Origin: Solibacillus sp. FSL H8-0523
GTDB taxonomy: Bacteria > Bacillota > Bacilli > Bacillales_A > Planococcaceae
Assembly (NCBI RefSeq): GCF_038051985.1
Contig: NZ_CP150291.1
Location: forward strand, 2,480,001 to 2,544,000
DNA length: 64,000 nt
Direction: 5' to 3'
Shown: positions 1-64,000 of the stretch, in pieces
Position numbering within the stretch: position 1 is the first letter of the stretch
How the letters are laid out: each line of letters begins with the position of its first letter
Notes under the pieces: model-generated
What the model saw: only the letters and a program-made list of their open reading frames with translations
The model's database searches: none
Told to the model about the DNA's origin: nothing
Program-made: the position numbers and the translations under genes

Positions 1-545
1 ATCACCGTATAAGAAAACACATCCTGTAACACTTGGATCGTCTTTTGTGGAAATTGTACCGTTAGCTCAATCGGACCTAAACCTAAAATACGGTGAGCTT
101 CTTCGACCGGGCTGTTTGGCCAATACGTCCATTTTTCCGGTACCGTTTGCCCATTATGATTGATGAGCAGCATGCGTAACCCTTCCGAATCTTCAAACGC
201 CAGTACATCATAGCCAGCGTACTTCGTAATCGGCTCATGCGTCACGTTTAATTCCTGAAGTCGTTGTTGCCAATACACTAAGCTGTCATAGCTTGGTACG
301 AGTAAACCCATTCGCGTAATCGCATTTGTACCCCGAATTGTTCTGCCTGCCAATGGAATTTCAAAGAATGTCAACTCTGTCCCCGGAGCGCCCGTATAAT
401 CTCCGTAAAACAAGTGGTACATATCGGTAGAATCCTGATTGACGGTTTTATTTACCAATCGTAATCCAAGAATATCATGATAAAAATGGAAATTTGCTTT
501 TAAATCTTTTGTAATCATTGAAATGTGATGATGTGTCATTTTCAT
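1..545 (-). CDS. Ring-cleaving dioxygenase, VOC/glyoxalase family (partial, runs off left edge)
   Basis: The frame is open from ATG at 545 to the window edge, about 181 codons, so the C-terminal part is missing. The start reads MKMTHHHISMITKD, followed by a stretch ending KTVNQDSTDMYHLFYGD and then PGTELTFFE. This is the N-terminal VOC module of MhqO/MhqA-type extradiol dioxygenases, which cleave hydroquinone or catechol-like rings using Fe(II); the early His is the expected metal ligand. An AGAAGGAG ribosome site sits 5 nt before the ATG. The start is only 11 bp after the stop of the chemoreceptor gene upstream, so the two are probably co-transcribed. Family call is firm, substrate unknown; the second VOC half cannot be checked here. 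Confidence 0.85.
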   Translation of the reverse strand, partial: MKMTHHHISMITKDLKANFHFYHDILGLRLVNKTVNQDSTDMYHLFYGDYTGAPGTELTFFEIPLAGRTIRGTNAITRMGLLVPSYDSLVYWQQRLQELNVTHEPITKYAGYDVLAFEDSEGLRMLLINHNGQTVPEKWTYWPNSPVEEAHRILGLGPIELTVQFPQKTIQVLQDVFSYTV

Positions 546-556
546 AGTAACTCCTT

Positions 557-2101
557 CTATTGTAAATCAGTAAATTCTTCATATAATACGAGTTGATTTA
601 ACTTTTCAACGACGCTATTTAAGCCATTCGTTACGTGCTGTAAATCATCGATATTTCGAATTTGTTCACCCGATGTCTCGATCGAAGCATCAGACAGTTT
701 CAGTAAAAGCTCATTCGATTGAAGGACTGTTTGGAATGTTTCATTAACATTTTTAACCGTTGTGACAGTCGCATCAATAATTTTTGAAATATCATAGGTT
801 TCGTGTTCCATTGATTTTGAGCTCGTGACAATTTGTGAAAAGGTTTGCTCTGTCTCTTCAACAATCTGCTTGCCTTTCGCTACTTCTTCAACGCTCGCTA
901 CCATGCTTTCTTGAATGTGCTCGACTTTCGTATACATCGTGTGAATTAACGTTAAAATATGGCTCGTTGAATCTTTCGAGCTATGCGCGAGCTTTTGAAC
1001 CTCATTTGCCACCACACTAAAGCCCTTTCCGTGATCACCTGCACGCGCTGCTTCAATCGAAGCGTTCAATGCCAGTAATTTCGTTTGATCAGAAATCCGT
1101 TCAATTTCGATTACCTGCTTTGAAATTTCCTTTGAATCGTCATAAAAATCATCTACTAAACTACGTAAATTTTGTAAGGATGATTCAACAACCTCTTGCT
1201 GCGTCGCGATTTTATTGATAGAAACCGAGCCATCAAGTGCATGTGTCGTTGCATCAGTTGCCTGTTTGGTAATATGATTGGTGATTGACTGAATATCAAG
1301 CATTTGTTGTTCAAGTTCCCCACCATTAGCAGCTGTTTGAATCACTAAATTCGTCGTTTTGTCAATTTGCCCTTTTGTAGCGGTTAACGTATCTTGAGTC
1401 TCATAGCTCGAAGATGTCACAAGCGTATTTTTTTTACCTAAATCTTCTGCACCACGTCTCACAGCTTGACTCACGCTTTGCACCTCTTGTAGCAATGCGT
1501 TTATTTTTTCATTGCTTTCCTGTTCAAGCTTAGCGTGAGCGCGGTCTGATTCTTGCATATGCTGAATAATCACGGCAGTAGCAACTGTAATCAAAATTAA
1601 AAAGAACGCATGAATTAAGACAAGACTGAAGCTATACCCACTCGTTCCACAAAGCAGTTCTGGGAATAAAAAATACCCACCTAAATGGTGAACCGTAAAT
1701 ATAGACGCCGCTACAAAAATTAACCGTTTGCTATGAAACATCGTGATTAACGACATCACCACAAAAATTGAAAAGTGATATTCTATTAAACCACTCCCAG
1801 ATGCGATGATGGTTATACTTGAGAGGGTTAGCGTCAGCATAATCAGCCACGGTAAGCGTTGATCGGAAGGATACTTTTTATACATAGTCCAGCCCACGAT
1901 CACGAGTAGGAAAAGCGTAACAAGTAAGCCGATGACAATAGTTTTAGTCTGATAGGTCATCACTTGCCCATTTTCCATAATAATGCGACCTTCTAAAAAT
2001 CCAAAATACTGATGCATCACAAATACAATAAGCGCTACGTCACTTAGCACTGTCGAAAAAATCAATAATAATTTATTTTGTAACATTTTTTTCTCAATCA
2101 T
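557..2101 (-). CDS. Methyl-accepting chemotaxis protein with multi-span membrane N-terminus
   Basis: Chemoreceptor of about 514 aa. The first ~200 residues hold about six hydrophobic spans with short loops and no large extracytoplasmic sensor domain; a HHLGGYF motif lies between two spans. The C-terminal half is a long coiled coil with the signalling hairpin [20 protein letters not shown], which contacts CheA/CheW. An open frame extends 12 nt upstream to a TTG at 2113, but the ATG at 2101 has a GAGG six bases before it and is preferred. It likely senses a membrane-soluble ligand or membrane state. The neighbour 11 bp downstream is a ring-cleaving dioxygenase, hinting at aromatic or quinone taxis (inference). 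Confidence 0.9.
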
Positions 2102-2226
2102 GGTAAACCTCAATTTCTTTCGTTATAATTTGAAACGTTCTATTAAGCTATTGACCTATTTTACCTAGGACATCTCACAAATTTCTCAAATGAGAGGGGG
2201 CTATCGCCATCCGCGCAAAAATTTTT

Positions 2227-3966
2227 ATGATTTTTAGTACGTTACTGCCGCTTTTTTTGATTTTGACCTTCTCTTATGAGTATCAAAAACAATTTACGCC
2301 TGCCCCACTACAAGATGGTGTCGTGCATTTACCGAACGAAGAAGATGCACTTGTTCAATTAAATCATGGCTGGACCTACGATGTGGGCACGCGCATTCAA
2401 CTCGTTGAGGCTACGCCATTTACGGTACATACAAACAAAGTCACTACCTTTTCGCTCAAGCTACAGGTACCAAAAGCACAACAGATTTACAGTGTAAAGT
2501 TAGCTGGGATTCATCAGCCCTTTGAACTTTGGGTCAATGGACAGCTCATCAAAGCAGGCTCGAGGCAGGCTCAGGAAAAACTCACGCATTTTTATGTAGA
2601 TCGATCATCTGTTGATTTGAAGCTGGTGATCACACCGATAAATGACCGGATCGCCTTTTTACAAACGCCCATTTTCGGACAGACAGATACGATGCAAGGG
2701 TTTTTCATAAAAAATCTCATCATCATGCTCCTGACGCTCATTAGCTTAACAATCTTAGGCGTCTACTCGATCACTTTATATTTCTCAAAGGAGCATAAAA
2801 TCCTGCATCTTCAAATTGGCATCTACTTCCTATTAGTTAGTGGCTCGCTACTTCTCTCAAACGAAGGGATTGTCGCAGTGTTCTTAAACTTCTCGGATAG
2901 CTTAGTCAAATTGAAAACGATTGCTGGCATACTTGCTGCTGTCCCGTTATATTTTATTGTTGCAGCGATAAATCAGGTTGTTTTATCGAAAGTAAAAATC
3001 TCTCGCTTTTTAAGCATCATTGTACTCGTACTGTTCCTGATTTTGATCGCACCGCTCGAGATATACCGTCCTTTGGAAATTATTATTTGGGGTTGTTTGA
3101 TCGGCATCCTCTTTTTACATTTGCTCAAGTTGATCATTTATTTCGCCAAGAACAAACAGTTTAAGTTGAAGAATATTTTATTATTGAACACGCTATTTTA
3201 TCTATTGCTCTATTTAATTTTGCGGATTTACTATAATGTATGGGGAACGGATTTCCAATCGAACTTGCTGCTCATCATTTTTGCTATTTCGATTTGTCTG
3301 TACTTAATGCTCTATCAAAATCAATTAGTCTCAGAGCTCGAACGCTCGAAAAAAGAGGCCATTCAATCGAAAATTTCCTTTTTCAATGCCCAAATTAAAC
3401 CGCATTTTATTTATAATGCACTCAGTAATATTATGGCGCTCTGCTATACCGATAATTTAAAAGCTGCGCATCTTTTAGGAAAATTCAGCACCTATTTACG
3501 CTTGATTTTTGAAAATAACACGCAAAATGATTGGATTTCGTTGGAAAAGGAATTAACATTGATAGATGCCTATGTCGAAATCGAAAAGGCTCGTTTCCCC
3601 GATAAAATTCACTACACACTCGAGGTTGATCCAATGAGCAAGTCGTTAACGATCCCTGCCCTTTCCATTCAACCTTTCGTTGAAAATGCGATTCGCCATG
3701 GACTCTTTAACAAGGAGGGCACGGGGATTGTCTCTGTAAAGACTAAACAGCAGCCCCATGAATTAATCATAACGATTAAAGATGACGGCGTTGGGATGAC
3801 TCCCGAAACGGTCGCCACGATTTTAGAAGGCACGCAAGAACAGCAAGGGATTGGCGTATTAAACGTCATTCAACGCTTACAGTATATTGACAACAGCCAA
3901 TTTGACTTGCACTCTGCGTTACATGAAGGAACAACAATTGTACTGAAAATACCAATTCAATCGTAA
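2227..3966 (+). CDS. LytS/YehU-like sensor histidine kinase with 7TMR-DISM-like sensor
   Basis: About 579 aa. After an N-terminal hydrophobic segment comes an extracytoplasmic beta-rich domain (~25-155), about seven membrane spans (~160-370), then a His_kinase domain with the phospho-acceptor in KPHFIYNAL (His393 counted from the ATG at 2227) and a GHKL ATPase with the N-box PFVENAIRHGL and G-box DDGVGM. This architecture senses small molecules or envelope changes and phosphorylates the regulator encoded 15 bp downstream. The start is uncertain: no Shine-Dalgarno precedes ATG 2227 closely, while GAGAGGGGG at 2192-2200 fits an upstream non-ATG start (ATC at 2209), which would add six residues to a very short signal segment. 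Confidence 0.88.
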   Translation: MIFSTLLPLFLILTFSYEYQKQFTPAPLQDGVVHLPNEEDALVQLNHGWTYDVGTRIQLVEATPFTVHTNKVTTFSLKLQVPKAQQIYSVKLAGIHQPFELWVNGQLIKAGSRQAQEKLTHFYVDRSSVDLKLVITPINDRIAFLQTPIFGQTDTMQGFFIKNLIIMLLTLISLTILGVYSITLYFSKEHKILHLQIGIYFLLVSGSLLLSNEGIVAVFLNFSDSLVKLKTIAGILAAVPLYFIVAAINQVVLSKVKISRFLSIIVLVLFLILIAPLEIYRPLEIIIWGCLIGILFLHLLKLIIYFAKNKQFKLKNILLLNTLFYLLLYLILRIYYNVWGTDFQSNLLLIIFAISICLYLMLYQNQLVSELERSKKEAIQSKISFFNAQIKPHFIYNALSNIMALCYTDNLKAAHLLGKFSTYLRLIFENNTQNDWISLEKELTLIDAYVEIEKARFPDKIHYTLEVDPMSKSLTIPALSIQPFVENAIRHGLFNKEGTGIVSVKTKQQPHELIITIKDDGVGMTPETVATILEGTQEQQGIGVLNVIQRLQYIDNSQFDLHSALHEGTTIVLKIPIQS

Positions 3967-3981
3967 GAACGGAGGGCCCTT

Positions 3982-4911
3982 ATGTTAAAAGCAGTCGTCG
4001 TGGAAGATGAACAAAATTTACTCGATTTACTCGTATATTTTTTGAAAAATAACGCGCATTATGAGGTCATCGGCGCATTCCATAATCCAGAAATGGCCTT
4101 GCAGGAAATCCCTCAGCTTGCACCAGACGTTATTTTTTTAGATATCGAAATGCCGAAAATGAACGGGATAGAGCTGGCGACACGTTTAAAAAGTGACCGC
4201 TATCAGCTCGTTTTCACAACGGCCTACGAACAATATGCGTTAGAAGCGTTGAAGCTTGAGGCAAGTGAATATTTACTGAAACCAATCACACCCGAAAGTA
4301 TAGAAAGCATTAGCCCTAAAATTTTGAAACGCAACACAATGCTTAAACAGTTCAACGCACCTGTGGAAAAAGCGTATAGCATCCAATGCTTTGGTAGCTT
4401 TAACGTTTCAGCAGCCGCGCAAGTGATTAAGTGGCCTACTCGAAAAGTAGAAGAATTATTTGCTTATTTGCTCGTGCATTCTGGATGTATCCTGAATAAA
4501 TGGCGCATCGCCGAGGATATCTGGCCAAACAAAGGCATCAATAACATTTACAACTCGGTCTATTTATTAAATAAAACCTTAAAAGAATTTGACTTCCCGA
4601 TAAGCGTGGTCAATCTAAATGAAGGCTATAAATTAGAAATCGGTGACTCGGTTCAAATTGATCTTCTGGCATTTAATCAGCATAATCTTGAAGATAGCGC
4701 ATCAAAAGAAACGCTTGAGCTAGCAAACTACATTTCTTTACGCGGCCCACTTTTTTATGACAAGGACTATGCGTGGATTACCTTATACCGCGAGCAGTAC
4801 ACGATTAAGCACCAAAAATTACTTGATAATTTGTTAACTCACTATCAAACAACAGATCCGATTATTCACGAAGGTTTATTGAAAGACTATCAAACACTTT
4901 ATGACGATTAA
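3982..4911 (+). CDS. Response regulator with SARP/BTAD-type winged-helix output domain
   Basis: 309 aa. Residues 1-120 form a receiver domain: acidic pocket VVEDE, phospho-acceptor Asp54 in VIFLDIEMPKMNG, switch Thr in FTTAYEQYA and Lys in LLKPI. After a linker, residues ~130-220 form an OmpR/SARP-like winged helix (KWPTRKVEELFAYLLVH, then NKTLKEF) followed by a helical region resembling a bacterial transcriptional activator domain. It is the cognate partner of the histidine kinase upstream, with a good GGAGGGCCCTT ribosome site. Transcription probably ends at the hairpin at 4955-4996. Target genes are unknown; no obvious dependent operon lies beside it on the plus strand. Confidence 0.88.
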   Translation: MLKAVVVEDEQNLLDLLVYFLKNNAHYEVIGAFHNPEMALQEIPQLAPDVIFLDIEMPKMNGIELATRLKSDRYQLVFTTAYEQYALEALKLEASEYLLKPITPESIESISPKILKRNTMLKQFNAPVEKAYSIQCFGSFNVSAAAQVIKWPTRKVEELFAYLLVHSGCILNKWRIAEDIWPNKGINNIYNSVYLLNKTLKEFDFPISVVNLNEGYKLEIGDSVQIDLLAFNQHNLEDSASKETLELANYISLRGPLFYDKDYAWITLYREQYTIKHQKLLDNLLTHYQTTDPIIHEGLLKDYQTLYDD

Positions 4912-4954
4912 TGCCCCTCTCTCTGAAAGCTGATTTTAAATATATGTTTTAAAT

Positions 4955-4996
4955 AAGGGTCTGCTCGGTAAAATATACCGAAGCAGACCCTTTTAT
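4955..4996. terminator. Bidirectional terminator between response regulator and MFS gene
   Basis: AAGGGTCTGCT-CGGTA pairs with TACCG-A-AGCAGACCCTT around an AAATA loop, one bulged A, then TTTTA on the plus strand and an A-run giving U-rich RNA on the minus strand. It serves both convergent genes and overlaps the MFS stop codon. Confidence 0.9.
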
Positions 4997-6267
4997 TGTT
5001 CATTTTTTAACGCAAATTTCCGGCCAAACACAATATAAAAATACGTTGAACCAATCAAGTAGAGCGCACCTGTAATGGAAAACGTATACACATAACCCCA
5101 ATACGAACCGTATGTTGTGACAAACCAAGCTGCCGGAATCCCCATCACTGCCCACCCCAAATTAAATACCGTTTGGTTGATTGAATTGGCGAGTCCTTTA
5201 TATTTGTCGTGCACAACATCCATCGCAATGGCACTCGTAATCGGATTGCCAGCATTCATCAGTGCTTGACGCATTAAAAAGCCAAGTGAGGCAAAAAATA
5301 AGGAGCCTGTAAATGCCGTTAAAAATAAAAATGGGATTGAGGCAAATTGGAAAATAACGAGTGCACGCACTTTACCGACACGTTTGACAAGCATCGGCCC
5401 AATCATCATTGCAACAGCCGTCATGGCAGAGCCAAGTGCCAATATAAAGCCGATATACGAATTACTCGCCTCAAATCGATTAGCAAAATATAAATTCAAA
5501 TACGGAATGACAAGGCCAGAGCCGCTACCAATAAGTAAATTGGCAATCGCAAAAAGCGCCATCATTTTAAAATTAAAGCCTCTACTTGCATTTTTTTCAT
5601 TGGCTTTCGGTTCAATCGATTGTTGCTTCACGACCTCTACCTTTTTAATAGGTTTCAGTTTAAATAGCGCTGGTAAACCCATCATAAATAAAGCAGCACC
5701 AACGAGTAGCGCTACACGAATACTATGTGCTTCATCCATAAAGAATAGCAGCTGCATTAAATCGGCAATGACACCACCGAGTAAACTTCCGACTACATTG
5801 GCGATTGTGACGAGTGCAAAATGCAAACTAAATAAATGCATGCGCTCTTTTGGATTTGAATTTTCCGCTAAAAACGGGACACCTGATACTTGTATTAACG
5901 CCCAGACGATCCCTGTTGCAAAAGCAAATAGCAACATCGGCTGTTCAGCAGTAACAAAACTTCTGCCAAAAAGCATCAAGCAGGTCAAACTAGCACCCGT
6001 AATCATAATCCACTTTCGTCCAAGCTTATCGCTTATAATCCCCGCTGGAATCAGCATAAAAGCCGTTGCTAATGCAGTAATAGAAATAACGCTCCCGTTC
6101 ACAGTTTCCGGCAGACCCAGCTCACGTATATATAAGTTGTACATTATACTAAAAATCCCCATACCCATTTGTAAAAATAGGTTGGCGAATATAAACAATT
6201 TAATATTGCGATTGAACGACTTAAAATTTTTGACCCATTCTAGAAGCCACGTCTTCAATAGACACAC
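4993..6267 (-). CDS. MFS transporter (DHA1-like), 12 spans
   Basis: About 424 aa with twelve predicted membrane spans in two halves joined by a cytosolic loop near residues 205-235 (KPIKKVEVVKQQSIEPKANE). The A-motif between spans 2 and 3 reads GIISDKLGRKWIM, typical of major facilitator drug or metabolite exporters. The furthest start is GTG at 6267 with AAGG only three bases away; a TTG at 6258 has better spacing from AGGTGA and may be the true start. Substrate cannot be told from sequence. It is transcribed alone; about 255 bp of sequence without a recognisable gene separate it from the TetR gene upstream. Confidence 0.85.
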   Translation of the reverse strand: MCLLKTWLLEWVKNFKSFNRNIKLFIFANLFLQMGMGIFSIMYNLYIRELGLPETVNGSVISITALATAFMLIPAGIISDKLGRKWIMITGASLTCLMLFGRSFVTAEQPMLLFAFATGIVWALIQVSGVPFLAENSNPKERMHLFSLHFALVTIANVVGSLLGGVIADLMQLLFFMDEAHSIRVALLVGAALFMMGLPALFKLKPIKKVEVVKQQSIEPKANEKNASRGFNFKMMALFAIANLLIGSGSGLVIPYLNLYFANRFEASNSYIGFILALGSAMTAVAMMIGPMLVKRVGKVRALVIFQFASIPFLFLTAFTGSLFFASLGFLMRQALMNAGNPITSAIAMDVVHDKYKGLANSINQTVFNLGWAVMGIPAAWFVTTYGSYWGYVYTFSITGALYLIGSTYFYIVFGRKFALKNEQ

Positions 6268-6522
6268 TCACCTTCTATTTTTATTTCGACTTCCTAAATA
6301 TACGTCTTTCGTATTAAAATCTCAATAGAAATGTCGATTATTAGTAAATAAAAGGTTCATCTCCGTAAGTTGGGGATGAAAAAGTGATAATACATATAAA
6401 TGGGCACGTTTTAATGTAATCCGTTCTACTACGCTACTTTAAATCAACGGTAATCTGTTAGGAAAGGAACCAAATTAAAGGCAATTGCGCTTCAAAAGAG
6501 GTCATGCAATCTAGTCCGCGCG

Positions 6523-7062
6523 TTACCGCTTGTTCATCAATTCAATTTGACCAGCGATCACTTGTGCCGTTAAGTCATTTTCATGCTGGAGCCACCACAT
6601 AATGACCCCAATAATCGATGCGGTTTTCACATCGCTTTCCACATAAAAATCGCGCTTTGGCTTCATCGGATTACGTCTACGAACCGTAATTAACTCCTTA
6701 AATAAATCAAATAAATGACGTTCAACCGCGTCTTGTTGCGTAAGAGCTATAATAATCGACCAACGTTCCTGCAAGTAATGCAGTAAATCCACGACCTGCT
6801 CTTGGCGCGAGCTATTTTTTTCGTGCATGAGTGCATTAATTTTCACGGTAAGCTGCTGTAAGATTTCCTGCGTCATCTGCACTTGTAAATCCTCAAGATC
6901 CTTGTAATGTAAATAAAACGTCGTACGATTCAGCTTTGCATGCTTGGTCACTTTTTGTACGGATAATTGATGTAGTTGATTGCCCTCTAATAACAATTCT
7001 AATAACGCCTCTTTTAATAGTTGCTGTGTGCGTAACACGCGTGGATCTCCGTATTGCATCAT
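6523..7062 (-). CDS. TetR/AcrR family transcriptional regulator
   Basis: 179 aa. Residues ~8-60 are a TetR N-terminal helix-turn-helix with the recognition segment LNRTTFYLHYKDLEDL; the rest is a helical ligand-binding and dimerisation domain. It is divergent from an MFS exporter, the classic arrangement for local repression relieved by the exported compound. AGGGGG lies just before ATG 7062, with a second in-frame ATG immediately after. The shared promoter region contains a perfect palindrome and two further half-sites (7098-7184), likely operators for this protein. Ligand unknown. Confidence 0.88.
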   Translation of the reverse strand: MMQYGDPRVLRTQQLLKEALLELLLEGNQLHQLSVQKVTKHAKLNRTTFYLHYKDLEDLQVQMTQEILQQLTVKINALMHEKNSSRQEQVVDLLHYLQERWSIIIALTQQDAVERHLFDLFKELITVRRRNPMKPKRDFYVESDVKTASIIGVIMWWLQHENDLTAQVIAGQIELMNKR

Positions 7063-7097
7063 GTTCCCCCTAATTTTTATCGACAGTTTTTGAATAT

Positions 7098-7188
7098 TTG
7101 TCTACTACAACACACTTTGTCTACGATTGTTCATGGTCAATCGATACATTCAATTGCTATGATACTTTTTAGACACAATGTCTATAAT
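7098..7188. promoter_or_regulatory. Divergent promoter/operator of tetR-MFS pair
   Basis: TAGACA-CAA-TGTCTA at 7170-7184 is a perfect palindrome abutting a TATAAT -10 box (7183-7188) for the MFS gene. Two more TTGTCTAC half-sites lie at 7098-7105 and 7117-7124; read on the minus strand the first gives TAGACA, 17 bp from GATAAA, a usable tetR promoter. Repressor binding could therefore block both directions. Confidence 0.6.
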
Positions 7189-7208
7189 ATAAACGCTAAG
7201 GAGTCTTT

Positions 7209-8615
7209 ATGCAAAACGAACTATCACCTAAAACTAAAAAGTTGCTCGTACTGATTTTAATTGTTGGCTGCTTCTTTTCCACGTTAAATCAGACTTTATT
7301 AAATGTTGCGTTAAGTGAGCTCATGCAAATTTTTCAGGTCACACCAGTAACGATTCAATGGCTCGCAACGGGCTTTATGCTCGTAAACGGAGTGCTTGTA
7401 CCAATTACCGCCTATTTAATGAAACGCTTTTCAACACGCCAAATATTCATGAGCTCGATGGTATTTTTATTCATCGGTTCTGTCCTTGCCGCCTGCGCAC
7501 AAAACTTCGGCATGCTACTTGCTGGACGTATGATCCAAGCTGCGGGGGCTGGGATTATTTTACCGCTGATGATGACGGTAATTGTTTATTTATATCCAGC
7601 TGAACAACGAGGGGCGATTATGGGGAAAATGGGTTTTGCGATTATCTTCGCCCCTGCCATTGCCCCTACTGTCGGTGGCTTTATCCTTGAATACCTTTCT
7701 TGGCGCTACCTCTTCATCATGATGATTCCCATTTCAGCTGCGATAATTGTATTGGCACTAAAATACATGATCAATATTGAAGAGGGCTCAAAACTATCGC
7801 TCGATTTAACGAGTGTACTGTATTCAACAATCGGCTTCGGGGCGGTATTATACGGCTTTAGTAGTGCTGGGAGTCGTGGTTGGGGCGACTGGCTCGTGTT
7901 GACGTCAATCATTGTCGGAATCGTGAGCATTGCGCTCTTTAGTCGTCGCATGCTAGCATCCGCGCAGCCGTTACTTAATTTGCGGGTATTTAGCTACAAA
8001 ATGTTTACAATGACCAGCATTATTAATATTACAATTACGATTTTAATGTACGCAGATCTGATTTTACTGCCGATTTATTTACAAGATGGGCGCGGTTTTA
8101 ATGCCTTTGAAGCGGGATTAATTTTACTACCTGCTGCGATTATTAATGCTTTTTTATCACCTGTGACTGGTAAATTATTCGACCGCTTTGGTGCTAAGCC
8201 CCTGTTTTTAATCGGGACTGCACTCATTGCCCTTTCGATGCTGCTCGTTATTGATTTATCCACAACAATGTCCGTTCCATATTTAATCATTCGTACGATT
8301 GTTTTACGTGTCGGCTTAACCTTTATTACAATGCCGCTTAATACAGCTGCTTTAAATGCCCTGCCACGGGAGCTTGCATCACATGGCTCCGCCGTAAATA
8401 ACACCGTTCGTCAACTTGCAGGCGCGATTGGCACAGCGGTTATTATTACAATCTATACAATGCAGTTGAGCCATGTCGACATCACGGCAAACGACGGTTT
8501 TGCCACTGCCGCTGGGAACACGTACATTTGGATGCTAGGACTTGCCATCCTTTCGATTATCATTGCCTTATTCGTGCCAAATAAAGTAGAAAAGTCAAAT
8601 TCATCCGTTGAATAG
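7209..8615 (+). CDS. DHA2-family MFS multidrug exporter (EmrB/QacA type), 14 spans
   Basis: 468 aa with about 14 membrane spans. Motifs include the opening LNQTLLNVALSELMQIF, the QWLATGFML segment and the motif-C-like GFAIIFAPAIAPTVGGFI of drug/H+ antiporters. ATG 7209 has AAGGAG at the right distance. Divergent from the TetR regulator with an operator over its promoter, so expression is probably induced by an exported toxic compound. Substrate range cannot be predicted. A second paralogue of the same family is at 24410-25822. Confidence 0.9.
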   Translation: MQNELSPKTKKLLVLILIVGCFFSTLNQTLLNVALSELMQIFQVTPVTIQWLATGFMLVNGVLVPITAYLMKRFSTRQIFMSSMVFLFIGSVLAACAQNFGMLLAGRMIQAAGAGIILPLMMTVIVYLYPAEQRGAIMGKMGFAIIFAPAIAPTVGGFILEYLSWRYLFIMMIPISAAIIVLALKYMINIEEGSKLSLDLTSVLYSTIGFGAVLYGFSSAGSRGWGDWLVLTSIIVGIVSIALFSRRMLASAQPLLNLRVFSYKMFTMTSIINITITILMYADLILLPIYLQDGRGFNAFEAGLILLPAAIINAFLSPVTGKLFDRFGAKPLFLIGTALIALSMLLVIDLSTTMSVPYLIIRTIVLRVGLTFITMPLNTAALNALPRELASHGSAVNNTVRQLAGAIGTAVIITIYTMQLSHVDITANDGFATAAGNTYIWMLGLAILSIIIALFVPNKVEKSNSSVE

Positions 8616-8632
8616 TCTTCCCGATTTATATT

Positions 8633-8673
8633 AAACTATAATAAAATCACTATTTTTTATAGTTTCTATCTAT
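8633..8673. promoter_or_regulatory. LysR-type regulator box upstream of lysR gene
   Basis: Inverted repeat AAACTATA (8633-8640)/TATAGTTT (8658-8665), and inside its right part ATAG-N7-CTAT at 8659-8673, a T-N11-A LTTR box 20 bp before the regulator start. The same AAACTATAATA and ATAG-N7-CTAT signals recur before the CoA-transferase gene at 11273-11305, so this is probably the autoregulatory site. Confidence 0.65.
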
Positions 8674-8693
8674 AAATCAGAAAGGCGTTACTT

Positions 8694-9605
8694 ATGGAAT
8701 TAAGACAGTTAGAGTACTTTATTATTCTTTGTGAAGAAATGCAATTTACGAAAGCGGCAGATCGACTGCTGATTGCACAGCCGACACTTAGTCAGCAAAT
8801 TAAAGTTTTAGAACAAGAACTGGGTACACCTTTGTTTCATCGCATCGGGAAAAAAATATCATTAACAGAAGCAGGACAAATTCTTTTACCACAAGCACGA
8901 AAAATGTTCCAAACACTTGATTCAACAAAAATTCAGTTGCAACAACTCGACAGCTTAGAAAAAGGCACACTTCGCATTGGTGCTCTTCCCGGCGAGCTAA
9001 CGAATATTGTGTCGGATATCGCGCTACAATTTATGCACAAGTATCCGCATATCCAAGTGTTCATTACATCAGGGGAAGATATGTACGAGCTCATCCGGAA
9101 TAATTCAATCGACTTTGGCTTCACATTTACTTTACACAATGACCAATATGAACAACAGTATGAAGAAACCCCTTTATATACAGAGCAATTTTGTTATGTT
9201 GAACGAAAACAAAGTAACGAAGTCAGCAAATCCATCCTGCTACAAGACATCATCAATGAACCGCTCGTTTTATTCCCAAACGCCCATTTATGCAGACGGA
9301 TCCTGAACAAAGCAGCGAAGGTCGAGCAGTTATCGATTGTTCCAAAATTTGAAACGTCAAGTATTGAAGCGATTTTTCAATTTGTAGAGCAAGGACTTGG
9401 TGGAACAATCGTTGCCAAAACATTATTTGATTTACATGCACCGCATGCATTACAAGCACATACGATTTTGCACCCACTATTAGAGCGTGAAACATTGCTT
9501 ATTTCTCAAAAAGAACGTCAACAAACCCCTGCCTATAGAGCGTTTATGGACTTATTACAACCTGCCTTATCGAAATATCATTTATCTTTACTGACGACGC
9601 CATAA
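8694..9605 (+). CDS. LysR family transcriptional regulator
   Basis: 303 aa. Residues 1-60 form the LysR winged helix-turn-helix (MELRQLEYFIILCEE, FTKAADRLLIAQPTLSQQI); residues ~90-295 are the periplasmic-binding-like effector domain. It resembles CynR/GltC-like regulators. The gene is convergent with the CoA-transferase gene and the two share a terminator, but LTTR boxes of identical geometry lie before both, so it likely controls its own expression and that of the CoA-transferase in response to an organic acid or CoA metabolite (inference). GAAAGG precedes ATG 8694. Confidence 0.9.
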   Translation: MELRQLEYFIILCEEMQFTKAADRLLIAQPTLSQQIKVLEQELGTPLFHRIGKKISLTEAGQILLPQARKMFQTLDSTKIQLQQLDSLEKGTLRIGALPGELTNIVSDIALQFMHKYPHIQVFITSGEDMYELIRNNSIDFGFTFTLHNDQYEQQYEETPLYTEQFCYVERKQSNEVSKSILLQDIINEPLVLFPNAHLCRRILNKAAKVEQLSIVPKFETSSIEAIFQFVEQGLGGTIVAKTLFDLHAPHALQAHTILHPLLERETLLISQKERQQTPAYRAFMDLLQPALSKYHLSLLTTP

Positions 9606-9606
9606 A

Positions 9607-9646
9607 AAAGAGGAAGTAAGCCACTATGTGCTCACTTCCTCTATTT
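9607..9646. terminator. Bidirectional terminator, lysR / CoA-transferase
   Basis: AGAGGAAGT at 9609-9617 pairs with ACTTCCTCT at 9634-9642, flanked by an A-run on one side and a T-rich tract on the other, between two convergent genes. Confidence 0.85.
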
Positions 9647-9647
9647 C

Positions 9648-11141
9648 TTATTTCATTGATTTTGTTTCATTTAACTTTACATGCCAAGAAAGTGCTTCGG
9701 CTAATAAATGTGGTGTGTGTGCACCATTCGTTGCTGCTACTGCACGGTTATAATAATCGCGTAATTGCTCCTTATACTCTGGATGTGCACAGTTTTCAAT
9801 CATTAACTCAACACGTTCCTTTGGTGCTAATCCACGTAAATCGGCAATTCCTTGCTCTGTTACGATTACATCTACATCATGCTCTGTATGGTCGTGATGC
9901 GAAACCATTGGGACGATTGATGAAATGGCGCCGCCTTTCGCATAGGATTTCGTCACAAAAATCCCTAAACGCGCGTTACGGGCAAAATCACCTGATCCAC
10001 CAATACCGTTCATCATTTTCGTACCTGTCACATGCGTTGAATTAACGTTTCCGTAAATATCCACCTCTAGTGCCGTATTAATCGAAATTAAGCCTAATCG
10101 ACGAATAATTTCCGGATGGTTTGAAATTTCTTGTGGACGTAATACAAGCTGTTGCTGATACTTTTTCAAGTTGCCGTACACTTCTTTACCGTATGCTTCG
10201 CTTAACGTAATCGATGTCCCCGAAGCGACCTTCACTTTACCTGCATCAATTAATTCAAATACCGCATCTTGTAACACTTCTGAGTATACTTCTAAATTTT
10301 CAAACTCTGAGTGCAAAAAGCCATTTAAGACGGCGTTTGCAACGGAACCCACACCTGACTGTAGTGGAGCCAGTTCATTTGTTAAGCGACCTGCTTCGAT
10401 TTCTTGGCGGAAGAATGTTAATAAATGAGCTGCAATTTGGGCCGTTTCTTCATCAGGTGGCACTATTAATGAAGGGGCATCTTTAATTTCTGATAATACA
10501 ATACCTCGAATTTTCGAAACATCTACTTGGATACCTGGTGTACCGATACGCTCGCCTGCGTGTAGCATTGGAATAGCTTCGCGTTTTCCTTGTGGCCCTG
10601 GCACATAAATATCATGAATGCCTTCTAATTCGGCTGGTTGTGCTATATTCAATTCAATAATAATTTCTTTTGCATGTTGCGCTATGACGGGTGAATTCCC
10701 AACAGAGGTCGTCGGAATGATCATCCCATCTTCTGTAATCGCTACCGCTTCAATTATTGCTACATCGATTGGTCCAACGATGCCTGTGCGAATCAATTCC
10801 GCATTATGGGAAACGTGCGCATCAACATATAACACTTCCCCTTTGTTAATTAAATTGCGCATCACTGGGTCACCTTGATACGGCGCACGTTTCCGAATGA
10901 TACCGGCTTCAGCCATATATTGATCCACTTCAGGACCGAGTGAAGCCCCTGTATACACATCAATTTTAAAGTTTTCAGTTTTCGCTTTTTCGACTAAAGC
11001 AAGTGGTACCACTTTTGCATCTCCTGCTCGTGTAAAGCCACTCATCCCTACTAACATCCCATCTTTAATCCACGTAGCCGCCTCTTGTGCTGTTACGACT
11101 TTATCTTGCAGTAATGCTGAACGAATACGTTGTTTCATCAT
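9648..11141 (-). CDS. Acetyl-CoA hydrolase/transferase family, succinate CoA-transferase
   Basis: 497 aa, the normal length for the Cat1/AarC/YgfH succinate:acetate (or propionate) CoA-transferases. Two class-I CoA-transferase halves are visible. The GVGSVANAVL segment and the following EVYSEVLQDA carry the catalytic glutamate that forms the glutamyl-CoA thioester; the conserved GIGGSGDFARNA and VTEQGIADLRGL motifs are intact. The enzyme moves CoA between succinate and acetate or propionate, feeding acetate use or propionate formation. It starts at ATG 11141 with AAGGAA about 11 nt upstream. LTTR boxes at 11273-11305 suggest control by the LysR protein encoded next door. Confidence 0.92.
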   Translation of the reverse strand: MMKQRIRSALLQDKVVTAQEAATWIKDGMLVGMSGFTRAGDAKVVPLALVEKAKTENFKIDVYTGASLGPEVDQYMAEAGIIRKRAPYQGDPVMRNLINKGEVLYVDAHVSHNAELIRTGIVGPIDVAIIEAVAITEDGMIIPTTSVGNSPVIAQHAKEIIIELNIAQPAELEGIHDIYVPGPQGKREAIPMLHAGERIGTPGIQVDVSKIRGIVLSEIKDAPSLIVPPDEETAQIAAHLLTFFRQEIEAGRLTNELAPLQSGVGSVANAVLNGFLHSEFENLEVYSEVLQDAVFELIDAGKVKVASGTSITLSEAYGKEVYGNLKKYQQQLVLRPQEISNHPEIIRRLGLISINTALEVDIYGNVNSTHVTGTKMMNGIGGSGDFARNARLGIFVTKSYAKGGAISSIVPMVSHHDHTEHDVDVIVTEQGIADLRGLAPKERVELMIENCAHPEYKEQLRDYYNRAVAATNGAHTPHLLAEALSWHVKLNETKSMK

Positions 11142-11457
11142 TTTTCTCTATTCCTTCCATGGTGAATGTAAAATACAGTCACAGAATTTTTCTAAGGTTG
11201 GTCCGTTGTCTCAAGTTCCCTTAAGGACTACCTTCATTTTAAGAAAGACAAATACATTAGTAAATACAATAAAAACTATACTTATCATAGTTTGAAACTA
11301 TAATAGATGTTGAACAGTAACATTCAAGCCATACTACTAGCGGAATCATTCCCTTCTAAATCTAGGTAAAAGTAGGAAGTCTGTTGAACCCATACACCAT
11401 CTCTTGTCAAGCTTCGAAATATGTGAAATTTAAGATACTTTAAAACAAAAGTAATTC
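11142..11457. other. Leader and promoter region of CoA-transferase gene
   Basis: About 315 bp without a gene. It holds the LTTR boxes (11273-11305) and the CoA-transferase leader. The part from 11310 to 11457 shows nothing recognisable on either strand. Confidence 0.5.
11273..11305. promoter_or_regulatory. LTTR boxes upstream of CoA-transferase
   Basis: AAACTAT (11273-11279) faces ATAGTTT (11287-11293), and this ATAGTTT forms a perfect 15-bp palindrome with AAACTAT at 11295-11301, i.e. ATAG-N7-CTAT. The following AAACTATAATA is also found at 8633. Three phased half-sites of this kind are typical of LysR regulatory plus activation sites. Confidence 0.68.
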
Positions 11458-11493
11458 AAGCATGTGCGACCACTCTTTTGATTACACATGCTT
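11458..11493. terminator. Hairpin downstream of GNAT gene
   Basis: AAGCATGTG (11458-11466) pairs with CACATGCTT (11485-11493) around an 18-nt loop. On the minus strand it follows the GNAT stop by about 20 nt; the downstream tract is only moderately T-rich, so termination strength is uncertain. Confidence 0.5.
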
Positions 11494-11514
11494 TCCTCAA
11501 AATAGATGCATATA

Positions 11515-11994
11515 CTATTTACTCAGTAATTTTGCTAATTCTAATTCATCATGCAACGGGATTCCATCATTACCTACTATCGGAATCGAAGGTTTTACCT
11601 CACGAGCTTTAGAAACAGCATCTTGTATTACTTTCATAATACGGTAACCTCTCTTCTGATAAAACTTTAAAGCGTTGAGGTTATCATTTGTTGTAATAAG
11701 TGTGATTTTATTTATGCCTATTTGTTTGGCGAATAATTCAACTTCATTCATTAATTTAGTACCAATTCCATGCCCCTCTTTTATACTATCTAAAGAAATG
11801 ACTTCTATTGAATCTTCATGGACTACATATGTAAGCAAACCTAAAATCGTGTTATCTACTTTGAAAATAAATCCATCTAATTGGCCACAATCATAGATTC
11901 CTGTAGAAATAATCATTTGAGCACTACCCCAATGCTCTTTAAAAAATTGAACAACCTGTTCTCGATTCGCTTTATTAATTGCTATTATTTGCAT
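11515..11994 (-). CDS. GNAT family N-acetyltransferase
   Basis: About 159 aa from ATG 11994, which has AGAGGTGG at proper spacing; an in-frame GTG at 12003 lies inside that ribosome site and is less likely. The central acetyl-CoA site is SIKEGHGIGTKLMNEVE (motif A, Q/RxxGxG/A variant), followed by ITLITTNDNLNALKFYQKRGYR (motif B), both standard for GNAT folds. The tail GNDGIPLHDELELAKLL is conserved in a subgroup of small Bacillus GNATs. Substrate unknown. It is a single gene, with a hairpin downstream and a decayed DUF523 fragment upstream. Confidence 0.85.
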   Translation of the reverse strand: MQIIAINKANREQVVQFFKEHWGSAQMIISTGIYDCGQLDGFIFKVDNTILGLLTYVVHEDSIEVISLDSIKEGHGIGTKLMNEVELFAKQIGINKITLITTNDNLNALKFYQKRGYRIMKVIQDAVSKAREVKPSIPIVGNDGIPLHDELELAKLLSK

Positions 11995-12025
11995 ATTTTC
12001 CACCTCTAATCTCTACTTCACTTAT

Positions 12026-12133
12026 CTATTCTGTGACGTCTTTACCTGACAGTTCAATCACTCTGGCCTTACCATTTAATACATCCTCACCATCGCCGCT
12101 AACACGCTGAAGCTCATCTCTAATTTCAAAACG
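12026..12133 (-). pseudogene. Remnant of DUF523 protein
   Basis: A stop-bounded frame of 35 codons with no start codon, ending in TAG at 12026. Its translation contains VSGDGEDVLNGKARVIEL then SGKDVTE, which matches the conserved middle of DUF523 (YbbK-like) proteins, where GGDGEDVLNGKA...GKDVTEAF is typical. Nothing of the N-terminal cysteine region or the C-terminal KSRSPSCG motif is nearby. It overlaps the last codons of the S66 peptidase gene in another frame. Most likely a deletion leftover; identification rests on motif memory, not a search. Confidence 0.55.
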
Positions 12134-13091
12134 CTAGCAATTTAATTTGGCGGTTTTTCGTATCCACGTGCACTTTCCCCCCAATCGGTAATGTCAAAAT
12201 AGGCTGTGTATGACCAAAATCGATATCGTACATAACAGGGATTTGTTGCAGTAAAGGATGCTTATCCAAAATAAAATAAAGCTGCTCTTTTGTAACCTTC
12301 GAAACATTTTGGAAACGTCCGATTAATAACCCTTTTATGTTGCCTTCTATCTGTAATAACGATGTTAAATCTCTCGCAAATAGCTGTGGGTCGATTAGCT
12401 CGTCATCTTCCACAAACAAAATGCTATTGTGTAAATCTGGCATGTATTCGGTCCCCTGCAATAAATTCAAGGTACATAAATTCCCACCGATTAAGTGCCC
12501 CGTTGCTTCGCCCTCTGAATAAACCTTCCATTCACCGGCTTCATAAATACGGTTTTCTTGATCGATATACCAAGCATCATCACTCCACTGTTCTGAGGCT
12601 TCAAGTAAAAATGGCGTGTCATTCATTAATGCTTGTTGGAAAAATTTTGTTTGATACGCCTGCAAGCCTTCCATATCAAAACTTGAAAAATGAGGGCCAG
12701 AATACGTGATGAAGCCACATTTTGTATAAATTGCCGTTGCTAAGGCTGTCACATCGCTAAAACCGCAAAGTATTTTCGGGTTATTTTGGATGAGTTCATA
12801 ATCAAGATAAGGGAGCAGTTCATTGCTATTAAAGCCACCAATAACAGTTAATATACCTTTTACATTTGGATCTTTAAATGCATCATGTAAATCAGCAATT
12901 CGTTCTTCAATTGATGAAGAATTTTGCAGGTCACATACCTCTATATTTTTACCAAAAGTAACTTTAAAGCCTAGCTTTTCTAAGTTCGATTGCGCCTTTA
13001 CAATTCCTTCTTCTGATAATATTTTTACACTTCGGCTTGGGGCGATTACACGAATTTCATCCCCTACTTGTAATTTATTTGGACTTTTCAT
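12126..13091 (-). CDS. S66 family LD-carboxypeptidase (MccF-like)
   Basis: 321 aa, normal for peptidase family S66. The nucleophile serine is in LCGFSDVTAL (Ser112), with the charge-relay Glu in ILFVEDDE and His in FGHTQP near residue 296, so the Ser-Glu-His triad is complete. Family members either trim the LD-bond of murein tetrapeptides in cell-wall recycling (LdcA) or cleave the amide of microcin C-like aminoacyl nucleotides (MccF). The early APSRS motif and GGFNSNELLPYLDY segment look closer to MccF-type proteins. Its ATG overlaps the stop of a decayed HAD gene (TAATG), indicating a former translationally coupled operon. Confidence 0.88.
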   Translation of the reverse strand: MKSPNKLQVGDEIRVIAPSRSVKILSEEGIVKAQSNLEKLGFKVTFGKNIEVCDLQNSSSIEERIADLHDAFKDPNVKGILTVIGGFNSNELLPYLDYELIQNNPKILCGFSDVTALATAIYTKCGFITYSGPHFSSFDMEGLQAYQTKFFQQALMNDTPFLLEASEQWSDDAWYIDQENRIYEAGEWKVYSEGEATGHLIGGNLCTLNLLQGTEYMPDLHNSILFVEDDELIDPQLFARDLTSLLQIEGNIKGLLIGRFQNVSKVTKEQLYFILDKHPLLQQIPVMYDIDFGHTQPILTLPIGGKVHVDTKNRQIKLLAF

Positions 13092-13278
13092 TATTTTTTC
13101 TCCTTTACACCGACTATTTCAGTCGTTATTTTATCTATCATCGTTGCTACATCTTCTTGCGCAATAACAATATTCGCAAGAGCCTGTTATTAATCGGTCA
13201 ATCGCTGGTTGAACATCTTCCTTGATTGATTTGCCGTTAAAACAAACTGTTCCACCTCTATCAAAAACAAATATTCAT
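13091..13278 (-). pseudogene. Remnant of HAD-like hydrolase gene
   Basis: AAGGAG and ATG 13278 remain, but a one-base shift after MNI puts the reading frame out; the next frame reads FVFDRGGTVCFNGKSI then KEDVQPAIDRL, the N-terminal motif I region of a HAD phosphatase, with the second catalytic Asp of DxDGT already changed to Gly. A second shift brings in NIVIAQEDVATMIDKITTEI and VGVKEKK before TAA at 13091. The gene is thus frameshifted twice and internally deleted to about 60 codons. The HAD assignment is from the motif alone; the origin of the C-terminal piece is less clear. Confidence 0.6.
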
Positions 13279-13335
13279 TTCCTTCACTCCTTGCATTTAA
13301 GTATAATTATGGAAGAATATATTTGAAAAGGACCG

Positions 13336-14016
13336 GTGTCCCGTGAAATGACAAAATTTATTGAATTATTCGAACAAATTTATCAATATAAATTCCCAAA
13401 CAACATTCTAGACAATCTACAAATGCGTACCTATCATGAAAAACAACCTATTTTAATCGTTGGAGAAAAAATGGATGGTTTTTACTTTTTAATAAGTGGG
13501 TCCTATTATGTAACAAGCCCAGAAAGTAATGGCAAAGAGTTATTGCTACGACGTTGCACTGCGCCTTCTATATTAGGAGACATTGAAATATTTCAGCAAT
13601 GTTTGATTCAATCGAACTGTCTTGCAATTGAGCAATGTGCATTTCTCTTTGTACCAATTCAACTATACGATCAAACATTGAAGTTTGAAGCTGACTTTAC
13701 AGAATTGCTTTTAAAAGAACTTTCATTTAAATTAAAAACTTGTACAACACTTTCTCGAGTGAATGCTCTATCTTCAGTTAATGTAAAGCTAGCTGGTTAT
13801 TTATGTACAATTCATTCTGCTAAGAGCCCGGATGAATATTTAATCGTTCAAAATATAAAAGACGTGGCAGATTTGATTGGCACAACGAATCGGCATGTAA
13901 ATCGTATACTAAAAAAATGGGCTGACGAACATATTATTATAAGATTAGAAGATTCCATCAAAATAATAGATTTTAATAGATTAGAAAAAATTTCTGAAAA
14001 TATACGATATAAATAA
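13336..14016 (+). CDS. Crp/Fnr family transcriptional regulator (YeiL-like)
   Basis: 226 aa. Residues ~15-125 form a cyclic-nucleotide-binding beta roll (KMDGFYFLISGSYYV, SILGDIEIFQ); residues ~140-220 hold a winged helix with KDVADLIGTTNRHVNRILKKW, the recognition helix. The effector pocket lacks the arginine expected for cAMP binding and no N-terminal cysteine cluster is present, so it is neither Crp nor Fnr proper; overall it resembles YeiL-type regulators. The start is GTG 13336, four bases after AAAGGA; ATG 13348 is too far from that site. It ends before a GC-rich repeat and a strong terminator. Confidence 0.82.
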   Translation: MSREMTKFIELFEQIYQYKFPNNILDNLQMRTYHEKQPILIVGEKMDGFYFLISGSYYVTSPESNGKELLLRRCTAPSILGDIEIFQQCLIQSNCLAIEQCAFLFVPIQLYDQTLKFEADFTELLLKELSFKLKTCTTLSRVNALSSVNVKLAGYLCTIHSAKSPDEYLIVQNIKDVADLIGTTNRHVNRILKKWADEHIIIRLEDSIKIIDFNRLEKISENIRYK

Positions 14017-14019
14017 TTA

Positions 14020-14113
14020 CCCAGCAGAAGCACCCGGACTGAGTGGAGCGAGGGAGAAGGCTGGAGCCGTGCCCGCGAAACGCGTCCGCCGGAATGGAAA
14101 TCAACGCCCTCGA
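14020..14113. repeat. GC-rich dispersed intergenic repeat
   Basis: About 90 bp strikingly richer in G+C than the surroundings, with GGAGCGAGGGAGAAGGCTGG, then CCGCGAAACGCGTCCGCCGG and GGAAATCAACG. This resembles a short repeat family widespread between genes of Bacillaceae and Planococcaceae (the GCGTCCGCC...GGAAATCAACG signature). CCCGCGAAACGCG can fold as a hairpin. No second copy is present in the window. Open frames across it do not look like protein. Confidence 0.55.
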
Positions 14114-14119
14114 AGAAAA

Positions 14120-14161
14120 AGAGCTTCTTGGAACGAAAAATCGTTCCAAGAAGCTCTCTTT
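14120..14161 (+). terminator. Strong terminator after Crp/Fnr gene
   Basis: AGAGCTTCTTGGAACGA (14120-14136) and its perfect reverse complement (14141-14157) are separated by AAAA, then CTTTT. A 17-bp perfect stem with a 4-nt loop. Confidence 0.9.
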
Positions 14162-14287
14162 TAAAAATGGAGGACTTTTTCAGTGCCCTCGTACAATACC
14201 GAACTCAGTTCACCCGAGCTTCATAGATGAAATAACAGTGTCTAACTTTTATGGGTCATTTCAAGTAAGTAGGGTTTGGTTTGATAC

Positions 14288-15268
14288 TTAATTTAAAACT
14301 TTCACTTTTTCACTGATTACATTATCTTCCGTGAAATCAGATAAAACTTGGATGAAAAGCTCACTCTCTACAAAAGATGCACCTGTATAATGGATTTCCC
14401 CGGTACCATCATCATTTCCGTATGCAGAATTCCAGCCATAGCGGTTCCCCACTGCATCAAAGAGAATGATATTCGGTGAGTGATCCGATGAAAGCCCGCT
14501 ATAGAAAATGGTTGTGGAAATGGGTGTTGTAAGAATGCGTTCAATGACCAATTGCTCCCCATTTTCTAAGTGAATCGTTTGTTGTACTTCATGGACCGTC
14601 GTTTCCTTTTGAACCGTAAGCTGAGATGCCTTGATGTCAAATACCCACGGCTCTTGTAGCACTTCCCCTTCAAGTGTTTTTGTTTGTGGTGTATGCAAGT
14701 GACCATACGTAATTTGTACATCAAAATCAGCTGCAGCTACTGGCTTTGCTAATCGAACCTCGTTATAGATTGTATACATCGAACTGTTTTGTGCAATCGA
14801 TTGTGCGGATGTCCCGTTCATTTCAACCTTTTCACCATTTATAAGGATACTAGGCATGAATTGATGACGATAAGAAAAATCGGTCGCTTCATTTTTATTA
14901 AATGTAGCACTAATCATGATTTTGTCGTAGTTCACAATCACTTCGTTTACTGTTAAATCGCCCATTGCTGTCGTATGCGTTTCACCAATCACCGTTTTGT
15001 AAGGCGTCCAATCTACTTGCTCCGTGACTTGCCAATCTTCTAGCACTGCTGCAATGAACGGCATATTGGCAATTGTTTGGTGATTCATCGCTAATAAGCC
15101 GATTGCCAGAGCCGCAGCCGCAACGCCCATTCCTTTATAAGGCTTCACTAATTTCAATTTCTTTTTCACGAGTTTTTGGACACGCTTTTTTTCATAATTC
15201 GTAAGCGGTGATACGTCATATTCACTTAAATCCATCATGACTTCATTTAACTCTTTATAAATGCTCAT
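14288..15268 (-). CDS. DUF4179 anti-sigma factor-like membrane protein
   Basis: 326 aa. A short cytosolic N-terminus (SIYKELNEVMMDLSEYDVSP) is followed by a basic patch KKRVQKLVKKKLKLVK, one membrane span near 48-63 (AAAALAIGLLAMNH), the DUF4179 region and a long extracytoplasmic beta-rich part (DUF5643-like). This is the layout of membrane anti-sigma factors that hold an ECF sigma factor until an envelope signal arrives. Its start overlaps the end of the upstream sigma gene by 14 bp, so translation is coupled. The signal is unknown. Confidence 0.8.
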   Translation of the reverse strand: MSIYKELNEVMMDLSEYDVSPLTNYEKKRVQKLVKKKLKLVKPYKGMGVAAAALAIGLLAMNHQTIANMPFIAAVLEDWQVTEQVDWTPYKTVIGETHTTAMGDLTVNEVIVNYDKIMISATFNKNEATDFSYRHQFMPSILINGEKVEMNGTSAQSIAQNSSMYTIYNEVRLAKPVAAADFDVQITYGHLHTPQTKTLEGEVLQEPWVFDIKASQLTVQKETTVHEVQQTIHLENGEQLVIERILTTPISTTIFYSGLSSDHSPNIILFDAVGNRYGWNSAYGNDDGTGEIHYTGASFVESELFIQVLSDFTEDNVISEKVKVLN

Positions 15269-15779
15269 CTTTATAGCCTCCTTTTAACAGTTGGTCCTTT
15301 AGCTTTTTTCGTGTACGTGAAAGCTTATTGTGAACCCACGAAGGCTTCACGTGTAGCTGTGTTGCGATTTCATTCGTTGATTGCCCTTTAAAATAGTAGC
15401 TTTCAAAAAGTTGGCGCTCTTCAAACGGCAAATTAGCGAGTGCCGTTTGCCAATCGATTTCATCACGCTCCTGCTGCGGTATGCTATCTTGTAGCTCAGC
15501 TGTCGGTACGGCACGCTCTATTTTTCGTAGGGCATCAATTGCCTTAAATTTCGCAATGGCTGCTACCCAATTTTTGAATGTATTTTTATCAGGATCAAAG
15601 TCGTCGATATGATACCAAATCGCAATCGTCATATCTGCCATTGTTTCCTCTAATTCTTGCGGTCTACCAGCGAGATATTTGAGCGCAATCGCTTTCATGA
15701 GTCCCCCGTATTGTTCAAGTAACAATTTAATGCCTTTTTCTTGCTTTGATTTGATTAATGAAATTATTTTCTCGTCCAT
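15255..15779 (-). CDS. ECF-type RNA polymerase sigma factor
   Basis: About 174 aa from ATG 15779, which has GAGGTG four to five bases upstream; an in-frame ATG at 15791 lies before that site and is unlikely. Region 2 covers ~20-85 (FKNWVAAIAKFKAIDALRK) and region 4 ~115-165 (LPFEERQLFESYYFKGQSTNEIA, then VHNKLSRTRKKLKDQL). It directs RNA polymerase to its own regulon when released by the DUF4179 protein encoded in the overlapping next gene. A candidate ECF promoter sits directly upstream (15797-15822), suggesting autoregulation. Confidence 0.88.
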   Translation of the reverse strand: MDEKIISLIKSKQEKGIKLLLEQYGGLMKAIALKYLAGRPQELEETMADMTIAIWYHIDDFDPDKNTFKNWVAAIAKFKAIDALRKIERAVPTAELQDSIPQQERDEIDWQTALANLPFEERQLFESYYFKGQSTNEIATQLHVKPSWVHNKLSRTRKKLKDQLLKGGYKDEHL

Positions 15780-15796
15780 ATGACACCTCATTTCAA

Positions 15797-15822
15797 AACG
15801 TTTTTCGCGAAAAATCCGTTCA
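15797..15822 (-). promoter_or_regulatory. Candidate autoregulatory ECF promoter
   Basis: On the minus strand TGAAC (15818-15822) and CGTT (15797-15800) are 17 bp apart, the spacing of AAC/CGT-type ECF promoters. The spacer contains the perfect palindrome TTTTTCGCGAAAAA. The leader to the sigma start would be very short but includes GAGGTG. The rest of the gap to 16002 shows nothing recognisable. Confidence 0.45.
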
Positions 15823-16002
15823 CTTTATCATTCGTTTTGAATTTAAAAATCTATCAAAAAAATTTAAACTTAATTGTACTGCTTATTCGACTTTTAATGT
15901 AACAGCTTTATTGTGAATGGAAAAGCAAAGTCTCAGGGATGCTAATGCACTACTCTAGGAACTTCATAAATTTGAATTAAGCTTGTCATTTTTAAGACAC
16001 AT

Positions 16003-16045
16003 AAAAAGCAAGTAAACGCTGATATAAAACGTTTACTTGCTTTTT
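16003..16045 (-). terminator. Terminator of uppP
   Basis: AAAAAGCAAGTAAACG (16003-16018) pairs perfectly with CGTTTACTTGCTTTTT (16030-16045); T-run on either strand. Confidence 0.9.
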
Positions 16046-16103
16046 GAATTCTTTAAAAATATTTAGTATTTACATAGGCATATTTAATGTAGCTATTCAC
16101 ATG

Positions 16104-16928
16104 TTATAAAAATACAATAAAAGCCAAAATCATCGCTAACACAATACGATAGATCGCAAACGGCATCAGCTTAATGCGTGAAATCAACTTTAGGAAAAAT
16201 TTAATCGAAATTAAAGCAAAGACAAAGGCCGTCACAAAGCCTACTACATAAAAACTGATATGATCCATCGAGATGGCTTCCCAATTTTTTACGAGCGATA
16301 AGCCCGAAGCACCCATCATAATCGGCACCGCCATAATAAACGTAAAATCGGCAGCCGTTTTGTGATCTAATCCTAGTAAGACACCACCTGAAATCGTTGA
16401 ACCCGAACGAGAAAAGCCTGGCCACAACGAGATACATTGAATCAGTCCAATTTTAAAGGCTTTCGCATAACCAATCTCATCTAGTGAATTAATAGAAGGC
16501 TTCCTAGGACCAAATTTATCCGCAATAATCATGAACACGGCCCCTACTAATAACCCAATAATCACGGTTTCAATACTAAACAAATGATCGTCAATAAAGT
16601 CCTCAAACAATAAGCCAAAAATACCCGCCGGCAAAATACCGACTGCTACATGGAAAATATTAAACTTTGTTGGTGTTTTCCCCTCTAGTTTATATAAACC
16701 AACAAGGCTTAAAATCCGTTTCCAAAAGATGAACACAACCGCTAAAATCGAGCCCAGTTGAATGACGATTTTAAACGTATTCGCGGATGGGCCACCTAAA
16801 AACTCATCTGTTTTCAACCATAAATCATCAAAAATAATCATATGCCCTGTTGATGAAACAGGCGCAAACTCAGTTAACCCCTCGACAACGCCTAAAATAA
16901 AGGCTTTCAATAACTCTACAAATTCCAT
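16104..16928 (-). CDS. uppP: Undecaprenyl-diphosphate phosphatase UppP (BacA)
   Basis: 274 aa, normal length. It contains both signature motifs: EGLTEFAPVSSTGHM near residue 16-30 (the usual consensus has L/F-P-I/V-SS-TGH) and WPGFSRSGSTISGG near 167-180, with the catalytic Glu, His, Ser and Arg. It dephosphorylates undecaprenyl diphosphate to recycle the lipid carrier for peptidoglycan and teichoic acids, and confers bacitracin tolerance when overproduced. About eight membrane spans. AAAGGAG precedes ATG 16928. It is a single gene; the Bce-type system at 34.7-39.2 kb could protect against the same class of antibiotics. Confidence 0.95.
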   Translation of the reverse strand: MEFVELLKAFILGVVEGLTEFAPVSSTGHMIIFDDLWLKTDEFLGGPSANTFKIVIQLGSILAVVFIFWKRILSLVGLYKLEGKTPTKFNIFHVAVGILPAGIFGLLFEDFIDDHLFSIETVIIGLLVGAVFMIIADKFGPRKPSINSLDEIGYAKAFKIGLIQCISLWPGFSRSGSTISGGVLLGLDHKTAADFTFIMAVPIMMGASGLSLVKNWEAISMDHISFYVVGFVTAFVFALISIKFFLKLISRIKLMPFAIYRIVLAMILAFIVFL

Positions 16929-17172
16929 AAGATCTCCTTTACATTCAATAATTATTCACACCATAATGACGTAAACCGTATTAATTGGTTTCTCACCTAC
17001 AAATCGTTATAGTTAATTGGGGTATATGCACCCTTTTTAAAGGGATGTGCGTCTCATAAAGGATACCTAGATACGTAATACCACGAAACAACACGTACAA
17101 ACCAGCTACGGTTTCGCTACTTTCACAATATTTATGTATACTCGTATCTAAAACTATTTTAAGGATAATACT

Positions 17173-17727
17173 ATGGACCAACTCTTTTTAGATTTCGTGC
17201 AAAATGAAAGACCCTTTTCATGGCTTTATCAATTTTTAATCATGGCTTTTGTTTCTATGATTCCGTTTGCGCCTATTCCGGTAGTAGCAGCTTTTATTGC
17301 CAATAGCCATGACTTCCTACCAGGACTTCTTATTAATATGCTTGGCACAATGACTGGATCTCTCTTTTTATTTTTGTTAAGTAAAACATGGCTAAGAAGG
17401 GTTGCATTAACCTATGTGTCACAACAACAAAATTTGACGAAATACATTAAGCTCATTCAAACAAATGGCTTTTTGGCTGTTTTACTTGGGCGTTTAATAC
17501 CGATTGTGCCGTCCGCAGGAATTAATTTAATTGCTGGGATTTCAAATGTTGGCCTCGTTGCCTTTGTTTGCGCAACAATTCTAGGAAAGTTACCCACGAT
17601 TTTAGCCTTTTCACTTGCAGGGCATCAAATTGCTGCAGGAAACTGGGAAATCGTGTTGATTATCGCACTTTATTTAGTCGCATTATTGTTACTCGGAGGC
17701 AAACTAAAACAAAAATGGCGTAGCTAA
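17173..17727 (+). CDS. VTT-domain (TVP38/DedA-like) membrane protein
   Basis: 184 aa, with five to six hydrophobic stretches. The conserved VTT core is seen as AFVSMIPFAPIPVVAA, then a re-entrant region, FLAVLLGRLIPIVPSAGINLIAGI and a G-K-L-P motif (ILGKLPTILAF). Proteins of this family are linked to lipid (undecaprenyl-phosphate or phospholipid) scrambling and membrane homeostasis. Interestingly it lies 245 bp from divergent uppP, whose product is undecaprenyl phosphate, but there is no proof of joint action. AAGGATAATACT precedes ATG 17173. Confidence 0.78.
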   Translation: MDQLFLDFVQNERPFSWLYQFLIMAFVSMIPFAPIPVVAAFIANSHDFLPGLLINMLGTMTGSLFLFLLSKTWLRRVALTYVSQQQNLTKYIKLIQTNGFLAVLLGRLIPIVPSAGINLIAGISNVGLVAFVCATILGKLPTILAFSLAGHQIAAGNWEIVLIIALYLVALLLLGGKLKQKWRS

Positions 17728-17769
17728 AAAAAATAGTATTGAACAAGATTAAACGAACGGAGAAATTAT

Positions 17770-18441
17770 ATGACGAATGACTGGGAAAAAGATATAAATT
17801 CTCTTTCAAAAATTAAAGTTATTTCAAATCCAAATAATCAGCCGGTCACGATTCACGGGTCCGCTGAAAATCTGAAGTGTATTGGGGTTGGGACGGATGC
17901 AGCAGTGTTTCAGTCACTTTCAGCCCCCACGTATGCCTATAAACTATATGCACCAGACCAGAGAAGGAAAGCACAAATAGAAGCACAGGTTTATGAAACA
18001 TTAGCACCTTCCCCTTCCTTTGCTACATGCTTTGCCTCAACGGATGAATACCTCGTATTAAGCTACGAAGCAGGCATCACACTCTATGAATGTATTTTAC
18101 AAGGCATTCATATTTCACAGCAGGTAATGAGCGAGGTCGAACAAGCAAGAGCCTATATTCAAAGTAAAGGCCTGAATCCGCGCGATATCCATTTGAAAAA
18201 TATACTCCTTCAAAACGGCAAAGCAAAGATCATTGATGTTTCTGAATACATGGTACCAGGAAATGATTATCGTTGGGAGTATTTAAAAAAAGGATATGAT
18301 CAATACTATCATTTAATTGATGGAAAGGCTGTCCCCCTAAGATTTGTAGCAGCCATTGAAAAATGGTATAACGAGCAAGGTAAAAAGGATTCCTACGAAG
18401 TGCTTTCAAAAGCATTTTTAAAACTCCTCTATAAAAAATAG
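17770..18441 (+). CDS. Small protein-kinase-like protein (YrzF-like)
   Basis: 223 aa with a minimal eukaryotic-like kinase fold: a GVGTDAAVFQS nucleotide-binding loop, KLYA with the ATP-anchoring Lys, the catalytic loop LNPRDIHLKNILL (in place of HRDLKPxN) and IIDVSEY in the DFG position. The family includes B. subtilis YrzF. The catalytic Asp and the metal-binding Asp are kept, the glycine loop is shortened. Substrate unknown. It starts 42 bp after the VTT gene with GGAG at the right place, so the two may be co-transcribed. Confidence 0.75.
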   Translation: MTNDWEKDINSLSKIKVISNPNNQPVTIHGSAENLKCIGVGTDAAVFQSLSAPTYAYKLYAPDQRRKAQIEAQVYETLAPSPSFATCFASTDEYLVLSYEAGITLYECILQGIHISQQVMSEVEQARAYIQSKGLNPRDIHLKNILLQNGKAKIIDVSEYMVPGNDYRWEYLKKGYDQYYHLIDGKAVPLRFVAAIEKWYNEQGKKDSYEVLSKAFLKLLYKK

Positions 18442-18561
18442 CGGTAGTAACGTTAATTAAGCTAGTCGTGATCAGTTTATCAAAAGGTACTGAGAAAACT
18501 GCAAAACTTCAAGTTGACCTTGGCTAACTAATGCCATTTTGTATAGTTAATACTCAGAATA

Positions 18562-18608
18562 AAAGTCACGAAATACTTTTGTTATCAGTATTTCGTGACT
18601 TTCTTTTG
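18562..18608 (+). terminator. Terminator after kinase-like gene
   Basis: AAAGTCACGAAATAC (18562-18576) pairs perfectly with GTATTTCGTGACTTT (18588-18602) around an 11-nt loop, then CTTTTG. Lies between convergent genes and can serve both. Confidence 0.88.
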
Positions 18609-18674
18609 TCTACCCAAAATTTTTATTTGGGAATAGTATTTGGTTAATTCCTTATAAAATATGAATGAAAATGT

Positions 18675-19391
18675 TTATTTAATACTGTGAAAAATAAATG
18701 AGTTAGTTTTTGATGTTGCTTGTTTAAACTCCCAATCGCCATAAACTTGAATCTGAGAAAAACCTGCATTTTTTAATGATTGATAGATTGTTTCCTGTGT
18801 TCTAAATTTTAATTGCATTTTTTCATGAATAATTACTTCTCCCGTACGTGCTTTTTTCACCATTTCAAAAAACGTGTATACATCGTCTACGAATCCCTCA
18901 TATTGTGTCCAAATTTCTAGAGGTTCACCATTCACCAAATCTATTGCGTGATCTGGAGTCATGTCCTTCTCCCACTGTTCCCACACTTTTGCTAATGGAT
19001 TACGTGTATCAAAAATAAAGTGTCCTCCAGGTTTTAATGCTCGATATACATCATTAACGACATTTATCCAACTATCCTCCGTAAGAAACACTTGTGCAAC
19101 ATTCGCAGTCATTACAATCGCTTCAAACGCATTTGATTGTAAATTTGTACTATCGCCAACAATCCACATTACCTCTCCGGGACAAGCTTTACTTCTCGCA
19201 TATTCAATTGCTTCTTCATTTGGATCTATCGCTGTAATTTGATAGCCAGCTTGTGCAAAATGTGTTGTCAATCGCCCGGTCCCACAGCCTAAATCAGCTA
19301 TAGTTTTTACATTACTCTTCTTCAGTAGCTCTAAAAAAAATTCATCATCTTTGCCCCAACCATTAACCTGGTCATAAACTAGAGGTATCAT
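18675..19391 (-). CDS. Class I SAM-dependent methyltransferase
   Basis: 238 aa. Motif I is IADLGCGTGRLTTHFA, the acidic residue ending strand 2 is in ITAIDPNEEAI, and the post-motif region LKPGGHFIFDTRNP is typical of methyltransferase type 11/25 families acting on small molecules. AGTAGG precedes ATG 19391. It stands alone between two terminator-bounded units. The methyl acceptor cannot be inferred. Confidence 0.83.
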   Translation of the reverse strand: MIPLVYDQVNGWGKDDEFFLELLKKSNVKTIADLGCGTGRLTTHFAQAGYQITAIDPNEEAIEYARSKACPGEVMWIVGDSTNLQSNAFEAIVMTANVAQVFLTEDSWINVVNDVYRALKPGGHFIFDTRNPLAKVWEQWEKDMTPDHAIDLVNGEPLEIWTQYEGFVDDVYTFFEMVKKARTGEVIIHEKMQLKFRTQETIYQSLKNAGFSQIQVYGDWEFKQATSKTNSFIFHSIK

Positions 19392-19514
19392 TTAATTACC
19401 TACTTCCTAATCATACTCATCAGTCCTCAACATGGATCATTCCTTAGTTTCCAGACCACGTTTTAAAACATTATATCTTAATTTTCTGAAATAATATGAA
19501 GTTTATTTCGCAAG

Positions 19515-20099
19515 CTAAATGGATTTGAATTTTCGCGTAAAGAAAAATCTTCCTAACCCCATACATAAAACCATAATAAAAATCGAGACGATATAAGCAA
19601 TCCTCCATTCATTAGGACTTTCTATAATCATCATAATAATTAAGGCGATAATCCCGAGACCAATAATAAATAAAGGAATTCTTAGCTTCGGCTTATATTG
19701 TTCAACCGTCACCATGTCACTCGAAAGAAACAGATTACTGATTGTTAAATATGTTGCCGCTTCTACTAGGTGAAACAACGTAAACGAGTATATAAAAAAT
19801 AGGAATAGTGATACTTGCAGTTCGATTTTAAGTAAAAGTAGCGCTAATGGAACACCCAAAATTAGATTCACTACTATTCCGGCCATTCCAATATGAAAAA
19901 ACTGCTTACTCGTTAAAAATTGGGCTCTCTCTATGTTAACTGGTTGAGGTGTTGAGAAAAATAAATAAAAAGGCACGTTCACATTAAATGGATTTCCTTT
20001 GCAATCGTATTTACTATACATGAGTCCATGCCCTACTTCATGTAACCAAATTACCGTATATAGTGCCCCATATCCAACTAGAACATTTAAAATTAACAT
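19515..20099 (-). CDS. Membrane zinc metalloprotease-like protein (HExxH, M50-like)
   Basis: 194 aa with about four to five spans. The first span carries VIWLHEVGHGLMYS, an HExxH zinc motif embedded in the membrane as in site-2 proteases and the DUF3267 group. A second ligand (usually an Asp or Glu in a later NxxPxxxLDG motif) is not obvious; NLILGVPLALLLL sits where it would be expected. It could be a regulatory intramembrane protease or an inactive relative. GGAGG precedes ATG 20099. Divergent from the SgrR-like gene. Confidence 0.6.
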   Translation of the reverse strand: MLILNVLVGYGALYTVIWLHEVGHGLMYSKYDCKGNPFNVNVPFYLFFSTPQPVNIERAQFLTSKQFFHIGMAGIVVNLILGVPLALLLLKIELQVSLFLFFIYSFTLFHLVEAATYLTISNLFLSSDMVTVEQYKPKLRIPLFIIGLGIIALIIMMIIESPNEWRIAYIVSIFIMVLCMGLGRFFFTRKFKSI

Positions 20100-20212
20100 C
20101 GTTTTGTTTCCTCCAATCCTATTTATTTACAATTAATAGTGTATATTAGGAAAAGAGGAACAAAAAGTGCTTGAATTTCAATAAACTGTTCCCCTTTAGG
20201 AGGAACCTTTCT

Positions 20213-21877
20213 ATGCATTATGAATTACGCTTATTTGATTTTTTCAATGAACATGTCCGAAAAGAAACATCCGTTGATGAACTTGCGCAAATTTGGCATT
20301 GCTCGACACGGTATGCGAAAACCATTGTAAAAAAAATGCAGCAGCTAAACATTATAAAATGGGAAGTGACAAAAGGGAGAGGGAAAAAACCTTTTATTAC
20401 GTTACTGCAATCAAAGGAAGAATGTATTATTCGCCTATTTATTTCATATTGGGAGAAAAATCAATTTGAAGAGGCCTATTCTTTAATCGGTAAATATCAA
20501 ATGTTCCAAAATCCGATCATTCAAAATTGGCTGCAACAGCAGTATGGCATTCAACAAAATGAACAGTTACAGCACATACTCCGCTTGCCTTTTTTTAATC
20601 AAAACTTAACAGTTAATCCATTACAAGCACTATCGAATTGGGATGCACATTTAATTAAGCAAATTCATGAGCCTCTATTTAAAGAAAATGAAGCGACTGG
20701 AGAAATTGAAGCCAATTTATTGTTTGATTATGAAACAACCGATTATAAGAAATGGCGACTTATTTTAAGAAAAGACGCTTATTTCCATCATCTAAAACCT
20801 GTTTGCGCTGAAGATATCCAATTTTCACTCGAACGCCTCGCACAATTGGCAAAACCTTATTTTGACTATGAGCAATTTGAAATTGTACATGCCTTAGAAT
20901 TAACGCTCACTTTATCAAAACCATTTGCACTATTACCAGAATTATTATCATCGTTTCGAACCGTCATTTTACCTAAGGATACGCCTGATGGGACGATTGG
21001 CTGTGGACCATTTATGTTAGAAAAATCCTCCCCATATTTGGTTAAATTAACAACCTTTAATCGTTACTTTAATAAACGCCCTTATCTTGATGGCATAGAA
21101 TTTATTTTTGACAATAATGATACTGAATTCGGTATTTCATATAGTCCCTATGCGCACGACATCCCGCAGAAAGAATTACTTATGCAACAATTTGGCACGG
21201 ATTATGCTGTCTTAAATATGCAAAATGGTCCGCTTCAAAACGATAAAATGCGAGAAACCGTTTATGCGCTTATTCAGCCTGAGGATTTTATTAAAAATAC
21301 GATGACTGAAACCATTTCGACAAACTGGTTACCTATTCACAAACAACACTTATCCGCTACCATTCATTGTATTGGAAATGATTTTCCTACTTTATCAATC
21401 GGATACCAATATCTTTCATCCGATGTAAATTATTTGGACAAGGCACTGATTCTTCAAAGTAAACTCAATCAATTTGGTATAAAAACTGAGTTAGAACGTA
21501 TTGATCTCTACAAAGATAAATCAGTGGACTCTTCAATAGATATTTTCATTGGTGGCGCAACATTTGGAAAGCAAAGTATCCTTTCTATCCTGAATATATA
21601 CTTCACCCAACCGAAAGCCATTTTATCCTTTTTAGATGAGTACCAGCGAAACCGATTGATACAAAGCCTTGAAAAAATTTATACAACTAAACTACAGTCA
21701 TTGGATGAGGCTACTTTAAATGAGTTAGTAGAACAAACGCAAAAAATCTACTGCTTAAAAATGCTAACACACCGCCAACAACGTATGTATGTTCGAGAGG
21801 ATTTTATATACAAAAATGTGAAATTTGATTCAAATGGTTTTATTCAATATAATAAAATCTATTTTAATGGAAAATAG
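20213..21877 (+). CDS. SgrR-like regulator: DNA-binding domain plus solute-binding domain
   Basis: About 554 aa. Residues ~1-100 form a winged helix (FFNEHVRKETSVDELAQIWH, TRYAKTIVKKMQ) as in SgrR_N; the rest resembles oligopeptide/nickel-type (SBP_bac_5) binding proteins (FLEKS-type signals: IGCGPFMLEKSSPYLVKL, NRYFNKRPYLDGIEFIF). No signal peptide, so the protein is cytosolic and likely senses a small molecule and regulates transport genes. An upstream TTG (20171) is in frame, but AGGAGG eight bases before ATG 20213 marks the true start. Targets unknown; no transport genes adjoin. Confidence 0.85.
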   Translation: MHYELRLFDFFNEHVRKETSVDELAQIWHCSTRYAKTIVKKMQQLNIIKWEVTKGRGKKPFITLLQSKEECIIRLFISYWEKNQFEEAYSLIGKYQMFQNPIIQNWLQQQYGIQQNEQLQHILRLPFFNQNLTVNPLQALSNWDAHLIKQIHEPLFKENEATGEIEANLLFDYETTDYKKWRLILRKDAYFHHLKPVCAEDIQFSLERLAQLAKPYFDYEQFEIVHALELTLTLSKPFALLPELLSSFRTVILPKDTPDGTIGCGPFMLEKSSPYLVKLTTFNRYFNKRPYLDGIEFIFDNNDTEFGISYSPYAHDIPQKELLMQQFGTDYAVLNMQNGPLQNDKMRETVYALIQPEDFIKNTMTETISTNWLPIHKQHLSATIHCIGNDFPTLSIGYQYLSSDVNYLDKALILQSKLNQFGIKTELERIDLYKDKSVDSSIDIFIGGATFGKQSILSILNIYFTQPKAILSFLDEYQRNRLIQSLEKIYTTKLQSLDEATLNELVEQTQKIYCLKMLTHRQQRMYVREDFIYKNVKFDSNGFIQYNKIYFNGK

Positions 21878-21919
21878 GTTCACAAATGTGAAGTTAATCC
21901 CAAAATGAAACATATAAAT

Positions 21920-21953
21920 CACCCCCAACTCACTTGAATTGGGGGTGCTTTTT
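21920..21953 (+). terminator. Terminator after SgrR-like gene
   Basis: CACCCCCAA (21920-21928) pairs with TTGGGGGTG (21939-21947), followed by CTTTTT. No gene was recognised between this hairpin and 22086. Confidence 0.9.
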
Positions 21954-22086
21954 CGAGTAAGTTTTCCATCAGGTGCCACCTCCTTGTGTATTAGACTGTG
22001 GAAAATTGGATTTCGTTCGAGTGGTATGGGAATTTTTTTATGGAACTGAATCTGATGAAGGTTAATGTAGCGGTCATCCGAAGATA

Positions 22087-22146
22087 CTAAAAAACGCCTG
22101 GTGCTAAACCAAGCGCTACACTACATACTGTTCTCTCTACAAAAAC
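22087..22146 (-). repeat. Repeated 3'-UTR/terminator module, copy A
   Basis: On the minus strand GCTTGG...CCAGGCG then TTTTTT makes a small terminator hairpin after the sigma-fusion gene. The ~55-bp block, including GTTCTC, CTACAT and TAAACCAAGCG, reappears at 34617-34675 behind the histidine kinase gene with scattered changes. Confidence 0.6.
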
Positions 22147-22153
22147 GCTACAT

Positions 22154-24184
22154 TTATAAATCGCCTTTACGCACGAGATATTTGCCTTTTCCGCGCGAAA
22201 TAGTCGGAATCACTGCATCAAATTCTAACGGTTGCTCGAGATCTTCCTTGCGCAAAATCGGAAAATTATACTTCATAACCTCTCCACTTTCCGCATTAAC
22301 CGCTTTTATAAAAGCACCGTCCGTCATTTGAATCCGGTAAATAAAGCGCATCTCGTCCTCATCCTTCTCTGTTTTCCCGTACACCTTGCCCCACTCCAGT
22401 TGCACTTTTAAGCCTTTTAGTGGCAGTAATTCTTTAATAGGCTTAATCGCTTTTGGCTCAAACTTTTCGATATCTTCAACCGTTATATTCGGTGCTGAAA
22501 GCATCAAAATGCTGCCCGTTTTTTTACAAATATTCATATGGAAAAATTCATTTTCAACGGAAAATCCATTCTTCTGCACGACAAATCGGAAAAAGGCGCG
22601 GTTTTCCTCGATGTACTCTTCATCTTTTATCTCTACATGTAAATAGGGTGTATACTCCGGATAGTACGTTTGAATAAACTGCGCGGCAATTTGTAAACAT
22701 TCCTCTTCAAAAAGCTTCGCCTCACCTTCGATTTCAGCAAACCAAATGAAACTATCCAAGCGCTTCGTACGTTTGTTCACTTTTGCCTTTACCCGATTTT
22801 CAAATTTACTTTTCATGTAAGAGTCGTATGATTTATCTTTAGAATCTTGCCAGCCTTTAGGACGCCAATTGAGCTCTTCATACGCTTCATCCATGCTACC
22901 TTCTTCATATTGCTCCCAATTCTCATTGATGCCAACGATTTCTTCAATTGTATCTTTTTTCGGCAGTGCTTCTACTTTTGGAAACGGCACATAGCTTCGC
23001 TTTAACTCAACGTCGTAATCATATAACGGTTTGCCTGTCACTGCATCATAGGACTGCGTTAATAGCTCTGACTCATAGATCGCATATATACCTGGAACGG
23101 AAGCATATTTTTTATTAAAGCTTTCAGCACAAAGTGACCAGTCACCTTCGTACAATGTATTTAAAATACGCTCAGTAGGATAAAGCTCCTTTGGCATTTC
23201 TGGAGGATTTTCCATGTAGCCTGTATAGGTGAAATAAATGACCTCACCTGAATCGGTGACTTCAATTCGACAATAAAAACCGTCTAAAGGAAACCCGCTA
23301 ACAACTTGCCCATACTTAAAACTTGTACTCAATTCCTTTTTCTTTTGTTCTACCAGTGTATAATACGAAAGTGCTTCCGGGTATTGTTCACGTAGCAGTC
23401 GCTCGGCGATTTCAAGCTTCATCTCTTCAGTAATCGGTGTACCTTCTTTTGTCGGGGTTTTCGCAAAATCATCAAGTCGCCCTTTGTCATCTAATCGAAT
23501 AAAAACGCCTTCATCCTTGCTTTGCCCTTTCCACATGAACGAAGTGATTCCATCCTCATGATAGTCTTCAAGTTCTAGCTCATAGTGCGCAGGCACATTT
23601 GCATATTGCTGTGCTAAGTCAAATAACTGCTCTTTTAACATGCGTTTCACATCCTTTTGTTGTAATGGCTGTTGCATTGTTTCCTCTAGCTTTAGGCGTA
23701 GCGCTTTTCTGCCGCGATGCAGATGCATTTTAATCGTGTTGTTTGGCTTCCCTAGCATTTCCGCGATTTCAAACACTTTAAAATCATAAAAGTAATGCAA
23801 GACAATCGCCGTTTGATAGTCTTTTTTAAGGCTTGCAACCGCATTATGTAACGCGCTGTAATCGTCACTGTTTTCCTGGTCTAGTAACTGAAGCTGTTCC
23901 ATGATTTCTAGCTCTAACAGCTTCGTACGTTCCTTTTTCTTTATTGCAAAAAAGCTTTCACGAATTAATATTTTGTAGAGCCATGTCGCAAAGTAGTTCG
24001 GTTCCTTCAGCTGAGCCAGTGCACCGAACGCTTTGATGAACGTTTCTTGCACAATATCTTCCGCGTCCTGCTTATTTTTTATAAATGTATAGGCTTTAGC
24101 GAGTAATCTAGGTTTATGCATCGTTGTTAAGTGCCCGATCGCAATCTCATCGCCAGCAAGTGCTTGTTGTATGTATTGATCCAT
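22154..24184 (-). CDS. ECF sigma factor fused to a long YcdB/YcdC-like C-terminal region
   Basis: 676 aa, about four times a normal ECF sigma. Residues 1-170 are a complete sigma factor: region 2 with YTFIKNKQDAEDIVQETFIKA and YFATWLYKIL, region 4 with YDFKVFEIAEMLGKPNNTI then HRGRKALRLKL. Residues ~190-676 contain repeated YcdB/PepSY-like modules (for example EIAERLLREQYPEALSYYTL and LQIAAQFIQTYYPEYTPYLH). No membrane span is evident, so the C-terminal part is cytosolic and may work as a built-in regulatory domain. A single stop-free frame with good sigma codon use rules out a simple misjoin in this sequence. Candidate own promoter at 24210-24233. Confidence 0.82.
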   Translation of the reverse strand: MDQYIQQALAGDEIAIGHLTTMHKPRLLAKAYTFIKNKQDAEDIVQETFIKAFGALAQLKEPNYFATWLYKILIRESFFAIKKKERTKLLELEIMEQLQLLDQENSDDYSALHNAVASLKKDYQTAIVLHYFYDFKVFEIAEMLGKPNNTIKMHLHRGRKALRLKLEETMQQPLQQKDVKRMLKEQLFDLAQQYANVPAHYELELEDYHEDGITSFMWKGQSKDEGVFIRLDDKGRLDDFAKTPTKEGTPITEEMKLEIAERLLREQYPEALSYYTLVEQKKKELSTSFKYGQVVSGFPLDGFYCRIEVTDSGEVIYFTYTGYMENPPEMPKELYPTERILNTLYEGDWSLCAESFNKKYASVPGIYAIYESELLTQSYDAVTGKPLYDYDVELKRSYVPFPKVEALPKKDTIEEIVGINENWEQYEEGSMDEAYEELNWRPKGWQDSKDKSYDSYMKSKFENRVKAKVNKRTKRLDSFIWFAEIEGEAKLFEEECLQIAAQFIQTYYPEYTPYLHVEIKDEEYIEENRAFFRFVVQKNGFSVENEFFHMNICKKTGSILMLSAPNITVEDIEKFEPKAIKPIKELLPLKGLKVQLEWGKVYGKTEKDEDEMRFIYRIQMTDGAFIKAVNAESGEVMKYNFPILRKEDLEQPLEFDAVIPTISRGKGKYLVRKGDL

Positions 24185-24209
24185 TGCATTCCCTCCTACT
24201 AACTTAGAG

Positions 24210-24233
24210 TACGGTTTTAGTGTAAAGGTTTCA
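24210..24233 (-). promoter_or_regulatory. Candidate ECF promoter of sigma-fusion gene
   Basis: Minus strand: TGAAAC (24228-24233) and CGTA (24210-24213), the classic AAC/CGT ECF boxes, but with a 14-bp spacer instead of 16. It lies 26 bp before the start codon, so autoregulation is plausible. Confidence 0.4.
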
Positions 24234-24368
24234 TTTCACGAAATATTTTTAAAGCTCATCACTAAAACATAGATTGTTTATTTAAGTTTATAATATTTTC
24301 AGCCTTTATGAACTGAAACATTAACCAAAGATTTGGACACGCGCGGAAGTCGTTGTGCTGATGACGAA

Positions 24369-24406
24369 AAAAAGTACGCGATGTCAAAAAGACACGCGTA
24401 CTTTTT
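24369..24406 (-). terminator. Terminator of MFS gene
   Basis: AAAAAGTACGCG (24369-24380) pairs with CGCGTACTTTTT (24395-24406); the interior TGTC-AAAAA-GACA extends the stem. Confidence 0.9.
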
Positions 24407-24409
24407 CAT

Positions 24410-25822
24410 TTATTTTGAAAGTGGTCGGCTATTCTTTACAAATAATGAACCAATCAAGCCAATAATCCCTGCTACTAATACGGCATAGAATGCATAATGA
24501 ATACCATGAGCTAAAAATTCTAGCTGATTAGTTGCGCCGAATTCCGCAATATAATTTTTCTGACCTGCAGTAAATAGCGTAATGGCAATCGCTGTACCTG
24601 CAGCACCTGCAACTTGGTTTAGCGTATTCATAGCGGCTGAACCATCCGCATAGAAGTGTTGTGGTAATTCATTCATCGCATTCGTTTGCGCAGGCATAAT
24701 TGTCATGGACACCCCTAAGAAAAGAATGCATAATGTCACAACCACTTGCCAAATTGGTGTTGTAGCAGAAAGCGTTACAATAAAGAGAATCGCGGCAACC
24801 GTAATGAGTGTAAATCCAATACGCGTGAAGATGCGTGCGCCGACTTTATCAAAGTTCGAGCCAACGATCGGTGACATCACAATATTTAAGAAGTTGGCCG
24901 GTAACATCAGTAACCCCGCAGCAATCGCTGTATAAGCTAGTACACTCTTTAAGTATATTGGAATTAAAATAGCTACTGATAAAATGATAAATAATGTTGC
25001 GAACATTAACAATGTACCAAGTGTGAACATTGGATATTTAAACACACGTAAGTCAATCATTGGCTGTTCCATGTTAAATTGTCGTACTGTAAAGAATACC
25101 AGTGCCAGTACACCCGCTACTAATGGTGCCCACACAAGCACATCTGATAATGGTGCTTCTGCAAGTGATGCTAACGCATACACAATGCCACCAAATGCAA
25201 CTGTTGATAACACTAGCGATAAAATATCAATTTTCGGCTTAGTAATAGTTGAGACATTTTCCATTTTAGGCGCCCCGATTACTAATAAAATGATATTAAA
25301 TGCGATCATAACAACGAAGATATAATGCCAGCTTGAAACACTAATAATTAAACCGCTTAGCGTTGGCCCTAGTGCGGGTCCGGCTGTAATAACTAAACCA
25401 ACGATTCCCATCACTGCTCCACGCTTTTGCATTGGGAAAATCATAAGCACAACACTAAACATTAACGGTAAGAAAATCCCCGTCCCAATTGCTTGAATTA
25501 AACGACCGATTAATAAAACCGTAAAACTTGGGGCAATCGCTGCAAGTAACGCCCCTAATGTAGAAATAACTAATGCACCCACGACTAATTGACGCGTTGT
25601 AAACCAACGTACTAAATAGGCTGATAGTGGTACTAAAATTGCTAAAACTAATAAATACCCTGTAGTCAGCCATTGTCCTGTACTTGCACCAATAGAAAAG
25701 TCTTCCATAATGTTTGTCAGCGCCATATTTAATGCTGTTTCACCAAATAAACCGATGAAAGAACCAATCATTAAAATAGCAGCCATCCATTTTGGACTTT
25801 TTACTTGTAAATGAGACTCCAT
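24410..25822 (-). CDS. DHA2-family MFS multidrug exporter, 14 spans
   Basis: 470 aa, 14 predicted spans, paralogous to the protein at 7209-8615. Motifs: FGETALNMALTNIM, TGQWLTTGYLLVLAILVPLSA split over spans 1-2, and motif C GLVITAGPALGPTLSG. It resembles LmrB/EmrB-type lincomycin or multidrug exporters. AGGGAG precedes ATG 25822. Unlike its paralogue no regulator gene is adjacent; the long upstream region (526 bp) may carry control signals. Confidence 0.9.
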   Translation of the reverse strand: MESHLQVKSPKWMAAILMIGSFIGLFGETALNMALTNIMEDFSIGASTGQWLTTGYLLVLAILVPLSAYLVRWFTTRQLVVGALVISTLGALLAAIAPSFTVLLIGRLIQAIGTGIFLPLMFSVVLMIFPMQKRGAVMGIVGLVITAGPALGPTLSGLIISVSSWHYIFVVMIAFNIILLVIGAPKMENVSTITKPKIDILSLVLSTVAFGGIVYALASLAEAPLSDVLVWAPLVAGVLALVFFTVRQFNMEQPMIDLRVFKYPMFTLGTLLMFATLFIILSVAILIPIYLKSVLAYTAIAAGLLMLPANFLNIVMSPIVGSNFDKVGARIFTRIGFTLITVAAILFIVTLSATTPIWQVVVTLCILFLGVSMTIMPAQTNAMNELPQHFYADGSAAMNTLNQVAGAAGTAIAITLFTAGQKNYIAEFGATNQLEFLAHGIHYAFYAVLVAGIIGLIGSLFVKNSRPLSK

Positions 25823-26303
25823 ATATAACTCCCTATTCGTTCTATTTTGACATACTTACCTTAGAATACTATTTAAAATATTCGATCTAAAATCTAATTT
25901 TTTAGGTTTTACGAAGTTTCATAAGTCTAGGTGCTACTATACAAGAACCGCATGCTACTATCAATACTATCCAACTAAATCGCCAACCGAAAAGACACAG
26001 TTTAGACACTTTTATGTAAATATTACCCTTATTTTCCTGTTCTCTATTTTTGTAACTCTGCCAATTACAAAAATAAAACGCTTACTTTTAGATTTCAAAC
26101 CCCATATATAATCATGTTTGTGCTCATAAACATATATGAGTGCTAGGTTTTAGCGTGCAATAAAAAGTTGCGTTACCGATTCCATAAATTTTTCAATAGT
26201 TTAGTTGACAAATCAGCTGAAATCAGCGCAATTTATTTTACAGAAAAATTAAACTTTTGGTGTCGTTATCCATAATACGGTAATTTACAGCTCCTTAACA
26301 AGG
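25823..26303. other. Long AT-rich intergenic region with one inverted repeat
   Basis: No coding frame was recognised. TTTTTGTAA (26047-26055) and TTACAAAAA (26065-26073) form a perfect 9-bp inverted repeat with 9-nt spacer, possibly an operator; its distance of 225 bp from the MFS start makes its target unclear. TGCTCATA...TATGAGTGC near 26120-26143 is a weaker dyad. Confidence 0.35.
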
Positions 26304-26338
26304 AAAAACTGCCCCAAAAGTATTTACTAATGAGACAG
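26304..26338 (-). terminator. Terminator of thiMDE operon
   Basis: Minus strand CTGTCTC pairs with GGGGCAG (two wobble pairs), followed by TTTTTCC, 11 nt after the thiE stop. Confidence 0.65.
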
Positions 26339-26348
26339 CCCTTTATTC

Positions 26349-26960
26349 TTATAAATGTTTTACCGTTTGAAAAATAGCCTTACTGTCTGCTATTTCACTA
26401 ATAACCGCGACACCATTTGCACCAGCTTGACGGACTAAATGGCTATTTTTCGTTGTAATCCCACCTATCGCAACAATAGGAAACTTAAAGTGTTCTTTTC
26501 TTGCAGCTTTTAAAAATTGCAGGCTCGACTGGATTACGTCTACTTTTGATTTTGTTGTAAAAATCGGACCGATGCCTACATAATCTGCACCGTTTGAAAT
26601 GGCTTCATTTAATTCTGTTAATGTATGAACAGATACCCCAATGATTTTTTCAGGACATTTTTTTCGAAACGCAACCATTCCTACATCATCTTGCCCAACA
26701 TGAATTCCATCTGCATCGAGTGCTAACGCTAATTCCACATCATCATTGACAATGAAAGGTACCTTATATTGTCGACAAAGCTTTTGACAGTCCTTTGCAA
26801 ACTGCAGATAGGCTGCACCTTCCAAGCACCCTTTGCCTTTTTCACGTAGTTGAAACATGGTCACACCTGCTTTTAAAGCTTCCTCTAAAATCACTAAAGG
26901 TGCTTTCTCATGGCAATTGATTGTGCCCATAATAAAATATTTATCCAGATTAAAAGACAT
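26349..26960 (-). CDS. thiE: Thiamine-phosphate synthase ThiE
   Basis: About 203 aa from ATG 26960; the frame is open upstream to 27014, but AAGGAG and family length favour MSFNLDKYF. It couples HMP diphosphate and HET phosphate to thiamine phosphate. TIM-barrel motifs: FQLREKGKG, VPFIVNDDVELALALDADGIHVGQDD, YVGIGPIFTTKSK and IVAIGGITTKN, covering the diphosphate-binding and Mg sites. The TKSK at the usual PTxTK loop is slightly divergent. It overlaps thiD by 11 bp and is last in the thiM-thiD-thiE operon. Confidence 0.95.
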   Translation of the reverse strand: MSFNLDKYFIMGTINCHEKAPLVILEEALKAGVTMFQLREKGKGCLEGAAYLQFAKDCQKLCRQYKVPFIVNDDVELALALDADGIHVGQDDVGMVAFRKKCPEKIIGVSVHTLTELNEAISNGADYVGIGPIFTTKSKVDVIQSSLQFLKAARKEHFKFPIVAIGGITTKNSHLVRQAGANGVAVISEIADSKAIFQTVKHL

Positions 26961-27765
26961 GTACCGCTTGCTCCTTTTGTAATTGCTGATAGGCAAAATG
27001 ATTTGTTGGACCAAAGCCTTGTCCGATATTTAACGGATGTTTGATGGCTGCATCGACAAACCGTTTCCCTTCAATAATGGCCTCTCGCAACTTCATGCCT
27101 TTTGCTAATCCAGCAGTTAACGCTGCAGAAAATGTACAGCCCGTCCCATGTGTATGCTGTGTTTCAAATCGATCTGTTTCTACATAAAAAGGTAATTCGT
27201 TTTGCTGATAAATCGCATCTGTTGCTAAATTTCCTTGAAGATGTCCACCTTTGATGACGACACATTTTACACCTTCTTCAAGTAAAATGTGGGCTGCTTT
27301 TTCAATATCTTGTTGCGTTTTAATTGGAATGCCTGTTAGTACCTCTGCCTCTGGAATATTTGGCGTACAAACGGTTGAAAATGGTAATAAATATTGCTTA
27401 AACGCAGAAACAGCTTCCTGTAATAATAAGCTTTGTCCGCCTTTTGCAATCATAACTGGATCAATGACTAATGGGATGTTTGTTTCTTTTAATTGAACCG
27501 CAACTGCTTGAATAATCGATGCGTCAAATAACATCCCTGTTTTTATGGCTTTCACATCGAAATCAGCTAAAATAGCTGCAAGTTGCGCTTCAACAAATGC
27601 TGCCTCTATTGGATAAACGCCATGGACACCTAACGTATTTTGAGCCGTTAACGCCGTAATGACAGAAGTTCCAAAAACCTTTAATTCCTGAAAGGTTTTT
27701 AAATCCGCTTGAATTCCTGCTCCGCCACCACTATCTGACCCTGCGATTGTACATGCGATCATCAT
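26950..27765 (-). CDS. thiD: Bifunctional HMP/HMP-P kinase ThiD
   Basis: 271 aa. N-terminal TIAGSDSGGGAGIQADLKTF and the ribokinase-family C-terminal motif THGTGCTFSAALTAGLAKG with its catalytic aspartate replaced by the Cys-containing TGCTFS form typical of ThiD. It phosphorylates 4-amino-5-hydroxymethyl-2-methylpyrimidine twice. Its ATG overlaps the thiM stop as ATGA, with GGAGGTAAA as ribosome site. Part of the salvage operon under two TPP riboswitches. Confidence 0.95.
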   Translation of the reverse strand: MMIACTIAGSDSGGGAGIQADLKTFQELKVFGTSVITALTAQNTLGVHGVYPIEAAFVEAQLAAILADFDVKAIKTGMLFDASIIQAVAVQLKETNIPLVIDPVMIAKGGQSLLLQEAVSAFKQYLLPFSTVCTPNIPEAEVLTGIPIKTQQDIEKAAHILLEEGVKCVVIKGGHLQGNLATDAIYQQNELPFYVETDRFETQHTHGTGCTFSAALTAGLAKGMKLREAIIEGKRFVDAAIKHPLNIGQGFGPTNHFAYQQLQKEQAVHVF

Positions 27766-28502
27766 TTTACCTCCGACAAACGTTCTAACTCATTTAAGAA
27801 TTGCACTTGGTATGTTCCAATTGGTGCGAATGCCTGTTTAGCAGCATGCTTATAATCTAGTAGTAATGCTTCTAAATCACGTAAAGGCTCTTGGCTACTT
27901 GCCAATAAAGCTGCACTTATTGCACTAAGTAAACAGCCTGCCCCTGTAATTTGTGTGATTTTCTCATGTCCGCCATCTATACACTTAACATTGACACCAT
28001 CTGTTAAAATATCGTGTTTACCTGTCACAATCACAAGACACGAAAAACGCAATGCTGCTTCTTTGGCAAGTTGTTCAATATTCGCATCACCTGCGCCACA
28101 ATCTACACCATTTGCTTGCCAATTCGCTCCTACAATAGCAGCTAATTCACCTGCATTACATCGTAAAAGTGTGATCTGCTTATTTGACAACATCTGTCGT
28201 GCTGTTTCCAATCGAAATGCACTTGCACCAGCTCCTACTGGGTCGAACACAATCGGAATATTTTTCTCTTTTGCCGTTTCAATCGCTAGTTTCATCGATG
28301 CTACGGTACGTGCATTTATTGTACCAATATTAATAAGTAACGCATCGGAAATTTGAACAATGTCAGCAACTTCTTCAATCGCATCTGCCATAATAGGCGA
28401 AGCGCCGACACTTAAAAGTCCGTTCGCTGTAAAATTCATCACAACGGTATTCGTCATGCAATGAACGAGTGGACGACGCGTGCGTATAAGATTCAAGCTC
28501 AT
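27762..28502 (-). CDS. thiM: Hydroxyethylthiazole kinase ThiM
   Basis: About 246 aa from ATG 28502, which has AGGAGGTG at ideal spacing (an ATG six codons upstream is inside the leader). Family motifs: RPLVHCMTNTVVMNFTANGL, MADAIEEV, VFDPVGAGASAFR and TGAGCLLSAISA with the GAGC anion hole. It phosphorylates the thiazole moiety for thiamine salvage. First gene of thiMDE; no thiC, thiG or transporter adjoins, so the operon serves salvage rather than full synthesis. Confidence 0.95.
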   Translation of the reverse strand: MSLNLIRTRRPLVHCMTNTVVMNFTANGLLSVGASPIMADAIEEVADIVQISDALLINIGTINARTVASMKLAIETAKEKNIPIVFDPVGAGASAFRLETARQMLSNKQITLLRCNAGELAAIVGANWQANGVDCGAGDANIEQLAKEAALRFSCLVIVTGKHDILTDGVNVKCIDGGHEKITQITGAGCLLSAISAALLASSQEPLRDLEALLLDYKHAAKQAFAPIGTYQVQFLNELERLSEVK

Positions 28503-28580
28503 TGGTACACCTCCTGCCATAAAACATCTTTACTTTTTTCACAAAATTCCATTCTTACTTCCTCCTTTTGAGGCGTAAGC

Positions 28581-28622
28581 AAAAAAAGGCACCCCTACTC
28601 AAAAGTAGAGATGCCTAAAAAA
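28581..28622 (-). terminator. Riboswitch terminator, gene-proximal
   Basis: Minus strand: GGCATCTCTACT pairs with AGTAGGGGTGCC followed by TTTTTTT. It lies between TPP riboswitch 1 and the thiM ribosome site and is the expected expression platform. Confidence 0.9.
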
Positions 28623-28639
28623 GTGCATATGTGTGCACT

Positions 28640-28722
28640 CATTGCTCCCTACGCCCGTATTAACGGTCAGGTTCTAAGGGTCAGGTTTTAACCTTCTCAA
28701 CACTAGGTGTCCCCCCGCAATT
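28640..28722 (-). ncRNA. TPP riboswitch 1 (gene-proximal)
   Basis: The minus strand carries the thi-box signature: GGACAC...TGAGAAGG, then ACCCTTAGAACCTGACC and CGTAGGGAGC. It differs from the distal copy at only a few positions. TPP binding should favour the terminator at 28581-28622 and shut off thiMDE. Confidence 0.93.
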
Positions 28723-28733
28723 AAAAAATTTGC

Positions 28734-28766
28734 AAAAGAAAAGCCCTCCAAATAGATGGAGAGCAT
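28734..28766 (-). terminator. Riboswitch terminator, distal
   Basis: Minus strand: GCTCTCCA pairs with TGGAGGGC, then TTTTCTTTT. It lies between the two TPP aptamers, so each aptamer has its own terminator. Confidence 0.85.
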
Positions 28767-28790
28767 CACGTACGAATATTAGCTTGTACA

Positions 28791-28873
28791 TTTTGCTCCC
28801 TACGTCCGTGTTAACGGTCAGGTTCTAAGGGTCAGGTTTTAACCTTCTCAACACTAACGTGTCCCCCTGCAAA
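28791..28873 (-). ncRNA. TPP riboswitch 2 (distal, tandem)
   Basis: Second full aptamer with the same ACCCTTAGAACCTGACC and CGTAGGGAGC boxes, in the same orientation about 150 bp upstream of the first. Tandem TPP switches with separate terminators give a steeper two-step response, as known for a few Bacillus thiamine genes. Confidence 0.93.
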
Positions 28874-28976
28874 TTCATTTAATTAATTTCAGTCTAAGGC
28901 TTAACCGCTCATAATGCAACCTTATTTATAGTTAATTTTTGGATTTCATTCTGGCGATTCAACTAAATTCATCCAA

Positions 28977-29981
28977 CTAATTTACCGCACGTAACACCAA
29001 CAGTATAAAAATCGTAAACAATGCAATGAATGTCATATGGCGCCATTTAAACATTTCAAGCAAGCCGATAAACTCACGTGTAAAGGCATTTGGCACATAG
29101 TAAAAGGCGGTTTTCGAGCCAACCCCATTGGCCTTTAGTTTCGCTTTGCGCGCATAAAAACCGGCACGTAAAATATGATAATTGTTTGACACAAAGATGC
29201 CGCGCGCTTTTTCACCAAATCGCTCGATGATGATCTTTTTAGAAAACTGCATATTTTCTAAGGTTGTTGTCGACTGGTCTTCCATCACAACCGCTTCGTC
29301 TGGAATTTCCGGGTAGTGCTCATGAATGTATTTTTTCATCGCATACGCCTCCGCTACTTTTTCATCACTACCTTGACCTCCCGATGTAATAATGAGTGGA
29401 CGGCCATGATATTTCTTGTATTGTTGAACAGCTTTGTTAATACGGCTCGCAAGTAAAGGTGGCACACGGTCGCCAATTAATCCCGAACCTAACACAATAA
29501 TATAATCCGGCGTATAGTGAATCGGACGCCAATTATAAAGCACTGCGTATATCGCGGTTGCCGAATACATCATCGTAAAGTAAACAAATAGCCCAAAAAT
29601 ATAATAAAATGCGATTTCACTATACACATTTTCACTAATCGTGCGCATCGAAACAATATAATAAATGAGCACCATATTAATGGCGACTCCAATCAGGCCA
29701 AGAAATAAATTGGACTTTTTACGCCCTTCTTTTTCAAGCAACACCTTACTATTGAAGTATGTTAATACGGATAACGTCGCCATAACTAGCGGGATAAATG
29801 CAAATACAAACGCGTAGCTCGTTACATTTAATACTTGTTCACTAAAGTTCGTATTAAAAAATATTTTTTCTGTATAATAAAGCAGCTCTACCAATACAAT
29901 CAGCGCCAGTAAAAAAATATTCGTATACCACCGTGGCTCGATGATAAAGAGCGCAATCACGATGAAAATTAAAAATGCCAA
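28977..29981 (-). CDS. YdcF/SanA-like DUF218 membrane protein
   Basis: 334 aa. Five to six spans fill residues 1-155; the DUF218 domain follows with YIIVLGSGLIGDRVPP, ITSGGQGSDEKVAEAYAMKKYI, EDQSTTTLENM and FVSNNYHILRAGF, the last two being the signature of the family; a final span closes the protein. E. coli relatives (YdcF, SanA, ElyC) act in envelope biogenesis, possibly with lipid carriers. Start is TTG 29981 with AGGAGG eight bases before it. Function unknown. Confidence 0.82.
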   Translation of the reverse strand: MAFLIFIVIALFIIEPRWYTNIFLLALIVLVELLYYTEKIFFNTNFSEQVLNVTSYAFVFAFIPLVMATLSVLTYFNSKVLLEKEGRKKSNLFLGLIGVAINMVLIYYIVSMRTISENVYSEIAFYYIFGLFVYFTMMYSATAIYAVLYNWRPIHYTPDYIIVLGSGLIGDRVPPLLASRINKAVQQYKKYHGRPLIITSGGQGSDEKVAEAYAMKKYIHEHYPEIPDEAVVMEDQSTTTLENMQFSKKIIIERFGEKARGIFVSNNYHILRAGFYARKAKLKANGVGSKTAFYYVPNAFTREFIGLLEMFKWRHMTFIALFTIFILLVLRAVN

Positions 29982-30092
29982 AATCCTTCCTCCTGTTCAA
30001 CATCACTCTAAAATAATATTATACAATGTCTATTCCCGCTGGAACATCAAATTATCCAGTTCCTCTTTTTATTAAAAATTTATCATTCCCTT

Positions 30093-30120
30093 TTAAACTT
30101 TCCTTCCACCCCGAACCGTC
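30093..30120 (+). promoter_or_regulatory. Candidate ECF promoter of sigV-like gene
   Basis: TTAAAC (30093-30098) and CGTC (30117-30120) resemble the TGAAAC/CGTC boxes used by sigma-V and related factors; the 18-bp spacer is slightly long. It lies 38 bp before the sigma gene. Confidence 0.35.
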
Positions 30121-30158
30121 TTATAATTGTCGACAGAATCAAAAAGGAGCTTCAAGGA

Positions 30159-30644
30159 ATGATGGAACCATTAGAAGATAAATTTATTACATTTATTCGC
30201 ACGCAGCAACAAGCACTCTATAGACTCGCGTATAGCTACACAAAAAACGAGCAAGATGCGCTGGATGTCTTGCAAGATAGTATTCAAAAAGGTTGGCTGG
30301 CGCTAGAAAGGCTGACAAAGCATGAGCAAATGAAAAGCTGGTTTTATACGATTTTAGTACGCACCGCGATTGATTTTCTTCGCAAGCACAAGCGTTTCGA
30401 GCTCATTGGAGACGATGCGCTCCTGCAACTATGTGAGCAGGATACATATGACAATTTTGATTTGCAGCAGGCACTTTATCATTTACCGCTCCAGCTACGT
30501 GAGGTTGTTGTGCTGCGCTATTTTGAGGATTTAAAACTCGAAGACGTCGCACATATTTTGGCTATTCCACTAAGCACAGCGAAATCGCGGCTCTATAAAG
30601 CATTAAAGCTCTTAAAAATCGAGCTCGAGATGGAGGAGAATTAG
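30159..30644 (+). CDS. ECF sigma factor, SigV-like
   Basis: 161 aa. Region 2: YRLAYSYTKNEQDALDVLQDSIQ and KSWFYTILVRTAIDFLRKHKR; region 4: LPLQLREVVVLRYFEDLKLE and STAKSRLYKALKLLKIEL. It is followed after 4 bp by an RsiV-like anti-sigma gene. In B. subtilis SigV is released when lysozyme binds RsiV and it switches on O-acetylation and D-alanylation genes. AAGGAG precedes ATG 30159; a second ATG follows at once. Confidence 0.88.
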   Translation: MMEPLEDKFITFIRTQQQALYRLAYSYTKNEQDALDVLQDSIQKGWLALERLTKHEQMKSWFYTILVRTAIDFLRKHKRFELIGDDALLQLCEQDTYDNFDLQQALYHLPLQLREVVVLRYFEDLKLEDVAHILAIPLSTAKSRLYKALKLLKIELEMEEN

Positions 30645-30648
30645 GCCG

Positions 30649-31518
30649 ATGGATGACAAATTAAAAAAACTACACGCACACTATAAGGACGTACCCATTC
30701 CAAGTGAGCTAGAGGTGATGATTGAAAAAAATTTACAACGCCCACCTAAGAAAAAACGCAAGCTACCGATTTTTTTAACAGCTGTAGCGGCTGCAGCAAT
30801 ATTATTCACAGTGGGATTAAATACAAATCCGGCCATGGCGAAAAATTTAGCGGATTTACCGGTAATTGGCCCCGTCGTTCAGGTACTGACATTTACCAAG
30901 TATGAGATGGTAGACGAGGAATATACCGCAGACATTCAAGTGCCTCAAATTTCAGGCTCTTCTGCTGACATCGAGGCGTTGAACAAGAAATACGCTGAGG
31001 AAGGCAAGGCACTCTATGAGCAGTTTAAGGTAGATATCGAGGAAATGGAAGCGGGAAATATGTCCTTAAATAGCGGCTATGTAATCGAAACCGATACCGA
31101 TGAGCTATTGTCATTTGGTCGTTATGTAGAAGTCATTGTCGTATCACGCTCAACGGTGATGCAGTATACGACGATTGATAAAAAGGCGGAAACGGTCATT
31201 ACATTACCAAGTCTATTTAAAGATGATCGCTATCTCGACATTATTAGCCGTTATATTGAAGATGAACTGCGCAACCGTATGATTGAAACACAAGGCTCTG
31301 ACATGTACTGGATTGGTGGTACAGCGTATCATGATGAATCATTTGGTGTCTTTGAAGGCATTACACCGGAGCAAAACTTCTATATTACCGAAGCTGGCAA
31401 ACTGGTGATGTCCTTTGATGTATATGAGATAGCACCAGGTTTCATGGGGCTTGTAACCGTTGAAATTCCAACCGAGATGCTGCAAGATGTACTAATGAGC
31501 AACAAATATATTAAATGA
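30649..31518 (+). CDS. RsiV-like anti-sigma factor (DUF3298/DUF4163)
   Basis: 289 aa. Short cytosolic segment, a basic stretch PPKKKRKLP, one span near 40-58 (IFLTAVAAAAILFTVGL) and an extracytoplasmic part with an N-terminal DUF4163-like and C-terminal DUF3298 domain (SLFKDDRYLDIISRYI, FYITEAGKLVMSFDVYEIAPGF cut here). In RsiV this domain binds lysozyme, exposing the protein to signal peptidase and then RasP. The ANPAMAK-like segment (TNPAMAKNLADLPVIG) after the span is a plausible signal peptidase site. Cognate to the preceding sigma factor. Confidence 0.85.
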   Translation: MDDKLKKLHAHYKDVPIPSELEVMIEKNLQRPPKKKRKLPIFLTAVAAAAILFTVGLNTNPAMAKNLADLPVIGPVVQVLTFTKYEMVDEEYTADIQVPQISGSSADIEALNKKYAEEGKALYEQFKVDIEEMEAGNMSLNSGYVIETDTDELLSFGRYVEVIVVSRSTVMQYTTIDKKAETVITLPSLFKDDRYLDIISRYIEDELRNRMIETQGSDMYWIGGTAYHDESFGVFEGITPEQNFYITEAGKLVMSFDVYEIAPGFMGLVTVEIPTEMLQDVLMSNKYIK

Positions 31519-31536
31519 TGTTCCCAAATGAAAGTA

Positions 31537-31580
31537 AGCCAAAGCCCCCATTCAATTGAATGAGGGGCTTTGGCTATTTT
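31537..31580 (+). terminator. Terminator after rsiV-like gene
   Basis: AGCCAAAGCCCC pairs with GGGGCTTTGGCT; the inner ATTCAATTGAAT continues the stem; ATTTTT follows. Confidence 0.9.
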
Positions 31581-31651
31581 TAAACAGTATGTCCTCAAAA
31601 GAGCTAGCGCAACCGTTGAAGTGTATTACCCAGCTGTCTTCTATCTATATT

Positions 31652-32338
31652 TCAATTTTCAATTTGTTTATCATTTACATAATTTAAGTATTCTTGAGCT
31701 TTAATGAATTCCTCTTGTGACTCTGCAGGTATTGCAGTGACGTCGGGAGCACTTGAGACTCCTAGTTGTGCCATAGTCGTTTCATAGGTAAATAAGGCTT
31801 GAATGTATTGTTCGTATTCTTCAGCAGTTAAAACCTCTTTGCTTGATGGTAGTCCGTTTAATTTGTCAAAGTATGGTTGAATATCATACATTGCTGCTTT
31901 AATTTCTTCAAATTTTTCTGCAGGGACTTGAGAATAATCTATGTTTCCATTTTTATCACCATAGTCCAATTTTGCACTTGTAAAGACACTTAATAAATTT
32001 TTAAATTGTTTAAACTCATCTTTTCCTAGGTCACCTTTTGCTTGATCGAGCTTTGCATTAAATAATAAGTAACTTTCCATTGTAATATTTATTGCATGTT
32101 TTTTTAAATTATCAAATGAGCCATATAAATCATCGGCAAGTAATGCTTGATAAGCAAATGCACCAGTTGGAAGCATTAAACACGCAGACAGAACAGCTAT
32201 TGCCAACCGCTTTTTTGTAAAACGCTTCAGCTTTCCACCCATTTCAGACTTTGCTTTATTAATGCCCAATTTACTTCTTTCATGAATCTCTATAGGGATT
32301 TCAATTTTTGATAACTCTCGCTTAAGATGATTATCCAT
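31652..32338 (-). CDS. DUF3600-like anti-sigma candidate
   Basis: 228 aa. A cytosolic N-terminus of ~45 residues is rich in charged residues, followed by one span (RLAIAVLSACLMLPTGAFAYQ) and a helical extracytoplasmic domain rich in Glu and Lys. It resembles DUF3600 proteins encoded after ECF sigma genes in Bacillus. Its start overlaps the sigma gene by 8 bp, a strong sign that it restrains that sigma factor. Signal unknown. Confidence 0.7.
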   Translation of the reverse strand: MDNHLKRELSKIEIPIEIHERSKLGINKAKSEMGGKLKRFTKKRLAIAVLSACLMLPTGAFAYQALLADDLYGSFDNLKKHAINITMESYLLFNAKLDQAKGDLGKDEFKQFKNLLSVFTSAKLDYGDKNGNIDYSQVPAEKFEEIKAAMYDIQPYFDKLNGLPSSKEVLTAEEYEQYIQALFTYETTMAQLGVSSAPDVTAIPAESQEEFIKAQEYLNYVNDKQIEN

Positions 32339-32855
32339 AGTTTCCTACCTCCTTTAAATTTTGACGAAGCTTATCTAAAGCACGGTATAGAACAGACTTT
32401 GCGGTTCCAAGTGGGATGTCTAATATCTCTGAAATTTCCTTTAGTGTACGATCATCGTAATATTTTAGTAAAATGACACTCTTCTCATCCTCTTTTAAAG
32501 TATCAATCAGCATTTGTAAAGATAAAGTAAGTGAAATATCTTCATCTTCTGAACCAGTAAGCACTTCAAAATTTGAATTTAGCGGAATGACCTTTTTGTT
32601 TTTATTGATTAAGTTCAATGCACAATTAATCGTAATTTTCATGAGCCAAGTCTTAAAATACTCTGGTTTTTTCAATGTACTAATTGTCTTAAATGACTGA
32701 TAAGCTACTTCTTGAACAAGATCTAATGCATCGTCTTTATTTTTTACATAGACATAAGCCATTCGATAAATATCTGCTTCGTACTGCTGGAAAAGCATCA
32801 AGTAGGCTTTATCATTTCCTTTTTGTGCTTTCTTTACTAAACGTTCAAGTTTCAT
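32331..32855 (-). CDS. ECF sigma factor
   Basis: About 174 aa from ATG 32855, which has AAAGGAGG at ideal spacing; the open frame extends 14 codons further but without a ribosome site. Region 2: YVYVKNKDDALDLVQEVAYQSF and YFKTWLMKITINCALNLI; region 4: LKEDEKSVILLKYYDDRTLK and PLGTAKSVLYRALDKLRQ. Third separate ECF locus in the window. Partner is the DUF3600-like protein encoded by the overlapping gene. Confidence 0.9.
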   Translation of the reverse strand: MKLERLVKKAQKGNDKAYLMLFQQYEADIYRMAYVYVKNKDDALDLVQEVAYQSFKTISTLKKPEYFKTWLMKITINCALNLINKNKKVIPLNSNFEVLTGSEDEDISLTLSLQMLIDTLKEDEKSVILLKYYDDRTLKEISEILDIPLGTAKSVLYRALDKLRQNLKEVGNYG

Positions 32856-33043
32856 CTTAATTCCTCCTTTCGATTTGGTTTTACATCTATTAGACAAACG
32901 ACAAGGTGATTTGGCTTAAATTTTTTCAAATAATTTTATGTAATGCACATTGGGAAGGTTAAATAAATGTAGACTTTGTAAAATAACACCTAATCAAATC
33001 GCTTTGATAAAGGTGAACGTAAACCAACCCATTATGAATGACT

Positions 33044-33102
33044 AAAAAGCTGCTCGCTAGCAATGAACGGATTTCCGATTTCATGCTGTGCAGCAGCCTT
33101 TT
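33044..33102 (-). terminator. Terminator of DUF2812 gene
   Basis: AAAAAGCTGCT (33044-33054) pairs with AGCAGCCTTTT (33092-33102); an inner CGGATTTCCG adds a second short stem. T-runs on both strands. Confidence 0.7.
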
Positions 33103-33108
33103 GATTTC

Positions 33109-34179
33109 TTATATTTCCTGCGCTTCTTTCTTTTCTTGCATATAGCCGTATACACTTTGAACAAATATCCAAAGCCAGTAGAGAAGCACCATACTCGATA
33201 AAATTAGAAGTGCAAGCGAATAAACATACGGCATATACGCGTTCTGCATTTGATTTAATGAATTGAAAATATTTAAAGTCATAACCAAAATAAACAAGAC
33301 ACTTAATACATTCGTATTCACGAGCCCTCTGCGCATACTTTTCAAGCGCTCTTTTTGCTCATACGTAATGCGCGGCTTCACTTCTCCTACTTCATACGGT
33401 TTCGACCAGATCGAAATATGCCACATCAGCGAACTGTATAAATGCTTCGCTGTCCAACCACTTTCACTGTAAAATAACAAGGCCGCAGAATTTTTCGGCT
33501 TTTCGTTTAAAATTTCGTAGCTAATACACGCGGATTCTCGCGGTTTGAAGTAAAATGACATTCCTTTCACATACTCCAGCTCATACCCTTGGGCAAACAT
33601 GCGCTCTAGCCAACGCTTCGTTAAGAATTGTACATACATCCAACCGACTCTTCTTTTTCGAATCGCATGCAACGCCACTTTAGGGTCTATATTTAAATAC
33701 GCCTTTTCTTTCGTGTGATACCATTTATTTAAATAAAGGCTCGCACACATAAATAGCACAAATAATACGAGAAAAGCACTAAGATAAAAACCCGTGCCAA
33801 AACGTAGCGCCATCAACACACCAGCTGCTGTATTTAAATAGAAAAATAACACGAGTAATAGCACTGTCGCCAACATATAATGTGTACGAATTCGCTGAAA
33901 TACCTTTTCCCTAGAAGAAAAACGCGTTGGTGCCTCCCCTTCATACACCGTCCAATTGTGCGCTTGCAACAGTTGTTTCCAGCCGCCTTCAACATACAAT
34001 CCCTTTGGACTTTTATAGTCAATTAAATAACGCTTCACTTGTGAATCCACTCGTTCAAATGTGAATAATCGAAGTAACGGCTGCAATTGTTTTAAACGAT
34101 AGCCCGCTTGTAACATTTCCTCCAACCACTTTTCAGTTTCTTCGATTCGGTAACTCCAAAAAGGTCGAAACTTTTTCAT
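33109..34179 (-). CDS. DUF2812 membrane protein
   Basis: 356 aa made of two similar units: a cytosolic DUF2812 segment (EKWLEEMLQAGYRLKQL, then FERVDSQVKRYLIDY), two spans, a second DUF2812-like segment (KRWLERMFAQGYELEYVKG with FYFKPRE) and two more spans. DUF2812 proteins are often paired with PadR regulators; here the ATG overlaps the padR stop (ATGA). They behave like accessory or antagonist proteins to the regulator, but the function is not established. Confidence 0.8.
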   Translation of the reverse strand: MKKFRPFWSYRIEETEKWLEEMLQAGYRLKQLQPLLRLFTFERVDSQVKRYLIDYKSPKGLYVEGGWKQLLQAHNWTVYEGEAPTRFSSREKVFQRIRTHYMLATVLLLVLFFYLNTAAGVLMALRFGTGFYLSAFLVLFVLFMCASLYLNKWYHTKEKAYLNIDPKVALHAIRKRRVGWMYVQFLTKRWLERMFAQGYELEYVKGMSFYFKPRESACISYEILNEKPKNSAALLFYSESGWTAKHLYSSLMWHISIWSKPYEVGEVKPRITYEQKERLKSMRRGLVNTNVLSVLFILVMTLNIFNSLNQMQNAYMPYVYSLALLILSSMVLLYWLWIFVQSVYGYMQEKKEAQEI

Positions 34180-34499
34180 CCTTTTTCCTCCCTACTTTGT
34201 GAAATCAATCGATGCATTTCCTCGATTCGTGCAATTTCCCTAGCTAAAATTTGCTGCCCGAGCGCGGTGATCTCATACAACGTTTTTCGATCTTCATCTG
34301 AATAATGCTGAATCAATCCATCCTTTTGCATTTTCGAAATCGTTCCGTAAATCGTGCCAGAGCCTAGCAGCAGTCGACCGCTTGTTACATCTTCAATAAA
34401 CTTAATAATGCCGTAGCCATGACGCGGTTCGGTTAACGCATACAAAATGTAAAAGGCTGTTTCCGTCATAGGCTGGTATTTTTTTAATAACGATTCCAT
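34176..34499 (-). CDS. PadR family transcriptional regulator
   Basis: 107 aa, the short PadR-s2 type. Winged helix: FYILYALTEPRHGYGIIKFI, then LLGSGTIYGTISKMQKDGLI and YEITALGQQIL, followed by a single C-terminal dimerisation helix. GAGGTGATGAG precedes ATG 34499. A palindrome CGACATATGTCG lies 24 bp upstream and is a good autoregulatory operator. Co-transcribed with the DUF2812 gene. Confidence 0.9.
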   Translation of the reverse strand: MESLLKKYQPMTETAFYILYALTEPRHGYGIIKFIEDVTSGRLLLGSGTIYGTISKMQKDGLIQHYSDEDRKTLYEITALGQQILAREIARIEEMHRLISQSREEKG

Positions 34500-34522
34500 C
34501 TCATCACCTCTATGTCACACCT

Positions 34523-34575
34523 CGACATATGTCGTAGTTCGACTATATCACAGCGCGACATATAAAGTAAACATT
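34523..34575 (-). promoter_or_regulatory. padR promoter and operator
   Basis: CGACATATGTCG (34523-34534) is a perfect 12-bp palindrome; another TATGTCG half-site lies at ~34557-34563. Read on the minus strand, TTTACT, about 18 bp, and TATAGT form the likely promoter, with the palindrome just downstream, as in self-repressing PadR genes. Confidence 0.55.
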
Positions 34576-34616
34576 TACCATGTAAAATAAAGCGTTTGTA
34601 AACGATTCCCTGAAAA

Positions 34617-34675
34617 ACAAAAAAGCCTGGCGATTAAACCAAGCGTGTACTACATTATGCTGTTCTCACGACAAT
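34617..34675 (-). repeat. Repeated 3'-UTR/terminator module, copy B
   Basis: Diverged second copy of the block at 22087-22146. On the minus strand it ends with GCTTGG, a loop, CCAGGC and TTTTTT, acting as the terminator of the Bce-like operon. Shared parts: GAGAACAG, TGTAGT and CGCTTGGTTTA. Confidence 0.6.
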
Positions 34676-34701
34676 ATCTCTCTTTTTCTAAATCCAATGC
34701 T

Positions 34702-35724
34702 TCAAACCTTCGGAAACAGCAGTTGAATCGTAAAACCGCGCTCATATTCTGATTCAACCTCGATATCAATTTGTAAATCCTCACATAATTTCTTCACTAA
34801 AAATAGCCCCATCCCCGTAGCTTGCTTTTGATTCGTTGTATTTCCGGTAAATCCTTTATCAAATATAAAAGGCAAGTCCGACTGTAGGACACCTAAACCG
34901 TTATCAGAAACTTTGATGTAATAGCGGTCTTTTTCACGATGAATACCCGTTTCCAGCCAAATCAAGCTCTCACTACCGACGTTTCGATATTTAATCGCAT
35001 TCACTAGTAACTGGGACAAAATGAATTGAAGCGCTCTTTCATCTGATACGATCGGGATGTCCTCGATGTTCGCCTTTACCTCCATTTCCTGCTCATCCAA
35101 TAGCGATTGCAGTTCTAGTAGTACATCTTCAAAGCACTCCACAATCGACACCTTCTTCAAGCTATAGTCCACATGCGTGGCTTGAAGCTTTGCATAAAAT
35201 AAAATGCGTTCTACGTGATCATGAATCTTAATTTTTGCATGATTCAACCGTTGATAAACTAGTGGGGACATTTCGTCTTTACGATTTTGTAGCACGAAAT
35301 GGACTAAAGAAAGCGGTGTTTTGATTTCATGTACCCAATTCTCAATAAACGACTCATAGTCAACGGACTGGGATTTTGCCTCTTGTAATTCATCATGCAA
35401 CTGGCGTAATTGCTTAGCTAAATCCTGAACTGGTATGTTGTAGCTGTCCCCGATTTCTTGCTTAAACATGGCTTCTTGCTCCACCGAGGGCTCGTTTAAA
35501 AATCGATAAAACGCTGTTGTTTGCTTCTGTTGCTTTTTTCGTGTAAAAACTATCCCGAGTAAAATGCTAAAAACGGTAAAAATAAGCATCGTCATGACGA
35601 GCAGCCCAAATGTTTCAGGATAGGCAACCCATGCTAAAAATATAAAAAATCCACTATTTACACATAGCAACCCAATCCAGTGACGTGATTGTTTTAAAAG
35701 AGCGGGCCAATTTGATTGCTTCAT
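34702..35724 (-). CDS. Intramembrane-sensing histidine kinase, BceS-like
   Basis: 340 aa. Two N-terminal spans with almost no extracytoplasmic loop (HWIGLLCVNSGFFIFLAW, then FGLLVMTMLIFTVFSILLG), DHp with NWVHEIKTPLSLVHF, N-box LLVNAIKYR and G-boxes DNGLGV and GMGLFLVKK. This is the peptide-antibiotic detection type that senses flux through its ABC transporter instead of the drug itself. It follows the response regulator by 2 bp and is last in the ABC ATPase-permease-RR-HK operon. Confidence 0.92.
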   Translation of the reverse strand: MKQSNWPALLKQSRHWIGLLCVNSGFFIFLAWVAYPETFGLLVMTMLIFTVFSILLGIVFTRKKQQKQTTAFYRFLNEPSVEQEAMFKQEIGDSYNIPVQDLAKQLRQLHDELQEAKSQSVDYESFIENWVHEIKTPLSLVHFVLQNRKDEMSPLVYQRLNHAKIKIHDHVERILFYAKLQATHVDYSLKKVSIVECFEDVLLELQSLLDEQEMEVKANIEDIPIVSDERALQFILSQLLVNAIKYRNVGSESLIWLETGIHREKDRYYIKVSDNGLGVLQSDLPFIFDKGFTGNTTNQKQATGMGLFLVKKLCEDLQIDIEVESEYERGFTIQLLFPKV

Positions 35725-35726
35725 CC

Positions 35727-36398
35727 TTACTCACTTCCTACTAATTGATAGCCAATGCCTCTGACCGTTTTAATATGATGTGACATGCCTACTTTATCTA
35801 ATGTTTTGCGTAGTCTTGTCATATTGACCTGCAGTATATTTTCATCGACAAATTCACTGCTTCCCCAAAGTTCAGCAAAAAGCTGTTCCTTTTTCACAAC
35901 CGCTGGGGCATGTTTTATTAACAGCTTCATAATGATGCCTTCATTTTCAGACAGGGACAGGGAATCGTTGCCAACATATAAGACATGTGTCTTCGCATCG
36001 TATTGAAAAGCACCCCACGTTAACAATATTGGCAGCTTGGCATATAATTGCTCGAGCTTTTGCACGCGTGCGATGAGTCGTTTCGGATGGCAAGGCTTTG
36101 TTAAAAAATCATCGGCCCCTAGCTCTAATGCGTGCAATTCGTCTTTTAGCTGATCGCGCGCAGTTAAAATTAAAATCGGGCCAATTCCCTTTTCCTTTAA
36201 CGTACGACAAATTTGAAACCCCGATAAGTTCGGCAAATTTAAATCGAGCACAACGAGCATAGGATTTGCCGCAATAATATCTTCAACCGGGGTATCAAAA
36301 GAAGAGATACTCACGACCGAGTACCCCTCCTTTTGTAAAATGCTTTGTAATTCTTCACGTAAGAAAATGTCATCCTCTACAATCACGATATTTGTCAT
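35727..36398 (-). CDS. OmpR-family response regulator, BceR-like
   Basis: 223 aa. Receiver with EDD at residues 8-10, Asp in LVVLDLNLPNLSG (~Asp52) and LTARD, Lys in FLTKPCHPKRL; C-terminal winged helix with VDENILQVNMTRLRKTL and IKTVRGIGYQL. Partner of the BceS-like kinase, expected to activate the ABC transporter genes of the same operon through a site such as the inverted repeat at 39290-39306. AGAGGTGATG precedes ATG 36398. Confidence 0.92.
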   Translation of the reverse strand: MTNIVIVEDDIFLREELQSILQKEGYSVVSISSFDTPVEDIIAANPMLVVLDLNLPNLSGFQICRTLKEKGIGPILILTARDQLKDELHALELGADDFLTKPCHPKRLIARVQKLEQLYAKLPILLTWGAFQYDAKTHVLYVGNDSLSLSENEGIIMKLLIKHAPAVVKKEQLFAELWGSSEFVDENILQVNMTRLRKTLDKVGMSHHIKTVRGIGYQLVGSE

Positions 36399-36408
36399 GA
36401 CATCACCT

Positions 36409-38457
36409 CTAGTCGATTTCGTTTAACTTTCTTATTTCTTCATCACTTTTGCGTTGAATCATTCGGATATACACAACTTCGATGAGTATAAATAACAGCA
36501 CAACTAATGCAATGACAGCGCTGTTTTTCAAGCTGTACACGGTTGTAGGCATCGCCGTTAATAACGACCAAATCCCAAAAATGCCACTAACGACTGCGAC
36601 CGAAATGACTAAGCTGAAATAGAGCCAAATTTGCTTGCGCGCTGATGCACAAATCGCTTCGACATTCGCACCAAGCATCGCTAACGTTTGATAGCGACCG
36701 CGCGTGCTTCTTTGCTGCATTAAGAAGTTTAAGCCTAGTACGGTATTAGCGATAATTAAAAACATCACACCTAAATAAAACGTTGTATAGCTTCCCGCCA
36801 CGGTGAAAAATAGCTGTCTGCCCATACTCGCGAGATAGCTCTCAAACTGCAAACCAGTTGGATCAAGGAGTTGGTCGACCTCAAACATCGCCTGCATTAG
36901 CCCTTTTTCTTCAATGAAATCGTCTTTTAATGTCATATTCCAAAGCCAAGTTTCCTCAGTGTCAAAATACTGCTCGAATAATGCATCCGGTACAATCAAC
37001 GAGTACATTAATGTAATCGCTCTGTCTGCCACAATATTATCAGAGTATAACGTCGGTAAGAGCGTATATTCATTTTCTGCTATTTCAACTGACGGATTTT
37101 TTTTCAATGTGTCTTTTAATAAATCATAAGGCGCTCCTGTATCGTCACTTGTATACATGGCCACCTCATCGTCAGCTAATACAATTGTTTTCTTACCGGC
37201 TGCCTCAAGCATCGAATTATAGCTCGATAAAGCAATAAAATATGGCATGCTTTGCATCGAGAAATTGTTTAATAAAATTTCTTTTGGCTCTGAGTCAGCT
37301 TGGTTCGATATGGTTTCAATTAAATTTGTCCATGCAAAATGGTAATGAGGTTCCCCTTCTGATGAGTAGAATGAATGTAATGCCATTCCATAATAAGTCT
37401 CAATGTAAGGTGCTAGTTTGTCTGATTGTAATACAGGCGCAATTTCATTTTCCTCACCATTAAACGTATAATCTACCGTGCGATTTGCTACCGCGCTATT
37501 TGTTAACGCGGTCGACGTACCAAACGCGAAGCATACCAACGCCATTAAAATGAGCAGTGACGAAATTGCCAGTGAGCTCCATTGATGTAATACATTTTCT
37601 TGCAATTGTCTCGCTGTAAACATCGATAAACCCGTTGAAGTACTGCCTTTACGTTTTACGTATACACCAATTAAACTACCTAAGCCACGGAATAAAAAAA
37701 ACGTCCCACCTACGCCGATCAGTAGAATCAACGCAAAGATTTTATAATCAAAATTTCGTAAATATAAAATCGCCATGCCGTACGCTACACATAAAAAAAT
37801 TGTTCCAAATAATAAGGCAGCCCCGTATAGTAAGCTCGCCGCGCCCCATTTAGGTGCTAATGTTGTTTGCGATTTTTCCTTTTCTTCATGAAGTAAATCC
37901 ATTGGCTCTTTACGACTCATTGTAAAGCTTAACAGGAGCATAGCAAGTAATTGAACAATGAAGAAACCACAAATTGTTAAGCCAATGCCCGTCCAAGAAA
38001 TACGAAACGACTGTCCAATAATCCCCATGCCCACTAAACGTGACGTCGTTAAATTAATGATTGCTGTTAAAAATAACGAAATCGGCAACCCGATACAAAG
38101 CGCTACAATCCCATTCCAAATCGTTTCCCCCATAATCATGAAAAACAGCTTACTTTGCTTCATGCCCATCATTAAATACAAACCAAACTCATGACTTCGC
38201 TGCTGCAATTGATAACGATTCGCAAAATACACGAGGAAAAACACGAACACTAAAGAAACCCCATAAAGTACCGGAATCATGAGCAGTAATCGCTCAACCG
38301 CATTACTTTCAATCGTCTTTAAATACAGCATGACGTCTTGTTCACCTAATGACAAAATCACATAAAAAGCCACAATCGATACGATAAGTGAAGCGAAATA
38401 CACACCGTTTTCCTTCCGCGTTTTGCGACTATTGCGCTTCACAAAATCAAAGAACAT
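36409..38457 (-). CDS. BceB-like ABC transporter permease
   Basis: About 682 aa from ATG 38457, with GGAGG correctly spaced inside the end of the ATPase gene. Ten spans with the FtsX-like blocks at the start (FELGLYLMMGM-type: SHEFGLYLMMGMKQSKLFF) and end, and a large extracytoplasmic domain (~residues 320-525) between spans 7 and 8, the hallmark of BceB-type permeases. It protects lipid II-cycle intermediates against peptide antibiotics and passes the signal to the kinase. Confidence 0.92.
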   Translation of the reverse strand: MFFDFVKRNSRKTRKENGVYFASLIVSIVAFYVILSLGEQDVMLYLKTIESNAVERLLLMIPVLYGVSLVFVFFLVYFANRYQLQQRSHEFGLYLMMGMKQSKLFFMIMGETIWNGIVALCIGLPISLFLTAIINLTTSRLVGMGIIGQSFRISWTGIGLTICGFFIVQLLAMLLLSFTMSRKEPMDLLHEEKEKSQTTLAPKWGAASLLYGAALLFGTIFLCVAYGMAILYLRNFDYKIFALILLIGVGGTFFLFRGLGSLIGVYVKRKGSTSTGLSMFTARQLQENVLHQWSSLAISSLLILMALVCFAFGTSTALTNSAVANRTVDYTFNGEENEIAPVLQSDKLAPYIETYYGMALHSFYSSEGEPHYHFAWTNLIETISNQADSEPKEILLNNFSMQSMPYFIALSSYNSMLEAAGKKTIVLADDEVAMYTSDDTGAPYDLLKDTLKKNPSVEIAENEYTLLPTLYSDNIVADRAITLMYSLIVPDALFEQYFDTEETWLWNMTLKDDFIEEKGLMQAMFEVDQLLDPTGLQFESYLASMGRQLFFTVAGSYTTFYLGVMFLIIANTVLGLNFLMQQRSTRGRYQTLAMLGANVEAICASARKQIWLYFSLVISVAVVSGIFGIWSLLTAMPTTVYSLKNSAVIALVVLLFILIEVVYIRMIQRKSDEEIRKLNEID

Positions 38458-39226
38458 TGCTACTACCTCCAGCAAGCTGCGCCATCACCATCACGATGCG
38501 CTCATAAAACGACTGTTGTGATTCCCCAGGTACATTCTTACGTAATTCATGGAAAATAACCCCGTCTTGAATAAACAAGATTCTCGAGCAATAGCTCGCC
38601 GCATTGGCATCATGTGTCACCATTAAAATGGTCGATCCATGTTGTTGATTGTTTGTCGACAATTTATCCATTAAGATTTTCGCATTTTTTGTATCAAGCG
38701 CGCCTGTTGGTTCATCCGCTAACACGATACTTGGATTTGAAATGAGCGCTCTTGCAGCAGCAACGCGTTGTTTCTGACCGCCAGACAATTGTGACGGGAA
38801 TTTATTTAACACATCCTCAAGCTCAAACTGCTTCGCTAATTGCACAAGTTCTTTTTCCTGCTCTTTTATGTTGACCCCATGAATCGATAATGGCAGTATT
38901 ATATTTTCCTTAGCTGTTAAGTTATCAATGAGTTCAAATTGCTGAAATAAGTAACCGATTTTATTGCCTCGGTAAGCTGCTAACTGCACGCCTTTAAAGG
39001 ATGAAATATTTTGTCCCTCGAGTAAAATTTGGCCAGATGTTGGCTTAATCATGGTCGCGATCGTATTGAGCAATGTCGTTTTACCAGAGCCACTTGCCCC
39101 CATAATCCCAAGAAATTCCCCCGGTAACACATCAAATGTGACACCTTTTAACGCAGCCGTTTCACTTTGACCTTTCCCAAAAACTTTACGGACTTCTTTC
39201 ACTTGCAGTAATTTACTCACATTCAC
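38447..39226 (-). CDS. BceA-like ABC transporter ATP-binding protein
   Basis: About 259 aa. Walker A GASGSGKTT, Q-loop YLFQQFELID, signature LSGGQKQRVAAARAL, Walker B IVLADEPTGALD and H-loop VTHDA. The open frame reaches an ATG at 39247, but GGGGGG eight bases before GTG 39226 makes this the likelier start (a GTG two codons later is possible). It powers the BceB-like permease, with which it overlaps by 11 bp. First gene of the four-gene operon, unlike B. subtilis where the regulator genes come first. Confidence 0.9.
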   Translation of the reverse strand: MNVSKLLQVKEVRKVFGKGQSETAALKGVTFDVLPGEFLGIMGASGSGKTTLLNTIATMIKPTSGQILLEGQNISSFKGVQLAAYRGNKIGYLFQQFELIDNLTAKENIILPLSIHGVNIKEQEKELVQLAKQFELEDVLNKFPSQLSGGQKQRVAAARALISNPSIVLADEPTGALDTKNAKILMDKLSTNNQQHGSTILMVTHDANAASYCSRILFIQDGVIFHELRKNVPGESQQSFYERIVMVMAQLAGGSSNVL

Positions 39227-39289
39227 CTGTATAGCCCCCCGATTCATTCTCTATAGCATTACTTTACTACAAAGTAGCCGGAAATTACT

Positions 39290-39306
39290 CTTACAGTTGA
39301 CGTAAG
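39290..39306. promoter_or_regulatory. Candidate BceR-type operator
   Basis: CTTAC-AGTTGAC-GTAAG is an inverted repeat 64 bp before the ATPase gene, similar in kind to the TNACA/TGTAA dyad recognised by BceR-like regulators, with one extra spacer base. Assigned by position and resemblance. Confidence 0.4.
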
Positions 39307-39363
39307 GTTTCGTACCGCGGTGCTCGTTAAGGCTGTCATATGGTATTAGATTACTACTGTACT

Positions 39364-39795
39364 TTACCCATCCTCACTAAATGCACCAACATACATATCA
39401 ATATCGATGAAGGCATTGATGCTACTGGCAAATCGGCTAAACTCAGGCCAAATTACCAAGCCCGGCGTGCGCCCGTTTTCCATGGTAATCACGAGTGCAA
39501 TTTGAACATTTAGATTCAAGCGTTCTTTTAAGCTATTAATGATGTCCACTTTGCCACTAAAATTTTCAAGCAGCGGATCAAGCACTTCTTCCACAACCAA
39601 GGTTTCAAGCGTTTCCGTCTCATATTTCCAAGCAGTATGATCGCGTTTAAGTGGTGTATGGGTATTCACTCGCTCCCCCACCTTCCACGTACGCGTTGGC
39701 TGTACACCTAAGCTTTCCGTTACAGCATCTAAAGGAAAATCATCATTTCCTGTGAATTTTATATAAGCATATAATGCTGTTTGCTCACTTGTCAC
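39364..39795 (-). CDS. DUF4279 protein
   Basis: 143 aa, with the DUF4279 pattern: YAYIKFTGNDDFPLDAVTESLG at the start, PTRTWKVGERV, HTAWKYETE and a later LVITMENGRTPGLVIWPEF. The fold is a small alpha/beta domain; members are frequent in Firmicutes near immunity-like genes, but function is unknown. It starts with GTG 39795 with a weak ribosome site and follows the DUF5071 gene by 21 bp, so both are one unit. Confidence 0.75.
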   Translation of the reverse strand: MTSEQTALYAYIKFTGNDDFPLDAVTESLGVQPTRTWKVGERVNTHTPLKRDHTAWKYETETLETLVVEEVLDPLLENFSGKVDIINSLKERLNLNVQIALVITMENGRTPGLVIWPEFSRFASSINAFIDIDMYVGAFSEDG

Positions 39796-39816
39796 TATGT
39801 TCTCACACTCCGTCTC

Positions 39817-40278
39817 TCACGCATCTTTGTCATAGCAGTCCTTCATCGCATCAAAAACGACCATTTGCTTAAAGTCTGCTCGTCCCATCAATAATCGCTC
39901 ACATACCATATATAAAAAATATAGCCACTCCCAGTCACGCTCAGCTATTGCTTGCTTAGCTCCCGCTTCGATATACGGGACAACAACGGTTTTATCCAAG
40001 GTTTGAAAATACAGGACGGCTTCGTTTGCTCCAGGCCAATTGATATCCTGAAACAGCTCGACAATTCGTGGGAAGGCTGTTTCATTGTGAGGATAACCGA
40101 TTACTTCAATGACTTTCATCGCATTTTGCCAGCAGCTTTTACCGTATGGTGGGAAGATGAGTGCCAGCTGGTCACGCGGCGTATTGGTAATGAGCCACTC
40201 TATTGCTACTTGCTGTATTTCCTCAGGTAAGTGCCAGTGCAATTCAAACGCATAATGCTTAACTAACTCTGTATCCAT
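39817..40278 (-). CDS. DUF5071 protein
   Basis: About 153 aa from ATG 40278, which has AAAGGAG at good spacing (an upstream ATG at 40302 lacks one). Contains the DUF5071 core: LIFPPYGKSCWQNAMKVIEV, LFQDINWPGANEAVLYF and VVPYIEAGAKQAI, a short HEAT-like helical repeat. Members are hypothetical, often near SMI1/KNR4-like immunity proteins. Transcribed together with the DUF4279 gene; a shared accessory role such as immunity is only a guess. Confidence 0.72.
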   Translation of the reverse strand: MDTELVKHYAFELHWHLPEEIQQVAIEWLITNTPRDQLALIFPPYGKSCWQNAMKVIEVIGYPHNETAFPRIVELFQDINWPGANEAVLYFQTLDKTVVVPYIEAGAKQAIAERDWEWLYFLYMVCERLLMGRADFKQMVVFDAMKDCYDKDA

Positions 40279-40515
40279 TTGAGTCTCCTTTATCTCGAAC
40301 ATTTAGTTTTACTATCTGACAGGAAAAACTTTGTATTATCACCAATAATATTAGTATATTCAGAAAATAATAGCTAGGAGTTACAAATGGTCCAAGTGAA
40401 AGTGATTTTGGGCCTTATTATAGCGAGGTAGATGACTTACGCACCTAAACTACTTAGCACTTTTTTATTTGATGTCAATGTTTTCAAAGCTACATTTTGG
40501 TAACTATGTAAAATG

Positions 40516-40556
40516 AAAAAATTCGCCGATCAAATTTATGACTGGCGAACTTTTTT
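40516..40556. terminator. Bidirectional terminator
   Basis: TTCGCC and GGCGAA enclose a 16-nt loop, flanked by AAAAAA and CTTTTTT. It follows hemAT on the minus strand by about 68 nt. The gap 40279-40515 has no recognisable gene apart from a 14-codon frame. Confidence 0.75.
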
Positions 40557-40623
40557 CTTTGCAATCCCCTGTAAAAAAATCACTGATAATAGTAGAAATT
40601 AGTAACATTCATTTCATCGCTAA

Positions 40624-41931
40624 TTATAAATTGGTAGCCGTTTGGTAAAGTTGATCAGCCGTGCTAGCTACAGTTCTCGTTTCATCTCCAATAATGCTAA
40701 TTACGTTACTTAAATTAGATACATCTAAAGCTACTTGCTTAATTTGTTGTTCATTTTGATCAATGGCTATTAAAATTTGTTGGAATATTTTTTGTGTTTC
40801 TAGTGAAAATTTTGTACTAGATTCGACACGTGCTTCCACATCTTCGATCATTTGAACAGCCGTCGTTGTTAATGATGAGGAATTACGAATGAGATTCGTT
40901 ATGTTTTCTACTGAGTGTTTCGATTGTTCAGCAAGCTTACGTACTTCTTGAGCTACAACCGCAAATCCTTTTCCGTGATCGCCAGCTCTTGCAGCCTCTA
41001 TTGATGCATTTAAGGCAAGTAAATTGGTTTGATCTGCAATATTTTTAACGAATGCGATAATATCAATAATTTGTTCAGAAGAAACTTTTAGATTTCCTAT
41101 TATCCTACCCATTTCTTTTGTACTATCAGTAATTTCTAGCATCTCTTGCTCTAATTTAGTAACATCACTTTTACCAACAACCGCATCTTTATGAATCTGA
41201 TGTACGATTTCCACATTGGATGTGATCGTTTTACTAATTTCACGCGTATGACCATTTACTTGTTCGATCGATAGGTTTGTATCCTCTGTTAAATCAGCTA
41301 GATTCTGAATAATAGAATATATTTTATCTTTAAGTTCATTTTTCACGATTTCATATTGCGCGCTACGAAGTCGATCGTTTTCTTTTTCGTTTTCCTCTAA
41401 TACAATTTGCATTTCAAGATTAATTAGTTTCGAAACAGTTAATGTTATATTTTCACGTAATTTAGGGTCCATAATATCGTGGCAAATGAGTGTAATAATC
41501 GTCTCTTGTAGCTTTTGAAATGTACCCATGTACCATTTGGAATCTAACCCAATTTTAAAGTGCATACGTGCAATTTTTCTTTTATGTTCAATTGTTTCGT
41601 CATTAAAAATGCCATCAAACATGGAAATTATATACGAACCTATTGTTTTCTTAAGACGGTCAATTTGGGTACGATCTTCTATAATTTTTCGTAATGAGGG
41701 AATTAACATTACATTTTGATAAAACACATCGGTAATCTCCTCGATACCTGCGATTATGAACTGTTGATAAGACTTAATTCGGCGTAGATCATTCTCTTGA
41801 ATACCAATAAACTTCATTTGTTGTGCTAATTCCGGCATATTTGTAAAAGCGATAATCGGTTTAAAGCTATCTAATTGTTTCGGTTCTTCCGCTTCTACTA
41901 ACGATGATCTTTGTTTCCACCATTTCATCAT
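40624..41931 (-). CDS. hemAT: Heme-based aerotactic transducer HemAT
   Basis: About 435 aa from ATG 41931, with TGAGGGG upstream; the longer frame to 41973 lacks a ribosome site. Residues ~45-190 are a globin-coupled sensor domain; the proximal haem ligand is His124 in IARMHFKIGLDSKWYMG, equivalent to His123 of B. subtilis HemAT. The C-terminal half is a soluble MCP signalling domain with [20 protein letters not shown]. It binds O2 at the haem and steers aerotaxis through CheA/CheW. No membrane span. Confidence 0.93.
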   Translation of the reverse strand: MMKWWKQRSSLVEAEEPKQLDSFKPIIAFTNMPELAQQMKFIGIQENDLRRIKSYQQFIIAGIEEITDVFYQNVMLIPSLRKIIEDRTQIDRLKKTIGSYIISMFDGIFNDETIEHKRKIARMHFKIGLDSKWYMGTFQKLQETIITLICHDIMDPKLRENITLTVSKLINLEMQIVLEENEKENDRLRSAQYEIVKNELKDKIYSIIQNLADLTEDTNLSIEQVNGHTREISKTITSNVEIVHQIHKDAVVGKSDVTKLEQEMLEITDSTKEMGRIIGNLKVSSEQIIDIIAFVKNIADQTNLLALNASIEAARAGDHGKGFAVVAQEVRKLAEQSKHSVENITNLIRNSSSLTTTAVQMIEDVEARVESSTKFSLETQKIFQQILIAIDQNEQQIKQVALDVSNLSNVISIIGDETRTVASTADQLYQTATNL

Positions 41932-41951
41932 AATACTACCCCTCACCCTTT

Positions 41952-42035
41952 TTGTATAACCATTGTATAACATTTATTATTTAACATGTCAATTATATTA
42001 CATTTTACGAATTAAATTAGACAAAGGTTATACAA
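41952..42035. repeat. Three TTGTATAAC repeats before hemAT
   Basis: TTGTATAAC occurs twice in direct orientation (41952-41960, 41963-41971; 11-bp period) and once inverted as GTTATACAA (42027-42035). The two direct copies lie 20-40 bp from the hemAT start; on the minus strand they read TTATACAAT and may include the -10 region. Could be a regulator site. Confidence 0.4.
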
Positions 42036-42081
42036 TATAGATTTCTTTTATTCTAATAAGATAAGATGGAAATAAAAGGTT

Positions 42082-42324
42082 CTAATAAAAGATCAAGAGG
42101 AAAATAATTATGGTATGTAAAAACTGTTTAACGATGGAATCAGCCCAAAGAGTACTGCCAAAATGCAATAACGGTCGACGGCTAATCGGATGAGTCAGTA
42201 AAAATTCTGCAGTACGATTTTTTTCTTCATCGGCTAATGCACTAATCCCTAATAATGCGGCAAAAAATCCGCCTCCGAGCCCTAAAATATCGCCCCCCTT
42301 ATTGCCATAAAAGTCCTTGATGAT
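42082..42324 (-). pseudogene. Remnant of ABC-2-type transporter permease
   Basis: A stop-to-stop frame of 80 codons on the minus strand without a start. It contains DFYGNKGGDILGLGGGFF, then ALLGISALADEEKNRTAEFL and LTHPISRR, the conserved amphipathic and second-span region of ABC-2 permeases (ADEEKNRTAEFLLTHPISR is very typical). After that the sequence diverges into IVKQFLHTIIIFLLIFY and stops. Both ends of a ~250-aa protein are missing, so this is a deletion remnant between hemAT and the YcgR-like gene. Confidence 0.65.
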
Positions 42325-42530
42325 TTATACACGAAGGCTATGAATCCAAAAAATAAGAATGATTACACTTTAAACTAAATATAATACTTTGAACTAATTC
42401 TTCTACAGAAATTGTTTTATCACTAACTTGTTTTAAGTCGCAAATACAAAAATGTGCATTAAATTCGTTGCTTAAAGTTATGCAACCACACGAAAATATT
42501 GCGGTAATTTTATAAGAAAGAGGCGAACCC

Positions 42531-43532
42531 ATGCAATCTAGACAACGGTTATCTACTAATTTTTCAGTAGTGTTTGTTTTAGGAACTTTTATTTGCTTGA
42601 TTTTTGCTGTGCCTTTATTTTTAGAAAGTGACTTGTTCACACTTCCAAATTCTTTTAAACAATTCAATACCATTTTTCTCAGTATTTTAATTGAAGCCAT
42701 TCCATTTGTATTGATTGGCGTACTAATTGCAGGGTTTATTCAAATTTTTATCACGGAGGATCACTTACGCGCTTGGATACCAAAAAATAAAATTTCGGCT
42801 GTTTTAATGAGTTGTGTGGTTGGCGCATTATTTCCAGCTTGTGAATGTGGGATCGTGCCGATTGTCCGCAGATTAATTGGTAAGGGTGTACCTTTGTACG
42901 CAGGGATTGGCTTTTTATTAACAGGGCCGCTCATTAATCCGATTGTTATCATTTCGACGTATATGGCCTTTGGTAATGATTTAAAAATGGCGCTCTTACG
43001 TATGGGCGTTGGGTTCATTGCAGCAGTAATCATTGCACTGATTGTCAGCTTTTTATATAAATCAAACCAATTAAAAAGTAAGATAGAGTTGGATAGCTCG
43101 GTTACGAATCCAACAAAAAAACAACCAATCGTGCTAAGAATTCACGAAATGTTAAACCATGCAATAGATGAATTTTTTGATATGAGTAAGTATTTAATTA
43201 TGGGTGCTTTTGTAGCCGCTTTACTTCAAACTTATGTGTCAGCACAATCACTTTTCTTATTTGGCGATGGACTCGTTCAGTCGACAATTGTCATGATGGC
43301 ACTCGCGTATTTTTTATCGCTGTGTTCAGAAGCCGATGCTTTCATTGGTGCAAGTTTTAAAAATTTATTTCCTTCTACATCGATATTAGCTTTTCTTATT
43401 TACGGACCCATGATTGATTTGAAAAATACGATTATGTTATTGAGTGTATTTAAAGCGAAATTTGTCTTCGTGCTATTTCTTCTTATTACATCCATTGTAT
43501 TTATTTGTGTTTATTTATCGAGCTTTATATAA
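42531..43532 (+). CDS. UPF0718 permease (YcgR-like)
   Basis: 333 aa with eight to ten spans. Family motifs: LIEAIPFVLIGVLIAGF, GALFPACECGIVPIVRRL with the CxCG pair in the membrane, FLLTGPLINPIVI, and CSEADAFIGASF in the second half. Relatives include YcgR of B. subtilis and the ArsP permease group. AGAGG precedes ATG 42531. It forms an operon with the TIGR03943 protein 15 bp downstream; together they are thought to be a two-subunit permease. The paired cysteines and the His/Cys-rich partner suggest a metal or metalloid substrate (inference). Confidence 0.85.
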   Translation: MQSRQRLSTNFSVVFVLGTFICLIFAVPLFLESDLFTLPNSFKQFNTIFLSILIEAIPFVLIGVLIAGFIQIFITEDHLRAWIPKNKISAVLMSCVVGALFPACECGIVPIVRRLIGKGVPLYAGIGFLLTGPLINPIVIISTYMAFGNDLKMALLRMGVGFIAAVIIALIVSFLYKSNQLKSKIELDSSVTNPTKKQPIVLRIHEMLNHAIDEFFDMSKYLIMGAFVAALLQTYVSAQSLFLFGDGLVQSTIVMMALAYFLSLCSEADAFIGASFKNLFPSTSILAFLIYGPMIDLKNTIMLLSVFKAKFVFVLFLLITSIVFICVYLSSFI

Positions 43533-43547
43533 GGAAGGATTGAATAG

Positions 43548-44465
43548 GTGAAGCTGAACGCGCAACATGTATTGAAGGTCGTACTTTTAGGTTTATTTAC
43601 GTTGTTTTTTGTCAATTTACAGATCACAGGCGATATTTCGAAGTACATTAATCCAAAGTATAGCTTTATGAGTAAATTGACGGCGGCTATCTTTTTTATT
43701 TTATTTTTCATCCAGTTATTTCGAATTTTTGAGAACAAGTCGATTCATCATGTGTGTTCAACCAATTGTAACCATGACCATGGCAATAATCGCTTTAATT
43801 TATCAAAAGTCCTAGGTTTCACAATCATTGCCTTTCCAATCATGACTGGATTTACAATTCCACCTGCTACACTCGATTCTTCTATTGCCGCAAACAAAGG
43901 CTCTGTACTCACGCAGATGAGTGGTGGACAAAGGGAACCGGCCTCACTTGACCAATCATTAGAATCTTCAGAGCCACTAGTAGAAAAAGAGCATCTTGAT
44001 ATTTATTCAGACGAATATACACCGTTACTTAACACGAACTATCTTACTGAAGCAGAATTAGCAGAAAAAACGGCTATCCTCGAAGGTTCTGAACAAATTG
44101 TGATGAATGAGGATATATTTAGCTCTTACTATACAAAGATAAACGATAGCCCTCAATCTTACGCTGGCAAGACGATTAAGATGAGTGGATTTGTTTTTAA
44201 GGAAGGCGAATTTACTAGTAACCAGCTCGTACTTTCAAGATTTTTAATTAACCATTGTATAGCAGATGCGAGTATCATTGGATTTCTAACTGAATTTGAA
44301 GAGGCTGCTACGATTACACAAGATACGTGGCTTGAAATCGAAGGGATTCTAAGTGTGGGCAGTTATGATGGCTATGAATTACCTATCGTCAAAGTATCGA
44401 ATTGGAAGGTAATCGATGAACCAAGTGACCCCTATATTTTCCCGATTATAACGTGGTGGGATTAG
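43548..44465 (+). CDS. TIGR03943 family permease subunit (YcgQ-like)
   Basis: 305 aa. Three N-terminal spans, a loop HHVCSTNCNHDHGNN rich in His and Cys between spans 2 and 3, and a C-terminal domain with SPQSYAGKTIKMSGFVFKEG and SRFLINHCIADASIIGF, which is the DUF1980 signature (UPF0703). Start is GTG 43548 with AAGGA upstream. The His/Cys loop points to metal handling together with the UPF0718 partner. Neither metal nor direction of transport is known. Confidence 0.85.
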   Translation: MKLNAQHVLKVVLLGLFTLFFVNLQITGDISKYINPKYSFMSKLTAAIFFILFFIQLFRIFENKSIHHVCSTNCNHDHGNNRFNLSKVLGFTIIAFPIMTGFTIPPATLDSSIAANKGSVLTQMSGGQREPASLDQSLESSEPLVEKEHLDIYSDEYTPLLNTNYLTEAELAEKTAILEGSEQIVMNEDIFSSYYTKINDSPQSYAGKTIKMSGFVFKEGEFTSNQLVLSRFLINHCIADASIIGFLTEFEEAATITQDTWLEIEGILSVGSYDGYELPIVKVSNWKVIDEPSDPYIFPIITWWD

Positions 44466-44524
44466 GTTTAGTAGCAGTTAAGAGTGATTAGGTAATGTAC
44501 CTGATCACTTAGCGGGTATGTGTG

Positions 44525-44656
44525 ATGACACAAATGAGCATTCGTGAAGGTAAGTTGGAAAATGATTCAACGGATTTAGAACGATTACTTGGTCGCAAAC
44601 CAGCTTCAGTAAAAGAAGCATTACAACAATTATTAACAAAGGGTGAAGCCACATAG
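44525..44656 (+). pseudogene. C-terminal remnant of NmrA-type oxidoreductase
   Basis: 43 codons beginning MTQMSIREGKLENDS and ending DLERLLGRKPASVKEALQQL then LTKGEAT. The LGRKP...LKEALQQ pattern is the C-terminus of NAD(P)H-binding NmrA/QorB-like oxidoreductases. The Rossmann part is absent and no ribosome site precedes the ATG. The end of the frame forms part of the metE terminator hairpin. Confidence 0.55.
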
Positions 44657-44678
44657 TGTTAAGCGGCTTCACCTTTTT
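44642..44678. terminator. Terminator downstream of metE
   Basis: GGTGAAGCC (44642-44650) pairs with GGCTTCACC (44665-44673), with T-runs on both strands. Confidence 0.85.
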
Positions 44679-44691
44679 ATTTGTTTTAATA

Positions 44692-46986
44692 CTACTGTTT
44701 TACGTCCAATTTTTCACGCAATACTTTTGCTGCAGCAACCATGTTTTTAAGTGCTGCGATTGTTTCTGGCTCCTGACGTGTTTTTAAGCCGCAATCTGGA
44801 TTTACCCAAAATAATGGTGCAGGAATAACTGCTAAGCTATCGTTTAAAATATCCGTCATTTCAACAATCTCTGGTACACGTGGACTATGAATATCATACA
44901 CACCTAAACCTACACCATACGGATATGAATCGTCTTGTAGTGAATGAATTAATTCCCCGTGACTACGAGATGTTTCCAGTGAGATCACATCGGCATTTAA
45001 TGCGGTAATGGGTTCGATGAAATCATTGAACTCGCAATAGCACATATGCGTGTGAATTTGTGTTTCATTATCAACGTTTGAAGTTGATAATTTGAAAGCT
45101 TTGACCGCCCATTGTAAATAATCGGCCCAGTTTTCTTTACGTAGTGGTAAGCCTTCTCGTAAAGCTGGCTCATCAACCTGAATAATGCGAATTCCGGCAT
45201 CTTCAAGCGCCGCTACTTCTTTACGTAGGGCAAGTGCAATTTGATTGGCTACATCCGCGCGTGAAATATCGTCACGGACAAATGACCAGTTTAAAATTGT
45301 CACGGGACCTGTTAGCATTCCTTTTACATATTTCGATGTTTTCGATTGTGCAAATACTGCTTCTTTTACAGTCATCGGAGCTGTCCAGTCCACATCACCA
45401 AAGATGATTGGTGGTTTTACACAACGAGAGCCGTATGACACAACCCAAGCATTTTTCGTAAATGCAAAGCCTTCAAGTTTTTCGCCGAAATATTCCACCA
45501 TGTCTGTACGCTCGAATTCACCATGTACTAAAACATCTAACCCTAATTGCTCTTGAATGTGAATCCATCGTGTTGTTTCTTCATTTAATTTTTCTTCATA
45601 TGCTTCATCTGATAGATTACCTTTACGCCAAGCCGCGCGCCACGCTTTTACTTCTCTTGACTGCGGGAAGCTACCTATTGTTGTCGTTGGGAACAATGGT
45701 AAATTTAATGCTCGCTGCTGCAAGGCTAAACGTTCTTCAAATGCTAATGGACGATGGAAATCCTGATTCGTTAATTGCTTGAGCTCATTTGCTACCTTTG
45801 CATTATTGCGACTGACATCGGTTTGTAGTGCCTCGATTGCCTTCATACTCGCTGAAACAGCTGATGGATTCGGCCATACACCCGTTTCAATATACTCGGT
45901 AATCTGTACAATTTCCGGAATTTTTTCATCACTAAACGCTAGCGCATTTTTTAATACGGGCTGTAAGGTAACCTCCACCTTCGTTGTAACTGGACAATGT
46001 TGTAAACTACAAGACGATTGAATCCAAATTTCATTATTTGGAATATAATACTGAATCGCTTGTACAAATTGTGCCTGTTCCATTAAATTCGTGCGCCAAA
46101 TATCACGACCATTAATTAAGCCAATCGCTAATACTTTATCTTGTGGGAAGCCATAGTGACGAATCGCTTGAATATTTCCCTTTTTACCATGAACAAAATC
46201 TAAACCAAAACCGGCAACAGGTAGCTTTATCAGGCGTTCATAGTTGGATAACGCTTCAAAATACGTTGTCAGGATTATGTTCGCTGTCGTCGCCTCATCC
46301 AGTTGCTTATAAATTTCTTCTACTAGGCGTATGTCTTCTTCTGTTAATTCTAGTGTTAATGCAGGCTCTTCTATTTGCACAGAACTTGCACCAGCTTCTG
46401 CTAACTGCTGGATTAACGTACTATATAGAGGTACTAGCTGAATCATAAAGCTAGCTAATTGTTTTTCATCGTACCCTTTTGTTAATTTTGCAAATGTGTA
46501 CGGTCCGATTAAGGTTGCTTTTAGCTCGATACCCGTCACTTCTTTTGCTTCGTTTAACCAATCAACGTAAATGTTATGATTTAATTGCAATTTCGCGTCG
46601 TTATATTCAGGTACGATATAGTGATAGTTTGTATTGAACCATTTTGTCATTTCTGATGCAACCGTATCATCATTACCACGCGCCATTGCGTAATATGTTG
46701 TTAAAGTTTTGGCTCCTTCAATATGTTGATAACGTTCCGGTATCATGTTAAATAAAAAGGCTAAATCTAACATACGATCGTAATAGGTAAAATCCCCGAC
46801 TGTTATTTGTGTTAATCCTAGCGCTTCTTGCTTTTTAATCGATGCTTTACGTAAGTTGGCAAATTCTAGTTGTAATTCCCGTTCTGATAGCTCCTGCTTC
46901 CAAAAACGTTCCACAATCTTTTTCCATTCACGATTTTCCCCAATATACGGATAACCAACTACTGCTGCTTTTACACTCACTTTCAT
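44692..46986 (-). CDS. metE: Cobalamin-independent methionine synthase MetE
   Basis: About 764 aa, normal for MetE. It transfers methyl from 5-methyl-THF-triglutamate to homocysteine with a zinc site: His and Cys in QIHTHMCYCEF, and Cys in WVNPDCGLKTR. Other motifs: GYPYIGENREWKK, FPTTTIGSFPQSREVK, GMLTGPVTILNWSFVRDD and IIQVDEPALREGLP. ATG 46986 has GGAGG only three bases away; GTG 46980 has better spacing and is an alternative start. A cobalamin riboswitch at 47153-47320 with a downstream terminator shuts it off when B12 allows MetH to work. Confidence 0.97.
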   Translation of the reverse strand: MKVSVKAAVVGYPYIGENREWKKIVERFWKQELSERELQLEFANLRKASIKKQEALGLTQITVGDFTYYDRMLDLAFLFNMIPERYQHIEGAKTLTTYYAMARGNDDTVASEMTKWFNTNYHYIVPEYNDAKLQLNHNIYVDWLNEAKEVTGIELKATLIGPYTFAKLTKGYDEKQLASFMIQLVPLYSTLIQQLAEAGASSVQIEEPALTLELTEEDIRLVEEIYKQLDEATTANIILTTYFEALSNYERLIKLPVAGFGLDFVHGKKGNIQAIRHYGFPQDKVLAIGLINGRDIWRTNLMEQAQFVQAIQYYIPNNEIWIQSSCSLQHCPVTTKVEVTLQPVLKNALAFSDEKIPEIVQITEYIETGVWPNPSAVSASMKAIEALQTDVSRNNAKVANELKQLTNQDFHRPLAFEERLALQQRALNLPLFPTTTIGSFPQSREVKAWRAAWRKGNLSDEAYEEKLNEETTRWIHIQEQLGLDVLVHGEFERTDMVEYFGEKLEGFAFTKNAWVVSYGSRCVKPPIIFGDVDWTAPMTVKEAVFAQSKTSKYVKGMLTGPVTILNWSFVRDDISRADVANQIALALRKEVAALEDAGIRIIQVDEPALREGLPLRKENWADYLQWAVKAFKLSTSNVDNETQIHTHMCYCEFNDFIEPITALNADVISLETSRSHGELIHSLQDDSYPYGVGLGVYDIHSPRVPEIVEMTDILNDSLAVIPAPLFWVNPDCGLKTRQEPETIAALKNMVAAAKVLREKLDVKQ

Positions 46987-47018
46987 CAACCTCCAAATTG
47001 TCGTTTACATAACCAAAT

Positions 47019-47053
47019 AAAAAACCACTATTTCACATGAGAAATAGCGGTGG
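47019..47053 (-). terminator. Riboswitch terminator of metE
   Basis: Minus strand: CCACCGCTATTTC pairs with GAAATAGTGGTT, followed by TTTTTATTT, between the cobalamin aptamer and metE. Confidence 0.88.
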
Positions 47054-47152
47054 AAGTTTTGATGCATCAACAAATAAGCAAACGATTAGGTTCACTGTAT
47101 CTCGCACAAAACACCACTTATCTCCTCGTAAGCTTTTGGTGTGTACTAGGAA

Positions 47153-47320
47153 ATAGGCAGGTCTCCTGACTTATCATCAACATTTGTTAACAGCCTTCCC
47201 AGTCACCCAGTGGCGTTTGTTAAAAAACTCCGAATTACAGTTGCGGGACAGTGATGGAATTGCACCATGCTTCCCTTTTCAGCTTGCTCTCACAAGCACC
47301 TATTCTTAACACGTTATGTA
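47153..47320 (-). ncRNA. Cobalamin riboswitch (metE leader)
   Basis: On the minus strand: GGGAAGC, CACTGTCCCGCAACTGTAAT, the B12 box GCCACTG with GGGAAGGC, and GATAAGTCAGGAGACCTGCC. All conserved elements of the adenosylcobalamin aptamer are present, followed by a terminator. The sequence 47321-47579 shows no gene and holds the promoters of metE and the divergent oxidoreductase. Confidence 0.95.
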
Positions 47321-47579
47321 ATTGACACTAACTATAGCATAACTTGTTCTATTGATAATCTATTTTTCTGAAAATTATTATATTTTAGGGAAATGAAGCA
47401 ATATTCGTTTCCAAGCGAGATTTATTGTACAAGTTCATCCCAACTTTTAAACTTTTTCTTGATAATTTATTTTGGTTACGGCACTATAAATACAGAACAT
47501 TTTTAGCAAAAGGTACGTCTAAAATTTAGTAACATAATTGGCAAGTCACTTGCATTACAACTAACATGGGAGGTTTTTT

Positions 47580-48503
47580 ATGTACGATGTTTGTATTATA
47601 GGTGGCGGTCCTGCTGGTATGTATAGTGCGTTTTACTGTGCATCACGTGGATTAAACACCTTACTTTTAGAGGGCAATAAAAAATTAGGCGGACGGCTAC
47701 ATTATTATTTAGATATGCCGATTTATGACCTACCTGGACAGTACGGGATTACTGCCGAGGAATACTTACGAAATTTAGAACGACAATTACATATTAGCTC
47801 GGCACAAATTCTGTTAAATGAGCGTGTGCGGCATGTACATTTTGACCAGCACTTTACGGTTCAAACGACTTCGAATACTTATGAAGCAAAAACGATCATC
47901 AACGCAACGGGTACGGGCTATATTCAGCACAAAAAATTACAAAGTGAATCCATCACAGCAGCAGCGCTCCCGCACATTAGCTATTCTTTACCCGCTAATT
48001 TTGAAAGCACTGAAAAAATTGCCATTATCGGACACACTCCGATGGCAATCGATTGGGCCATCCAGTTAAAAAAGCGCGGTGTCGACGTGTTACTGATCGA
48101 ATCCCAATCAATTCAGCTACAGCCCATTTTAATGGATGCGATACAGGCACTTCAAATTCCAATACGTTCCTTGCAGCACACTCAAATTGATTATCACTTA
48201 AGTACCTTTAGCATCAATGACGAACCGTTCTCGCATGTTTTCTGTCATATTGGCACGACAAAAGAGAGCTTCACGCTCCCTTGCCGCGTCGTACAAAAAG
48301 ATAATAGTTACACGTCGTTAGCTGGCTATTTTATCGCTGGGGATGCCCGTTTTGAACAAGATAAGCTCAAGCTGATCCACGGTGCAACACACGATGCCAT
48401 GCAGGCCAGTAACGCAGCTTATTTATATTTAAAACCGAATGACACGTACCAGCCAATAGTTTCAACACATCATCCGATTTTTAAAGATTGGAATAGACAC
48501 TAG
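47580..48503 (+). CDS. FAD-dependent oxidoreductase, ferredoxin-NADP reductase-like, altered NADPH site
   Basis: 307 aa, slightly shorter than the ~330 aa of thioredoxin-reductase-like ferredoxin/flavodoxin-NADP reductases (YumC type). The FAD motif VCIIGGGPAGMYSAFYCASR and the late GYFIAGDAR motif are intact, no CxxC redox pair exists. The second Rossmann motif, normally GGGDSAxDWA, is IAIIGHTPMAIDWA (residues 148-161), losing two of three glycines, so NADPH binding is doubtful. Strong GGGAGG before ATG 47580. It lies divergent from metE beyond the riboswitch; a physiological link is not shown. Confidence 0.8.
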   Translation: MYDVCIIGGGPAGMYSAFYCASRGLNTLLLEGNKKLGGRLHYYLDMPIYDLPGQYGITAEEYLRNLERQLHISSAQILLNERVRHVHFDQHFTVQTTSNTYEAKTIINATGTGYIQHKKLQSESITAAALPHISYSLPANFESTEKIAIIGHTPMAIDWAIQLKKRGVDVLLIESQSIQLQPILMDAIQALQIPIRSLQHTQIDYHLSTFSINDEPFSHVFCHIGTTKESFTLPCRVVQKDNSYTSLAGYFIAGDARFEQDKLKLIHGATHDAMQASNAAYLYLKPNDTYQPIVSTHHPIFKDWNRH

Positions 48504-48534
48504 AAAAGTTACGGGTTCTCCGACCAAACTTTGA

Positions 48535-48573
48535 AAAGCGGCGTCCGGAAATTACTTTCCAGACACCGCTTTA
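48535..48573. terminator. Terminator between oxidoreductase and cstA
   Basis: AAAGCGG-GTC-GGAAA pairs with TTTCC-GAC-CCGCTTT around TTAC with small bulges, between convergent genes. Confidence 0.8.
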
Positions 48574-48576
48574 TCT

Positions 48577-50373
48577 TTATGCTTGTTGCACTTTATTCGT
48601 AAATCGTGGATGTGCCCATAATTCACGCCATTTCATGAATGATGCTATGACAATGATTAATCCTAGTGTTAACATAATTACCGATAACACACCGTTTAAC
48701 ACATTGTAGCCACCTGCCGCTGCATTCCAGTACACATTTTTAACCATCCAGTAACCTGCAACGTTTACCGTTACATAAAGATACACTAATGGAATAAAGC
48801 ACGTTAACACGTAAATGCGCTTATCTGCAACTTTTAATACAAATGTTACGCCACATACTAAACCAATCGACGCCATTAACTGATTCGACACACCAAACAG
48901 TGCCCAAACCGACGCAATATCACCCGAATTCAGTAAGTACCCCCACATGACACAAGCGAGCGCACTTGCCCCGATTGTACCCGGTAACCAGTCTGTTTTC
49001 TTCAGTGGCTTATAAACATTTCCTAGGAAATCTTGAATTAAATAACGTGCTGTACGCGTTCCCGCATCAATTGCCGTTAAAATAAATACCGCTTCAAACA
49101 TAATGACAAATTGATAGAAGTAGCTTGTTAAATGACTAAACCATTCCACTCCAGAGAAAATCGAAGCCATACCAACAGCAAGTGTTACCGCACCACCCGT
49201 ACGCCCCTCTAAATCCATCCCGATTGCTTCTGAAAGTGCTGGTAAATCAACAACGGACATACCAAGCGTTGCAAATTTCTCAGGTGTTGAGTTAATAGCA
49301 AAATAGTCTCCCGGATGTAAAACTGTCGCTGCGATTAATGCCATAATAGCTACGACACACTCAACTAACATCGCGCCAAAACCAACGACGCGAATATCTT
49401 CCCAACGATCTAACATTTTCGGTGTTGTCCCTGAACCTACAAACGCATGGAACCCAGATATCGCACCACATGCAATGGTGATCGATACGAACGGCCACAC
49501 GGGACCTGCAACGATTGGACCTCCACCACCTAAAAAGTCAGGAATAATAGCTGGGAATTGAATAACCGGATTAATTAGGAACACCCCGATAATTAACGCA
49601 ATGAACACACCGATTTTCATAAAGCTTGATAAATAATCACGCGGCGCAAGTAAGAACCACACTGGTAAAGCAGCCGCAAAGAATGCATAAATTGGTAAAA
49701 TAATAGATAATGTTTCTTTATCTAATGTAAGTAAATCTCCAAGCCACGTTCCTTGAATAGCTGGTCCGTAAAATACAGCCGCAACAAGGAGCGCGATTCC
49801 TAATATCGTAGAAAACTTTAAATTCCCCGTAAATTTGTTAATTAAGCCCATAAGCATCGCAATTGGAATCGTTGCTGCTACGGCAAATGTACCCCACGGA
49901 TTATCTGCTAATGCACCTAAAATAACCATGGATAAACCGGCCATTGTAATGGTAATGATGAATAGCATCGCTAACCCTGTACAAAAACCTGCCACCGGTC
50001 CTAATTCTTCACGCATTACTTCAGAAAGTGATTTACCTCCCTTTGTCATCGAAGCAAATAATACAACCGCATCGTGTACTGCTCCCCCGATTACTGCACC
50101 AACTAGTAACCAAATATAACCTGGTAAGTAACCAAATTGTGCTGCTAAGATTGGACCAACAAGTGGACCAGCCGCTGCAATCGCCGCGAAGTGATGACCA
50201 AACGCTATCCATCTATTCGTTGGCACGAAATCCTTACCATCTTCATTTTCATGCGCTGGTGTTGGCATGTCTTCATTAATTTTTAATACCTTTTTTGTAA
50301 AGAAAATTCCATAAAAACGATAGGCAATCACTAAAATACAGATTGCTGCAATCACTAAAGTTATGGCGTTCAT
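48577..50373 (-). CDS. cstA: CstA family transporter (carbon starvation protein)
   Basis: 598 aa, about 16 spans. Starts with MNAITLVIAAICILVIAYRF; conserved blocks: AAAGPLVGPILAAQFGYLPG, GAVHDAVVLFASMTKGGKS, ISGFHAFVGSGTTPKML and the C-terminal SNQLMASIGL. E. coli members CstA and BtsT import pyruvate or peptides under carbon starvation. GGGGGAAG precedes ATG 50373. It is divergent from pyruvate carboxylase, suggesting a shared role in pyruvate use. A CstA C-terminal DUF4161 extension seems shortened, as in Gram-positive members. Confidence 0.93.
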   Translation of the reverse strand: MNAITLVIAAICILVIAYRFYGIFFTKKVLKINEDMPTPAHENEDGKDFVPTNRWIAFGHHFAAIAAAGPLVGPILAAQFGYLPGYIWLLVGAVIGGAVHDAVVLFASMTKGGKSLSEVMREELGPVAGFCTGLAMLFIITITMAGLSMVILGALADNPWGTFAVAATIPIAMLMGLINKFTGNLKFSTILGIALLVAAVFYGPAIQGTWLGDLLTLDKETLSIILPIYAFFAAALPVWFLLAPRDYLSSFMKIGVFIALIIGVFLINPVIQFPAIIPDFLGGGGPIVAGPVWPFVSITIACGAISGFHAFVGSGTTPKMLDRWEDIRVVGFGAMLVECVVAIMALIAATVLHPGDYFAINSTPEKFATLGMSVVDLPALSEAIGMDLEGRTGGAVTLAVGMASIFSGVEWFSHLTSYFYQFVIMFEAVFILTAIDAGTRTARYLIQDFLGNVYKPLKKTDWLPGTIGASALACVMWGYLLNSGDIASVWALFGVSNQLMASIGLVCGVTFVLKVADKRIYVLTCFIPLVYLYVTVNVAGYWMVKNVYWNAAAGGYNVLNGVLSVIMLTLGLIIVIASFMKWRELWAHPRFTNKVQQA

Positions 50374-50714
50374 AATGCTTCCCCCAATATATGTATTTAC
50401 TAAATGACCATTTTGAAAAATAAGATAATTCTAAATTTTTATGCATCAATTAGTTTTTCTCATCCTAGCATCTTTTTTGTTCTATAACAAATGTTTTTAG
50501 AATAGTAATCTGTTATACAAACAGATGCATTTATATAGAATAAACGCTATTTTTAAAAGAATATTCCAAATTAATTTTATACAATTATAGCGCTTTAATT
50601 GTTCTTAATATTCTAGAAAAACTCAAAATTTCGTCCATTTCACTTTGGATTAACCAATTTTTATTATTGCAATCTAATTTCATCTCTGTTAGCGTAGGAG
50701 GCACAAATCAATCA
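50374..50714. other. Promoter region between cstA and pyc leader
   Basis: AT-rich, no gene recognised. TTCTATAAC and GTTATACAAAC dyads near 50482-50522 and TATAGAATAAACGC near 50534 are possible cstA control elements, none convincing. Promoters of both divergent units must lie here. Confidence 0.4.
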
Positions 50715-50872
50715 TTGAATTGGTATAACTAACGCACTTAGTTATTTAAAAGGGAAGTCTGTGAAAGTCAGACACTGTCCCGCAACTGTAATTGGGAGTT
50801 TATTCGCACAAGCCACTGTCATGGGAAGGCGCGAATAAATGTTGATCATAAGTCAGGAGACCTGCCAAGTTC
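50715..50872 (+). ncRNA. Cobalamin riboswitch upstream of pyruvate carboxylase
   Basis: AAAAGGGAAGTCTGTG, CACTGTCCCGCAACTGTAAT, the B12 box AAGCCACTG with GGGAAGGCG and TAAGTCAGGAGACCTGCC are all present and in order. A terminator follows at 50968-51000 and then pyc. The aptamer is as well conserved as the metE copy, which argues for function. Confidence 0.94.
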
Positions 50873-50967
50873 ATTGCATCGATCAACCTACGTGGATCTA
50901 GGGAAGATGTTAATATTTGTCGCACAGATCACACTTCATTATGAATGTGTTTATTTAGCAACTAATA

Positions 50968-51000
50968 TTAGCAGCTTACTCTTAAGTAAGTTGCTTTTTT
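50968..51000 (+). terminator. Riboswitch terminator of pyc
   Basis: GCAGCTTAC pairs with GTAAGTTGC (one G-U pair) and is followed by TTTTTT. AGCAACT at 50957-50963 can pair with the 3' arm instead, a possible alternative fold. Confidence 0.82.
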
Positions 51001-51063
51001 GTTCGCACAGAATGATAACGCTTACACCCGTAGCACTCTAATTAAGAAAAGGTGAATTACTTC

Positions 51064-54000
51064 ATGTTAAGCATTCAAAAAGTTTTAGTTGCCAACCGTG
51101 GCGAAATTGCAATTCGAGTATTTCGAGCACTAACAGAAATGAAAATCAAAACCGTAGCGATTTATTCCAATGAAGACAATGGATCCTACCACCGCTATAA
51201 AGCAGATGAAGCATATTTAGTTGGTGAAGGAAAAAAACCAATAGATGCATACTTAGATATTGAGGGCATTATCGATATTGCAAAAAAATGCGGAGCGGAT
51301 GCGATTCATCCAGGATACGGATTTTTATCTGAAAATCTTCATTTCGCACAACGCTGTGAAGAAGAAGGTATTATCTTTATTGGGCCAACAACCGATCATT
51401 TATACATGTTTGGCGATAAAGTAAAAGCTCGTGAACAAGCGGTTTTAGCTGGAATTCCTGTTATTCCTGGAACAGATGGACCGATTGCTTCGCTTGAGGA
51501 AGCAATTGATTTTGCCAATACATACGGTTACCCAATCATGATTAAAGCGGCACTTGGTGGTGGCGGTCGTGGGATGCGTTTAGTTGAAACAGCGAGCCAA
51601 CTTGGGGAAGGCTATACGCGCGCAAAATCAGAAGCAAAAGCAGCTTTTGGCTCTGATGAAGTGTATGTAGAAAAGGCAATCATAAAGCCAAAGCATATTG
51701 AAGTACAAATTATTGGGGATACTCATGGGAATATCGTTCACTTATATGAACGTGATTGTTCGATCCAGCGTCGCCATCAAAAGGTCGTTGAAATTGCACC
51801 GTCAATTTCCATTTCTAGTAAACTACGTCACAATATTTGTAATGCAGCTGTCAAGCTCATGCAAAACGTTAACTATGTAAACGCAGGTACCGTTGAATTT
51901 TTAGTAGCTGATGATGCATTTTATTTCATTGAAGTAAACCCTCGAATTCAAGTGGAGCATACGATTACGGAAATGATTACCGGTATTGATATTGTGCAAA
52001 CACAAATTCATATCGCCGCTGGTAAAAGCCTAAAAGATGCGGAAGTTGGTGTACCCAGCCAACAAGATATCCCCCTTTTCGGCTATGCAATTCAATCTCG
52101 CGTCACAACGGAAGATCCACAAAATCAGTTTATGCCGGATACTGGAAAACTTCAGGTGTACCGTTCATCAGGTGGTTTCGGCGTTCGTTTAGATGCCGGA
52201 AATGGCTTCCAAGGTGCTGTTGTCACACCTTACTATGATTCATTACTTGTGAAAATCTCCACTTGGGGTACAACATTTAAGCAAGCCGCTGAAAAAATGG
52301 ATCGTAACTTACGTGAGTTCCGCATTCGCGGAGTTAAAACAAATATTTCATTTTTAGAAAACGTCATGGTACACCCAAGCTTTTTAAAAGGTGATTTTAA
52401 TACAAGCTTTATTGATACAACACCTGAACTACTTGATTTTAAATTACCAAAAAACCGTGCATCAAAACTGCTGGATTACATTGGTAATGTTACAGTCAAC
52501 GGTTTCCCTGGTGTCGATACAAAAACAAAACCGATTTTAACGAAGCCTCGTATACCAGACATTTTCGTACCGACTGATTTACAAGGTACGAAGCAAATTC
52601 TTGATACACAAGGTGTCGATGGTTTAGTCAAATGGATTCAAGCACAAGACGATGTATTGTTAACAGATACAACAATGCGTGATGCGCATCAGTCGTTACT
52701 TGCGACGCGTATGCGAAGTACCGATATACTTGCGGTTGCAAAAGAAACAGCAGCTGGTATGCATTCACACTTCTCACTTGAAATGTGGGGTGGCGCAACA
52801 TTTGACGTCGCTTACCGTTTTTTAAAAGAAGATCCTTGGACACGTTTAGAGCAGCTACGAAAAGAAATTCCAAATGTATTATTCCAAATGCTACTGCGCG
52901 GGGCTAATGCGGTTGGTTATAAAAACTATTCGGATAATGTCATTCGCGAGTTTATCGCACAGTCTGCCGAATCAGGTATTGATGTATTCCGCATTTTCGA
53001 TTCATTAAACTGGATTCAGTCGATGGAAATTTCAATTGATGCCGTGCGTCAAGCGGGCAAAGTCGCCGAAGCAGCGATTTGCTATACGGGCGATATTTTA
53101 AATGATGGGCGGGCGAAATATTCTGCTCAATATTATAAGGATATGGCAAAACAACTTGAACAAGCCGGCGCACATATTTTAGCGATTAAAGATATGGCGG
53201 GTCTTTTAAAACCTGAAGCCGCCTACCGTTTAGTATCTGAATTAAAAGCAGTAACAGACCTACCGATTCATTTGCACTCACACGATACGAGTGGCAACGG
53301 TATTTACACCTATGCTCGTGCCATTGATGCAGGTGTTGATATTATCGACACGGCCCTTGGTTCAATGTCTGGCTTAACGTCACAACCATCTGCTAACTCA
53401 TTAGTTTATGCATTGGATGGTGCAAAACGACAAGTACGTGCTGATATTGAGGCATTAGAAAAACTTTCTTATTACTATGAAGATGTACGCAAATATTACC
53501 GTGAATTCGAAAGTGGTATGGTGAGCCCGCATTCAGAGGTATATGTCCATGAAATGCCAGGCGGTCAATATAGTAACCTACAGCAGCAAGCTAAAAGTGT
53601 TGGCCTTGGCGATCGCTGGGAAGAAGTAAAGGTGATGTACGGTCGCGTCAATTTACTGTTTGGCGATATCGTGAAAGTAACCCCTTCTTCAAAAGTTGTT
53701 GGGGATATGGCACTATTTATGGTACAAAACAATTTAAATGAAGAAACCATATTAACACGCGGTCAAACTCTAGACTTCCCTAGTTCAGTAATTGAATTAT
53801 TCCAAGGCTATTTAGGTCAGCCACATGGTGGATTCCCGAAGGAACTACAACGCGTCATCTTAAAAAATCGTGCGCCAATAACCGTACGACCTGGTGAATT
53901 ATTACCAGAGGTCGATTTACAAGTCATTTTGCACATGCTTGAGGAAAAATATCCACAACGCACCTTTACGAAAAAGGATTGTATCGCCTATGCGCTGTAT

Positions 54001-54498
54001 GACAAAGTATTTGAAGCATATGTTCAAACAAATGAACAATTCGGTGATATTACGGTGTTAGATACACCGACATTCATTTATGGACTAAAGCTTGGTGAAG
54101 AAATTGAGGTTGAAATTGAAAAAGGGAAAACGCTGATTATAAAACTCATTTCAATTGGCGAAGCCCAACATGATGGCACACGTATTTTGTACTTCGAGCT
54201 TAATGGTCAATCTCGTGAGTTAATCATTAAAGATTTCAGTTTAGATAGTAAGGAAGCAGCAATTTTAAAAGCAGATCCTACGAATACGAGCCAAATTGGT
54301 GCTACGATGCCTGGAACCGTATTAAAGGTAGTAATTAATAAAGGAAGTAAAGTAAAACGCGGTGACCATCTACTTATAACGGAAGCGATGAAAATGGAAA
54401 CGACTGTTCAAGCTCCTAAAGATGGCATCATTAAAGAGATCTATGTACAAGCGGGCTCAGCCCTTTCCACTGGCGATTTATTAATCGAATTCGAATAG
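51064..54498 (+). CDS. pyc: Pyruvate carboxylase
   Basis: About 1,144 aa, complete. Biotin carboxylase domain (1-450) with KVLVANRGEIAIRVFRA, glycine loop KAALGGGGRGMR and EVNPRIQVEH; carboxyltransferase domain (~530-830) with DTTMRDAHQSLLATRM and HLHSHDTSGNG; biotinyl carrier at the end with EAMKMET, biotin on Lys1110. It carboxylates pyruvate to oxaloacetate with bicarbonate and ATP. ATG 51064 has AAGGTGA at 8 bases; GTG 51052 is less likely. Position behind a cobalamin riboswitch is unusual for a biotin enzyme and implies strong expression only when B12 is scarce. Confidence 0.97.
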   Translation: MLSIQKVLVANRGEIAIRVFRALTEMKIKTVAIYSNEDNGSYHRYKADEAYLVGEGKKPIDAYLDIEGIIDIAKKCGADAIHPGYGFLSENLHFAQRCEEEGIIFIGPTTDHLYMFGDKVKAREQAVLAGIPVIPGTDGPIASLEEAIDFANTYGYPIMIKAALGGGGRGMRLVETASQLGEGYTRAKSEAKAAFGSDEVYVEKAIIKPKHIEVQIIGDTHGNIVHLYERDCSIQRRHQKVVEIAPSISISSKLRHNICNAAVKLMQNVNYVNAGTVEFLVADDAFYFIEVNPRIQVEHTITEMITGIDIVQTQIHIAAGKSLKDAEVGVPSQQDIPLFGYAIQSRVTTEDPQNQFMPDTGKLQVYRSSGGFGVRLDAGNGFQGAVVTPYYDSLLVKISTWGTTFKQAAEKMDRNLREFRIRGVKTNISFLENVMVHPSFLKGDFNTSFIDTTPELLDFKLPKNRASKLLDYIGNVTVNGFPGVDTKTKPILTKPRIPDIFVPTDLQGTKQILDTQGVDGLVKWIQAQDDVLLTDTTMRDAHQSLLATRMRSTDILAVAKETAAGMHSHFSLEMWGGATFDVAYRFLKEDPWTRLEQLRKEIPNVLFQMLLRGANAVGYKNYSDNVIREFIAQSAESGIDVFRIFDSLNWIQSMEISIDAVRQAGKVAEAAICYTGDILNDGRAKYSAQYYKDMAKQLEQAGAHILAIKDMAGLLKPEAAYRLVSELKAVTDLPIHLHSHDTSGNGIYTYARAIDAGVDIIDTALGSMSGLTSQPSANSLVYALDGAKRQVRADIEALEKLSYYYEDVRKYYREFESGMVSPHSEVYVHEMPGGQYSNLQQQAKSVGLGDRWEEVKVMYGRVNLLFGDIVKVTPSSKVVGDMALFMVQNNLNEETILTRGQTLDFPSSVIELFQGYLGQPHGGFPKELQRVILKNRAPITVRPGELLPEVDLQVILHMLEEKYPQRTFTKKDCIAYALYDKVFEAYVQTNEQFGDITVLDTPTFIYGLKLGEEIEVEIEKGKTLIIKLISIGEAQHDGTRILYFELNGQSRELIIKDFSLDSKEAAILKADPTNTSQIGATMPGTVLKVVINKGSKVKRGDHLLITEAMKMETTVQAPKDGIIKEIYVQAGSALSTGDLLIEFE

Positions 54499-54511
54499 AT
54501 GAAATTTACCC

Positions 54512-54546
54512 AAAGGACCACACACGATCTTGTGGTCCTTTCCCTC
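54512..54546 (+). terminator. Terminator after pyc
   Basis: AAAGGACCACA (54512-54522) pairs perfectly with TGTGGTCCTTT (54531-54541), then CCCTCTTTT. Confidence 0.9.
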
Positions 54547-54667
54547 TTTTATAGATAAAATTTACAACTATTTAATACGAAACCTTCTTAAAATTCGAAC
54601 ATTTATTGACGAAATACTAATTATTGCTTATACTATAATTAGTTTTACTAATATAACTTCATATGAA

Positions 54668-54835
54668 TCGTGTATGTTGTGGTGCTTATGAGAATAAGCT
54701 TAAAAGGGAAGTACGGTGTGAATCCGTCGCTGTCCCGCAACTGTATATTCGGAGTTTTTTACAAATACCACTGAGTAATCGGGAAGGTGTAAAAAATGTT
54801 GATGATAAGCCAGGAGACCTGCCAAAACTAGTACA
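54668..54835 (+). ncRNA. Cobalamin riboswitch without adjacent target gene
   Basis: AAAAGGGAAGTACGGTGTGA, TCGCTGTCCCGCAACTGTAT, ACCACTG with CGGGAAGGTG, and TAAGCCAGGAGACCTGCC give a full aptamer, closest to the metE leader in its TTCGGAGTTTTTTA segment. A terminator follows at 54931-54964. The first possible gene downstream is a 59-codon frame 440 bp further on. Confidence 0.92.
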
Positions 54836-54930
54836 CACCAATGCTCACGTGGAAATGAGTGGTGAAATTATCGTACGTCAAACGAATTTGAATTCCTGAT
54901 CTTCAGGCTTATTTAAGTTGACTTTTACCG

Positions 54931-54964
54931 ACCATCTTCCATCTTTACGCGAAGGTGGTTTTTT
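54931..54964 (+). terminator. Terminator of orphan cobalamin riboswitch
   Basis: ACCATCTTC (54931-54939) pairs with GAAGGTGGT (54951-54959) with one wobble, followed by TTTTT. Confidence 0.8.
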
Positions 54965-54975
54965 AGTGCTTGTCG

Positions 54976-55162
54976 GATGTCGATTTGTCTTAACTCTCCC
55001 CTATAAAGTTAGAAAATCGACATCTTGGAATTACTAAGATTTCCCCAAAATCAGTAGAAGCTTTGTGCTAAAGCTCCTACTAGCATGATGGTTAGTCATT
55101 TATGAACGCCTCATCTTACATTGCCGAATAGAGATGTTTAGGCATTATAGATGATTAACCAT
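54976..55162. other. Chain of three long hairpins, possible structured RNA or MITE-like relic
   Basis: Hairpin 1: GATGTCGATTT (54976-54986)/AAATCGACATC (55014-55024), extended inside by TCTTAACT/AGTTAGA. Hairpin 2: AGTAG-AGCTTT/AAAGCT-CTACT, about 55053-55081. Hairpin 3: imperfect arms 55088-55116 and 55132-55162, sharing ATGGTTA, TCAT, TAT, GCCT and CATCT. No coding frame spans the block. Confidence 0.5.
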
Positions 55163-55216
55163 TATTGCTTATATGCCGGTGCTTAAAAACGATAATCATC
55201 ACTCATCCCTCATTAT

Positions 55217-55230
55217 TGTAAGCGGTTTCA
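55217..55230. promoter_or_regulatory. CcpA cre site
   Basis: TGTAAGCGGTTTCA matches the cre consensus TGWAANCGNTNWCA at every fixed position. It lies 42 bp before the start of the 59-codon ORF, suggesting carbon catabolite control of it. Confidence 0.6.
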
Positions 55231-55271
55231 AAAAAACTTGAAGAATCACGTTAACTAAGGAGGAATATGGA

Positions 55272-55451
55272 ATGATAGAAACCTACATCGACTTATTAAA
55301 AGAGCAAATTATGCAAAATACACTTGGGAATACAGCAAGTACATTAACAGAAATCACCGAACAATTAATGCTTCAACACACAGATCACCAGCAAGAAATT
55401 TCAAAAGCTTATGATTTTGTGAGCCGCGAACTTTCAGGTGAATCGATTTAA
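55272..55451 (+). CDS. Small unknown protein, 59 aa
   Basis: ATG 55272 has AAGGAGG about 8 bases upstream. The protein begins MIETYIDLLKEQIMQNTLG and ends AYDFVSRELSGESI; it is mainly helical and acidic, without membrane span, cysteines or signal peptide. The start site and codon use look real. It is preceded by a perfect cre match and, 440 bp upstream, by a cobalamin riboswitch. A hairpin terminator follows at 55485. No family recognised. Confidence 0.6.
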   Translation: MIETYIDLLKEQIMQNTLGNTASTLTEITEQLMLQHTDHQQEISKAYDFVSRELSGESI

Positions 55452-55484
55452 TACATGAAGTATCATTTTTCAGAGGTATACAAA

Positions 55485-55528
55485 AAAGCTTGCATCGAGG
55501 TAACAATCCACCTCCTGCAAGCTTTCTC
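55485..55528. terminator. Bidirectional terminator
   Basis: AAAGCTTGCA pairs with TGCAAGCTTT and GAGGT with ACCTC around an 8-nt loop, between the 59-aa ORF and the convergent 222-aa gene. Confidence 0.88.
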
Positions 55529-56197
55529 CTATAAATTCAACCTATACTGGGTTAATGCAGATTTTGCATCCAACTGGTCGACTAAGGAATGATTTGTCGC
55601 AGCCTTCGTGCTATCTGTTCCTGATAGTTGGCCTAACAAAGCATCCGTGCTATTTGCTGATTTGGACGCAATATAGTTTTCGATCAAGCTAATGTTTTGC
55701 TGCATTTGCTCGATGCGGAATTGTGCCGAAGCATTTGGCGTTTCACCCATTCGCTCTATAAACCCGTTAAACGAAGATTGTAGCTTAGCCTTTGCCGCAT
55801 TCATGTTATTTAAAAGTTGCGATTGGAATGTGCTCGTTAACCCGTCCGCATAAGCAGCTGGTGCCGAGATATTCGGCGTGTTATAAAGGCTTGTTAAGTT
55901 CGCCGCCGATGTGCCAGTTGATTGTAAGCTTGATAACAATTGTGATGCAACATCTGAAGTCGAACCTGAAGAAGTTAAACCGTTTACTAACGAGTTTGCA
56001 CCACCATTTGAATACATATCCAGTAGCGAAGATACACTTGCAGCGGGCGTGGCGCTATTTGTTCCTGTTCCTAAAGCATTCATTAAATAGTTTTCAAAGC
56101 TTGTTCCTGAGATATTCGGTGTTGTAGCAGCCGCCGTGCCATATGTAGAGCCGAGTAAACTATTAATTGAATTCAGTGATGATAAGTCCATTGACAT
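55529..56197 (-). CDS. Unknown Ser/Ala/Asn-rich protein
   Basis: 222 aa, strikingly rich in Ser, Ala, Asn, Thr and Leu, poor in charged residues until the C-terminal third. Short repeats such as SLLGSTYGTAAATTPN, NALGTGTNSATPAASVSSLL and SLQSTGTSAANLTSLY alternate hydrophobic and small residues; the C-terminus (FIERMGETPNASAQFRIEQM) is helical. No signal peptide or span. The composition recalls flagellar hook or capping proteins and other secreted flagellar-type substrates, but no family is recognised. Excellent GGGAGGTG before ATG 56197, so it is a real gene. Confidence 0.7.
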   Translation of the reverse strand: MSMDLSSLNSINSLLGSTYGTAAATTPNISGTSFENYLMNALGTGTNSATPAASVSSLLDMYSNGGANSLVNGLTSSGSTSDVASQLLSSLQSTGTSAANLTSLYNTPNISAPAAYADGLTSTFQSQLLNNMNAAKAKLQSSFNGFIERMGETPNASAQFRIEQMQQNISLIENYIASKSANSTDALLGQLSGTDSTKAATNHSLVDQLDAKSALTQYRLNL

Positions 56198-56300
56198 CTT
56201 TATTCACCTCCCTTTCTTCTATTATACCGTGACCTAGTTAAATCCACAAAACCCCCTAAAAAGTTCACCAGTAATATCCATTTAACATTACAATAAACAT

Positions 56301-56390
56301 ACAGGTTATTCACAAAAATTTACCTGTTGCCTTATCCATGGAACGTGTTACATGGATAAATAATAAACGGTCGATTTGCAATGCTACAAT
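56301..56390 (+). promoter_or_regulatory. Operator region of the LytTR operon
   Basis: TTATCCATG (56332-56340) and CATGGATAA (56351-56359) are perfect 9-bp arms with a 10-nt spacer; ACAGGT/ACCTGT (56301-56306, 56322-56327) is a second dyad upstream. A TACAAT -10 lies at 56385-56390. The dyads are placed where an activator would bind. Confidence 0.5.
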
Positions 56391-56411
56391 CGTAGCTAGA
56401 AAGGAGCACTT

Positions 56412-56867
56412 ATGAAAATTCATCTTCATATTGAAAGTGATATACAACAAATCGAAATACATATTCACGCACCTGATTATAACGAAACTGTCGAACAGCT
56501 GATGAAAAAGTTGAAGCAACAATCCGTTTCAAATCACATCGCGGGCTATAAGGACAATAACATTCATTTATTACAAGTTCACGAGGTCTTTTCAATTTAT
56601 AGTGACAATGGCAAAGTCTATATCCAAACAGATGACGAAGAATTTGAGGCAAAAAACAAATTATATGAGCTGGAAGAACGCTTCGAACATCAATTTATTC
56701 GTATTAATAAAGCAACGCTCGTTAATCTCAAAAAAATTATTTCCATCCAATCCAAGGTGCTTGGTAATCCGCAAATTGTTTTAGCAAACGATGCAACCAT
56801 TCCAGTTAGCCGCAACTATTTTAAATCACTAAAAGAAGCACTCGGTTTAGGAGGTACTATGAGATGA
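56412..56867 (+). CDS. LytTR domain DNA-binding protein
   Basis: 151 aa without a receiver domain. Residues ~50-148 are a LytTR fold: EVFSIYSDNGKVYIQTDDE, LYELEERFEHQFIRINKATL and NLKKIISIQ, then VSRNYFKSLKEALG. Such stand-alone LytTR proteins are encoded with DUF3021 membrane proteins and control neighbouring ABC transporter genes. AAGGAGC precedes ATG 56412; the stop overlaps the next start (ATGA). Confidence 0.9.
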   Translation: MKIHLHIESDIQQIEIHIHAPDYNETVEQLMKKLKQQSVSNHIAGYKDNNIHLLQVHEVFSIYSDNGKVYIQTDDEEFEAKNKLYELEERFEHQFIRINKATLVNLKKIISIQSKVLGNPQIVLANDATIPVSRNYFKSLKEALGLGGTMR

Positions 56868-57274
56868 AAAACTTTTTTATTAGCTTTATGGTCAGCGTAT
56901 TTATCTCTTATTTTACACTTGCTATGATTGCATTTAATAATCCTGAAGATGTGTGGTCAAGTAAGACCATTTTCGTACAATTTATATTAGCAAATGGACT
57001 TGGCTTTATGATTGGCTGTGCGAATTTTTTATTCAAAATCCAGCATTGGCCATATATTGCTGTGTTATCCGCGCACTATCTCATTGTTGTCACATCCTCA
57101 TTTATCATTGGAAATTTCGGCAATTGGTTTTATATGAGTGAACCGATGACTGTCATCTCATTATTTTTACGTGTGACAATTGTGTATGTTGGCGTTTGGA
57201 TTGCGCTTATCTTTGAACAAAAACGCGCAATAAGCAAAATGAATGCGCAGTTACAAAAAAATCGAGGGGAATAA
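56864..57274 (+). CDS. DUF3021 membrane protein
   Basis: 136 aa with four spans (FFISFMVSVFISYFTLAMIA; FVQFILANGLGFMIGCANFL; LSAHYLIVVTSSFIIG; LFLRVTIVYVGVWIALI) and a charged C-terminus. DUF3021 proteins pair with LytTR regulators and are believed to inhibit or tune them at the membrane. AGGAGG is correctly placed inside the end of the LytTR gene. Confidence 0.88.
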   Translation: MKNFFISFMVSVFISYFTLAMIAFNNPEDVWSSKTIFVQFILANGLGFMIGCANFLFKIQHWPYIAVLSAHYLIVVTSSFIIGNFGNWFYMSEPMTVISLFLRVTIVYVGVWIALIFEQKRAISKMNAQLQKNRGE

Positions 57275-57276
57275 CT

Positions 57277-58188
57277 ATGACGAATATTATTGAAGTAAAA
57301 CAGTTAACCAAGCATTACGGACCGGTGAAAGCTGTGAAAGGCATTAGTTTTCAAGTGGCAAAAGGCGCCCTCTTCGCTTTTTTAGGAAGTAACGGTGCTG
57401 GGAAATCAACGACCATCGAAATACTCTGTACATTGCTAGATCCCTCAAGTGGCGACGTACAAATAAACGGTCATGAACTTGGAACGATTAAGGGCAATGC
57501 TTCGATTCGCGAATCGATTGGTATTGTATTTCAGCAAAGCATTTTAGATGCAAAGTTAACCGTAAAAGAGAACATTTTACATCGCGGGCGGTTTTATCAA
57601 TTGTCAAAAAAGCAATTGCAAGAAAACTATGCGTTCGCACAACAATACTTACAGCTTGAAGATATTGAATCAAAACAATACGGACAATTATCAGGGGGAC
57701 AACGCAGACGTGCAGATATTGCCCGGGCAATCATTCATAAGCCTCCCCTTCTGTTTTTAGATGAACCTACGACCGGCTTAGACCCCCATACACGAAAATT
57801 TGTGTGGGAAACAATAGAGCGCTTGCGTAAAGAAATTGGTATGACGATTTTCTTAACGACCCATTACATGGAAGAAGCTGCGAATGCCGACCAAATTGTA
57901 GTCATGAAGCAAGGTGAAATTGTTGCACAAGGTACACCAAATGCATTAAAGGAGCAGTTTGCAAGTGATCAGCTTGTCATTACTTTAAAAGAAGCGTTCA
58001 CAATCGACAACATTCAGTCACACACAATTTATCCTGTGCTGGCAGATGGGGATGTTTATAAAATCAACCTCCCCTCTACACTCAATGCACTCCCGATACT
58101 CAATCAACTCGAGCCTTATCTTTCGTCTTTTGAAGTGGTGAAAGGCTCGCTTGATCAAGTGTTTATTCAAATTAACGAAGAAAAGTAG
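57277..58188 (+). CDS. ABC transporter ATP-binding protein (DrrA/CcmA type)
   Basis: 303 aa. Walker A GSNGAGKST, Q-loop VFQQSILDAKLT, signature LSGGQRRRADIARAI, Walker B LLFLDEPTTGLD and H-loop TTHYMEE. The ~80-residue C-terminal extension resembles the regulatory domain of DrrA-type export ATPases. It works with the ABC-2 permease encoded directly downstream; substrate likely an antimicrobial or toxic peptide, drug or lipid (family inference). Confidence 0.92.
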   Translation: MTNIIEVKQLTKHYGPVKAVKGISFQVAKGALFAFLGSNGAGKSTTIEILCTLLDPSSGDVQINGHELGTIKGNASIRESIGIVFQQSILDAKLTVKENILHRGRFYQLSKKQLQENYAFAQQYLQLEDIESKQYGQLSGGQRRRADIARAIIHKPPLLFLDEPTTGLDPHTRKFVWETIERLRKEIGMTIFLTTHYMEEAANADQIVVMKQGEIVAQGTPNALKEQFASDQLVITLKEAFTIDNIQSHTIYPVLADGDVYKINLPSTLNALPILNQLEPYLSSFEVVKGSLDQVFIQINEEK

Positions 58189-58197
58189 GTGAAAATC

Positions 58198-59064
58198 ATG
58201 CTCGTCAGTCTAATTAGCCGTAATAACAAAGTGTTTCTCCGCAATAAAATGCTCGTATTTTTCTCGCTCTTTTCTGTCCTCATCTCGGTCGGTGTTTATG
58301 TGGTCTTCCTTCAAAAATTACAAACGGATGCGATTAGTCAAGTAGTCCCTGTAACGAAGGCCATTGAGATTTTAGTGAGTGAATGGATGGTTGCAGGGAT
58401 ATTAACAACCATTGCAATGACGTCAACACTTAGCGTATTCGCGATTTATATTCAAGATTTAGAAACAAAGCGCACGGCTGATTTTTTAGTAACCTCTGCT
58501 TCCAGATTTAATATTCAACTTAGCTATGTGTTTAGCTCGCTGATGATTGGCTTTATGATGACGTTTGTTGCATTTATTTGCTGTGAGGTTTTTATCGTAG
58601 TGATTGGCGGTTCATTATTATCATTTTCTGCGTTTGTTAAAGTGTTAGCCCTGATATTAGTAGGCGTACTTCTCAGTTCAACGATCAACTTATTCATCGT
58701 ACTTTTTATCAACTCTGAAACGGCCTTTTCAACGGTCAATACCGTGATTGGGACAATGATTGGTTTTTTATGTGGTATTTATGTACCTATTGGTGTCTTG
58801 CCTAGTACAGTACAAAGCGTTATTCACTTTTTCCCAGTAAGTCATATTGCTGTATTACTGCGTCAGGTGTTAATGGAGCCTTCTTTAGCTTCAGTTTTTG
58901 AAGGTGCTACAGCTTTTGAGGAATCCTATAAACTAAATTATGGTGTCGTGTATAAAATTGGCGATTCAATCATTTCTCCAGCTACAAGTGTGCTGTTCAT
59001 TGTAGGTACGATTGTCGTTGTTTTGGGACTTTCAGCTATTGCTTATAAACGAAAATATAAATGA
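58198..59064 (+). CDS. ABC-2 type transporter permease
   Basis: About 288 aa from ATG 58198, with AGGTGA six bases before it (GTG 58189 directly after the previous stop is less likely). Six spans; the ABC-2 core is seen in VKVLALILVGVLLSSTINLF and the conserved GFLCGIYVPIGVLPSTVQSV followed by FPVSHIAVLLRQVLM. Forms the exporter with the preceding ATPase. Last gene of the LytTR-DUF3021-ABC operon. Confidence 0.9.
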   Translation: MLVSLISRNNKVFLRNKMLVFFSLFSVLISVGVYVVFLQKLQTDAISQVVPVTKAIEILVSEWMVAGILTTIAMTSTLSVFAIYIQDLETKRTADFLVTSASRFNIQLSYVFSSLMIGFMMTFVAFICCEVFIVVIGGSLLSFSAFVKVLALILVGVLLSSTINLFIVLFINSETAFSTVNTVIGTMIGFLCGIYVPIGVLPSTVQSVIHFFPVSHIAVLLRQVLMEPSLASVFEGATAFEESYKLNYGVVYKIGDSIISPATSVLFIVGTIVVVLGLSAIAYKRKYK

Positions 59065-59066
59065 AT

Positions 59067-59098
59067 AAAAGCGCGGCATCGCACCGCACTTTTCCCTT
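59067..59098 (+). terminator. Terminator of LytTR-ABC operon
   Basis: AAAAGCGCGG pairs with CCGCACTTTT with one mismatch, then CCCTTTT. Modest stem. Confidence 0.55.
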
Positions 59099-59100
59099 TT

Positions 59101-59322
59101 CTAGAAAAATGTATTATAGCCCACACCCATTATGTAAAGGGTTAATAAAATAATTCCACAAATATTGCCTAATTTATATAATTTCATTTGCATATTAGAA
59201 AACTCTGGTTGCTCCTTATAACGCCACTTTTCCATAAATAGCATCGCTTCTTCTGGCTCGTATAAGCCCCAAATGAAAAATCCGTATACCGGGATCGATA
59301 TCACAATCGTGATAAATAACAT
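59101..59322 (-). CDS. Small two-span membrane protein
   Basis: 73 aa: span 1 LFITIVISIPVYGFFIWGL, cytosolic or external segment EPEEAMLFMEKWRYKEQPEFS, span 2 GNICGIILLTLYIMGVGY. The EA-x-x-F-x-x-KWRYK-x-x-PE pattern resembles DUF6199-type small membrane proteins. AAGGGGGG lies before ATG 59322. Function unknown. Confidence 0.65.
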   Translation of the reverse strand: MLFITIVISIPVYGFFIWGLYEPEEAMLFMEKWRYKEQPEFSNMQMKLYKLGNICGIILLTLYIMGVGYNTFF

Positions 59323-59412
59323 AGGAACCCCCCTTTTTAAAGTTCTATTATAATCTCTTTAGGCAAGTAAATGGTAAATAGTTTCAAATTACGGGATGTA
59401 TTGGTAGAATAA

Positions 59413-59559
59413 AAAGAATTTTTAGTTACTTCTGAAGCGATTGGTGTAGAACGCGGTGAAAAAGTGCTAGCAATTTTACAAGTCGGCTATCCTGACATGA
59501 CACCACATGCACGTGAACGTACACCGATTGATGAGAAGTTAACGAATATTAGTGAATAA
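59413..59559 (+). pseudogene. C-terminal remnant of nitroreductase
   Basis: A stop-to-stop frame of 48 codons without a start: FLVTSEAIGVERGEKVLAIL, then QVGYPDMTPHARERTPIDEK and LTNISE. GEKVxAxLQVGYP...RTPxxEKLT is the C-terminus of small nitroreductase-family flavoproteins. The FMN-binding N-terminal part is absent. Likely deletion relic. Confidence 0.6.
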
Positions 59560-59577
59560 TTAGCGAATGCAAATAGT

Positions 59578-59612
59578 GGATAACCTCAATTTTCATTTTG
59601 AGGTTATCCATT
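59578..59612. terminator. Terminator downstream of GNAT gene
   Basis: GGATAACCTCAA (59578-59589) pairs perfectly with TTGAGGTTATCC (59598-59609), then TTTTA / AAAAT. Confidence 0.88.
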
Positions 59613-60047
59613 TTACTTGTTTAAAAATAATGTCATACCAGGGGCTTCTCTATCACGTACCGTAAAACCTAACTTTTCGTAAAATGGTTGCTTACCTTGT
59701 GCACAAAATAATTGTACCCACCTTATCCCTTTTTGCTCACAATATTTTACTAACGCTTGTATTAGATTTTTCCCTACACCTTTTCCTTGATAGTCAGGAT
59801 GAATCATCACGTCACAAATAAATGTTTGATACACACCGTCAGAAATGATTCGACCAAATCCAATTAATTGTTGTTCATTATATACAGAAATTTGATACCA
59901 GCTGTTGCATATTCCTTCGTATAATTGTTCCTGTGAAAATAGTCTCTTCGCATTCCAACCGGTTGTTTTATGTAATGCTAAATACTGCTTTTTTTCAGGT
60001 GTTTCTTCACAAAAAATTAACTTTTCATATACAATACTATGTCTCAT
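59613..60047 (-). CDS. GNAT family N-acetyltransferase
   Basis: About 144 aa from ATG 60047; AAGGGG is nine bases away, whereas ATG 60056 touches it. Motif A: VMIHPDYQGKGVGKNLIQAL, with the Q/R-x-x-G-x-G acetyl-CoA loop; then FCAQGKQPFYEKLGFTVR. Belongs to the small YitI/ElaA-like group. Acceptor unknown. Single gene. Confidence 0.85.
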   Translation of the reverse strand: MRHSIVYEKLIFCEETPEKKQYLALHKTTGWNAKRLFSQEQLYEGICNSWYQISVYNEQQLIGFGRIISDGVYQTFICDVMIHPDYQGKGVGKNLIQALVKYCEQKGIRWVQLFCAQGKQPFYEKLGFTVRDREAPGMTLFLNK

Positions 60048-60149
60048 CGTAAACATCCCCTTTTATGAATAATAATACATATAATATAATTAAAATACAA
60101 TTACAATCAAAAAAAGAACAATATGGATTTCTCCATTTTGCTCTAAAAT

Positions 60150-60464
60150 TTAATGTTTCGCATGAATAATTGCCTGATGTAATAAATTCATCACATGCTC
60201 ATCATCGCTCGTATAATACATCGTTGTTCCCTCGCGTCTGAACTTGACGAGGCGTAAATTTTTTAAAAAGCGTAATTGATGTGAAACCGTGGATTGACCT
60301 AAATTCAAGATTTCGGCAATATCATTGACCGCATATTCCTCGCAGCACAGTAAATTCAAAATACGAATACGCGTCGGGTCACTGAGTGCTTTAAACGTTT
60401 GCGATACGACAAATAATGTTTCATCATCCAGCTCGTGATTTACTTGTTCGATTGATTCGTTCAT
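60150..60464 (-). CDS. czrA: ArsR/SmtB family metal sensor, CzrA-like
   Basis: 104 aa. Winged helix: [37 protein letters not shown]. The C-terminal helix [18 protein letters not shown] carries the alpha-5 Zn/Co site (Asp, His, His, His) of CzrA. The metal-free protein represses and Zn(II) or Co(II) releases it. Follows czcD by 12 bp; a near-perfect palindrome before czcD is the probable operator. AAAGGAGG precedes ATG 60464. Confidence 0.9.
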
Positions 60465-60476
60465 GTAGTTCCTCCT

Positions 60477-61427
60477 TTAATGATGGTGGTGATGATGATG
60501 CCCATCTGTTTCTGCTTTTACGTTACAAAATACGCTATCTTTATGTGCATGTGTACGACCTTCCACTTGAATTGTCGCGTGTTGAATGTTCGCATGTAAT
60601 AAATCATGTTCAATGTTAGCTAAAATGGCGCTGCTTTCTTTCACAGTCAACTCGTCATCTAGTACGATATGGCATGTTAACGCATGTAGGCCACTAGTCA
60701 CCGCCCAAATGTGTACATCATGCACACCGCGCACTTGTTCATGCTCTTTTAGGATGGTTAATACTTGTTCACTATCGACACTAGTTGGCGTTCCTTCCAT
60801 TAATACATGTAATGAATTTTTCGTAACAAAATAGCCTCCACGTAATACGAGTGCAGCGACAATGACACTCGCTAATGGATCTGCCCAGCCAAAGCCGAAA
60901 AACATAATGAGTAAGGCTGCGATAATTGCGCCAACTGAACCAAGCATATCGCTAATGACATGTAAAAAGGCTCCGCGCATATTCAAGTTTTCTTCTGTGT
61001 CCGCACCCTTCATCATGATCCATGCAACTAAAATGTTCACAAGTAACCCAATCACACTAATAATAAGCATGCCTGTCGTTGCAACTTCAGGAGGATTTTG
61101 AAAACGCTCAATTGCTTCGTAAAAAATGAATAACGCAATCGCAATCAGTGTAATCCCATTAAATAGCGCAGCTAAAATCTCAATCCGTTTATAACCATAC
61201 GTTTTTGACATGGTCACGGCCTTTTCTGACACAATAAACGCTACCAGTGCAATCGCAAGTGACACCGCGTCACTTAACATATGCCCTGCGTCTGATAATA
61301 ACGCTAAGCTATTTGTTAAAAAGCCCCCAATTCCTTCCACAATCATGAAGCTAAAAATAATCCAAAATGAAATCAGTAACACCTTTTTGTTGGCACCATG
61401 TGAATGGTGATGGTGATGTTCAGCCAT
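60477..61427 (-). CDS. czcD: Cation diffusion facilitator CzcD
   Basis: 316 aa with six spans. Metal site A: HMLSDAVSLA in span 2 and HVISDMLGSVG in span 5, the HxxxD pairs of Zn/Co/Cd efflux CDF proteins. The cytosolic C-terminal domain is followed by seven terminal histidines, and the N-terminus begins AEHHHHHSHG, both likely metal-gathering. Exchanges Zn(II) for protons. In operon with czrA; GGGGTTGATT precedes ATG 61427. Confidence 0.94.
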   Translation of the reverse strand: MAEHHHHHSHGANKKVLLISFWIIFSFMIVEGIGGFLTNSLALLSDAGHMLSDAVSLAIALVAFIVSEKAVTMSKTYGYKRIEILAALFNGITLIAIALFIFYEAIERFQNPPEVATTGMLIISVIGLLVNILVAWIMMKGADTEENLNMRGAFLHVISDMLGSVGAIIAALLIMFFGFGWADPLASVIVAALVLRGGYFVTKNSLHVLMEGTPTSVDSEQVLTILKEHEQVRGVHDVHIWAVTSGLHALTCHIVLDDELTVKESSAILANIEHDLLHANIQHATIQVEGRTHAHKDSVFCNVKAETDGHHHHHHH

Positions 61428-61442
61428 CTAATCAACCCCTTA

Positions 61443-61466
61443 ATATATGAGCATATGTTCATATAT
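61443..61466. promoter_or_regulatory. CzrA-type operator before czcD
   Basis: A 24-bp palindrome with one mismatch, core ATATGAGCAT/ATGTTCATAT, 16 bp before the czcD start. It fits the 12-2-12 TGAACA/TGTTCA-type sites of SmtB/CzrA repressors. Confidence 0.7.
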
Positions 61467-61564
61467 AGATAATAAAACTTATTGAATTATTTGTCAATTA
61501 AACATTACTTTTAATTTTACTTCATATAATATAGCCAACTTTGAAACACGAAAGGTAATGACTA

Positions 61565-62200
61565 TTGAAAAAATTAATTTTCCCTTTATTACTCCTTGCC
61601 TTCGCCTATGGATGTAATAATAATGATGATGCTGTTGTTGATGTTGTCGCAAGCCCTTCAAATGAGCTAAATACTGAACAGTCAACAGAAGCCGAGCCCT
61701 TAACAATTATAAAAACATATGATGAAGCCATTGGTCAGCTCGAAGCCTACTATCTAAATGAACAACTCACACAAACGATAGGTGAAGAAGACATTAATCT
61801 TACTGTAACTTCTGTTGAATACGGAAAAGTGTTCATTAATGAAGAAAACCGTGGCATATATGAGGATATTGGCGATGAATTTGGAAAAAATGTGTATATA
61901 AAAATAGGTGTTAAAATTGACGGAAACTTTGATAACTTCAAAGACAAGACGTTTTTCGCCTATCAATCAGAACTTGAAATAATGGACATCATAACACAAG
62001 CCGATTCAACCTTTAGCGATCAAGTGAAATTCGAAGGCGAAGCAGTTTCAACACCGATAACAGGCTATTTATATTTCATTACAGATGCCGAATTCCCAAT
62101 AAAAAAAGTAAATTTGATTACCCCTGCCCCTTTTAATAATGGCGATAAACGCTCAATTTCAAATCCATACGAAATTGAATTGAATCTCAAAACGAAATAA
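61565..62200 (+). CDS. Putative lipoprotein, unknown function
   Basis: 211 aa. Signal peptide KKLIFPLLLLAFAYG then Cys16, with the somewhat unusual lipobox AYGC, followed by NNNDD and an acidic, low-complexity linker. The folded part (~60-211) is a single domain with LTVTSVEYGKVFIN and VYIKIGVKIDG, resembling DUF4352/DUF5067 immunoglobulin-like lipoprotein domains. The start is TTG 61565 with AAAGG upstream. Anchored outside the cytoplasmic membrane; role unknown. Confidence 0.72.
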   Translation: MKKLIFPLLLLAFAYGCNNNDDAVVDVVASPSNELNTEQSTEAEPLTIIKTYDEAIGQLEAYYLNEQLTQTIGEEDINLTVTSVEYGKVFINEENRGIYEDIGDEFGKNVYIKIGVKIDGNFDNFKDKTFFAYQSELEIMDIITQADSTFSDQVKFEGEAVSTPITGYLYFITDAEFPIKKVNLITPAPFNNGDKRSISNPYEIELNLKTK

Positions 62201-62204
62201 TAGG

Positions 62205-62245
62205 ATGGCGAATGCATGGAATAACATGGCATTCGCCATTTTTTA
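62205..62245 (+). terminator. Terminator after lipoprotein gene
   Basis: ATGGCGAATGC (62205-62215) pairs perfectly with GCATTCGCCAT (62229-62239), then TTTTTATTTT. Confidence 0.92.
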
Positions 62246-62329
62246 TTTTCAGATAATTTATAAAACAAAACATTATTTTGTAGTATACTAGCAATCCAGA
62301 TACAAAATTTTACACAAGGAGGTTTATCC

Positions 62330-62860
62330 ATGGAACATTGGGATCTATATGATCAACACCGCAACAAAACTGGTAACATGATTACACGAGGCAGTGAAAT
62401 GGCACCTAACGAGTTTCACCTCGTTGTACACGTTTGTATTTTTAATAAGCAAGGTGAAATGCTAATCCAGCAGCGCCAACCTTTTAAATACGGCTGGTCC
62501 AACTATTGGGACGTAACATGTGGCGGTAGTGCAATTAGTGGCGATACGAGCCAGCAAGCCGCTTCACGAGAGTTATTTGAAGAACTCGGCATTACATATG
62601 ATTTTGAAAATATCCGCCCTCAACTGACGATTAATTTTGAACGTGGATTTGACGATTGGTATTTAGTAGATTATGAAGTAAATCTAGATGAACTTGTGCT
62701 TCAGCCCGAGGAAGTACAAGGAGCGAAGTGGGTATCAAGAGAGGAAATCCTACAAATGATTCGGGAAGATACATTCATTCCGTATTATGAGCATTTAATT
62801 CACATGCTGTTTGATATGCGCCAAAACTACGGTACCATTACAAGAAGCTCGTTCAAGTAA
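62330..62860 (+). CDS. Nudix hydrolase (YfcD/IPP isomerase-like)
   Basis: 176 aa. Opens with WDLYDQHRNKTG; Nudix box GDTSQQAASRELFEELGI, where the usual first Glu of GX5EX7REUXEEXGU is Asp but RE-x-x-EE-x-G is complete. The region before it, WDVTCGGSAISG, resembles the IPP isomerase-type Nudix subgroup (YfcD). It probably hydrolyses a nucleotide or related diphosphate; substrate unknown. AAGGAGG is perfectly placed before ATG 62330. Confidence 0.88.
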   Translation: MEHWDLYDQHRNKTGNMITRGSEMAPNEFHLVVHVCIFNKQGEMLIQQRQPFKYGWSNYWDVTCGGSAISGDTSQQAASRELFEELGITYDFENIRPQLTINFERGFDDWYLVDYEVNLDELVLQPEEVQGAKWVSREEILQMIREDTFIPYYEHLIHMLFDMRQNYGTITRSSFK

Positions 62861-62878
62861 TTTTGAACGAGTTTTTTG
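62848..62878 (+). terminator. Terminator overlapping Nudix gene end
   Basis: CTCGTTCAA (62848-62856) pairs with TTGAACGAG (62863-62871), then TTTTTT; its 5' arm covers the last codons of the gene. Confidence 0.85.
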
Positions 62879-62944
62879 TTTTGATAATAAGTGGATACCA
62901 CTGCCCAAATTAACTAGCGGCTTATTCATATGGCCTTCACCTTC

Positions 62945-63478
62945 TTATAATGTTTTGGTAATATCATCGTGTAATTTAGGCCATGTAATCGTATTGTTTT
63001 TCCAATCCTCATAAATAGCCGCAAACAACACCGAATCTGAAATGGTCCCATCATCGTTTTCCCAAGCATTTCGTAAATAGCCTTCTTTCACAAAATTGCC
63101 CTTTACGAAGCATTTTTGCATCGCGATATTATCTGCTCTTGTATAAGCTTCAATTCGAATTTTTGAAAGTTCACCAAATAAATAATCCTGAAGCCAGTGC
63201 AATACCTTTACACCTATTCCTTTGCCACGCACCTCTTCTATGAGTCGAATATCAAAGAGCGGAATCGTATCCTCAATATCATCTATGACAAGTACCCCAA
63301 CCTTTTGCTGTTGGTGAATAATCCAAAAGGTCTCTCTACCATCGCTATAATAGCCCTTTTTAATGGCATTTCGAATCGATTGATGATCAAGTTTAGCATT
63401 GGAATGATATGGCCAATCATTCGAACATAATAGCTCTACGAATTCGTCGGCTTCATTATTAAATTTTAGAATATTCAT
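62945..63478 (-). CDS. GNAT acetyltransferase (RimJ/RimL-like)
   Basis: About 177 aa from ATG 63478 with GAGGTG six bases upstream (a GTG at 63487 overlaps that site). Motif A: DIRLIEEVRGKGIGVKVLHW; then RIEAYTRADNIAMQKCFVKG and FVKEGYLRNAWEN, typical of the acetyltransferase_3 (RimJ/RimL) group. Substrate unknown. Confidence 0.85.
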   Translation of the reverse strand: MNILKFNNEADEFVELLCSNDWPYHSNAKLDHQSIRNAIKKGYYSDGRETFWIIHQQQKVGVLVIDDIEDTIPLFDIRLIEEVRGKGIGVKVLHWLQDYLFGELSKIRIEAYTRADNIAMQKCFVKGNFVKEGYLRNAWENDDGTISDSVLFAAIYEDWKNNTITWPKLHDDITKTL

Positions 63479-63532
63479 TACTTTCACCTCATTACAAATT
63501 GTAGCATCATAAGATTTAAATGCTAAAAGCTA

Positions 63533-64000
63533 TCAGCTAATCTCTACATTTTTATCGAGTAATCCTAACTGCTTAAATTCCTTGATTAATGTATCTGTAT
63601 ACACTTCCAATGCTTCTTTTGTTGGAATTTGATCCAATAATTGAGCTCTATTATAATGCTTCCCGCCTTTTATCACGGCATCGATGTCCATTGTATGTTC
63701 AATGTTCACCAGAGGATCTGCATTTAATATCACAATATCCGCAATATAATTTTCTTTAAGCATTCCTAACTGATCGATTTTCAGCAGTTTACTTGCATTC
63801 ATTGTTGCTTGTTGTAATGCTTCTAACGGCGTAAATCCAGCTTCAACAAATAATTGTAACTCTCGGTGCAGCGCAAAGCCTGGATACGTAAAAATCCCTG
63901 CTGGTGTATCAGTACCTGGTACAACAATCCCTCCCATTTTGAAATACGTATAGGCAATTTTTTGAATCATTTTCGTTTGAATCCCAAATGATGTTTGCCC
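63533..64000 (-). CDS. Amidohydrolase family protein (partial, runs off right edge)
   Basis: The frame is open from the window edge to the stop at 63533, about 155 codons, giving only the C-terminal part. It contains MGGIVVPGTDTPAG with the metal-ligand Asp, GFALHRELQLFVEAGFTPLE, ALQQATMNASKLL and ADIVILNADPLVNIEHT, then VIKGGKHY: the end of the TIM barrel and the small beta-sandwich of imidazolonepropionase/prolidase-like amidohydrolases. Substrate cannot be inferred without the N-terminal metal site. Confidence 0.85.
   Translation of the reverse strand, partial: GQTSFGIQTKMIQKIAYTYFKMGGIVVPGTDTPAGIFTYPGFALHRELQLFVEAGFTPLEALQQATMNASKLLKIDQLGMLKENYIADIVILNADPLVNIEHTMDIDAVIKGGKHYNRAQLLDQIPTKEALEVYTDTLIKEFKQLGLLDKNVEIS

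Follow-up and report, generated by a model that had tools for sequence, protein, structure and literature searches.

A pyruvate carboxylase gene behind a cobalamin riboswitch in Solibacillus: a possible built-in way around a B12-dependent pathway

The analyses reported here place a second pyruvate carboxylase gene of Solibacillus sp. FSL H8-0523, pyc2, behind a cobalamin riboswitch which, judged by its sequence, is real and of the standard kind on an unusual target. We consider it likely that pyc2, lying under a terminating switch and made when cobalamin is scarce, replaces the supply of C4 acids that is lost with methylmalonyl-CoA mutase, and the arrangement suggests that a B12-dependent pathway has a built-in bypass. 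Here the cobalamin switch stands over an anaplerotic enzyme; in two other genera a whole B12-free route from propionyl-CoA to oxaloacetate is placed under such a switch. The features discussed (Table 1) lie in a stretch of 64,000 nucleotides of contig NZ_CP150291.1, referred to throughout as the window; genomes carry G numbers (that of the window is G000) and loci L numbers.

The pyc2 leader and the encoded enzyme

The aptamer before pyc2 covers the full RF00174 model (positions 1–189) with a cmscan score to be set against a gathering score of 31.5, and it was recovered again in a search of the whole genome, where its score was second-best among seven switches. It contains the conserved core motifs AGTCAGGAGACCTGCC, which we take to be the B12 box, GGGAAGG, GCCACTG and CTGTCCCGCAACTGTA, and also AAGCCACTG at 50810–50818. 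A preliminary description had claimed a complete cobalamin aptamer bearing quoted motifs, followed on one strand by a terminator and pyc; both claims hold, the motifs being present, all three elements lying on the + strand and no ORF of at least 100 aa intervening, while the interval it gave, 50715–51100, begins 11 bases within the aptamer. Directly 3′ of the aptamer stands a short hairpin with the loop CGTGGATC; its motif CGNGGA is shared by the leaders of metE, the second switch, the nrd-like cluster and the switch-led operons of G081 and G063, five in all, and may be the partner in a putative L5–L13 kissing loop.

Table 1. Features of the window around pyc2
Feature	Positions	Strand	Basis or remark
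metE, B12-independent methionine synthase	44692..46989	-	TIGR01371, 1023.2 bits
Cobalamin riboswitch of metE	47139..47318	-	RF00174, 118.1 bits
cstA-like gene, divergent neighbour of the pyc2 unit	48577..50373	-	ORF, homologues
Weak promoter-like site TTCACT-17-TATTAT	50639..50667	+	36 bases 5′ of aptamer; candidate only
Cobalamin riboswitch aptamer before pyc2	50704..50883	+	RF00174, 119.6 bits, E 2e-29
Aptamer core GCAACU, candidate antiterminator partner of 50989–50994	50782..50787	+	Pairing probability ~0.45
Short hairpin CCTA-CGTGGATC-TAGG, candidate P13/L13	50887..50902	+	Leader sequences
Intrinsic terminator between aptamer and pyc2	50970..50995	+	Terminator scan; fold -13.9 kcal/mol, z -4.57
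cre-like site TGATAACGCTTACA	51013..51026	+	Between terminator and pyc2 start
pyc2, pyruvate carboxylase, 1144 aa, intact	51064..54498	+	ATG 51064, stop 54498
Terminator-like hairpin after pyc2, tail CCCTCTTTTA	54512..54541	+	Terminator scan
Second cobalamin riboswitch, after pyc2	54663..54840	+	RF00174, 115.9 bits; intact in G001, G002
Terminator after second switch	54939..54958	+	Fold -12.8 kcal/mol
Second cre-like site TGTAAGCGGTTTCA	55217..55230	+	Older consensus
59-aa protein, small family behind cobalamin switches	55272..55451	+	Profile search

None of 200 shuffles of the pyc2-leader terminator was equally stable. Folded without constraint the leader is bistable, the terminator forming with a probability of 0.53 and its 3′ arm (50989–50994) pairing with the GCAACU of the aptamer core with 0.45, so that ligand binding would be expected to free the terminator. 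As a general rule such pairing of aptamer core with terminator 3′ arm was rejected, since five further leaders either lack it or give it a probability no higher than 0.05, and it is kept as a candidate for the pyc2 leader only.

The order aptamer, terminator-like hairpin with a T run, cre-like site and start is common to pyc2 and to the prp operons of G081 and G063 described below. Their hairpins fold with -13.9 (window), -14.3 (G081) and -10.9 kcal/mol (G063), at z of -4.57, -2.99 and -1.86; those of G081 and G063, with loops longer than the 3–8 allowed or bulged, were missed by the terminator scan and rest on the folds. The cre-like sites, TGATAACGCTTACA in the window, TGAAAACGCTTACT in G081 and TGTAAACGCTTACT in G063, occupy the corresponding position of the leader, and each is the sole match in the stretch searched. 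The window site was first found by an older consensus, which matches twice in the 64-kb window against 0.34 expected (5 of 100 shuffles had at least two), the other match being the site before the small protein. The joint pattern for the three sites was composed after they had been seen; its expected matches are 0.31 in 64 kb, 0.14 in the 19.9 kb of G081 and 0.07 in the 19.0 kb of G063, and it occurred anywhere in the shuffled locus in 23 of 200 (G081) and 12 of 200 cases (G063). A cre downstream of the promoter would act as a roadblock, and the position of the site suggests that CcpA may act after the pyc2 terminator. Ligand binding, the OFF direction and this action of CcpA are all inferred.

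The promoter-like site 5′ of the aptamer is held to be a candidate only, since the region gave four such sites and shuffled sequence 3.4. A promoter between the terminator and the ATG was named in the preliminary description as something that would speak against control by the switch; a simple scan of the 68 bases at 50996–51063, inside which the cre-like site lies, found no promoter-like site on the + strand. Although an unusual promoter could escape simple scans, this result and the recurrence of switch-led pyc in other genera make it hardly credible that switch and pyc2 are mere neighbours and that pyc2 is read from a promoter of its own after the terminator.

By family, the product of pyc2 is a full-length pyruvate carboxylase, and carboxylation of pyruvate is predicted for it: the protein matches TIGR01235 over residues 6–1144 (1830.5 bits against a cut-off of 1114.45), aligns with the solved pyruvate carboxylase 4qsk over residues 3–1143 and holds all eight motif strings searched, EAMKME at 1107 among them, which represent the biotin site and catalytic motifs. 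Base composition gave no foreign signature for the gene (GC 0.405, against 0.430 for the housekeeping copy pyc1 and 0.383 for the window). The divergent neighbour is a presumptive cstA-like gene. Such a gene lies near the switch-linked pyc in G000 (divergent) and G081 (in line), and none was seen among the ORFs of the G063 locus (L197). CstA is reported to be a pyruvate importer in E. coli (PMC7730263, PMC5847655), and a cstA adjoining switch-linked pyc would fit pyruvate import, or may be there by chance.

Switch-led pyc genes beyond the window

A pyc was found in 259 of 260 genomes of the family and two matches in 18, in a search that scored two candidates per genome and would miss third copies; the double matches of G042 and G247 are probably one gene in two pieces, which leaves 16 two-copy genomes. 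The preliminary description had proposed a family-wide look for RF00174 before pyc, and the pairing indeed recurs, the switch lying directly upstream of pyc in G000 and 3.9–4.0 kb upstream on the same strand in G063 and G081. In 12 of the 13 remaining two-copy genomes neither copy had an RF00174 match in the 5 kb before it on the contigs examined, some of which end sooner; the thirteenth is G183, whose second copy is in fragments. A motif scan of the best 80 contigs by identity (up to 6 kb, less at contig ends) and of 15 congeners found no switch upstream of pyc, this best-80 set being one that would largely miss pyc of the prp-linked type (68–69% identical to the window's), and cmscan found none at 6 of the closest pyc loci (L063, L154–L158) or at 15 further family loci. 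Some regular-expression matches of the motif scan (for example L089 9395, L170 5982, L196 1549, L199 11297 and L202 1178) were rejected as false, those in L170 and L196 having no cmscan support.

At L196 of G081 and L197 of G063 a cobalamin switch (115.8 and 114.0 bits, respectively, by cmscan) is followed in turn by prpC, prpD, prpB and pyc. The NCBIfam matches at L196 are TIGR02330 for prpD (882.6 bits), TIGR02317 for prpB (428 bits) and TIGR01235 for pyc (1851.2 bits); the prpC product matches citrate synthase NF009004 with 684.1 bits and TIGR01800 (2-methylcitrate/citrate synthase II) with 409.6, just below the cut-off of 421.3, and we read it as methylcitrate synthase because of the operon context as well as the model. 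At L197 Pfam agrees at family level, and the proteins are 80–89% identical to those of L196. From propionyl-CoA and oxaloacetate the methylcitrate enzymes make succinate and pyruvate, and pyruvate carboxylase converts this pyruvate into oxaloacetate; the cycle together with this enzyme nets one C4 per propionyl-CoA, equal to the yield of methylmalonyl-CoA mutase. The cycle itself is described in PMC4428469. Since a switch-led prpCDB–pyc operon stands in two genera, switch-linked pyc appears to be tied to the B12-free use of propionyl-CoA.

In a tree of 57 pyc proteins, made by a quick method with SH-aLRT support, the window pyc2 falls into a clade of six with Caryophanon-type pyc (support 100; 84 for placement within). 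Two of these relatives carry pyc at the housekeeping place, others behind aldolase-type genes which, named from ORF beginnings, resemble an aromatic pathway. The prp-linked pyc of G063 and G081 group with the second copy of G056 (support 100) in a Bacillaceae-type clade (split support 100), and the two kinds, lying in separate clades, are therefore not orthologues. Two separate recruitments of pyc to a cobalamin switch are thus probable, or possibly a single old switch-led unit exchanged its pyc for another; pyc2 itself, as we infer, was probably gained from outside the genus.

Of the genus, 16 genomes were compared, and at E ≤ 1e-200 two pyc are found in G000 alone, each of the 15 congeners having one that is 77–78% identical to pyc2, and cmscan found no cobalamin switch at any of the 16 housekeeping loci (flanks of 1.5 kb). 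Two congeners hold remnants. In G002 the locus still has cstA, after which come a first switch in decay (85.2 bits), remnants of pyc corresponding to residues 144–166, 915–984 and 1110–1144 of 1144, the second switch, intact at 114.6 bits, and the gene of the small protein. That of G001 has no first switch and retains fragments (residues 144–166, 915–1038 and 1114–1144) and the pyc cre-like site, together with the small protein and a second switch that is intact at 119.2 bits. No pyc2 fragments were seen in the stretches examined of 9 of the remaining 13 congeners. The pyc switches of G000 and G002 share 87% identity, that of G002 being without CTGTCCCGCAACTGTA, GCCACTG, GGGAAGG and an intact B12 box; their second switches share 94%, and the one in G002 keeps all those motifs. 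Since the pyc switch of G002 has decayed beside a fragmented pyc while the second switch is intact, aptamer and gene seem, in this one genome pair, to have been lost together, as would be expected if the aptamer serves the gene. The second switch of G000 reads ACCACTG at the place of the motif GCCACTG.

These remnants bear on the view that pyc2 is a passing acquisition, its switch working, that has no lasting role beside pyc1 and is being lost in the genus. The pyc fragments in G001 and G002, and the fact that G000 alone of the 16 genomes keeps the gene whole, speak for it; the gene is, however, intact over 1144 aa with its eight motifs, its switch is the second-best scoring of the genome's seven and a second, distant pyc is under like control in two genera, and we regard the view as unlikely. 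CbiD is absent in G000, which kept pyc2, and present in G001 and G002, which lost it. B12 auxotrophy as a rule for switch-led pyc was rejected, G063 and G081 having both the operon and ORFs that are CbiD-like by sequence likeness.

Proposed role of pyc2

The genome of the window (one contig of 4,144,207 bases) has seven cobalamin switches, which precede nrd-like, btuFCD-like, salvage and surface/transport clusters, metE and pyc2, the seventh lying after pyc2; the cluster names are presumptive, taken from ORF beginnings, with one protein each of the salvage and the surface/transport clusters checked with Pfam. The preliminary description had pointed to mutAB and a further pyc as genes worth seeking, and both are present. 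Methylmalonyl-CoA mutase (NF006944, 1280.6 bits) is encoded with MeaB and carboxyl transferase genes, and hence an AdoCbl-dependent supply of C4 from propionyl-CoA is encoded; there are also an IcmF-like mutase and MetH. The mutase, MeaB and carboxyl transferase genes adjoin what, judged by the beginnings of its ORFs, looks to be a cluster for branched-chain keto acid dehydrogenase. CbiD was not found in this genome and is present in 10 of the 16 of the genus, and the organism's cobalamin probably has to come by uptake. The housekeeping pyc1 (G000:C1:770465–773893) is full-length and 77% identical to pyc2, it lies between presumptive ftsW-like and ctaA-like ORFs, and cmscan found no cobalamin switch within 1.5 kb of it. 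As pyc1 is unswitched, pyc2 is an extra copy and not the sole C4 supply.

We propose that with cobalamin bound the leader would terminate at 50995, and that without it RNA polymerase would continue into pyc2; in the presence of a preferred sugar, CcpA at the cre-like site downstream of the terminator would add repression. Cells short of cobalamin and growing on amino acids or organic acids would then make the enzyme. Under such conditions methylmalonyl-CoA mutase, an AdoCbl enzyme, could not convert propionyl-CoA into succinyl-CoA, and pyc2 would supply C4 acids from pyruvate. The complete version would be that of G063 and G081, in which the methylcitrate cycle would take propionyl-CoA to pyruvate and pyruvate carboxylase would carry this on to oxaloacetate, which is also the acceptor for PrpC.

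The bypass genes stand together under the switch in G063 and G081, and in the window's genome pyc2 stands alone. A local methylcitrate cycle as partner of pyc2 failed at PrpD, the one of its three proteins that the genome-wide search covered: no equivalog-family PrpD was found. The two PF03972 matches, which score 91.8 and 57.4 bits where the PrpD of G063 scores 306.8, lie in another catabolic cluster and have no TIGR02330 match. The preliminary description had cast pyc2 as a B12-independent substitute for C4 supply. The presence of the mutase, the absence of CbiD and the switch-led prpCDB–pyc of two genera agree with this, while the unswitched pyc1, the want of an equivalog PrpD and the single unswitched pyc of 15 of 15 congeners do not; with an ordinary pyc1 present and no true PrpD found, the metabolic role of pyc2 here is to be taken as supplementary and unproven. 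That no such PrpD was found also weighs against the idea that pyc2 serves detoxification by feeding methylcitrate synthase with oxaloacetate, any net gain of C4 coming second, an idea that would suit the joining of prpC and pyc in one operon in G063 and G081 and that we think very unlikely.

It might also be argued that pyc2 serves synthesis of methionine and the aspartate family when MetE replaces MetH, and not propionyl-CoA use, for the metE switch is 3.4 kb from that of pyc2 and oxaloacetate feeds aspartate and homocysteine. Yet the partners of pyc in G063 and G081 are three methylcitrate genes, and an ORF of G081 that is MetE-like by sequence likeness has its own switch elsewhere (L207); this reading is in our judgement quite unlikely, and replacement of the C4 supply from propionyl-CoA is the role we prefer.

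The second switch leads to a 59-aa ORF with a strong ribosome site; its cre-like site is not kept in G001 or G002 and does not match the joint pattern. Related small proteins occur in G000, G001, G002, G003, G004, G009, G013, G063, G081 and G056, those of G063 and G056 being outside the eight-member profile, and a cobalamin-type switch lies just 5′ of the gene in 10 of 10 genomes, a count biased in that the loci were mostly chosen for switches or pyc. In G056 the motif scan gave no switch and cmscan gave RF01482 (53.3 bits). The gene comes after the prp-operon pyc in G081 and after a MetE-like ORF, with a switch of its own, in G003 and G004. Family searches gave weak, unrelated matches only, leaving the protein without a family; its model is a confident three-helix one (pLDDT 88.6), for which a structure search found no fold match (best E 7.6). 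Either a B12 enzyme or the bypass may be the target of this protein. Within one family, two distant pyc lie behind switch, terminator and cre-like site, one alone and one after prpCDB, with a switch-led protein of ~60 residues after pyc in the window and G081; we put forward tentatively, as less likely than not, that they were placed there separately and form a carbon-entry module gated by B12 and sugar.

Comparison with known systems

Cobalamin riboswitches are known for genes of B12 transport and synthesis and for B12-free isozymes. We found no earlier report of such a switch with pyc or methylcitrate genes in the open-access literature searched, and priority is unproven. If the proposed role is true, vitamin supply would directly set the entry of carbon into the TCA cycle through an RNA sensor, and a two-signal logic of vitamin and sugar within one leader would be readily testable.

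The housekeeping pyc of the family is of the same enzyme family, 77% identical in the window's genome, and unlike pyc2 it has no switch (16 of 16 genus loci). In the literature, MutAB is termed anaplerotic (PMC12713380), and the methylcitrate pathway is treated among cobamide-independent counterparts (PMC11774034). Another parallel is in M. tuberculosis, where prpDC and metE go down with B12, so that prpR–prpDC is alike in having B12-repressed methylcitrate genes; it differs in that PrpR is a named transcription factor and that the accessible part of the report mentions no riboswitch on prpDC and no pyc (PMC10924821). RF00174 before metE and ribonucleotide reductase genes, as found at metE and the nrd-like cluster of the window's genome, is alike in that the same aptamer family controls a B12-free stand-in, whereas the pyc target is an anaplerotic enzyme and no isozyme of a B12 enzyme, standing alone in the window and behind the methylcitrate genes in G063 and G081.

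Small proteins behind cobalamin-type switches

The small protein encoded behind the second cobalamin switch of the window belongs to a family of about 60 residues, with members at 10 loci in 10 genomes, and in all 10 genomes where the family was seen a cobalamin-type switch lies directly upstream of the gene. No known domain was found in this family.

Members of the small-protein family (L, loci of related genomes)
Locus	Coordinates	Strand	Remark
Window	55272-55451	+	
L130	17494-17682		
L131	15946-16134	-	
L142	4021-4200		two tandem switches upstream
L136	4377-4556	-	two tandem switches upstream
L140	5997-6350		doubled
L141	6061-6417		doubled
L196	12992-13171		
L217	414-602	-	
L198	5287-5571	-	

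Other features of the window

The gene at 55529-56197(-) encodes a 222-residue protein with a high content of S, N and T (N-terminal start MSMDLSSLNSINSLLGSTYG); similar ORFs lie close to cobalamin gene clusters in two other genomes, G001 (L131, 676-1365) and G014 (L134, 2214-2885). Additionally, cmscan placed a tandem pair of TPP riboswitches (67.2 and 66.5 bits) at 28629-28878(-), upstream of ORFs that resemble a thiM/thiD/thiE cluster.

pyc in related genomes

The pyc of L052, a record named Arthrobacter beigongshangensis, falls among Sporosarcina-type sequences in the pyc tree, which points to possible contamination or a wrong name for the record. Caryophanon-type pyc genes (the clade grouping with the window pyc2) are preceded by aldolase-type genes, named from ORF beginnings, in L063 (2146-9429) and also in L155, L157 and L158. 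These genes look like an aromatic meta-cleavage pathway and, because such a pathway yields pyruvate, the loci would appear, under those names, to represent a further case of pyc sited with a pyruvate-making pathway.
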